DNA of 29,735 nucleotides, taken from positions 1 through 29,735 of IMG/VR virus record IMGVR_UViG_3300025151_000197, one strand, 5' to 3'. This DNA is from a virus. The translations under genes were made by a program, and so were the position numbers. The notes beneath the pieces were generated by a model. It was not told the DNA's origin, made no database searches, and saw nothing but the letters and a program-made list of their open reading frames with translations. The first letter of the stretch is position 1, and every line of letters begins with the position of its first letter. Positions 1 to 29,735 of this stretch are shown here, one piece after another.

Positions 1-1397
1 AGGTTGCTCATCGTTGTGATGATGTTTGATTCGCCCTCCTTCTCGCGCACCGTTGCCGATCCCATGCGCGGATCTACTATTCTCTCGAATATATCCTCCT
101 CGTCCTCCAAGTCCTCAAAATGTTCCTTATATTGATTATATCCCCATCCCAAGGGCTTTTGCGCAGGGCCAGGTTTGCCCACGCTCTTTCCGGCATTGTT
201 TACGTGGGGCAATGCCCACGCTCCCATCGTACTGTCAGGGAATTCGCGATATACGTAGATTCGCCCTTGGGTATCCACACCCGCCCATATCGCAACCCAA
301 GGCTTGCTACCGCCCGGATCGCATACAAAATACTTAGTGACCTTGAGTGATGGATCGGCAATGAACGGAATCCTCTCATGCGGGATAACGTTTGTCTCTC
401 TGTTGAACTTTGGAAAGCGTCCCTCGAACGACTTGGACGGGATACCGTACAGGCGGGCAAGCTTTACCTCCTGCGGTTGCTTGGAATAAGTGCGTACCAA
501 TTCCCTGTAATCAATGAATGGCGTTTGCTCTGACCAAAAGTAATGTATCCTACAGTCAGGCCAATTCGCAGAGATTTGTTCAATGGGCAATTCCTTTTGC
601 AAGAGTTCGCTATATCTCGTCCTCACCGTCTCCGCACCCTTGAGCAAGCTATTGATCAATGGAGTCCATCCTTGGAGCGTGGTGAAGGTAAGGATCAATC
701 GTCCATGATAGTCAGCGGTTCTGCCCAGCAAGGTATTGAATATGCTCTCAGGCACTTCTTCGTCCAAGTGGATTGCGTGAGCAGACCATCCCTCGAAGAT
801 TTGCGGGTCTGCCATGTACTGGCGATAGTTGTTAAAATATATCGTGCTTCCTCGTTCAGCGCCTGCGATTGTCGGGGGAAGGATTGCCTTTGCCGAATTG
901 AATCCGTTCTTCTGATTATACTGCAAGCTATGATTCGCGCTCTTCTTCTTGGAACGCTTGTACCGCATGGGCAAGTTTTGCCAAATCGTTTTCTGAGCAT
1001 CTTGAATACTGCGCTCCTCAGTTACGTGCATGGATCGTATCTCAGCTTCGGGTATTGCCTGAGCCAAGTGTACGAGCATACGAGATGCGAACATAGTCTT
1101 ACTCGATCTATTCCCTCCAAGTATCACGTGGATCTTGTCCTTGTCGAATCTCTCCATCACCCGTCTCCAACCGGGCAGAGTCCATCCCCATTGTATGGGA
1201 TCTTCCTTCTCGCTGGTAGGTTGATCCATAAGCAAGCGTGTGAGCGTCTCTGCGCGCTCGGGGTCTTCGATGGTCAAGCGATCAATCTCCTCCTCGCTCA
1301 ACGCGCATACAAGCTCGCCCTTGTCATACTTGAGGTCATCAGTCCACGGGATGCCAAACCTCGCGTCTACCTCGTCCGTGTAGGTTATCTTGGGCAT
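1..1397 (-). CDS. terL: Terminase large subunit (partial, C-terminus off the left edge)
   Basis: This open frame of 465 codons begins at an ATG at 1397 and runs off the window. It is the ATPase-nuclease motor that packages DNA into the procapsid. The ATPase domain shows a Walker A loop GGNRSSKT at residues 94-101 and a Walker B strand AIHLDEE around residues 208-214. The nuclease domain begins with KYFVCDPGGSKPW, where Asp360 is a likely metal ligand, and a second candidate acid lies in RIVDPRMGS further on. The P-loop variant GGxRSSKT is common in phage terminases. The gene starts three bases after the stop of the PP-loop gene and is the last visible gene of the minus-strand operon. The identity is well supported by motif order; the missing part should contain the end of the nuclease domain. 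Confidence 0.9.
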   Translation of the reverse strand, partial: MPKITYTDEVDARFGIPWTDDLKYDKGELVCALSEEEIDRLTIEDPERAETLTRLLMDQPTSEKEDPIQWGWTLPGWRRVMERFDKDKIHVILGGNRSSKTMFASRMLVHLAQAIPEAEIRSMHVTEERSIQDAQKTIWQNLPMRYKRSKKKSANHSLQYNQKNGFNSAKAILPPTIAGAERGSTIYFNNYRQYMADPQIFEGWSAHAIHLDEEVPESIFNTLLGRTADYHGRLILTFTTLQGWTPLINSLLKGAETVRTRYSELLQKELPIEQISANWPDCRIHYFWSEQTPFIDYRELVRTYSKQPQEVKLARLYGIPSKSFEGRFPKFNRETNVIPHERIPFIADPSLKVTKYFVCDPGGSKPWVAIWAGVDTQGRIYVYREFPDSTMGAWALPHVNNAGKSVGKPGPAQKPLGWGYNQYKEHFEDLEDEEDIFERIVDPRMGSATVREKEGESNIITTMSN

Positions 1398-1400
1398 TCC

Positions 1401-2246
1401 CTACACTCCGCACATTCCTTCGCACTCCGCTTTGAAGTCCCAAGTAAGTTGCCCCTTGTCCTCGTCAGAATCAAAATCAATCTCGCCAAGTGGCTTGCAT
1501 GACTTGTGTAGGTAAACTTCCATGCATGAATCAGTAGCGTATTTTTTATGCTGATCCCTTATGTTTTTATCAAACTCAACTGCCTCTTTAAAATGATTGG
1601 GTTCATTATCCCTAAGATCGCGCCATTCTGCGTCATTACGGAATGGACAATAAACGCAAGCGGAACGAGGAGGTTCGGGGTATCCGTTTTTTTTCATCCA
1701 TATCTTGCAATGATGCCTGTGCATTTGTAGCTCGATCAATGGCCAACGATTCTCCATCCATTTGTCCCGAGGTTCTTTCATCCTTTGAATCTCATCGTAA
1801 GATATGCCAATCCATTGAGTGACTTTTACTTCTTTTTCCCCACGCTTAATTCCATAAAGTTCCTTTATTTTTTTATGAATTGGTTTTATTTTATAATCCT
1901 GTGTACATGCCCTACCTATGGCAGCGGTCTTTTCCCCATTAGGTGATATACCAAACTTGGGTATAATACCCTTCATGTAAGTGCTTCCCTTTTTCCCGTT
2001 AGGCGTATCTTTCTGCCTTCTTTTCGGTTCTAAGCAATCCTTCGTCAGATTACCATAAGACACTCGATAAACAGGAAACGGCAATTCCCCCTCTAGCCAA
2101 TCCAAGTAATCATAAACACTTTGCGGTTCGGCTTGCGTATCGGCAAAGATCGCGCAGTCAGGCATCGGTGTAATCTCCCCATGCGCTGCCATCAATGCCA
2201 TTGTGCTTGATTGCACGCCCGCTCCTAATGACAATACGTACTTCAT
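1401..2246 (-). CDS. PP-loop ATPase, PAPS reductase-like (CysH/adenine nucleotide alpha hydrolase fold)
   Basis: The 281-residue product opens with LSLGAGVQSST (residues 5-15), a variant of the SGGxDS PP-loop that binds ATP or PAPS. It continues with an FADTQAEP strand and a RACTQDYKIKP segment typical of PAPS-reductase relatives. Cys114, Cys180 and the pair Cys197-x2-Cys200 could bind an iron-sulfur cluster or zinc. Such proteins adenylate or thiolate substrates; relatives act in sulfate reduction, tRNA thiolation and DNA phosphorothioation (DndC). Phage copies are common, but their substrate is usually unknown. Here the gene sits between the terminase and a run of small genes downstream of a DNA methyltransferase, so a role in nucleic-acid modification is an inference. 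Its middle part (about 1540-2010) is clearly richer in A/T than its neighbours, which suggests separate acquisition. Confidence 0.8.
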   Translation of the reverse strand: MKYVLSLGAGVQSSTMALMAAHGEITPMPDCAIFADTQAEPQSVYDYLDWLEGELPFPVYRVSYGNLTKDCLEPKRRQKDTPNGKKGSTYMKGIIPKFGISPNGEKTAAIGRACTQDYKIKPIHKKIKELYGIKRGEKEVKVTQWIGISYDEIQRMKEPRDKWMENRWPLIELQMHRHHCKIWMKKNGYPEPPRSACVYCPFRNDAEWRDLRDNEPNHFKEAVEFDKNIRDQHKKYATDSCMEVYLHKSCKPLGEIDFDSDEDKGQLTWDFKAECEGMCGV

Positions 2247-2315
2247 TTCGTAGCTTTATGTAGTCTTTGAATATAAAAAAAGTTCATTCCCTCGCCTGTA
2301 TCTCCATTCCCAAGA

Positions 2316-2522
2316 TTATCGCTTCTTCGAGCGTTTCGACCGGGATTTCTTGCGGGCCAACTGCCCAGCCTTCAGTATCCGTTCCAACGTCTCGGGGTCG
2401 AATTTCGAGCATGGTGGCCCGAGGTTTCTCAAGTCGCACCGTGGTAATTCGACAACTGATTCGGGTATCGCTCTTCCGTATTTGCGCCAAAAGGTCGGAT
2501 TCCATCCCTTGGGACATTTCAC
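2316..2522 (-). CDS. Small basic protein, unknown function
   Basis: The 68-residue frame starts with GTG, and its GTGA overlaps the stop of the upstream coiled-coil gene, the coupling used by its neighbours. The product has an aromatic N-terminal half (GWNPTFWRKYGR) and a very basic tail, RKKSRSKRSKKR, which suggests nucleic-acid binding. I do not recognise the family. A second frame covers nearly the same bases (2284-2529, ATG start, 81 codons) and ends closer to the next gene. I prefer the GTG frame because of the exact overlap and because its neighbours start the same way, but only one of the two need be real, and the other cannot be excluded. Confidence 0.5.
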   Translation of the reverse strand: MKCPKGWNPTFWRKYGRAIPESVVELPRCDLRNLGPPCSKFDPETLERILKAGQLARKKSRSKRSKKR

Positions 2523-2707
2523 GAATCATTCTTCGCCCGTTCCTCAGTCACTTCCTTCCACAAGTCGCAACATCTGCGCTTGAGTCCCATGTTCTCCTCT
2601 TCGAGCTTCTTGTTCCTCGCAACCAGTTCGTCACGCTCCTTGGTCAGACGAACCACCATCTGTTGCCAAGTCCCTATCTTTTTGGTCGGTTTGTAAACGT
2701 TCATCAT
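2519..2707 (-). CDS. Small coiled-coil protein
   Basis: This 62-residue protein starts at an ATG preceded by a strong Shine-Dalgarno stretch (GGGGGAGGACGA). Its stop overlaps the GTG of the next gene, and its start overlaps the stop of the 59-residue gene upstream (ATGA). Residues 18-58 form a charged heptad-like helix (RLTKERDELVARNKKLEEEN), so a coiled-coil dimer is likely. It has two adjacent cysteines (RRCCDLW). There is no recognisable catalytic motif. Coiled-coil proteins of this size occur near terminases and as adaptor or regulatory subunits, but nothing here assigns a role. Confidence 0.7.
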   Translation of the reverse strand: MMNVYKPTKKIGTWQQMVVRLTKERDELVARNKKLEEENMGLKRRCCDLWKEVTEERAKNDS

Positions 2708-2883
2708 TCGTCCTCCCCCAAATCTATCTCACTATCAAAATCCACGATATCCTCCTGGTAATACTCGTTTACCCCATCCTTGAGGCACGCAATCATCTCC
2801 TCTTGCAAAAGATCGGATTCCAATTCCCAACGTCTAAGCAACAATTTCACCTCGTGAATCAATTGTCTTCCACCGCCACTCAC
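2704..2883 (-). CDS. Small acidic protein, 59 residues
   Basis: This gene falls just below a 60-residue cut-off and fills an otherwise empty gap. It starts with GTG overlapping the stop of the 55-residue gene (GTGA) and ends with TGA overlapping the ATG of the coiled-coil gene (ATGA), so it is linked on both sides. The product begins MSGGGRQLIHEVKLLLRRW, continues with a leucine-rich helix (LESDLLQEEMIACL) and ends in an acidic tail (DFDSEIDLGEDE). The double overlap is strong evidence that it is translated. The function is unknown; a helix with an acidic tail would fit a small protein-binding partner. Confidence 0.65.
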   Translation of the reverse strand: MSGGGRQLIHEVKLLLRRWELESDLLQEEMIACLKDGVNEYYQEDIVDFDSEIDLGEDE

Positions 2884-3047
2884 TTCTTGCGCCCCTTTCT
2901 AAAGTCAAAAAAGTCACTAGGCACTACGCGCTGAACCTTTGAGCGCACGGGGCGCTTCTCTCCATCACTCCCAACCTCGAACCGGATGACTTGCGTATTG
3001 CTCCAAAAGCGCTTCTCCGCTTCCTGAGCTTCGGGCAAAGTGAGCAT
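2880..3047 (-). CDS. Small basic protein, 55 residues
   Basis: I place the start at the ATG at 3047 (MLTLPEAQEAEKRFW). The frame stays open upstream to an ATG at 3140, but that upstream part is an unlikely Lys/Arg/Met-rich reading of bases that encode the acidic peptide in another frame. A GAGGA stretch lies about eleven bases before the chosen start. The product has a short helix, then a Lys/Arg-rich C-terminal half ending FFDFRKGRKK. No family is recognised. Its stop overlaps the GTG of the next gene. Confidence 0.6.
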   Translation of the reverse strand: MLTLPEAQEAEKRFWSNTQVIRFEVGSDGEKRPVRSKVQRVVPSDFFDFRKGRKK

Positions 3048-3051
3048 ACGT

Positions 3052-3174
3052 TCACGCTTCCTCACTCTCTTCCTCTTCGTCTTCGTCATCCTCGTCATCC
3101 TCTCCCACTCCCCATATCTCGTCGCATTGATCATCATCATTGGGTTCGAGTAACCACCATCTGTCCACGCTCAT
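3052..3174 (-). CDS. Highly acidic 40-residue peptide, possible DNA mimic
   Basis: The ATG lies three bases after the stop of the methyltransferase gene. The reading frame gives 40 residues, 21 of them Asp or Glu, with a single Arg and no Lys. The N-terminus, MSVDRWWLLEPNDDD, contains two adjacent tryptophans, and residues 25-39 are almost purely acidic. The frame competes with a very basic reading of the same bases (the extended form of the downstream gene), and I judge the acidic frame the likelier one because of its position and start. Small acidic phage proteins such as Ocr, Arn and ArdA mimic DNA and block restriction or other DNA-binding enzymes. That this peptide does so is only an inference from charge and from its place next to a DNA methyltransferase. 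Confidence 0.5.
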   Translation of the reverse strand: MSVDRWWLLEPNDDDQCDEIWGVGEDDEDDEDEEEESEEA

Positions 3175-3177
3175 AAT

Positions 3178-4047
3178 TCAGTTCCTTTCTCTCTCATTCA
3201 ATTCCTTCCATAAAGTTCTCCATGCCAGTTCCGCAGTTTGCGGCACTACTCCGTTCCCCAAGAGCGCAAGTCGCTTGTTCCTGTAGGCAGACCCATAAGG
3301 CTTTCCACCCAATCGGGTGACAACTGTTCTCGGTGACTCCCACTCGTATTGCTCGTCTCCTGGTCGAGCAGGCCAGCGTGTCTCTTCGCTTCCTCCGCCA
3401 ATACCTTTCCTCCCGTTCCGGGCTTGCGACTTCCCGGGTTGCCCGCTCGCGGACTTGGCCACATCTTGAGATCTCTCCCCAAGCATTTCTGATTGGACGT
3501 TATTGACGTCCTCGCTCCCTCCACGTGGTCGCTCGCTTGCGGAGTTGCCCAAGATAAAAATTCTTTTCCTTCTGTGAGGAGCGCCGACTTCTTCCGCTGA
3601 GAATATTCCTGCCGCCACCTCGTAACCATCCTCTTCCAAATCGCTGATGACTGTGGAGAGTCCAAGCGAGACGTGTCCCTCGACGTTCTCTGCAAAAATC
3701 CATTGAACTCCAATTGCCCTGGCGTGTTCCCTGATTTTAGGCCACAAGTGCCTTGGGTCTTCTTCCCCTTTTCGCTTCCCCGCGCTACTGAATGGCTGGC
3801 AGGGGTATCCACAAGTGAGTCCACGTACTTTTCCTCGAAAGATTGATGCAGGGAAGGTCGCAACGTCATCCCATATAGGTGCGGTATCCATCCTCCCTTC
3901 TTCAATTGCCTTAACCAATACTGCTTGGACATAGCTTTCCCGTTCGCAGTAACAGATCGTTCTAACATCCACGCCTGCTCTTCTAATTCCAAGCTCAAGC
4001 CCTCCGTATCCGGTACAAAAGCTGATAACGTTTTGGGGATTATCCAC
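3178..4047 (-). CDS. dcm: C5-cytosine DNA methyltransferase (Dcm family)
   Basis: The 289-residue enzyme transfers a methyl group from S-adenosylmethionine to C5 of cytosine in a specific DNA site. The motifs occur in canonical order: I (SFCTGYGGLELGIRRAG, residues 9-25, SAM binding), IV (GYPCQPFS, catalytic Cys83), VI (AENVEGH, residues 119-125), VIII (GAPHRRKRIFILG, from 155) and X (ALLGNGVVPQTAELAW near the C-terminus). The target-recognition region between VIII and X is short, as in compact phage enzymes. No cognate restriction endonuclease is recognisable next to it, so it probably protects phage DNA or alters expression rather than forming a restriction-modification pair. It overlaps the upstream sigma-like gene by eight bases, indicating one transcript. 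Confidence 0.92.
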   Translation of the reverse strand: MDNPQNVISFCTGYGGLELGIRRAGVDVRTICYCERESYVQAVLVKAIEEGRMDTAPIWDDVATFPASIFRGKVRGLTCGYPCQPFSSAGKRKGEEDPRHLWPKIREHARAIGVQWIFAENVEGHVSLGLSTVISDLEEDGYEVAAGIFSAEEVGAPHRRKRIFILGNSASERPRGGSEDVNNVQSEMLGERSQDVAKSASGQPGKSQARNGRKGIGGGSEETRWPARPGDEQYEWESPRTVVTRLGGKPYGSAYRNKRLALLGNGVVPQTAELAWRTLWKELNERERN

Positions 4048-4498
4048 ATTTGGACTCCTCCATCAATCGATTATACGCTCTGCGTATGGCAGGGTGAACG
4101 TATCGACCCTTCTCTATGCTCCACTTCCAATGATCTTGAAAATTATCCAATGCCCATGCTTCTTCCATATCTTGCTTCTCCTTCACCTTCTTTCTTCGAT
4201 CCAATAACTTCTTCTTCGAATACGCAGTATGATCAAACAATATGGACTTCTTGGAAATCAAAGGTTGAAAAAATACCTTCCTCTTCTTGTCCAACTGGGT
4301 GACCAAATGCCCGCATTCGCGAATGATATCTCGTACAATCAGACTAATCCGCCCCGCACCCACTCCAAAACGCTCGCCTATCTCCCTACACTTGTACCCT
4401 TCCAAATAATACATACTCACGATCTTGCGCTCACTTGCAGGCATAAGTCCCAATAATACGGATACCAAGTCCCTGATCTCCACCTCGTCATCACTCAT
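4040..4498 (-). CDS. Sigma-region-4-like helix-turn-helix regulator
   Basis: The N-terminal third of this 152-residue protein contains an HTH unit, LMPASERKIVSMYYLEGY followed by KCREIGERFGVGAGRISLIV (about residues 18-55). This matches the layout of sigma-factor region 4, where the second helix precedes a recognition helix after a GxG turn. The remainder is Lys-rich and helical and has no sigma region 2, so it is not a complete sigma factor. It may be a late-gene activator or a DNA-binding adaptor. It lies between an XRE-like gene (ATGA overlap) and the methyltransferase (eight-base overlap) and is the second gene of the leftward operon. Confidence 0.7.
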   Translation of the reverse strand: MSDDEVEIRDLVSVLLGLMPASERKIVSMYYLEGYKCREIGERFGVGAGRISLIVRDIIRECGHLVTQLDKKRKVFFQPLISKKSILFDHTAYSKKKLLDRRKKVKEKQDMEEAWALDNFQDHWKWSIEKGRYVHPAIRRAYNRLMEESKCG

Positions 4499-4941
4499 AC
4501 CAACCGATCTTTCCTGTCATACTCACCGCATAACTCCCAAAGTCCACCCTCGCCCTTCTTTAGCCTAACACGACTGCCCAATCCGAATCTTCCCTCCTTC
4601 GCCCGGAACTTCCCATGCGTGCCATCATCAAACTCAACAAGTCGCAAATACGGATTCCTAGGCAATGAATAGACAACTCCCATGCGCTCCCTCGGTTCGC
4701 CAACACTCTGCCTAATCATCCCTTCCTTAACGTCCCGAGCTTCCTCCTTACCACCTTCCAAATCAATACCCAGGTCTTCGGCAAGCAATTCGAGACGGGC
4801 AACCGCTTTCTTGCTAAAGCGTCCATTGTAAAAAGTCATGCGCATGGAAGTACTCTTCACGCCAACCATACTCGCAAATTCATCCCTGCTTATCCCGCTC
4901 TTCTCCAAAATCTCACTAGCCACTTCAATCTTCATCCGCAT
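4495..4941 (-). CDS. HTH (XRE-like) DNA-binding protein
   Basis: The 148-residue product has an N-terminal HTH-like region, EILEKSGISRDEFASMVGV followed by KSTSMRMTFYNGRFSKKAV (about residues 10-48), and a C-terminal beta-rich part with many charged residues. It is the first gene of the leftward operon and faces the plus-strand gene at 5000 across a 58-base gap, the usual position of a switch regulator. The annotated ATG at 4941 overlaps a GTAGGG element; a second ATG at 4935 has this element six bases upstream and may be the true start. Its role as repressor or activator cannot be told from sequence. Confidence 0.65.
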   Translation of the reverse strand: MRMKIEVASEILEKSGISRDEFASMVGVKSTSMRMTFYNGRFSKKAVARLELLAEDLGIDLEGGKEEARDVKEGMIRQSVGEPRERMGVVYSLPRNPYLRLVEFDDGTHGKFRAKEGRFGLGSRVRLKKGEGGLWELCGEYDRKDRLV

Positions 4942-4999
4942 GCATCCCTACTCTTTTTAATTGCATAGTCAATAAAAATATGACAATTAACAAAAAAAG
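4942..4999. promoter_or_regulatory. Divergent promoter/operator region
   Basis: This AT-rich gap separates the leftward regulator operon from the rightward 5000-6126 genes and must contain promoters for at least one direction. For the minus strand, TTGTCA (bases 4986 to 4981) could be a -35 element, but no good -10 hexamer follows at standard distance. TTGCAT at 4961-4966 is an equally weak candidate for the plus strand. The boxes are therefore uncertain, while the location is clear from gene arrangement. Confidence 0.5.
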
Positions 5000-5521
5000 A
5001 TGCCCCGCATATACAGAAGACGAAAAAAACCAAACTCAGTAAGAGGGTTTTGTGACGATATGACAAAGAACAACATAATCAAATCAGCAGCCAAGATCGC
5101 ATCGAAACAATCAAATGCAGAGGCAGAAGCCCGAGAGATAGCAAAGGCAGATCCGGAGATAAGGAACGCAGTAGCGAACTTCCTGAGATACCGCCTCGAC
5201 ATGACAGAACAGGAGTTCCTCAATCAAGTGAACTCGAAGCTTTCAAACATGGTGGCCGACTCCCTAAACACCCTACACTCAAAACTAGACGAAATACCTC
5301 CCCAAAACCTAGCATACGCAGTTTCCATAGTCATGGACAAGTTCCTCACCGTATCAGGCAGACCCTCAAACATCACCGCATCGGCAAACGTCACCCTAGG
5401 GGCATCCGATATGTCACCCAACGAAGTCGCAAAGATACTAAAAGGCGCATCAAAGACAGTAAAGGAACAACCAACCGAAGCATCCGAACAAAAAGTAGTG
5501 GACGTAGAACCAAACGACTAA
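5000..5521 (+). CDS. Unknown helical phage protein, possible small-terminase-like
   Basis: The 173-residue product has a basic N-terminus (MPRIYRRRKKPNSVRGF), a helical centre, and the segment AYAVSIVMDKFLTVSGRPSNI (about residues 106-125). That segment resembles the helix with DK and G-P-S found near the end of many phage small-terminase or HTH proteins. The C-terminus is low in hydrophobic residues and acidic. No clear HTH is visible in the first half, so the small-terminase idea is only a possibility. A second ATG at 5060 (MTKNNIIKSA) has a GAGGG element upstream and could be the start, since the first ATG has only an A-rich leader. The stop overlaps the start of the HNH gene (TAATG). Confidence 0.6.
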   Translation: MPRIYRRRKKPNSVRGFCDDMTKNNIIKSAAKIASKQSNAEAEAREIAKADPEIRNAVANFLRYRLDMTEQEFLNQVNSKLSNMVADSLNTLHSKLDEIPPQNLAYAVSIVMDKFLTVSGRPSNITASANVTLGASDMSPNEVAKILKGASKTVKEQPTEASEQKVVDVEPND

Positions 5522-6126
5522 TGCCCAAGCCCACTCTCGGGCCAAGAATAATCGCCCTGCGTGAGCAAGGGTATTCATACGATAAAATACAAAACCTCCT
5601 AAACTGCTCCAAATCCACAATCTCATACCATCTATCCCCGGGCGGAAAACAAAAGGTCAGAGACAGAGAAGCAAGGCTAAACAGGGAAAAGCCAACACTA
5701 AGCCACGTAAAGCGAATATGGCACTTCAGGAATCCAAGAACACCATCCCCAAACAAACCACCTTGGTATCAGCACAAGACTCATAGACAAACAACAAAAG
5801 CAATATCACAAAAAGCACACCAGTTCCAAAAGACAATGACTTTCAATTACAAGGACGTACATGCAAAGTACGGAGATCATTTCCAATGCGCGCTAACCGG
5901 AAGACCACTACAATGGAACAACCCTGAGGACTACCAATACGACCATATAGTCCCCATAGCGCGGGGCGGAGACAATACAATAAACAATCTTCAACTACTA
6001 TGCACGGATGCAAACCAGGCAAAGGGTCACCTAACGGATGAGGAATTCATAGACCTATGCAAAGAGATCGTACAACACGCAGGGTACAAGATATGGAAAC
6101 CATCCATGCAAGATAGCGATAAATAA
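5521..6126 (+). CDS. HNH endonuclease with N-terminal HTH
   Basis: The 201-residue protein has an N-terminal HTH (IIALREQGYSYDKIQNLLNC then SKSTISYHL, residues 10-38), a basic linker, and a C-terminal HNH domain (about residues 112-170). The signature is YDHIVPIARGG (Asp141, His142), then NNLQLLC (Asn155/156) and a distal KGH with His170. HNH enzymes nick or cut DNA using one metal ion. Phage HNH proteins act as homing nucleases or assist the terminase at cos sites. Here the gene is coupled to the 5000 gene and directly precedes the repeat-rich region, so it may cut there, which is an inference. The usual zinc-binding CxxC pairs are absent; only single cysteines occur at 123 and 161. Confidence 0.85.
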   Translation: MPKPTLGPRIIALREQGYSYDKIQNLLNCSKSTISYHLSPGGKQKVRDREARLNREKPTLSHVKRIWHFRNPRTPSPNKPPWYQHKTHRQTTKAISQKAHQFQKTMTFNYKDVHAKYGDHFQCALTGRPLQWNNPEDYQYDHIVPIARGGDNTINNLQLLCTDANQAKGHLTDEEFIDLCKEIVQHAGYKIWKPSMQDSDK

Positions 6127-6161
6127 CAAACAAGCATCACCTACGAATGCCCACGCCCACT

Positions 6162-6262
6162 AAGGGGGCGATACGAACCACAAGGGGCGAAGGCTCGAAT
6201 ACGCAAGGGGCGATAGTGCGAAGGCGATAGTGCGAACCACAAGGGGCGATAGTGCGAAAAAA
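6162..6262 (+). repeat. Five imperfect iteron-like repeats (unit AAGGGGCGATAGTGCGAA)
   Basis: Related copies start at 6162, 6182, 6205, 6221 and 6241, with a spacing of 16-23 bases. They share AAGGGGCGA followed by variants of TAGTGCGAACCAC. The array begins about 35 bases after the HNH stop and is not coding in any good frame. Direct repeats at roughly two helical turns are typical of initiator-protein binding sites (iterons) and also of terminase recognition sites. Confidence 0.75.
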
Positions 6263-6295
6263 GTAGTAGGGGGGGTGATGATAATATAGAAAGAA

Positions 6296-6334
6296 CGCGC
6301 CCGCACGCACGCACCCCCGCCCCCCCCGGGCGCG
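6296..6334. other. GC-rich inverted repeat around a C-tract
   Basis: The arms CGCGCCCG (6296-6303) and CGGGCGCG (6327-6334) are perfectly complementary and enclose a C-rich loop. There is no T-run after either arm, so it is not a standard intrinsic terminator. It lies just after the iteron-like array and before an AT-richer stretch, which fits an origin or a structured packaging/recombination site, but the function is not shown. The surrounding region 6127-6879 contains no gene that I can support. Confidence 0.55.
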
Positions 6335-6396
6335 CGGTCTAGAGTCCTTTATGCGCGTCTATTAAAGCCGGATTTTGAGAGCAGTAGAGACCTAGT

Positions 6397-6780
6397 CTTG
6401 CGCTAACTCGCTTAGGTTTGAGGGTTACGCTTGCAAGGTTTGCGAAATAATAGCCATTTGCTTGGCAAGCTTTGCGAATGTTTGCGGATCTTGCCATTTA
6501 TACGGATTGTATTTTTCGCGCTTCTTTTTTCATATTGTATTTTTCCTACTCCTACTCGAAATGTATAGGCAACGCATCAACGCATCATGATATGATGATA
6601 CGTTATTTGCTCCTTGCGCTAACTGGTCATGCTTTCCGGTAGCTTTTCGCAAGGTTTGCGTGGCAAGGTTTCGCGAGCTTGTTTTGCCTTGGTTTTTGTA
6701 GACTTTTGAATTTCGCAAGGTTTCGTGCAAATTTCTTTTTCGCTTGCAATCCTCTAGTTTATGCGGGTTTCGCTAGGTTG
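6397..6780. repeat. Dispersed short repeats (CGCAAGGTTTGCG family and CTTGCGCTAACT pair)
   Basis: Variants of GCAAGGTTTGCG occur at 6430-6446, 6461-6476, 6648-6674 and 6713-6730, some in near-palindromic form. CTTGCGCTAACT occurs twice, at 6397-6408 and 6613-6624. ATTGTATTTTTC is repeated at 6506 and 6534. The stretch is AT-richer than its flanks. Together with the iteron array this looks like a multi-protein binding region such as an origin or control region. Confidence 0.65.
6583..6597. promoter_or_regulatory. Palindrome CATCATgatATGATG, operator-like
   Basis: Two perfect six-base half-sites are separated by three bases. It lies in the non-coding region about 200 bases before the -35 box of the next transcription unit. 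The size and symmetry fit a dimeric repressor site; a chance palindrome in AT-rich DNA is possible. Confidence 0.3.
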
Positions 6781-6793
6781 GCAAAAATAACTT

Positions 6794-6823
6794 TTGACAT
6801 TATCGTCTTTTTATGTCGATTCT
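6794..6823 (+). promoter_or_regulatory. Sigma70-type promoter candidate for the 6880-9509 genes
   Basis: A perfect TTGACA lies at 6794-6799. The best -10 at fitting distance is GATTCT (6818-6823, spacing 18), which is weak. The site lies about 60 bases before the first gene of the rightward early-type cluster, in a region otherwise without genes. Confidence 0.45.
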
Positions 6824-6879
6824 GATTCCACAAAGCGAGGGTCTGACTTTCGCAAAACAACTAAACCAGGGAGACTAAA

Positions 6880-7062
6880 ATGAGAATAAAACTAAAGCAA
6901 ACCTTCCATAACGCATGGGGCAACCGTTGGACGTGTTCGACGGCCATTGACACACTGGGGGTATATAAGAATGTAACCGTGCAACGCAATGGGCACTTGA
7001 AGACAAAGAAGGACTTGAAATGGGTTAAGGCAATCATGCTTGAACGCATAAAAGGAAATTAA
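6880..7062 (+). CDS. Small basic protein, unknown
   Basis: This 60-residue protein (MRIKLKQTFHNAWGNRW...) begins after a GGGAGA Shine-Dalgarno element and is the first gene of the rightward cluster, downstream of the promoter candidate. It is Lys/Arg-rich with a predicted beta-turn-helix pattern (YKNVTVQRNGHLKTKKDLKWVK). No family is recognised. It ends three bases before the next start, so both are probably co-translated. Confidence 0.7.
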   Translation: MRIKLKQTFHNAWGNRWTCSTAIDTLGVYKNVTVQRNGHLKTKKDLKWVKAIMLERIKGN

Positions 7063-7065
7063 ACC

Positions 7066-7437
7066 ATGAATCGAGGAAAACTAAAGGAGCGCATTCTTGC
7101 GCATGGCAAAGACCTTTTGCGTGCATATCCTGACGCAAAGGAGCAAGACCCGATAAAGCTTTGCAAAAAGCTTAGAAGGCTCGAAGTCAAAGCGCATGGC
7201 GCATCAACTGACCATTGCAATGGATTTATGGATTGTGAGCAATGGGAAGAAATCGGGCTTGATATCGTAAGCAAGCTAATTGCTTTGCTTAATCCCAAAG
7301 ACCCAAACGAGTTTTACGTCAATGGAGATCCGCGCGGGTACGCTTTGAAGATTGAGAGCGAAAGCGTAAAGGGGAGAAAGCTAGAGATCGAAAGAGATTG
7401 GGGAGGGTATGGAATCCTCGCACCGGATTTGTCATGA
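7066..7437 (+). CDS. Unknown accessory protein
   Basis: The 123-residue product is soluble and charged. Its N-terminal half is helical (MNRGKLKERILAHGKDLLRAYP, then KLCKKLRRLEVKAHG). It has two cysteines near the middle (HCNGFMDCEQW) and a C-terminal part with FYVNGDPRGYALKIESE that reads like a small beta sheet. This GDPRGYALKI pattern occurs in small phage and plasmid proteins of unknown function. The stop overlaps the ATG of the next small gene (ATGA). Confidence 0.7.
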   Translation: MNRGKLKERILAHGKDLLRAYPDAKEQDPIKLCKKLRRLEVKAHGASTDHCNGFMDCEQWEEIGLDIVSKLIALLNPKDPNEFYVNGDPRGYALKIESESVKGRKLEIERDWGGYGILAPDLS

Positions 7438-7520
7438 GCTACGACATACTTTTACTTTTACCCATGCTTTACGCCCTTTGGGTGATGCATGAGGACATAC
7501 TAAACAATAAGGAGGACTGA
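7434..7520 (+). CDS. Membrane micropeptide, 28 residues
   Basis: The ATG overlaps the previous stop (ATGA). The product, MSYDILLLLPMLYALWVMHE followed by an Asp/Asn/Lys-rich tail, is a single short hydrophobic helix. Its last codons form AAGGAGGAC, the ribosome binding site of the next gene at 7526, so the element has two uses. It could be a true membrane peptide or only a leader for coupling; expression data would decide. Confidence 0.45.
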   Translation: MSYDILLLLPMLYALWVMHEDILNNKED

Positions 7521-7525
7521 GGAAT

Positions 7526-7699
7526 ATGACACCACGCAAATTTAACGAGATCGTACCTGACGCAATGAGCGAGCTTACTCGCATGATTGAGAAAGGTAAG
7601 AGAGAGGCCAGAGAAGCGCGTTCCGTAGATCGTGGAACGATCCGCGTAAAGAGGAACGAGAAACGCGCGAGGCAATTAACCTTAGCTTTAAAACGCTAA
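7526..7699 (+). CDS. Small basic protein, 57 residues
   Basis: The ATG follows the strong AAGGAGGA site at 7509-7516. The product (MTPRKFNEIVPDAMSELTRM...) is helical and very rich in Arg/Lys, especially in the second half (IRVKRNEKRARQLTLALKR), which suggests nucleic-acid or host-protein binding. The family is unknown. It was missed by a 60-residue cut-off but has good start signals and fills the gap between its neighbours. Confidence 0.65.
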   Translation: MTPRKFNEIVPDAMSELTRMIEKGKREAREARSVDRGTIRVKRNEKRARQLTLALKR

Positions 7700-7709
7700 T
7701 AACTAAATA
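7694..7709 (+). promoter_or_regulatory. Leader motif CGCTAATAACTAAATA
   Basis: This is one member of a family of AU-rich leader elements (core AACTAAATA) found 15-30 bases before several starts in this cluster. Here it lies before the gene at 7731 and overlaps the end of the 57-residue gene. Confidence 0.4.
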
Positions 7710-7730
7710 GAGAGAGAAAGGACTGGAATT

Positions 7731-8045
7731 ATGAATAAGGACAAAACGATTGAGAAAGGAGCGGGGTTTACGCCTGGGCCGTGGAAGGTAGCGAATTATA
7801 ATTACATTAGGGGAACGATTTTTTCCGTTGCGGTAGCAATAGATTTGCCAGGGCAGGATGAGAAAGAGAAACAAGCAAACGCGCGACTGATTGCGTCTGC
7901 TCCTGAGCTTTACGCTCAATGCAAGTTGTTTGAAAGAATGCTTGCAAGTGGTGACTTGAGCGCAACGCATGACGGATTGACAAACTGCAATATGCTTGCC
8001 CGGTTGCGCGAGATCCTCGCCAACGTAGACGGGGGGGACGAATGA
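7731..8045 (+). CDS. Conserved phage protein of the TPGPW/NARLIASAPEL type
   Basis: The 104-residue protein shows the two hallmarks of a widespread phage/plasmid family of unknown function: an N-terminal FTPGPWKV block (residues 13-20) and a central KQANARLIASAPELYAQC block followed by a C-terminal helix. The family is normally found among early accessory genes. It starts after a GAAAGGA element, and its stop overlaps the next ATG (ATGA). The family match is from remembered motifs; no biochemical role is established. Confidence 0.8.
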   Translation: MNKDKTIEKGAGFTPGPWKVANYNYIRGTIFSVAVAIDLPGQDEKEKQANARLIASAPELYAQCKLFERMLASGDLSATHDGLTNCNMLARLREILANVDGGDE

Positions 8046-8251
8046 GCGAGGTAATAACGAGGAAACGCGCAAGAGAGTTGCGAATGCTTTGCTCTCCTTG
8101 GGCTTTCCAAGATTCCCGTTGTAAGGATTTCAAACCGGAAACCGAGCAAGAACGGGAACGGGTAAATGAAATATGGGCAAGGAGTCCAAGCGGTTTCTCT
8201 TCTTATTATTCCACGCTTTGCGAAATTGAACACGGGAGGGTGGAAGGATGA
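8042..8251 (+). CDS. Small charged protein, unknown
   Basis: The 69-residue product is Arg/Glu-rich with two cysteines (LRMLCSPWAF and SRCKDFKP) and a third near the C-terminus (STLCEIEHG). It is linked by ATGA overlaps on both sides, which supports translation. The family is not recognised. Confidence 0.65.
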   Translation: MSEVITRKRARELRMLCSPWAFQDSRCKDFKPETEQERERVNEIWARSPSGFSSYYSTLCEIEHGRVEG

Positions 8252-8430
8252 GCGAGCAACCTACTGAAGAGGACTTTCAAGACGCGCTTGCAAACTTTCA
8301 AACCTTGGTGCGGGGTTCAAACGAGCAGGAATATCAGATTTACCTCGATCTTGCGAACGATGGAAAGGGCGGGGACATTTGCAATGATGGAAAACCCCTA
8401 AAAACCTTTGAAGAATGGCTGGCAAGCTGA
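8248..8430 (+). CDS. Small acidic protein, unknown
   Basis: The 60-residue product (MSEQPTEEDFQDALANFQTL...) is acidic, helical in the first half, and ends KTFEEWLAS. It is linked to the previous gene by an ATGA overlap. The family is not recognised; such small acidic proteins are common in phage early regions. Confidence 0.65.
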   Translation: MSEQPTEEDFQDALANFQTLVRGSNEQEYQIYLDLANDGKGGDICNDGKPLKTFEEWLAS

Positions 8431-8543
8431 CTTTTGTTCCAGTCCTAGTCCTGCCCTCGCGGGGTGCGATTCCTCGCGGGGGTTTAGGGAAGGGCTTGAA
8501 CGCTAAAATAACTAAATAAGAAACAAGGAGAAATTAAGGACTA
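8431..8543 (+). other. Intergenic gap with direct repeat CCTCGCGGGG and leader motif
   Basis: CCTCGCGGGG occurs at 8454-8463 and again at 8472-8481, separated by eight bases. No strong terminator stem with a T-run is visible. The gap ends with CGCTAAAATAACTAAATAAG (8501-8520), the same leader family as at 7694, and an AAGGAGAAA ribosome site. Confidence 0.5.
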
Positions 8544-9236
8544 ATGAAATTACTATCGGACAATAACAAAATTTCCAAGGGCGTGGCTTTTGGATACTAT
8601 ACGCAGGGCGTTCACCTTAGCCCGTACAAGAAGAGCGGGAGAAACGTTTGCCCTTGGGCTAGCAAGGGTTGCGCATTGGCTTGCCTTGATACTGCGGGAA
8701 TGGGTGCATTTTCTAACGTGCAGCAATCAAGGATTAAAAAGACCAATTTCTTTTTTGAGGACAAGCAAGGATTCTTTTGCAAACTGGTGAAAGAGATAGA
8801 GCTTGCGGTAAAACGCGCGGACAAGAAGGGATTAACCCCTTGCTTCCGGTTGAATCTTACAAGCGATTTGCCTTGGGAAGGTATCAGAAACGCGGATCGT
8901 AAAACGATCTTCGAGCTTTTCCCAAACGTGCAATTTTACGATTACACTAAGGGCTTTTCACGCATGAAGGCTTTTCTTGATGGCAAGATGCCAAGCAATT
9001 ACCACTTGACCTTTTCGCGTAGTGAAGAGAACCAAGCGCATTGTGAGATCATCCTTGCTTTAGGCGGGAACGTGGCTTGCGTATTTCGCAATCAATTACC
9101 TAAGCGCTGGCAAGGCAAGCGCGTTGTGAATGGTGATGAGTCCGATTTGCGATTTAATGACCCGCAAGGGTGCATAGTCGGACTGGTTGAGAAAGGACGG
9201 GCAAAGAAAGATGAATCCAGTTTTGTTCTTAACTGA
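8544..9236 (+). CDS. Conserved phage protein with N-terminal cysteine cluster (DUF7227-like)
   Basis: The 230-residue protein opens with MKLLSDNNKISKG, an AFGYYTQGVHLSPY block and then CPWASKGCALAC (Cys36, Cys43, Cys47). Later come FRLNLTSDLPWE, FYDYTKGFSRM and YHLTFSRSEEN. I recall these blocks from a widespread phage family of unknown function; the cysteines could hold a metal. They resemble a nucleotide- or metal-binding fold only loosely, so no reaction is claimed. The gene has its own leader motif and ribosome site. Its length is in the usual range for the family as I remember it. Confidence 0.75.
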   Translation: MKLLSDNNKISKGVAFGYYTQGVHLSPYKKSGRNVCPWASKGCALACLDTAGMGAFSNVQQSRIKKTNFFFEDKQGFFCKLVKEIELAVKRADKKGLTPCFRLNLTSDLPWEGIRNADRKTIFELFPNVQFYDYTKGFSRMKAFLDGKMPSNYHLTFSRSEENQAHCEIILALGGNVACVFRNQLPKRWQGKRVVNGDESDLRFNDPQGCIVGLVEKGRAKKDESSFVLN

Positions 9237-9254
9237 TGACCAGGAAAAACAAAA

Positions 9255-9269
9255 AACTAAATAAGGAGG
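9255..9269 (+). promoter_or_regulatory. Leader motif AACTAAATAAGGAGG
   Basis: The motif contains AACTAAATA followed directly by the strong ribosome binding site AAGGAGG, ten bases before the start at 9279. It shares AACTAAATAA with the leaders at 7701 and 8510, and a shorter AACTAAA copy lies at 6859. Confidence 0.45.
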
Positions 9270-9278
9270 AAACGAGCA

Positions 9279-9509
9279 ATGGATAAGGACAAGGAACTGG
9301 AGGAAGCGGGGGAATTCGTAAAGGAGTTGTATGAATGGTCACCTTTGGATGCCATGATTGATGACTACAAAGAGAAAGATGAGCGCGATGACGAGGAGTT
9401 ATTGAGCTACATGATATGGTTTCGCGGGCAAGTTCTTGATTTCATTGAGAAACACGCGAAGAAAGACGAGCCGGAAAAGGCGCAAGACAGGAAAGGAGAA
9501 ACGGAATGA
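9279..9509 (+). CDS. Small acidic helical protein
   Basis: The 76-residue product is strongly acidic (KDKELEEAGEFVKELYEW, then KEKDERDDEELLSYM) with a central aromatic helix (YMIWFRGQVLDFIEKHA). The excellent ribosome site AAGGAGG and conserved leader suggest high translation. It is the last plus-strand gene before the convergent minus-strand replication operon. The family is unknown. Confidence 0.7.
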   Translation: MDKDKELEEAGEFVKELYEWSPLDAMIDDYKEKDERDDEELLSYMIWFRGQVLDFIEKHAKKDEPEKAQDRKGETE

Positions 9510-9634
9510 ATCCCTAAGCACCCCTCAAAAGGCGTTTGATGTAAAACATGAGTCTTTACCCTCCTCGAAGGAGAAAAGCCCTTCTAGGCACTCTCAGGGA
9601 CACGCAAAGGCTACTCTAGCAGATCCATCCATGC
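9510..9634. other. Convergent intergenic region
   Basis: Plus-strand early-type genes and the minus-strand replication operon end here, facing each other. A terminator would be expected, but the only stem I see is CTCCT-CGA-AGGAG (about 9571-9583) followed by four A residues on the plus strand, which is weak in either direction. A 23-codon ATG frame at 9549 is present but has no ribosome site and is not called. Confidence 0.5.
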
Positions 9635-10900
9635 TCAGAAAGGAGGCTTGTCATCATTCAAGCGAGGCTCGACGTATGAAGAGAAGCGTCCTAGAGGTTT
9701 CTCAAAGGTACTGTATGACACGCCAGTCTGTCCTCCTCGGTTCTTCGCGAGGTGCATCCATATGCAATCGTTCTCCCGGTCAATCTCTTTCTCTCGGTGC
9801 AAGAGGATTACCGCATCCGCATCCTGCTCGATCGAACCGGACTCGCGCAGATCGGAAAGCGAAGGCTTGCGTCCATCCTTTGCGTTGGATCTGTTTAGCT
9901 GGCTCAACGCGAGTACGGGGATTTCATATTCCATTGCCATCGCTTTGAGGCTTCGAGAAATGTGCGATACTTCCTGCACTCGCGAATCGTAACCATCGCT
10001 TGTGAGCAATTGCAAGTAATCCACCACCGCAAATCCTAGTTCTCCTTCGAGCCTTTGCTGAGCGAGAAACGCGCCCAACGCTTCGAGGGTTGCCTTGTTG
10101 TCATCCTTGAAAGTTATGGGCCAGCCCTTCATCGCTTTCGCGGTATCCGAAAGCTTGGTCTTCTCCTGGGCAGTAAGCTTGCCCGCTTCCGTGGGACGAG
10201 AAACCCCGCTTGCGTTGGAAAGCAAACGCCCTGAGCATTCAGTCGCGCTCATTTCCAAAGATACGTAACTCGTCCTTATTCCTTTGCGGGACGCTTGGAG
10301 GGTGACGTGCATGGCGAGGGCGCTCTTCCCTACACCCGGTCTTGCTCCGAGAACGTAAAGCTTGCCATTCTGTAAACCTCCTCCGAGATGAGCGTCAAGC
10401 TTTGGGAATCCAGTACTTATCGCGCTTGCTTGTCCGGCATCGAGAGAAAGGTACTCCGCATGAGCTTCTTGCGATGCGTCCTTAACGTGAACCTGTCCCT
10501 TGCGTTTTGAAAGCGACTTCGCTACGGATGCGGTAAAACCGCTTGCGATTTGCTCGGCGCTCTTCTCTGCGTTGAGTTCGTCATTCGCAACCAGGAGGGC
10601 GCGTTCAACCGCACGATGATTGCGATGCTCGATAAGATGATCGACGTAGCGCGTGATCTTTCCACCTCCGTACTGCTGAGAGATGGAAGAAATCGCATCC
10701 GTACTTTCGGGCAACTCCATCATGCAATCAACGTCATTGCAATCAGGTGCGAGCTTTCCGATTACCTCGAATATGCTTTGACGCTCAGGAGAAGAGAAAT
10801 CTTCTTGCGTGAGATGTTCGAGCGCCTGGGCCGCGCTCCTTCCCGTCTCGTCCCTCATCGCGGATGCGAGTACCGCAATCTCTGCCAAATCGTAATCCAT
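9635..10900 (-). CDS. dnaB: Replicative DNA helicase, DnaB-like
   Basis: The 421-residue protein starts at an ATG at 10900 that overlaps the stop of the upstream gene (TAATG); upstream codons in the same frame are overlap sequence. It has an N-terminal helical domain and a RecA-type C-terminal domain with Walker A GARPGVGKS (185-193), SLEMSATE (214-221, motif H1a region), Walker B VVDYLQLL (292-299), LSQLNR (332-337, sensor) and DLRESGSIEQDADAVILLHR (350-369). These are the DnaB family motifs in order. It is a ring helicase that unwinds the fork in the 5' to 3' direction. It is the last gene of the operon. Confidence 0.92.
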   Translation of the reverse strand: MDYDLAEIAVLASAMRDETGRSAAQALEHLTQEDFSSPERQSIFEVIGKLAPDCNDVDCMMELPESTDAISSISQQYGGGKITRYVDHLIEHRNHRAVERALLVANDELNAEKSAEQIASGFTASVAKSLSKRKGQVHVKDASQEAHAEYLSLDAGQASAISTGFPKLDAHLGGGLQNGKLYVLGARPGVGKSALAMHVTLQASRKGIRTSYVSLEMSATECSGRLLSNASGVSRPTEAGKLTAQEKTKLSDTAKAMKGWPITFKDDNKATLEALGAFLAQQRLEGELGFAVVDYLQLLTSDGYDSRVQEVSHISRSLKAMAMEYEIPVLALSQLNRSNAKDGRKPSLSDLRESGSIEQDADAVILLHREKEIDRENDCIWMHLAKNRGGQTGVSYSTFEKPLGRFSSYVEPRLNDDKPPF

Positions 10901-11358
10901 TAAAATTCGTGAAGGTCGGGTTCTGAGTTGCCCTTTTTCAGATCGGGAAACCTTTCGGGTATCCAGCCACGACAAGCGTTGCGAAAGGTACGTTCCCAAT
11001 CCGCTTTGACCTCACCCTTTCCCTTCGCCCAGTCAATGAATACCTCCAATGCTCTCTCGTAGTTCAACCCCTCGTCCTGCGCAATGCTTCGAGGAGGGGA
11101 GAAATCATCGGGAATTTGCGAAGCTTTCTTCTTCCGCGATTTGGGACTTTTTACGGCAGGGGGCGCTATATTGTTTAATACAGTATTTACGGAGTAAATG
11201 CCGCGCCTACGCGCGCGGTGCAGGTTTTTGGATAGATAACGGATAATCAACGGCGTTATTGCGGATGATGGCGTTTGTCCAAATAGCTCGCAATATTCAT
11301 CGAGAATCTTGTTCGCTTGATCCGGAAATCGTATTCTCTTTTCGTTGGACTTGCTCAT
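10900..11358 (-). CDS. Replication protein, possible helicase loader/initiator
   Basis: I choose the ATG at 11358 (MSKSNEKRIRFPDQ), which follows GGGGG and overlaps the stop of the micropeptide gene (ATGA). The product has 152 residues. The middle is basic (SPKSRKKKA), and the C-terminus has FIDWAKGKGEVKADWERTF and RNACRGWIPERF. These recall the C-terminal DW...WR.W motif of phage replication proteins and DnaT-like loaders, which feed the helicase onto DNA. Its position directly before DnaB supports this role. No ATPase motif is visible, so it would not be a DnaC-type AAA+ loader. Confidence 0.6.
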   Translation of the reverse strand: MSKSNEKRIRFPDQANKILDEYCELFGQTPSSAITPLIIRYLSKNLHRARRRGIYSVNTVLNNIAPPAVKSPKSRKKKASQIPDDFSPPRSIAQDEGLNYERALEVFIDWAKGKGEVKADWERTFRNACRGWIPERFPDLKKGNSEPDLHEF

Positions 11359-11486
11359 GAGAATACCCCCATCAAAGTCAGTACGAACATGAGGATCATG
11401 TAGGCGAATAGTGTGCAAGCCAGTAGGAACAAGGCGTGCAAACCGATTTTGTTTAATATCTTTACCAATCTTTTAGTCATTTTCAT
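11355..11486 (-). CDS. Membrane micropeptide, 43 residues
   Basis: This short frame was found in the gap between two larger ones. It begins with an ATG that overlaps the stop of the upstream gene (ATGA) and ends at a TGA that overlaps the start of the replication protein (ATGA). The product has a basic N-terminus (MKMTKRLVKILNKIG) and a hydrophobic segment of about 25 residues (ALFLLACTLFAYMILMFV and on), fitting one membrane helix. The location inside the replication operon is odd; it might anchor replication to the membrane, but this is an inference. Confidence 0.6.
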   Translation of the reverse strand: MKMTKRLVKILNKIGLHALFLLACTLFAYMILMFVLTLMGVFS

Positions 11487-11665
11487 TTGTGTGTTTTTGT
11501 GAATTCTTTCCAATGTCGGACGATGAAAAGCCATGCTTCCTCATCATTCACAACCTGGTCTAGTTGCCAACAATTATCCGAGATTACTCCGTAATCTTGT
11601 AGGTATTCTAGGATGTTTGACGGATGTTTGACGTACTCTATGGATAACCATTCTAGCCTGTTCAT
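11483..11665 (-). CDS. Small protein, unknown
   Basis: The 60-residue product (MNRLEWLSIEYVKHPSNIL...) contains several aromatic residues (WQLDQVV, AWLFIVRHWKEF) and looks like a compact helical protein. It overlaps both neighbours by four bases (ATGA), which supports translation. The family is not recognised. Confidence 0.65.
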   Translation of the reverse strand: MNRLEWLSIEYVKHPSNILEYLQDYGVISDNCWQLDQVVNDEEAWLFIVRHWKEFTKTHK

Positions 11666-12096
11666 AGCGTATGCACCTTCTCCGCATATCGCTTGATCGT
11701 CTTCACCGGAACAAGGTATGCTTCCTTTTGTTTTACGTCTCCCTTGCCTACGAATTTCGCAGGGCGCAAACGTTCCTTTTTGATGAGCTTGCGGATCGTT
11801 TCGGGTTGCATGAATATGTACTCCTCACCCGTATGAAAGATCCACCAGTCTGCGGTAGTTGTACTTAGCCCCGAAGGTCTTCCTCCGAATGCTATTTCCA
11901 CCACCAGGTTGCCGCTATATCTGCTCTTCCAATCCTGCTTGACCTCATACGCCTGCTTGGTATTCGCATTGAAGAAATCGTAACCCTTGAAGTATCCGGG
12001 GATGGGGACAGGGAAGTGACCTTGCGCTCGCATGAACGCCATTACCTCCTCTTCCCTGTCCTTCCCTACCCCTAAGCTATTCTCGAACTCCGCCAT
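11662..12096 (-). CDS. PD-(D/E)XK nuclease-like protein
   Basis: This 144-residue protein shows the layout of a small PD-(D/E)XK endonuclease: a helix with Glu16 (KDREEEVMAFMR), a strand with Asp40 (FKGYDFFN), and the EVK core at residues 51-53 (AYEVKQD) followed by strands and TTTADWWIFH. These residues would bind one or two metal ions. Phage relatives include Holliday-junction resolvases and single-strand nucleases. The gene overlaps the RuvC-like gene by 20 bases, and the two could be alternative or joint recombination nucleases. The exact substrate is not deducible. Confidence 0.7.
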   Translation of the reverse strand: MAEFENSLGVGKDREEEVMAFMRAQGHFPVPIPGYFKGYDFFNANTKQAYEVKQDWKSRYSGNLVVEIAFGGRPSGLSTTTADWWIFHTGEEYIFMQPETIRKLIKKERLRPAKFVGKGDVKQKEAYLVPVKTIKRYAEKVHTL

Positions 12097-12553
12097 CCAA
12101 GTTCACAAAGTAGTGCGCTATGAGTATTGCATCTGCGGTGGCCAAGGTAATCTCTTTGCCCAAGTCGGGATACAACCTCGATGCATGATCCTTGAGTATC
12201 CGTTTGCGTTGCGCCCCTGACGTCTTTGCCAAGCCTCCCAAGCCCTTTTGCCAGGTCTTTGGGGGTACGAGGTGGCAGGGGATCTTCAAACCCCTTGCAA
12301 GCCCCTCGTAGAAGCCACAAGACTTGCCTAGCTTAAAGCCCGTGCTTGATGGTATGTTCTTCCCCGCAAACGGAGGTACGTCCTCAAGTACGAATTCAAG
12401 CGTGGAATCGGGATCGTGCATTAAGTCAAACACGTCGGAGGTGAAGTCCGACAAGCTCGTAAACTTCCAAGCCTGTATCATTTGTCCACCTATCCATTGA
12501 CAAAATCCACCACTCGCACCCGGATCGATTGCTATTATGCATCGCTCACTCAT
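12077..12553 (-). CDS. ruvC: RuvC-like Holliday junction resolvase
   Basis: The 158-residue RNase-H-fold enzyme begins with CIIAIDPGASGGF, where Asp10 is the first catalytic acid. Glu57 (LEFVLEDVPP) and Asp141 (LATADAILIAHY) complete a DED-type active site, and LYPDLGKEI lies in between. RuvC enzymes cut four-way junctions to allow packaging of branched phage DNA. Its length is close to bacterial RuvC (about 170 residues). It overlaps its neighbours on both sides, placing it firmly in the recombination operon with RecE-like and SSB-like genes. Confidence 0.85.
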   Translation of the reverse strand: MSERCIIAIDPGASGGFCQWIGGQMIQAWKFTSLSDFTSDVFDLMHDPDSTLEFVLEDVPPFAGKNIPSSTGFKLGKSCGFYEGLARGLKIPCHLVPPKTWQKGLGGLAKTSGAQRKRILKDHASRLYPDLGKEITLATADAILIAHYFVNLDGGVRE

Positions 12554-12749
12554 CGACCACCTCCTTGAATGCTATCGTGAAACCAGGATCGGACTGATCG
12601 CCAGTATCATCGTCAAGCAATTCTATGAGTTGTTCGATAAGCGCTTGTTGAACAACTGCCGCATTCGTCCAATCGGCATTCTCGATATGTTGCTTTGCAA
12701 ACTGCGCGCCTTGTTTTAATCTTCGTATTCTTTCTAATCTACTAACCAT
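12546..12749 (-). CDS. Small helical protein, unknown
   Basis: The 67-residue product (MVSRLERIRRLKQGAQFA...) has a basic N-terminal helix and an acidic middle (IELLDDDTGDQSDPG). It overlaps the RuvC-like start by eight bases and the upstream gene by 16. It could be a small partner of the resolvase or of the exonuclease, but no motif supports a role. Confidence 0.6.
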   Translation of the reverse strand: MVSRLERIRRLKQGAQFAKQHIENADWTNAAVVQQALIEQLIELLDDDTGDQSDPGFTIAFKEVVDE

Positions 12750-12973
12750 TTTTCAGTCTCTCCGTGACTACCCTCGTTTTTCATGAACGCTTTCAGTTCC
12801 TTCTCACTCCACGCCCATTGCACGCCTCCTTGTCCCGACCCGCCCTTCAAGCGGAAGCACGTCAATTCCACGTCTTCGGATTCATGCAGTTGCTTTAGGC
12901 TATTAACGGAGCGATACCCGGTAAGTTCCATAGCTTTCTTGGAGGTCAATAACTTCACTACCTTGCCACTCAT
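12734..12973 (-). CDS. Small DNA-binding protein (winged-helix/excisionase-like)
   Basis: The 79-residue product begins KLLTSKKAMELTGYRSVNSLKQL, a helix-turn-helix with the TGYRS turn seen in excisionase or MerR-like domains, followed by a wing-like strand (VELTCFRLKGG) and KELKAFMKN. It could act as a recombination directionality factor with the integrase in this operon or as a local regulator. The start overlaps the exonuclease stop (ATGA). The function is inferred from shape only. Confidence 0.6.
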   Translation of the reverse strand: MSGKVVKLLTSKKAMELTGYRSVNSLKQLHESEDVELTCFRLKGGSGQGGVQWAWSEKELKAFMKNEGSHGETEKWLVD

Positions 12974-13947
12974 TTCTTGTCCTCCTTTGGGTTGAGCGTG
13001 TTTGCGAACTCAGTCATGTCAACGGTTCTTCTACGTCCGTAAACTTCAGTCTTCAAATTGAAGTCTCGTATCTTATTGTAAACGAATGAACGCGATACGT
13101 TAAAGTACTTGGTCAACTCTTGGATTGACAAACGATTGGAGTCTGCGGTTTTGCGTGCGAATGAAAGCGTTTGGACATGGTCACCATATCCAGGCCATAC
13201 TCCACTCTCCATGCACTTCACCCACGTCCTGCACGCCTCTCCCATCTTTACCTTCATTCGAGACACTTGGGTAAGGTCAATCTCATATGCAGAAGTCAAG
13301 TAAGGCGCGCTCTTCTCTACGCATAGATAGATGAATTGCGTTGGGTTGTATCCCATCCTTCGCAACCCTTCCATATAGAATGCGGTTTGGAAATCATAAC
13401 CATATCTTCGACACGAATGGTGAAAACCCTTCGGATCTCCTTCTTGCGTGGTTTTCAGATCGATTACCACCCCTGACCTGGTATTGAACAAGTCCGGGCG
13501 CACCTTGCATTCCGCACCCTCGTATCCAAAGTAGCCAGTACCCTCGATAATCGTGTCAGGATCATCAAGATAGGTTTGTAGCAAAGGATGCTCCCTTGCA
13601 GAGTCTGCCATTTTCATACAGGTGTCGTAGTCGCTCTTGGTCAACCATCGCTTGTCAGGAGCATGGTCTTGCATCTCTTGAAAAGCCGCCTTGTAATAGT
13701 TCGTGCGTGACGAATTTCCATCTATGCTCTCCGGTTTTACCGCATACTCGTCATCAAGCTTAAACGGTTCGAGAGTTGCAGTATGGGTGCATCCTCCTAC
13801 TATGAAGTGCGGTGCGTCATCAGGCGTTGGGTTTTGCATCTGATGCCAAACCTTGGCAGGGCATGACTTGACAAGTTGCCAAGCCATGCTTCTGCCTAAC
13901 TCACCCGAGCCATGATAGGCCGAGTTGCTAATATCAGTTCGTAACAT
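12970..13947 (-). CDS. RecE-like PD-(D/E)XK exonuclease with C-terminal HTH
   Basis: The 325-residue protein has the motifs of the phage RecE/exodeoxyribonuclease VIII family: GGCTHTATLEP (His55), GAECKVRPDLF (Glu146, Asp152), VIDLKTT (Asp163, Lys165) and DFQTAFYMEGLR. It degrades the 5' strand of duplex ends, giving 3' single strands for annealing. After about residue 272 an HTH appears (LSIQELTKYFNVSRSFVYNK followed by IRDFNLKTEVYGRRRTV), an unusual addition that could target the enzyme or act as a regulator. The start shares one base with the upstream stop (TGATG). Confidence 0.85.
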   Translation of the reverse strand: MLRTDISNSAYHGSGELGRSMAWQLVKSCPAKVWHQMQNPTPDDAPHFIVGGCTHTATLEPFKLDDEYAVKPESIDGNSSRTNYYKAAFQEMQDHAPDKRWLTKSDYDTCMKMADSAREHPLLQTYLDDPDTIIEGTGYFGYEGAECKVRPDLFNTRSGVVIDLKTTQEGDPKGFHHSCRRYGYDFQTAFYMEGLRRMGYNPTQFIYLCVEKSAPYLTSAYEIDLTQVSRMKVKMGEACRTWVKCMESGVWPGYGDHVQTLSFARKTADSNRLSIQELTKYFNVSRSFVYNKIRDFNLKTEVYGRRRTVDMTEFANTLNPKEDKK

Positions 13948-14513
13948 CAGAATGGATCTTTGCTAGGTTCATCTCCACCCTCTTCCGCTTGCTCCTCAAA
14001 AGGATCTCCTCCTTCGTACAAAGCATTGAGGTTAACCTTCATTGAAGCTACTGCCTCATTGATCTCATCGCTCCGCTTCTTGTGCGGCTTGGGGGTAAGG
14101 ACGTAACTGGTTTCGATACCCTCTCCGTTGCGAATGATGCTGATGTCATACTTCCTCGGGTCACCCCAATCCTCATCCTTCGCAAGTTCGAGGATCTTCT
14201 CCTTCAGTCCGGCTTGCGTAAGCTCCATGATTTGCAACGCCTCTTCAGCATAGTTCCAAACCACGAAGGTAAAGAACTCCTTGGGCTTGTCCGTGAACGT
14301 GACCTTTGGCGCATCCCCGTCAATCTTCCAACGATGAGGCTTGCGCTTCCCCTCGTCATCCGTTGTCCACCCAATCATTCCTTGAATAAACCCTGGAGGG
14401 TTGTCATCGGACGAACCGACTATGCGTAACTTGTTCTCCCCTTGGACGAACTTCATGTAATTACCACCCGATCCGCCGGATGGGCTTGGCTTTATATTAT
14501 CTAAGAATCCCAT
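13947..14513 (-). CDS. Single-stranded DNA-binding protein (phage type)
   Basis: The 188-residue product has an N-terminal beta-rich core (KFVQGENKLRIVGSSDDN, GFIQGMIGW, FFTFVVWNYAEEALQIMEL) like phage ssDNA-binding proteins. It ends in a long acidic tail (GGDPFEEQAEEGG, then EPSKDPF) with the typical terminal DPF. Such tails recruit replication and recombination partners. A strong AGGAGAAAA site precedes the ATG, so high expression is likely. It is directly upstream of the RecE-like exonuclease, the usual partner. No classical OB-fold motif is definite. Confidence 0.75.
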   Translation of the reverse strand: MGFLDNIKPSPSGGSGGNYMKFVQGENKLRIVGSSDDNPPGFIQGMIGWTTDDEGKRKPHRWKIDGDAPKVTFTDKPKEFFTFVVWNYAEEALQIMELTQAGLKEKILELAKDEDWGDPRKYDISIIRNGEGIETSYVLTPKPHKKRSDEINEAVASMKVNLNALYEGGDPFEEQAEEGGDEPSKDPF

Positions 14514-14536
14514 TGTTATGTTTTCTCCTTTTTTTA

Positions 14537-15445
14537 TTAGTTATTTTGCGGGATCACTCCCATTTTGATCGTAGGCATTCCTACGTAAACTCTTGTAGTT
14601 AACTCGACACTTGAATGTCCAAGTACTTCCTTTGCAATATACGGGTTGTCATCGTGCGCTTTCATTATGCGATGACCTGCATACTTGCGTAAGCGATGAA
14701 CGGGTTGTCTAGCGGTTATTCCGCATAGTTCCCTGAGCATCTTCGGGAACTCGCGGGTAATGCGATCTTCCTGCACTTGAACAACAAGATCATCATCGCT
14801 TGTTTTGTATGACATCACTTCATTCCACCATGCCGGATCGCATGGTCTGTCCTGGTATCCCATGCCGTCAATCTGCCCATCATCCACACCCTTGGGTGAC
14901 CAAATGCGAATCACCTTGTTCTCGCTAGTCTCCCAAAAGTCTCCATACTTCGCTCGTTGGATCTCCGAGCTACGCAGACCAAGTCCATATGCCAACGCAT
15001 ATGCTTTGTACAATTCCACGTCCGTATCCTTGAGCGCTCCGCATACTCGCTCAATAGCGTTGCGTTCCCGTTCGTCCGCATAGAAGCGTTTTACTTTGTT
15101 ACAGGCTACTTGCATATTCACCCAGTCCGAAAACAACGATACGTCCACTCCTTGCTTCTCATAGAACCTGATCCATCCCTTCGAGAATATGCTTCGAGCG
15201 ATACGCACGTCATTTGCAGAGTAGTTTTTTGCATAATGCTCAGGTAAACTAAGTCCGTTCTTCTGCTTCGCAAAGATTGTCAATGGTCGTTCGTCAGGAT
15301 TGGTCACGTACTTCCCAAGCACGCGCCTCATCGTTACCACTACCATCCTTTTCGTATCATCACTCGCTTGCTTTCCAAGTGGTAAGCGATTGTACTCATA
15401 GTCCCTAAATAAGTCATTGCATTGTCTAGTCATGTAAACACACAT
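14537..15445 (-). CDS. int: Tyrosine recombinase/integrase
   Basis: This 302-residue protein has the catalytic domain of tyrosine recombinases: the first Arg (Arg158 in YGLGLRSSEIQRAK), a beta-hairpin Lys (IWSPKG, around 185), the HxxR motif (His250, Arg253 in HRLRKYAGHRI), His277 (VLGHSSVELT) and the nucleophile Tyr287 (TRVYVG). All needed residues are present, so the phage is probably temperate or derived from one. The N-terminal arm-binding domain is basic and plausible. The start is the ATG at 15445 or the one at 15433. No adjacent repressor is visible; the regulators at 4040-4941 are the nearest candidates. Confidence 0.9.
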   Translation of the reverse strand: MCVYMTRQCNDLFRDYEYNRLPLGKQASDDTKRMVVVTMRRVLGKYVTNPDERPLTIFAKQKNGLSLPEHYAKNYSANDVRIARSIFSKGWIRFYEKQGVDVSLFSDWVNMQVACNKVKRFYADERERNAIERVCGALKDTDVELYKAYALAYGLGLRSSEIQRAKYGDFWETSENKVIRIWSPKGVDDGQIDGMGYQDRPCDPAWWNEVMSYKTSDDDLVVQVQEDRITREFPKMLRELCGITARQPVHRLRKYAGHRIMKAHDDNPYIAKEVLGHSSVELTTRVYVGMPTIKMGVIPQNN

Positions 15446-15468
15446 ATTGATAGGGATTGGTTAGTCAA
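15441..15468 (-). promoter_or_regulatory. Promoter candidate for the integrase
   Basis: On the minus strand TTGACT (15468-15463) is followed after 16 bases by TATGTG (15446-15441), a weak sigma70 pair. It lies downstream of the intrinsic terminator, so the integrase and the replication genes need a promoter of their own here. The -10 overlaps the first ATG, which would favour translation from the second ATG at 15433. Confidence 0.4.
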
Positions 15469-15488
15469 GAGTTTTTTGAAATTAGCGC

Positions 15489-15514
15489 AAAAAAAAGCGG
15501 GGTTTCCCCCGCTT
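15489..15514 (-). terminator. Intrinsic terminator of the late operon
   Basis: On the minus strand an eight-base perfect stem AAGCGGGG/CCCCGCTT with a GAAA tetraloop is followed by a run of T residues. It stands between the last virion gene and the integrase and closes the large leftward transcript. The flanks also carry an inverted TTAGCGC/GCGCTAA pair (15482-15488 and 15530-15536). Confidence 0.85.
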
Positions 15515-15587
15515 ATGCACTATCCCTAGCGCTAACTAAACAAGTATATTGTGGACTAGAACAATAACTTATAAATCGATAGTAGGG

Positions 15588-18500
15588 TCAGTCTTTGATT
15601 TTGTCAAGACCTCCGAGGTATTTCCAATACACCATGTCAAGAGGTGTGCCTTGAAGCATCGCTCCTTTGTATTCCTTATCTCCTGCAATCGCAGAGATGT
15701 CCTGCCATGCTCTGTCAAATGCGGTGGTTGGTGGTAGCAATCCTTCAAGGAACGCTTTAGCCGGGCCTTCTTGTTTGCCCTTTTGCACAAGGTATCTATT
15801 TATTCCTAGCAACTTCCAAAGATTGTTTTCAAGTAACTCGTCACGCTTTATCGGCCTTCCGTATAACAAGTCCTTCATCACGTCAGTTGACGCATTAGCT
15901 GCGGCAAAGACAGTAGCCAATGCAACTATGTTTCTCATTCCTCGCCCTGCAAGTTTTGCGGCCTGTTGTTTGTTACCCTTCTCAAAAGCCTCCCCCGCTT
16001 TGCGCAAGTCCTCGAATCCTGCCTCTCTGAATACGTCAAATTGTTTTACCGTAAAACTCTTCAGCATATAAAGTATCCTGGCATTGCCCGATTCATTATA
16101 AAACCTTGGCATCTCACCCAAAGTCGCAGGACTTAAATCTAGGAACTTGTACCATATCAATTCTTCCACACCCTTGGGTAAGTCCTTCGAGTTCGGATTG
16201 CTCTCTTGTAGTTCGCGCACCATGCTTTCCGCGCGCTCTCTTCCAAATACTGGTTCTAAGTCATCAGCAAGACCACTCGCATTATTGCGAGCTTGGGCTT
16301 TATACTTTCTCCATGCCGCATTCATGGTAGTGTTCTTACCTAACTGATCGAGCTTCTTGAGTCCGGTAACGGTAAATACCTTATCAAGAACCTTGGACAA
16401 TCCACCTCCGCTAGTAAGCGTATCGATGTTATGATCGGATAGATTGAAGTGTTTGACGAAATCGTAATTATCCGCGCGATTCACAAGTGACCTAAAAGTA
16501 TTTCCGAATCCATTGAAGTGGATACTGTATGCCAAGTCTCCAAGCTGAGTGATTGCAGATCCGAAGTTACCCATGACCTGGATATAGTTAAGGTTCTTTA
16601 TGCCCTGCACGAATGGAGCAACGGTCTTTCCGCTAAACCTAGACTGTATGATGCTTTGCAATTTACTTATGTCTTCGGGATTAAGTCCATCAACGTCATC
16701 TGCAAGCGTGCGTGCAACCGTGCCAGCCAACGATTCATCGACTTCCATGCGAATACCCAAGTCACTACCCTCTGTATCCTTGGGCTTGCGGAATAAAAAC
16801 TTTTTCCTTTCGGTAGCCTGCACGACACGATCAACGTAGTTCTGCATGGCATCGGCAGGATCGGCATAAGCATCAAGGAATCTGTCCTCGACTTGCTCTA
16901 TCTTTCTTTGCTTTACGTTGCCCGGAAGTATTCCACCCTTCTCCAACGGATACCCACGCAAAACCCTTGAGGTAATCTCTGCCGCTTCTTCCGTAGAGAT
17001 GTCATCGATTGATTCTAAATTCTTCTCAACCCTGTAATCCTCAAGAGCAATCTCCACTTGGTTTCGGGTATCACGCATATCATCGTTATCATCCAAAAAC
17101 TTCTTAAAGTTCTTATAGTCCTTGATTTGCCTCGGGAAATACTGTTCAAGGTATCCCACGTCGATCCCACCCTCTTCTCTTGCGTAGGTTCTTAATTCGT
17201 TCAAGGCTTGTCGCATATCGTCAAGCATGGCACGGTCTTTTATCGGCACACCAACCTTGTCCATGAACGTTCCAAGCCGAGATCCGTTAAGCAATAAAGA
17301 TTTGAATTCTCTTTGAAGGTCTTTTTTTCCACGCAACCTCTTTTGCATCATTCTCAAAAACGGACTGACGCGATCCAAGTATTGCCTGGTAGTAGTATTT
17401 ATATTTCTTTCGTGAGAGCGAAATACCTCCGCAAGTTTCGGACTTATATTCTTTAGCTTCCTTGATAACGGGGTAAGCAAGTCGCTGACAAACTCCTTAG
17501 CGCCATCAGTCATTTGCTTTAATTGACTACGCTCCACGTAAATAGCTTTGTCTGCGGTTTGTTGCGCTCTTTCCGCTCGCACTACATCCGGTTGCGCCTT
17601 CGTAGGATTCGCTTTGGCTTGAGCGTTCGCTTGCTTAAACTCCTTCCTTCGCATCAGTTTGCGCGCAACTGGCCCTCGCACCCCTGCCGCAATCATAAGC
17701 GCTCCAAGTATTGGCGCGATTCCCGCTTGCTTAAACTCTCCATCATCCTCTTCATTCGCAAGCAATCCATAAGCCGCTGCTCCGCCTGCGCCTATTGGCA
17801 TTGCGATGTTGAAATACTTCTCGTAACCCCTACCCAGCTTCTCCTCTGCCATGCGTTCCGATTTGGTCATCGGATCGGCTTGCTCCATAGGACGATCCCT
17901 AAGCGGAGTATTTTGTTCTTTTAAATTCCTACGTACCTTTTTGAAATTTATTGATAACAAATCTTTTTCAGATAAATTAAATTTTTTATCAAATGGAATA
18001 CCAGCATTTTTTAATCTTTTGTACACCCTTTGCACATCGTCAGACTTAATAACATCGGACACAAAGTTTTTTGGCCTTTTAGCCATTTCTTCAAATGCCT
18101 CAAGATACAACTTAGTGCCATCACCCTTTCTGAATTTATTTGGATCACCAATAATTTCTATAAAAATAGAATACTGATCATCCCGATCTCCTACTGTTAG
18201 GACTCGTCTATTTTCAAACGAAAATGGGTCAGCAGAATGCGTTATAGTAAAACCATTATTAGAATATTCTTTGTAAACCGGAAGTTTTTTTTCAGGTTGA
18301 AAATCTTTAGGTAGTGTTTTCCTTGGTGGCATCTGAGAGGCTTGCATCTGCGCCTCCAGGTCATCAAGCGTAAGGTTGTTACGTTTTAAAATGCGCTTCC
18401 GCTCGGCATTGAGCTTTTTACGTTGATTGCTCGCACCCTTGTTCTTGCCATGCTTGTGATCAAGCCTACCAATTTGCTCCTGCACTTCACGCAGTCTTGC

Positions 18501-19598
18501 GTTGTCTCCAACCTTCTGCATTCCAATGTCTACCTCGCGCATGAGCGGGGTAAAGATTTCATCTTGTTGCGCAAGTTGATCATCGAAGGTTTTTTGCAAG
18601 TTGGCCATTTGCTCGACAGTACCCAAATCTCTTGCTTGCCTTTGACCCTCTTCGGTTTGCCTCATGATACCTGATACAAGCTCATCTCCTTGCGCGGCTT
18701 GATCGTCCGCCACCCTTTGTATCTCGGATATTTCTCTAGTCGAATCAGTTATCGCAGGGTCTTTAAAGGATGGTTCTCCCAAGATGCGTTGTTGTTCTGT
18801 CGGTGTACTAAATGACTCTAGCGCTCCACGCGAAAAAGAAGGTGCGCTAAGATCACCCCTAGCCAATCCCTTGACGAAGGTTTCGGACTCATCAAGCACG
18901 CCAAGCTCAACCTTCTTCAATAGTTCTTTCGCCACTTCGTTTGAGTTTTTTAATCCGGCAAGCGCTGATACCAATGGCTTGATCTGCGGGCGGCCTACCG
19001 CATAATTATCTAAACCACCATCTTTATTAATTGTATCATCCACCGTCTTTTCGACTTCGGGCCTAGTCATGTTTTCTCTTATATCGTCACTCAGATTGTC
19101 CCTTAAAAACCTCGCTTCCACCGCACCAAGCCCGCCACCAAATATACCACCAAATAATATCGTACTCGCAATTTCCTCTTTCGTAGGGGCGCGATCCTCA
19201 TCAAGATACGTACGCGCATACAGTTCTCCGGTTGCCAGTCCTGCGCCTTGCGCCCCTCTGATGCCCGTACGTGCCGCAGTACCTACATTTGCAAATCGAC
19301 CTACGGGGACTGCGCCAAATGCCGTTGCCGCTCCTAGCTCGCCAAGACCAAGGTCTTCTTGCAAACCACGACTCATGCGATATTGTTGTGACAAATAGTT
19401 TCCAAGCGCTGATCCTCCCGCTCCACCAGGCAAACCTCCGAATATACCACCCACTAATGCAGGCACTACTTCCAACCCTATGCTAATTGCAGATTCGCCA
19501 AGGGTAGCTTCCTCGCGTTGTGGTTGTTCTGCTCCAACTATAAAATCACCGTAACCTTTGTCCAAGGCTTCGCCAATTGTCATCGTTTGGATTGCCAT
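15588..19598 (-). CDS. Very large virion/ejection protein with internal inserted domain
   Basis: The 1336-residue product is the last virion gene and is coupled to the previous one (TAATG). It has hydrophobic Gly/Ala-rich stretches near the N-terminus (residues about 35-70 and 145-165) and again around 600-640 (MPIGAGGAAAYGLL, ILGALMIAAGV), suggesting membrane insertion during genome ejection as for T7 gp16-like internal proteins. The rest is mostly helical and charged. Blocks such as EQYFPRQIKDYKNFKK and FGSAITQLGDLAYSIHF resemble large polyvalent protein regions. Residues about 430-560 (nt about 17910-18300) are markedly AT-rich and include RKGDGTKLYLEAFEEMAK and DVQRVYKRLKNAGIPF, a GNAT-like acetyltransferase pattern. 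The catalytic activity of that part is unproven. Confidence 0.7.
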   Translation of the reverse strand: MAIQTMTIGEALDKGYGDFIVGAEQPQREEATLGESAISIGLEVVPALVGGIFGGLPGGAGGSALGNYLSQQYRMSRGLQEDLGLGELGAATAFGAVPVGRFANVGTAARTGIRGAQGAGLATGELYARTYLDEDRAPTKEEIASTILFGGIFGGGLGAVEARFLRDNLSDDIRENMTRPEVEKTVDDTINKDGGLDNYAVGRPQIKPLVSALAGLKNSNEVAKELLKKVELGVLDESETFVKGLARGDLSAPSFSRGALESFSTPTEQQRILGEPSFKDPAITDSTREISEIQRVADDQAAQGDELVSGIMRQTEEGQRQARDLGTVEQMANLQKTFDDQLAQQDEIFTPLMREVDIGMQKVGDNARLREVQEQIGRLDHKHGKNKGASNQRKKLNAERKRILKRNNLTLDDLEAQMQASQMPPRKTLPKDFQPEKKLPVYKEYSNNGFTITHSADPFSFENRRVLTVGDRDDQYSIFIEIIGDPNKFRKGDGTKLYLEAFEEMAKRPKNFVSDVIKSDDVQRVYKRLKNAGIPFDKKFNLSEKDLLSINFKKVRRNLKEQNTPLRDRPMEQADPMTKSERMAEEKLGRGYEKYFNIAMPIGAGGAAAYGLLANEEDDGEFKQAGIAPILGALMIAAGVRGPVARKLMRRKEFKQANAQAKANPTKAQPDVVRAERAQQTADKAIYVERSQLKQMTDGAKEFVSDLLTPLSRKLKNISPKLAEVFRSHERNINTTTRQYLDRVSPFLRMMQKRLRGKKDLQREFKSLLLNGSRLGTFMDKVGVPIKDRAMLDDMRQALNELRTYAREEGGIDVGYLEQYFPRQIKDYKNFKKFLDDNDDMRDTRNQVEIALEDYRVEKNLESIDDISTEEAAEITSRVLRGYPLEKGGILPGNVKQRKIEQVEDRFLDAYADPADAMQNYVDRVVQATERKKFLFRKPKDTEGSDLGIRMEVDESLAGTVARTLADDVDGLNPEDISKLQSIIQSRFSGKTVAPFVQGIKNLNYIQVMGNFGSAITQLGDLAYSIHFNGFGNTFRSLVNRADNYDFVKHFNLSDHNIDTLTSGGGLSKVLDKVFTVTGLKKLDQLGKNTTMNAAWRKYKAQARNNASGLADDLEPVFGRERAESMVRELQESNPNSKDLPKGVEELIWYKFLDLSPATLGEMPRFYNESGNARILYMLKSFTVKQFDVFREAGFEDLRKAGEAFEKGNKQQAAKLAGRGMRNIVALATVFAAANASTDVMKDLLYGRPIKRDELLENNLWKLLGINRYLVQKGKQEGPAKAFLEGLLPPTTAFDRAWQDISAIAGDKEYKGAMLQGTPLDMVYWKYLGGLDKIKD

Positions 19599-20914
19599 TA
19601 CTGCTCCCTAATCGCTCCTTCGGCCAGTAATTCTTCGTAGGTTTTGCCTCGAAATTTGCCTCCGGATTTCAACATATTTATTGTTGCGGAATCTGTTATT
19701 TGCAAAGGTTTTGCACTTGGGCCTGCCATCATTTCAGCTACGCTTGGATCAAGATTTGAATAATCGTAATCTTGACTCATTAGATTAGGTGCTTCAGGTG
19801 TAACGTTATCGACTGCGTTTTCAACAGGCACGTCAACTAGAACAGGTTGCTCTCTTAAAACGTTTTGTGTAGATGATTCAAGTGACAAAAGTTGAGCATT
19901 TAAATCGCCTGCTATTCCATTCAAAGGGTACTTTGTAGAATCCTCTTCGTGTAACTCCAAGTAATCGTTAAATGTAACACGTTTATTTGAACCTGGTACT
20001 TTTACATTTGTTGATAGAATCTTACCTGTCATTTCTACAAGTGGCTTGAATCTATCAGAAAATGAAGGGCTATTTTTATTAGCCGCAGTTATTAGGTCTG
20101 CAATTCCCTTGGCTTTATAGTAACTACTAAGGGCTTTAGTACTTTCAAGTTTAGCCTTGTTTGTTTCCGACAATGTTTTCATGTCCTCTATTTTCATTTC
20201 TGCCATTTTCTCAAAGCCAAGAGTATCTGCAACTAGGCTTTCAATACTATCAGCACGCTTCTGTGCGCTTAACTGTAATTTGCGAAGGTTTCGTGCATCC
20301 CTAGCCTTTACGCTTGCAGGGTCTGCTGCCCTCACGCCTGCCGCATCCCTAAGTTGCGCAAGTTTTTCCTTCAATGCCGGATCTCTTATTGCCTCAAAAT
20401 CTTCTTGTTTCATGCGTGCTACCGCTACCCCAATGTCGCTAGTCAACGCCTCGTTTTGTTTTAGCTTAATGTTTGCATCCTTCAACTCCTGTGCCAAGCC
20501 GAGGTTAAACTTGTTAGTTTCGTTTAATGTTCTGCGCGCATCATCTTGTAGCTTCTTACTGCGCAACACTTCTCCACGCGCAAGCTTGCCTGCATACCCT
20601 TCGAGTTGCGCCATACTCATGTCTCCTTTGACAAACCTTTCACGCTCGGCAAAATCCTTCTTGTCCTGAGCCTCGTCTCCACTCATTCCTATCTGACTGA
20701 GCGCTTCGGGGTTCTCCTTGTAGTATGCCTCGATCTCACCCGTCAGCTTCGCACGCTTCTCCTTATTCAACCCGTACTCCTTGATCATGCCCCCGACTTG
20801 CGCGCCCATGTTTGCGAACATTTGTCCGCGAGCGCGTCCCGCCTCTATGATAGGTCGAGTATCGACCCGCGATAGCGCTGATCCGTAATTTCCTTTGAAG
20901 AATGGTGTAGCCAT
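19598..20914 (-). CDS. Internal virion protein, coiled-coil rich
   Basis: The 438-residue protein is dominated by charged helices (KEYGLNKEKRAKLTGEIEA, KARDARNLRKLQLSAQKRA, IEDMKTLSETNKAKLES) and has no catalytic motif. By position between the 683- and 1336-residue proteins it corresponds to the small internal/ejection proteins of podoviruses. The C-terminal part is less ordered. It starts six bases after its predecessor's stop and shares one base with the next start. Confidence 0.65.
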   Translation of the reverse strand: MATPFFKGNYGSALSRVDTRPIIEAGRARGQMFANMGAQVGGMIKEYGLNKEKRAKLTGEIEAYYKENPEALSQIGMSGDEAQDKKDFAERERFVKGDMSMAQLEGYAGKLARGEVLRSKKLQDDARRTLNETNKFNLGLAQELKDANIKLKQNEALTSDIGVAVARMKQEDFEAIRDPALKEKLAQLRDAAGVRAADPASVKARDARNLRKLQLSAQKRADSIESLVADTLGFEKMAEMKIEDMKTLSETNKAKLESTKALSSYYKAKGIADLITAANKNSPSFSDRFKPLVEMTGKILSTNVKVPGSNKRVTFNDYLELHEEDSTKYPLNGIAGDLNAQLLSLESSTQNVLREQPVLVDVPVENAVDNVTPEAPNLMSQDYDYSNLDPSVAEMMAGPSAKPLQITDSATINMLKSGGKFRGKTYEELLAEGAIREQ

Positions 20915-20920
20915 AGTTTG

Positions 20921-22972
20921 TTATCTCCTGATTTTAGAATCCATCCATATGCGGATGCGTGCTTTCAAGCGTGGTTTGTTCGAGATGAACTTTGCAAAGC
21001 GCTCTCCGAATTTGATATAGATTGCTCTGAACCAACCCGGTGAATCATTGAGCATCCATTCTCGGAAAAGCAACCATGCAGGGTTGTGCGCTCCGTAAAC
21101 CTCGCGTGCTACCCAGCAGAGCATCGCTCCTGTTGCAAAACCGCCCCCTAGCGAACCTAGTCCACTAAATATACCCGCTTGCGAAGATGCGCGGGCCGCT
21201 TGATCGGCAATCGCCATATTTGCGGCATTAGTTGCCTGGTTCTGTATAAAGCCCAAACCCGCTTCGGGATTGAGATATTGCGGACTCGACTGCAATCCGT
21301 ATCCGGCTTGTCCAAATACGCTCTGTCCTTGTTGTAGTGCAGTTCCTCCTCCTCTGCCCAGTATCGCTTGGAACGGATCGAGCGAATCGCGATCTTCCAT
21401 TTGCTGGATTCTCGAAGCGGCATCCAAGTATCCGAGGAGTCCTTGCATACGCAAGCTTTCGCGTAGTCTTTCGGAATCCATCTTCGTGCCTACGTTGAAT
21501 TGATCCGCTCCCATTCTGCGCGTATCGTCCGCAGTTTGGATGCCCGCTTCCTGTCCAAGTACGGATTGTGCGAATGCTCGGTTTTGCATCTTGCGCTGAT
21601 TGTCCTCCAGCACTTGTGCTTTTGCTTCCTCAATTGCACTTTTTTGGTCAAAGGTTCTGCCCATCAATGTTGCTCTAGCTCGCTCAGATTCATCAATCAA
21701 CCTTCTCTCACGGTCAGTCAGTCCCTGACCAAGCGCTTCTTCGGCTTGCGTCATGAGTCCTTGGCGCAACGGATCTGCTTGCACGCCTTGGGACGCTACT
21801 TGGGCAGGGTCGGATATTCCGACGTCTCTAAGCAAGTTGCCCTTTTGTTCCTCGATGAGATCCTTCGCACCTTGCATCGCAGATTGCGTGCCTGGTTTGT
21901 AATCCTCCATGATGTCTTGGTACAGACCGGATAGGCGAGACACATCCTGTAGATCAGCTTCTCTTTGACGGGACAAACTTCCTCGTTGTATGTCCTCGGC
22001 TAACGTCGCAAGTCCTTTAAACTCTCCTTCTCTGAATCCTGCTTGATCATCCGTTTGTATGGTTTCGACAAAAGTATCCCCAACCTCGTCTGCAAGTCCG
22101 GCATCCACGTCTGCTTGCGTTGCGGTGCGTGTTTCAAATCTAGTGAGGTCGCGAGTGTCACCAAGGATGTCAACCATCCCGTCACCCGTAAACCCGCCCG
22201 GTATGGTTTCGGTTTGTCCTACCTTGCTTGGGTCGGTAATGATGTTGCCTTGGGCATCCTTGGCGAAACTTTTGATTTGACGATCTTCGTTTTTCCCAAA
22301 TTCATTGTAATGATCACGCCCAAAATCAGCCTTGCTTCGACCTTTCGCTTGATCCGAATTGAATTGCTGAAGCAAGTCAGGGTTAGAATCGATGTACTGT
22401 TCGTAAACACTATCGGGAGCTACACTAGTTGTAGATGTTGCGTTTGCCTCGCTTGCTTGTTGTTTCGCTTGTTGCTGAACTTGACTAGTAAGCAAATCAA
22501 ATTCACCTGTGGTCATCGGCCCAACTTCTTGTCCCCCCGTTTGCCCTATAAGTTTGCCTCCCGCATCGTAAATACCATAAATAGGCAATCTCCCCCCCCT
22601 GCTTCTCGCCCCGGTTATCGGGGTTGCCCCGGACTTGTGCAATCGGAACGAATGCCCACCAACTTGAGCAGTATCACCTCTTTGAGCAACAAGCTCATCC
22701 ATTGATTGCGTAGAAGTTAATCGCCCCTGATCGTCATAAGTACCCGTGACTGCATCCGTCTCAGTCCCCAACAAGGTCTGCCTGAGAATATCCGTATCCA
22801 TCTGCGCGGTTTTCTTGCGGATGCTCTCCTCAAGTGGTAGCAAGCTTTCCAAGCTACCTACGTCTGCAAAGTCACCTGTTCCCTTGAGGAACTCAGCTTG
22901 CGCCTTTAACGCTTCTGCCATCCCTTCCCCATAGGAAGGTTGCTCGGGATAATTAATATCGGGACTACTCAT
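20921..22972 (-). CDS. Large virion-associated protein with Cys-Trp C-terminal module
   Basis: The 683-residue product begins with low-complexity sequence, then carries a short module YIDSNPDLLQQF and HYNEFGKNEDRQ (about residues 191-230). This resembles the NPDL/HYxxxG repeat known from bacterial surface and phage structural proteins. A long helical region follows. The C-terminal 65 residues, LCWVAREVYGAHNPAWLLF and FRAIYIKFGERFAKFISN, match a module I recall from tail/ejection proteins of many phages, related to CFIATAAYG-type C-termini. A Gly-rich hydrophobic stretch (GIFSGLGSLGGGFATGAML) precedes it. It is probably an internal or tail-tip protein. The stop is six bases before the next gene. 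Confidence 0.7.
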   Translation of the reverse strand: MSSPDINYPEQPSYGEGMAEALKAQAEFLKGTGDFADVGSLESLLPLEESIRKKTAQMDTDILRQTLLGTETDAVTGTYDDQGRLTSTQSMDELVAQRGDTAQVGGHSFRLHKSGATPITGARSRGGRLPIYGIYDAGGKLIGQTGGQEVGPMTTGEFDLLTSQVQQQAKQQASEANATSTTSVAPDSVYEQYIDSNPDLLQQFNSDQAKGRSKADFGRDHYNEFGKNEDRQIKSFAKDAQGNIITDPSKVGQTETIPGGFTGDGMVDILGDTRDLTRFETRTATQADVDAGLADEVGDTFVETIQTDDQAGFREGEFKGLATLAEDIQRGSLSRQREADLQDVSRLSGLYQDIMEDYKPGTQSAMQGAKDLIEEQKGNLLRDVGISDPAQVASQGVQADPLRQGLMTQAEEALGQGLTDRERRLIDESERARATLMGRTFDQKSAIEEAKAQVLEDNQRKMQNRAFAQSVLGQEAGIQTADDTRRMGADQFNVGTKMDSERLRESLRMQGLLGYLDAASRIQQMEDRDSLDPFQAILGRGGGTALQQGQSVFGQAGYGLQSSPQYLNPEAGLGFIQNQATNAANMAIADQAARASSQAGIFSGLGSLGGGFATGAMLCWVAREVYGAHNPAWLLFREWMLNDSPGWFRAIYIKFGERFAKFISNKPRLKARIRIWMDSKIRR

Positions 22973-23307
22973 AACGTTCTTCTCCTAACTTGTTCGCAAC
23001 TAAAGTATTTGACTGGTTTGTTCTTCACGCTCCTCATCCATCCGATCCATGGAAGTGGATAAGGCATTCGTTCTATAAATTCTTTTATCGCGCCCTCACC
23101 TACTGCGGTTCTGACGTACCATGCATCGGGATCTTTCACGTCCCATTGCGCGTCAGGGTTGCCCTGGTCGCGTCTTACGGGCTTGCCGAATATCAAGCTA
23201 TGCGGAGTCTTGAACACGTATCCCCTGTCCATGTATACCGCAATGTCCTTGAATAGATCCGTTCCGATCTTCTCGTATAGTTCGAGCGCTTTGACCAATA
23301 CGTTCAC
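22969..23307 (-). CDS. Small virion-operon protein, unknown
   Basis: I take the GTG at 23307, which overlaps the previous stop (GTGA), giving 112 residues (MNVLVKALELYEKIG...). A frame starting at 23343 would overlap the preceding gene by 40 bases. The protein has IAVYMDRGYVFKTPHSL, DPDAWYVRTAVGEGAI and a C-terminal basic segment with one Cys (FSCEQVRRR). The family is not recognised. It overlaps the next gene by four bases. Confidence 0.65.
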   Translation of the reverse strand: MNVLVKALELYEKIGTDLFKDIAVYMDRGYVFKTPHSLIFGKPVRRDQGNPDAQWDVKDPDAWYVRTAVGEGAIKEFIERMPYPLPWIGWMRSVKNKPVKYFSCEQVRRRTL

Positions 23308-23705
23308 GTGCTTATCGTTGCTCCCAATGCCACTACTTTCCAATTCGATCCGTCAGATACCGCAACCGTTGCCGCACCTGAGTTTCCATCCGTCACGTAT
23401 ATCATCTGTCCGGCTGGGGATGCGGAGGGTACTCCGCTCACCGCATAGGATCGTAAAGTCATTATCGTTCCGCTTATCGTGCCTCCGGTCAGCGCAACCG
23501 CATTAGCGGCTTGCGTGGAAATCGTGCCTAGACCCAATGCGGTACGAGCGTCACTCGCATTTGCACTCCCCGTACCTCCGTTGGATACTGCGATGGGAGT
23601 TGCAACCGTGACCGTAGGTGTGCCTAGTTCGTTTAGATTGGCAGCCGTGACCTCAACGCCCGTGGCAAAAGTAAACCCTCTAGTGACTGAACTTGAGATT
23701 GCCAT
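23304..23705 (-). CDS. Tail fibre-like protein with collar/shaft repeat
   Basis: The 133-residue product contains the repeat-type sequence VSNGGTGSANASDARTALGL, then GTISTQAANAVALTGGTISG, seen in phage tail-fibre shafts. The C-terminal half (GQMIYVTDGNSGAATVAVSD, then GSNWKVVAL) is a short beta-strand cap typical of fibre tips. Such fibres bind the host surface. It is shorter than most tail fibres, so it may be a small cap fibre or a fibre-attachment protein. It begins directly after the tail-protein stop. Confidence 0.75.
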   Translation of the reverse strand: MAISSSVTRGFTFATGVEVTAANLNELGTPTVTVATPIAVSNGGTGSANASDARTALGLGTISTQAANAVALTGGTISGTIMTLRSYAVSGVPSASPAGQMIYVTDGNSGAATVAVSDGSNWKVVALGATIST

Positions 23706-25340
23706 CTATGCAACCTCCGTTCTGATGTTCGCTCCATCTTGGATCGCATCCAAGGAGACGTGTCTAAAGCTCGGTCTGCCACTAGTAACGTTTATCTCGA
23801 CTTGCGCCCCATACCCTCTTGTGCGTCCCGTACCGAAGCGTAGAAGGGCTTCCTCAGTCCCGCTTGCGGTATGGCTCAGGACGGTAGTCGAAGCGTCAGG
23901 ATCGAGCGTATTGACCTTGATGTTAAAAGCATCATTGTTAACCGTGTTGACTCCCAATTGTCCACGCCTCCAACGCTTGACCTCCTGGTTACCCAAAGTG
24001 TATGCGCGAGTGACAAGTTTTCCTGCAATTGCGGTAGTGCCTGACTCGCTCGAACTTCCGATCTTTCTACCACTATCGTCAGAAGCGTTTTCTTCCATCA
24101 GATACCATCCCGTGTCGTTGCAAGCGAACAATCTGCGCTTCGTAGGATCGCTACCATGCGAGCAGACAACCCAATCATCCACGTGGAATGCCAAGCTTCC
24201 CGACATTGCAGGGTAACTGTCTACGCTCACCCAAGTGGAGGTAAGCAAATTATATACGAATATCGCATTAGGCACGGTAGAATTACCCGTAGGTACTGCA
24301 AGGTAGTACTTGTTATCATACACCACGCCACACGCTTTGTCCGCATGAGCGTAATTCACGTCCTCAAATTGATCTTGGATTTGACGGGTCATCGGAATCG
24401 TTTCTCCGGTAACCTTACTTATAGCTACCCCCAATCCCTTCGCAGGGTCAGTGCCAGGACTAAGCACGACAACTCCATTGTCACTCAAGAAGAAGGTTTG
24501 CGGGCCTGACTGAGCGATACTCTTGCGAGCTACGCACCCATGCTGGCGGGTGATCTCGTAAGTATTGGCGGCACTTACTGTCGCAATGTTGTTTATCATG
24601 TGAATGCTATTACGCATAAACACGATCAACTGGTCTTCTTGATAAGGAAAAAATCCTACAAGGAAATCCGCTGACCCCTTGTTGATTCTAAATTGCGCGT
24701 CACTTGGAGTATAGACATCCGTGTCCAACAAGTTACTCATCAAGATCGAGTACTTGGAATCAGTAGGTTGTGGAATGATAAGTCGGTTGCGGAAGAACAC
24801 GCCAAAGTCGGTATTCGGACATTGTATGTTTCCACCACCTGGCGATGCGTTTGCCTTCACTACAAAATCAGTCGGGCTTGAATAGTCCCCATCCCATTCT
24901 AACGGGGTCTTGTTCTTGCCTCGAAACAAAATCAACTTCTCCATCGACTGCACGAAACTCGCTCCGTCTGCGGTAGCGACTACTTCCGAGCCGGGATAAT
25001 CAATTGCAATGCCCGAATTGTTCGCGTCATTCCATATGATTGCTTTGTCCTTGGTTGCCACTACGACAAATTCTACGCCTGTTGCCGGGTCGCTGAATAG
25101 CGTTGATGCAAATACCTGTTCAGTCCCTGCTGAGTAAGTAAGCGTAACCGCGCCAGCAAGGAAGTCTATGCCCTTGCGCGTCTCCGCCAAGTCACCAACC
25201 AATCGCATATTCTCGGAAGTCTCTACGAATCCACCTTCGAGCGAGGTCTTCTCCTGGTACGAATCGATACCGCGAAATCCACGATCCCCCTCGCTAAGTA
25301 CCTGATCGTCAAGCGATCCATATGAACGGTATCTGCTCAT
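23706..25340 (-). CDS. Tail protein, tubular B-like/beta-propeller-like
   Basis: I choose the ATG at 25340 (MSRYRSYGSLDDQ), coupled to the holin-like gene (ATGA), giving 544 residues; the longer frame from 25418 overlaps that gene. The protein is rich in beta strands with many short Gly/Asp/Asn turns (TLFSDPATGVEFVVVATKDK, GKNKTPLEWDG, FLSDNGVVVLSPG) and has no catalytic motif. By size and position after the adaptor it fits a podovirus tail tube/nozzle protein (gp12-like) or a P22 gp10-like stabilisation protein. The assignment rests on synteny and fold-like pattern only. Confidence 0.6.
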   Translation of the reverse strand: MSRYRSYGSLDDQVLSEGDRGFRGIDSYQEKTSLEGGFVETSENMRLVGDLAETRKGIDFLAGAVTLTYSAGTEQVFASTLFSDPATGVEFVVVATKDKAIIWNDANNSGIAIDYPGSEVVATADGASFVQSMEKLILFRGKNKTPLEWDGDYSSPTDFVVKANASPGGGNIQCPNTDFGVFFRNRLIIPQPTDSKYSILMSNLLDTDVYTPSDAQFRINKGSADFLVGFFPYQEDQLIVFMRNSIHMINNIATVSAANTYEITRQHGCVARKSIAQSGPQTFFLSDNGVVVLSPGTDPAKGLGVAISKVTGETIPMTRQIQDQFEDVNYAHADKACGVVYDNKYYLAVPTGNSTVPNAIFVYNLLTSTWVSVDSYPAMSGSLAFHVDDWVVCSHGSDPTKRRLFACNDTGWYLMEENASDDSGRKIGSSSESGTTAIAGKLVTRAYTLGNQEVKRWRRGQLGVNTVNNDAFNIKVNTLDPDASTTVLSHTASGTEEALLRFGTGRTRGYGAQVEINVTSGRPSFRHVSLDAIQDGANIRTEVA

Positions 25341-25486
25341 TTGCGCTTCTTGAACTCCTGCCAAAGTTTTACACCCATGAATATGATGGTGAGCGTACCC
25401 GCGACCACTCCAATCCATTCATGCAATGAACCCGAAAAGGTTGCGAGCGTTCCTCCTATTCCTATCAAACAATCCTTATCTATCAT
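25337..25486 (-). CDS. Small membrane protein, holin candidate
   Basis: This 49-residue gene lies in the gap between larger genes, overlapping the previous stop (ATGA at 25486) and the next start (ATGA at 25340). Its product has a hydrophobic N-terminal stretch (LIGIGGTLATFSGSL), a second (WIGVVAGTLTIIFMGVKLW), and a basic end EFKKRK. This is the size and layout of many phage holins with two membrane helices, which open the inner membrane for lysis at a set time. No endolysin gene is recognised nearby. Confidence 0.6.
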   Translation of the reverse strand: MIDKDCLIGIGGTLATFSGSLHEWIGVVAGTLTIIFMGVKLWQEFKKRK

Positions 25487-25947
25487 CGTCTTCCTCCGGG
25501 TGTGAAATAAAATCCAACGATCATGGGGAGGACAACGGTTGCTTGGAAGAGTGCAATATGTCCTGTTGTAACGACCAAAGGGGCTTGCTCAGCTGGAAAA
25601 CTGAGGAGTCCGAAAAGAAACTCTCTCCGCCCTTCTCCTGTAATGTTTGTTGTACTGATGAGTGGTACGCTTGGGTAGACGGTGGTAATACAGGTGATGA
25701 ACGCGAGCGTAGACATGCCGATAAGAGCAAGCATCCTCCTAGTAGCGCGAGTAAACGCACCGCCCGGGCCTGAGTTAAGACTCTTCTGATATTCAATTGC
25801 AAATTCATTGTTTCGCGCCTCCCGCGCCATTTCCATTTCGTACTTCTGCTGACGCGAATCCGTCATCGCTCCGAATACACCCTTGAGAATACTGCCCATT
25901 GCGGCAGACCCTCCCCCGGTTAAGAACAATGTCAAAAGCTCGAACAT
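25483..25947 (-). CDS. Membrane protein, holin/lysis-type
   Basis: The 154-residue protein has an amphipathic N-terminus (LLTLFLTGGGSAAMGSILKG), a charged helix (QQKYEMEMAREARNNEFAI), and two strong hydrophobic segments (RRMLALIGMSTLAFITCITT and ATVVLPMIVGFYFTPGG). It resembles phage three-segment holin-type proteins (GTA-type holin). It overlaps the 49-residue gene and the previous gene (TAATG). Its role in lysis is inferred from topology and context. Confidence 0.55.
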   Translation of the reverse strand: MFELLTLFLTGGGSAAMGSILKGVFGAMTDSRQQKYEMEMAREARNNEFAIEYQKSLNSGPGGAFTRATRRMLALIGMSTLAFITCITTVYPSVPLISTTNITGEGRREFLFGLLSFPAEQAPLVVTTGHIALFQATVVLPMIVGFYFTPGGRR

Positions 25948-26282
25948 TAGTTTTCCGTCCCTCCGCCATTAACCCCGTACCTAAGATTGTCTACGTGTCC
26001 ATCAATCTTATCCACCCTACCCTCAAGATGTTGGATCTTCATGTCTTGTTGAGCGTCAGCAGGGAGTGAACCGATCTCACCTCTTGGCCATTTTATTCTA
26101 AATTCCGAATTCAATTCGACCTCATGTTGCATCCTTTGCTGATCCATCTCGATTGTGTTCAATCGATTAACGATTACCGAGTATCCCCAAACCGCAGTTC
26201 CGACCAAGGCAATTACTTTGGCGGCAAATGCAAGTTGCACTTTGGCAGATGCGTTTTCGTTTATCTCGCCTTCTTCGCTCAC
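25947..26282 (-). CDS. Membrane-anchored coiled-coil protein
   Basis: The 111-residue product has an N-terminal acidic tail, one membrane segment (VQLAFAAKVIALVGTAVWGY) and a helical coiled-coil part (RLNTIEMDQQRMQHEVELN, HLEGRVDKIDGHVDNL). This resembles small phage proteins near lysis genes, possibly a spanin-like or holin-modulating partner, but no signal peptide or lipobox was seen. It overlaps both neighbours (TAATG and ATGA). Confidence 0.55.
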   Translation of the reverse strand: MSEEGEINENASAKVQLAFAAKVIALVGTAVWGYSVIVNRLNTIEMDQQRMQHEVELNSEFRIKWPRGEIGSLPADAQQDMKIQHLEGRVDKIDGHVDNLRYGVNGGGTEN

Positions 26283-26497
26283 TTCTTTCCTATTAGTTCA
26301 AAAATTCTCTTCACGTCTTCGCGCCGATCCTCGGCAAGCTTTTCGATGTTTCGGATCTTCTCGTAGTGGCGAGCTACTCCGATTTCCAACTTTGCGTTCT
26401 TAGCTTTTTGCACGTCCACGTCTTCCTTTATTCGCTTCAAAAAGAATCCGATTACGCTTACCGCAACGGACAATCCAAGAAAAATGTAGGTTTCCAC
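26279..26497 (-). CDS. Membrane-anchored coiled-coil protein, 72 residues
   Basis: The gene starts with GTG eight bases after a strong GGAGG element. The product has an N-terminal membrane segment (IFLGLSVAVSVIGFFL) followed by a charged coiled coil (KRIKEDVDVQKAKNAKLE, YEKIRNIEKLAEDRREDV). It is of the same design as the 111-residue gene that follows, so the two may be a pair. There is no sequence evidence for a precise role; proximity to the holin candidates suggests lysis. Confidence 0.6.
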   Translation of the reverse strand: METYIFLGLSVAVSVIGFFLKRIKEDVDVQKAKNAKLEIGVARHYEKIRNIEKLAEDRREDVKRIFELIGKK

Positions 26498-26501
26498 CAG
26501 G

Positions 26502-26576
26502 TTATCCTCCCTTGAGTATTACAAGGGTTAATAACAATATGCCATCGGCAAGGAGTATCATGTGCGAGCGTTTCAT
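26502..26576 (-). CDS. Hydrophobic micropeptide, 24 residues
   Basis: The ATG overlaps the stop of the upstream gene (ATGA). The product, MKRSHMILLADGILLLTLVI followed by LKGG, is one short hydrophobic helix. Its last codons are also the ribosome binding site (AAGGGAGGA) for the GTG gene downstream. It may therefore be a coupling leader rather than a stable protein. Confidence 0.4.
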   Translation of the reverse strand: MKRSHMILLADGILLLTLVILKGG

Positions 26577-26803
26577 TCGGGGGGAGGTAGTGACCAATCG
26601 TCTCCAGCAAGAATCGTGAGCATTTGCGAATGAGTGTAGACTTCTTTGCCGTAAAGAAAACGGGGTTTAGCGCCCTCGTACTTAACAAAAGTTTTATCTC
26701 CCGCAATGTTGTATCGAATAGTTTCTGACGAAAACTCCAACACTTGTGAAAAATCTACGGTACTCACTTCGTCAGCATCTATGATTACGTAATTCCTGCT
26801 CAT
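26573..26803 (-). CDS. Small unknown virion-operon protein
   Basis: The 76-residue product (MSRNYVIIDADEVSTVDFSQ...) reads as a small beta-rich protein with the segment RYNIAGDKTFVKYEG and ends with a proline-rich tail. It overlaps both neighbours by four bases, which supports translation. The family is not recognised. Confidence 0.65.
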   Translation of the reverse strand: MSRNYVIIDADEVSTVDFSQVLEFSSETIRYNIAGDKTFVKYEGAKPRFLYGKEVYTHSQMLTILAGDDWSLPPPE

Positions 26804-27504
26804 GATGGTACATTGGAATCAGAGAGGTTTGCACCACTTGATGTTAAGTTCTCACTTCCGATTTGATCGTTGATCGTAGTGCCGGAGGAATCGTCACCCA
26901 TTCTCCACCAACCGCTAGTATTAAAACCTGATGAAATGTCTATCGGACTCCCGCTATTGTACATCGCAGTCACTTCACTCGCAGACAAACCTGCCGAGTG
27001 AAAACTTATCTCGTCCATATTTCCTTGAAAATAGTATCCTGCGGAATGGTAACCGAAAGAAGAAATTTTAAATGCGCCTGACTCTGACTTACTGTTTTTT
27101 TCTACAGCGTTTATATACACCTTTTCTGTACCGCTGGTACGGGTGACTACTAAGTGAAACCACTCGTCTTCAGTATATGCGGATGAAATGGTAATGGCAA
27201 CCCCGTAACCTCTTATCATAAGCGATCCCCCAGAGAGGAACGCGCGAGATGCTTTCGTTGTGTCTACAAAAATAAAATCCTGTGTATCAGATACTCCATA
27301 AAGCCACATTGACAACGCAAAGTCCGTAGTGCCGAGCGTAATGTCTTTGTTTCCTGCGGACGTGCCGAAGAACAAGTGATCATCTGTACCGTCAAATGAT
27401 CCGCTGAACTGATTTTGAAATCCTCCACCTACTGGTCTGCCCGAAGATGTTGCAAGCTTCGCTCCGCCCAAGCCAAGCCCAAGCGATATGGTTGATTCGC
27501 CCAC
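26800..27504 (-). CDS. LamG/concanavalin-like lectin domain protein, probable adhesin
   Basis: The open frame extends upstream to 27612 but overlaps the preceding gene, so I take the GTG at 27504 (MGESTISLGLGLGG), giving 234 residues; the ribosome site is weak. The domain shows the LamG-type pattern FSGSFDGTDDHLFFG, FALSMWLYGVSDTQDFIF, WFHLVVTRTSGTEKVYING-like (here INAVEKN) and GNMDEISFHSAGLSASEV, with MYNSGSP after it. Such domains bind sugars or protein ligands and commonly form phage tail adhesins. The C-terminus is a Ser/Gly-rich extension. It probably contacts the host surface. Confidence 0.8.
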   Translation of the reverse strand: MGESTISLGLGLGGAKLATSSGRPVGGGFQNQFSGSFDGTDDHLFFGTSAGNKDITLGTTDFALSMWLYGVSDTQDFIFVDTTKASRAFLSGGSLMIRGYGVAITISSAYTEDEWFHLVVTRTSGTEKVYINAVEKNSKSESGAFKISSFGYHSAGYYFQGNMDEISFHSAGLSASEVTAMYNSGSPIDISSGFNTSGWWRMGDDSSGTTINDQIGSENLTSSGANLSDSNVPS

Positions 27505-27506
27505 GC

Positions 27507-27767
27507 TTAGACGTTGTAAGCGATTACCGCACCACTCGTAAGGTCGATGCTCGTAAAATTGCCGTACAAAACCATCCCTGCGGACAAGGTGGTTGCGTCC
27601 TGTCCTGTGCAAATGTCATCGAGGTTTGTTATGTTGCTTGCTTGCGCGGCAAGCACGGAGTCCTCCGTTGCCTGGATGGCAAACCAATTGCCCGTATGTA
27701 CCGCAGTATCGTTAATGTACTCCCCCCCATTAAGACCGAGTCCTCTGTATTCGCTTGTAGATGCCAT
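27507..27767 (-). CDS. Small virion protein, conserved but unnamed
   Basis: The 86-residue product begins MASTSEYRGLGLNGGEYIND and ends in GNFTSIDLTSGAVIAYNV. I recall this type of ending from small structural proteins in tailed phages. It has an AAGGAA ribosome site and lies between the tail adaptor and the LamG gene. It may be a tail-attached or fibre-support protein; no motif proves it. Confidence 0.6.
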   Translation of the reverse strand: MASTSEYRGLGLNGGEYINDTAVHTGNWFAIQATEDSVLAAQASNITNLDDICTGQDATTLSAGMVLYGNFTSIDLTSGAVIAYNV

Positions 27768-27782
27768 GATGTATATTCCTTG

Positions 27783-28607
27783 TTATGCTGGTGACGCTAT
27801 GGTCGTACCGTAAGTTTCGATTAAAATTGGTTGGGATTGTCCTTCTTGTCTTTCGAGCTTATCCAACTCGACTTGCAAAATTTGTTCCGCTTGTTGGAGC
27901 GCAACTTGCGCTTTCTCGGTTTGCCCGTCAGCAGTTAGCCAGTCGCTATATGCACCGATTATCGCATACTCAGAGAATACCCAAGGGTAGTCAGTCGCGC
28001 TTCCTCCATACGATGGGAAGGGTATTCTGTAATGTACCCACACCGGGCTTGTTGAGGAACGATTGGGCAAGATAGCTTCCCCATAGTCACTCGATCCCGT
28101 GACGTATATGTTTCTAAACGCGATGTCTGAAAAATTGCTACCCCCATAGGGGTCTTTGTCAGTCACTCGGAATACTTCGCTTATCGTAGTGCCAAAGTCC
28201 AGGTAACTGAGCATATTCGCAGTTGCAGTTGCTCCCGAGCCTGATCCTCCGCTAAAGCTTACCGCAGGGGCAGAGACGTATCCCGTGCCATTCGCAGTTA
28301 CCGCAACTCCATTTACCTCTCCATCGCTATTGATAGTCGCAGTCGCAGTTGCCGCTCCCGCTACTGTAACGGTTGGAGCAGAAGTGTATGAAGCCCCCCC
28401 GCTACCCACGTCTATGCTCCTGACACGAAGATCAGGTATGATCTGCGTAAGGCGCGATACGAATGGCCATGCGGTGCGATCCCATGCCAAGCGTCCGAAA
28501 CGATTGAAGCTACGTGTGGATGCGTCAGTCTCCGCGCTCAATAACGAGTCTACCCCAATCATTTGGGTCAAACTCGTCCGCATCCCGCTGACCGTGGTTA
28601 CTCTCAT
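27783..28607 (-). CDS. Head-tail adaptor (tail tubular A-like) with inserted repeat domain
   Basis: The 274-residue protein has an adaptor-like helical N-terminus (VTTVSGMRTSLTQMIGVD) and a helical C-terminus (YAIIGAYSDWLTADGQTEKA, LQQAEQILQVELDKLERQ). Between them, residues about 64-131 contain two similar Gly/Thr/Ser/Ala-rich strands (SYTSAPTVTVAGAATAT and GYVSAPAVSFSGGSGSG). The repeats look like an inserted beta-domain on the virion surface, while the helical parts fit the ring that joins portal and tail tube. Position between the capsid genes and the tail protein supports this. The repeated insert is the unusual feature. Confidence 0.6.
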   Translation of the reverse strand: MRVTTVSGMRTSLTQMIGVDSLLSAETDASTRSFNRFGRLAWDRTAWPFVSRLTQIIPDLRVRSIDVGSGGASYTSAPTVTVAGAATATATINSDGEVNGVAVTANGTGYVSAPAVSFSGGSGSGATATANMLSYLDFGTTISEVFRVTDKDPYGGSNFSDIAFRNIYVTGSSDYGEAILPNRSSTSPVWVHYRIPFPSYGGSATDYPWVFSEYAIIGAYSDWLTADGQTEKAQVALQQAEQILQVELDKLERQEGQSQPILIETYGTTIASPA

Positions 28608-28942
28608 GCTAGTCCCAAACCTCCATGAAAGGTCTTCTTGTCAAATGATTTGGTCTTCAATGCGGGATTGTCACGCAGGAATTCATTGACGAATTGTTTG
28701 TCCTGCCAACATCCAGGTTTGAACTGTTGCCATCTAAAGTACTCGCGTGCAGGGATAGTAGCTTTCAATTGCCCTACCCCATCCATCATTCCACCTTGTT
28801 CGTTCTCCTTGCCACATTCTATTTCGCGTTTCTTTGCCTCGTACTTTTCGAGGTCAACTTCGTAACGCAAATGACGTTCAAGGTTTTTCATGAACGTCGA
28901 ACCGTTTCCTTCTTTCCATTTAGGTATGAAAATTTCGGACAT
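28604..28942 (-). CDS. Small virion-operon protein, unknown
   Basis: The 112-residue product (MSEIFIPKWKEGNGSTFMKN...) is basic/acidic and helical, with HLRYEVDLEKYEAKKREIE in the first half and FKPGCWQDKQFVNEFLRD in the second. It overlaps the adaptor start by four bases (ATGA). No family is recognised; its place between capsid and adaptor suggests a head or neck role. Confidence 0.6.
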   Translation of the reverse strand: MSEIFIPKWKEGNGSTFMKNLERHLRYEVDLEKYEAKKREIECGKENEQGGMMDGVGQLKATIPAREYFRWQQFKPGCWQDKQFVNEFLRDNPALKTKSFDKKTFHGGLGLA

Positions 28943-28969
28943 AGTTGTTAAGGGTTAACTTGCCGTGTC

Positions 28970-29011
28970 GGGGCGGATCGCGAAAATAACACAAAAACGC
29001 GATCCAGCCCC
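28970..29011 (-). other. Stem-loop between head and tail genes
   Basis: GGGGCgGATCGCG and CGCGATCcaGCCCC pair over about 12 base pairs with a small bulge and an A/T-rich loop. There is no T-run after the stem on the minus strand, so it is not a normal intrinsic terminator. It could lower transcript levels or be an RNA processing or stability element separating the decoration/capsid genes from the tail genes. Confidence 0.6.
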
Positions 29012-29029
29012 TGAACAACGACAAATATA

Positions 29030-29500
29030 TTAGCCTACGTCGTTAGCGCTATGCATTGCCAAGTACACGTCAAGCTCGCCTGCGGTAAGCGCGGAAGGCG
29101 AACCGGAAGAGGAGTTGGTGAACTTGATCTGCAAGGCATCAGCGGCTGCGGCAAAAGTCCCGGCAAGGGTCTTTGGTACTGCACCTTGAGCTGCAATGAT
29201 CGGGCCAACTGCGGTTACGGAAGTGGACTCGATGAAGTTATTCGGGTCACCGTCCGTTCCCAATTCAGCTGCCAAAGCACCAGTACCAGTCATTGCGGTA
29301 CTGACGTTGATCATAGCTTTCGAGATGACGAAGTCTGTTGGTGTGTTTCCAAGAGCAACGGTGACGGTATCGGAAGACCCTGAGCCTTCGTCAATGTCGG
29401 TGTAAAGGATCTTCCACTTGTGCGTGTATCCTTGTGCGCGTTCTTGGTTCGAGAGGACGCTCTTACGAGCGTTGTCGAGTGTTACGTCGGTATTAGCCAT
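29030..29500 (-). CDS. Capsid decoration/auxiliary structural protein
   Basis: The 156-residue product begins with a disordered helix (MANTDVTLDNARKSVLSNQE) and is then mostly beta-type with many Gly/Thr/Ala residues (GSSDTVTVALGNTPTDFVIS, NVSTAMTGTGALAAELGTDG). It starts with a good AAGGAGA site just after the capsid gene. The composition and place right after the major capsid protein suggest a decoration or auxiliary head protein, though no decisive motif is visible. Confidence 0.65.
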   Translation of the reverse strand: MANTDVTLDNARKSVLSNQERAQGYTHKWKILYTDIDEGSGSSDTVTVALGNTPTDFVISKAMINVSTAMTGTGALAAELGTDGDPNNFIESTSVTAVGPIIAAQGAVPKTLAGTFAAAADALQIKFTNSSSGSPSALTAGELDVYLAMHSANDVG

Positions 29501-29527
29501 TATTAAATCTCCTTGATGTTAGATGGA

Positions 29528-29735
29528 TTAGTTAAAGAACCCGTGAGCTTTTGGAGCGTAGCAGGCAAGTCCGGCAATGACGTCTACAAAACCTCTGCGT
29601 CCTCCGCCTTGGTCTTCCAACTCGGTAGCGGACTCAGCTTTGAGCGAGTGCATTCCGACGTATTCGGGATCAACGAGCAATCCGGCATCAGCGTCAACCG
29701 TGTCAGATCCGCTCGTCCGATTTACGAAAAGCGAA
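29528..29735 (-). CDS. Major capsid protein, C-terminal end (partial)
   Basis: Only the last 68 residues lie in the window; the gene continues past the right edge. The visible part includes AGLLVDPEYVGMHSLKAESA, TELEDQGGGRRGFVDVIAGL and AYAPKAHGFFN-type ending (here CYAPKAHGFFN). A closing strand such as FVDVIAGLACYAP is common at the end of HK97-fold capsid proteins. The identity is inferred from this ending and from its position first in the late operon before a decoration-like gene. Confidence 0.65.
   Translation of the reverse strand, partial: SLFVNRTSGSDTVDADAGLLVDPEYVGMHSLKAESATELEDQGGGRRGFVDVIAGLACYAPKAHGFFN

Follow-up and report, generated by a model that had tools for sequence, protein, structure and literature searches.

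Codons 426 to 561 of the gene of a 1336-residue protein in the virus record IMGVR_UViG_3300025151_000197 are probably a recently acquired cassette, which encodes a truncated GNAT-like domain in a linker of an ejection-type virion protein. Large proteins of unrelated phages repeatedly contain domains of this family, which in gp16-type proteins of marine podoviruses too are an optional insert; the domain would be delivered with the genome and act at entry. The analysis shows the insertion, the empty site in a relative, the coding status of the segment, the family to which it belongs and, in parallel, the optional presence of such a domain in gp16-type proteins. The DNA that was analysed (hereafter the window) is 29,735 nucleotides long, and the coordinates of the features are collected in Table 1.

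Table 1. Features of the carrier gene and of its insert (positions in the window).
Feature	Position	Strand	Evidence
1336-aa carrier (P0001), probable ejection-type virion protein	15588..19598	-	ORF and translation
In-frame AT-rich insert, codons 426-561, truncated GNAT-like domain	17916..18323	-	absent in homologues, empty site, GC3 step, family score
Left flank of the insertion site, Ser421-Pro425 (SQMPP), same in L001	18324..18338	-	codon comparison
Right flank of the insertion site, Gln562-Leu566 (QNTPL; QDTPL in L001)	17901..17915	-	codon comparison
Motif A-like segment RKGDGTKLYLEA, residues 490-501	18096..18131	-	G-x-G turn then helix α3; in register with the G-x-G/A-x-x-LY-x-x-A of the family
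Motif B-like segment SDVIKSDDVQRVYKRLKNAG, residues 514-533, conserved Tyr	18000..18059	-	invariant S, D, S, R, Y, L, G

An earlier note, made from the sequence of the window, had described an AT-rich insert at 17910-18300 and quoted two peptides from it. Both peptides are present in the 1336-aa ORF and the insert is real, with slightly wider borders. A scan of IMG/VR gave 30 loci with relatives of the carrier, 27 of which are long enough to align and 26 of which cover the site (L002 begins at the insertion site and was left out of this count). The segment is absent from all 26, so that homologues without the insert, which the note had proposed to look for, do exist. None of the 30 loci holds a relative of the insert, and no large internal insertion is found elsewhere in the other members of the carrier family.

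The closest homologue, L001, shows the empty site: the 136 codons of the window are replaced by two codons (T-R). The sequence reads ATG CCA CCT ACT AGG CAA GAT ACT CCG in L001, and ATG CCA CCA [AGG AAA ... AAA GAA] CAA AAT ACT CCG in the window. The DNA of the two viruses is 97.6% identical downstream of the site and 89.7% identical upstream. The simplest reading of this sequence comparison is that the insertion was gained in the lineage of the window.

The base composition profile shows a sharply bounded step. The GC content is 32% in the insert, compared to 47% in the rest of the gene, and only about 0.2% of the 405-bp stretches of the window are equally AT-rich. The GC3 is 0.22 at residues 426-561, compared to 0.55 and 0.49 in the adjacent segments, and this value is the lowest among 411 coding windows. 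AT-rich relatives, such as L003-L006 and L024, have a GC3 like that of the insert. A similar trait is seen in the neighbouring gene (19598-20914, minus strand, 438 aa), whose C-terminal half is AT-rich and fast-evolving, with a GC3 which falls from about 0.5 to 0.2; this low-GC3 half is common to its homologues, and this family-wide trait has no obvious explanation. AT-richness was therefore rejected as sole proof of foreign origin, and composition alone is weak evidence for an insert. The status of the segment as an insert follows from its absence from the 26 homologues, not from its composition.

The nature of the inserted domain was approached through an intermediate family of phage proteins. 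Viral contigs were scanned for SDxxxSxx[AV]xR[VIM]YxxLxxxG, a pattern which is defined by the motif B-like residues, hence these residues were used for selection. All 25 loci obtained encode the motif within large phage ORFs, whose lengths range from 452 to at least 2594 aa (contig ends truncate several of them), and about 20 residues upstream each has, in register, a motif A-like stretch and then [L/M/A]Y. By long-range similarity, the loci form eight carrier groups. A family profile was made from 20 non-identical domains; the insert scores 29.9 bits against it (E 1e-7 in a set of 5001 sequences), whereas natural decoys reach 5.4 bits at most. Since the loci had been picked by a motif that the insert carries, a conditional null was also run. 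When the nine motif residues were implanted in 3000 natural decoys the maximum was 22.0 bits, and in 2000 motif-implanted shuffles it was 26.6 bits; no sequence of either set reached 29.9. The half of the insert upstream of the motif played no part in the selection. By itself it scores 3.8 bits, a value that 22 of 3000 decoys reach, and its alignment stops exactly where the motif begins.

The family itself can be connected to known GNATs. L091 matches PF00583 with 26.0 bits (cutoff 20.7, E 1.2e-5) and the L098 domain alone with 21.6 bits, the other domains of the family being below the cutoff, and the profile-profile comparison of the phage family with RimI-type GNATs gives 96.2%. By these profile matches, the phage-protein domain family is a GNAT family. 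That the insert has a GNAT-like fold is likely, with good support from sequence comparison through this intermediate; its identity with family members is 19-27%. PF14542 (Acetyltransf_CG), which is likewise a short GNAT core (80 positions), matches family members weakly (E 3.8e-4), below its curated cutoff of 30 bits. Three domains of the family had no tblastn match in the records of isolated phages. The family also bears on a PHROG of unknown function, phrog_37402 (2639 positions): the stretch at about positions 990-1090 matches all five tested domains (L083, L084, L089, L098 and L105), and can probably be annotated as GNAT-like.

When eleven domains are aligned, the insert is seen to retain G-x-G, LY, and the S, D, S, R, Y, L and G residues; it thus has the arrangement found in the family, G-x-G/A-x-x-LY-x-x-A in register with SDxxxSxxAxRVYxxLxxxG. 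It departs from the full motif A (Q/R-x-x-G-x-G/A), which reads F-R-K-G-D-G in the insert. The term "GNAT-like domain" is used here rather than "canonical GNAT enzyme" because the Q/R at the start of motif A is replaced by Phe. The insert spans the C-terminal GNAT core only, roughly β2-β4, α3, β5, α4 and β6/7.

These features leave room for a GNAT-derived domain which is catalytically dead, either a binding or folding module or a sequence that has been drifting since its recent acquisition. This reading makes the same claim on the fold as the one we prefer and differs from it on activity only; we regard it as a serious possibility, somewhat short of an even chance. The Phe at the start of motif A, the presence of the C-terminal core alone and the low identity with family members speak for it. 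On the other side, the G-x-G, the LY and the Tyr of motif B are retained, the C-terminal core seems to be all that the other family members have as well, and GNATs can be small, as PF14542 is.

The GNAT-like assignment made in the earlier note thus stands through the family, while direct searches with the insert are weak. No GNAT match was found for the insert in Pfam, PHROGs, NCBIfam or the PDB sequences, and PF00583 and PF13508 found nothing in the window. The only Pfam matches of the insert are TxDE (toxoflavin-degrading enzyme, E 0.021) and DUF1825 (E 0.013). A RimI-type GNAT profile made from 12 sequences of a phage collection gives it 0.7 bits, which 85 of 3000 decoys attain. The tblastn search of phages and plasmids with the insert gave no usable match, the three phage matches looking like chance. 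Three GTKLY-type patterns had one match each in viral contigs, and both of those that were checked were due to chance. KGxGTKLYxxA was rejected as a GNAT marker: in genome and viral contigs it matches many GNATs, and NuoF-like and other proteins too, so that it is not diagnostic alone. The pattern SDxxxSxDVxRVYKRL, nearer to the insert, had no match. No part of the family alignment proved sufficiently conserved to serve as a query for related loci. The AlphaFold2 model of the insert alone, from a single sequence, has a pLDDT of 50 and an uninformative fold; its predicted order (β-β-β-β-α-α-α-β) is compatible with a GNAT, not diagnostic of it. Structure searches with low-confidence models (pLDDT 50 and 45) listed no GNAT, which says little, and gave nothing usable.

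The weak Pfam matches and the low RimI-type score would fit a segment whose fold is unrelated (VOC-like, for instance, or that of a linker domain specific to phages) and which resembles the motifs by chance. This is unlikely: none of the 3000 motif-implanted decoys equals the score of the insert against the phage family, and the upstream half, although not selected for, falls in register.

The insert is known from one assembled contig only, and no close relative of it was found in viral and genome contigs, as would be expected if the assembly had joined two unrelated templates and the insert were not in the virus. Such a chimera is very improbable. The frame is kept at both junctions across 136 codons, and it remains open in none of 20,000 dinucleotide shuffles, which indicates that the insert is coding sequence; moreover, its content suits a type of domain found in just such proteins. 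In a 5.7-kb contig (L030, 2183-5658), both upstream proteins and the 34 N-terminal residues of the 1336-aa protein are encoded with 100% identity. A second assembly of the same or a near-identical virus therefore exists, and it ends before the insert. Least probable of all is a mobile genetic element removed after expression (intein, intron or homing endonuclease), which would agree with a clean in-frame insertion and an empty site in a near relative, but the junctions P|RKT... and ...LKE|QNT lack the Cys/Ser start and the His-Asn plus Cys/Ser/Thr end of an intein, which was thus rejected, Rfam detects no intron or other RNA element, and no nuclease or intein family matches.

The preferred reading, a GNAT-like cassette gained by the carrier protein, is strengthened by the other carriers of the domain. 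Ten of the 25 loci belong, by similarity, to the group of T7 gp16-type internal virion proteins. The carrier of L088 (1336 aa), whose GNAT-like domain has the canonical motif A, matches phrog_6651, an internal virion protein, with E 1e-40. It is preceded by two tail tubular proteins, two small proteins with matches to internal virion protein families (one gp14-like) and a 469-aa ORF, a neighbourhood which has the gp14-gp15-gp16 order of T7. The carrier of L083 (1986-6650, 1555 aa) has a pesticin-type lysozyme domain (Pfam, E 5e-40) at its C-terminus in addition to the GNAT-like domain. The domain is absent at the corresponding place in the gp16-type proteins of the cultured pelagiphages HTVC119P and HTVC200P, relatives with 44% identity, and of the uncultured MedDCM-OCT-S28-C10. 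The latter protein (L110, 292-3837 in AP013540.1) is annotated "protein transporter sec31", which is probably a misannotation.

Given the insert-free homologues of P0001 and the domain-free gp16-type proteins, the GNAT-like domain is, as judged from these comparisons, an optional insert in two carrier families which have no detectable homology with each other. Indeed, the comparison of P0001 with the gp16-type carriers gives nothing above noise (hhalign probability 0.2%).

The carrier of the window matches a virion structural protein family, phrog_6958, weakly (E 1.4e-3 in PHROGs); the match of its homologue L004 is stronger (E 1.5e-7). Three of 24 members of the carrier family have a glycine-zipper match in Pfam (best E 6.2e-5), which is compatible with insertion into a membrane. 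The search of PDB sequences with the 1336-aa protein gave no match. The predicted model of the insert-free homologue L012 is all-helical, with low confidence, and the equivalent of the insertion site is a coil with very low pLDDT. In BFVD, the top match of this low-confidence model is a PcfJ-like protein (E 8e-11), and further matches are proteins named large polyvalent protein associated. AlphaFold2 with a 24-sequence alignment of an insert-free homologue gives a pLDDT of 45, too weak for claims about the fold. With one inserted enzyme-like domain, a weak virion match and low-confidence fold matches to large polyvalent proteins, the carrier is at most a candidate for this class, whose members are large, late or virion-associated and unite disparate enzyme domains.

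The order of the genes at the locus (683, 438 and 1336 aa) recalls, by analogy, the gp14-gp15-gp16 set of T7. We infer from the weak sequence matches and this context that the carrier is plausibly packaged and ejected; no gp16-type homology is detected. The N-terminal 30 residues of the protein (19500-19598, minus strand) are swapped among homologues: they read MAIQTMTIGEAL in the window, L004 and L012, and consist of repeats of the LDPNKEYxF or IDxEATxxYxQ type in L001, L008, L018 and others. From its sequence, this exchanged N-terminus looks like a modular tag.

Elsewhere in the window, nearly all of a DNA methyltransferase gene (phrog_363, E 3e-52) overlaps with a 267-aa ORF that is read in a different frame on the same strand (3178-4047 and 3246-4049, minus strand); the 267-aa ORF is probably spurious. 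The ORF at 1401-2246 (minus strand), which adjoins a terminase-like gene, matches a phosphoadenosine phosphosulfate reductase (phrog_424, E 2e-45) and is an auxiliary gene.

The following mechanism can be proposed. The linker that holds the insert is predicted to be unstructured and would be part of a helical virion protein of the ejection type, which may be packaged and delivered together with the genome. The inserted domain would then arrive in the periplasm or the cytoplasm at the moment of entry. It may bind an acyl-CoA via the G-x-G turn, and a host protein could be modified or bound before any phage gene is expressed, by acylation if the domain is active.

GNATs have been described among the domains of injected polyvalent proteins, with protein modification as their proposed role (Iyer et al. 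2017, PMC5512222). These GNATs are RimI-like and belong to large phage proteins of several domains, for which packaging and injection are predicted, as they are proposed for the case presented here. Compared by description, they differ in that they form two families defined by their context (one beside an ART domain, one on conjugative elements), whereas here a truncated domain is inserted, optionally, into an ejection protein that is gp16-like or similar.

Ejection proteins are known to swap enzyme domains: the peptidoglycan hydrolase of T7 gp16 is missing from P22, and in K1E and K1-5 it is the gp15 homologue that has lysozyme activity (PMC8954989). The T7 gp16-type proteins, or internal virion protein D, are large helical virion proteins with exchangeable enzyme domains (a lytic transglycosylase in gp16; PMC8954989), and P0001 may be a carrier of the same kind, although no homology between it and the gp16-type proteins that carry the domain is detected, and the exchangeable enzyme described in that work is a peptidoglycan hydrolase. 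Phages also have GNATs encoded by separate genes, which are not domains of virion proteins. The marine podovirus Skadi-1 has a solo acetyltransferase gene downstream of internal core genes (PMC10504331), the roseophages CRP-4 and CRP-5 have solo acetyltransferase genes (PMC6918029), and Rac of a phiKMV-like phage is reported, as cited in PMC10504331, to act on the host RNA polymerase.

In the part of the literature that was covered, no paper was found to describe a GNAT domain that is optionally inserted in ejection proteins of the gp16 type or similar ones. The presence of GNATs in injected phage proteins was thus known already, and the recurrent optional insertion appears to be new. A broader view, which we offer tentatively, is that a mobile GNAT-like cassette repeatedly enters linkers of unrelated ejection proteins. 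A protein-acylating enzyme that is tethered to the DNA-injection machine might thus be delivered by phages at time zero, to act on host defence or transcription before phage gene expression. For a few phages, it is established that injected proteins take over the host early (N4 RNA polymerase, T4 Alt and P1 DarB; PMC5512222). The pair formed by the window and L001, together with gp16-type proteins with and without the domain, makes the contribution of the GNAT-like domain to an ejection protein directly testable.
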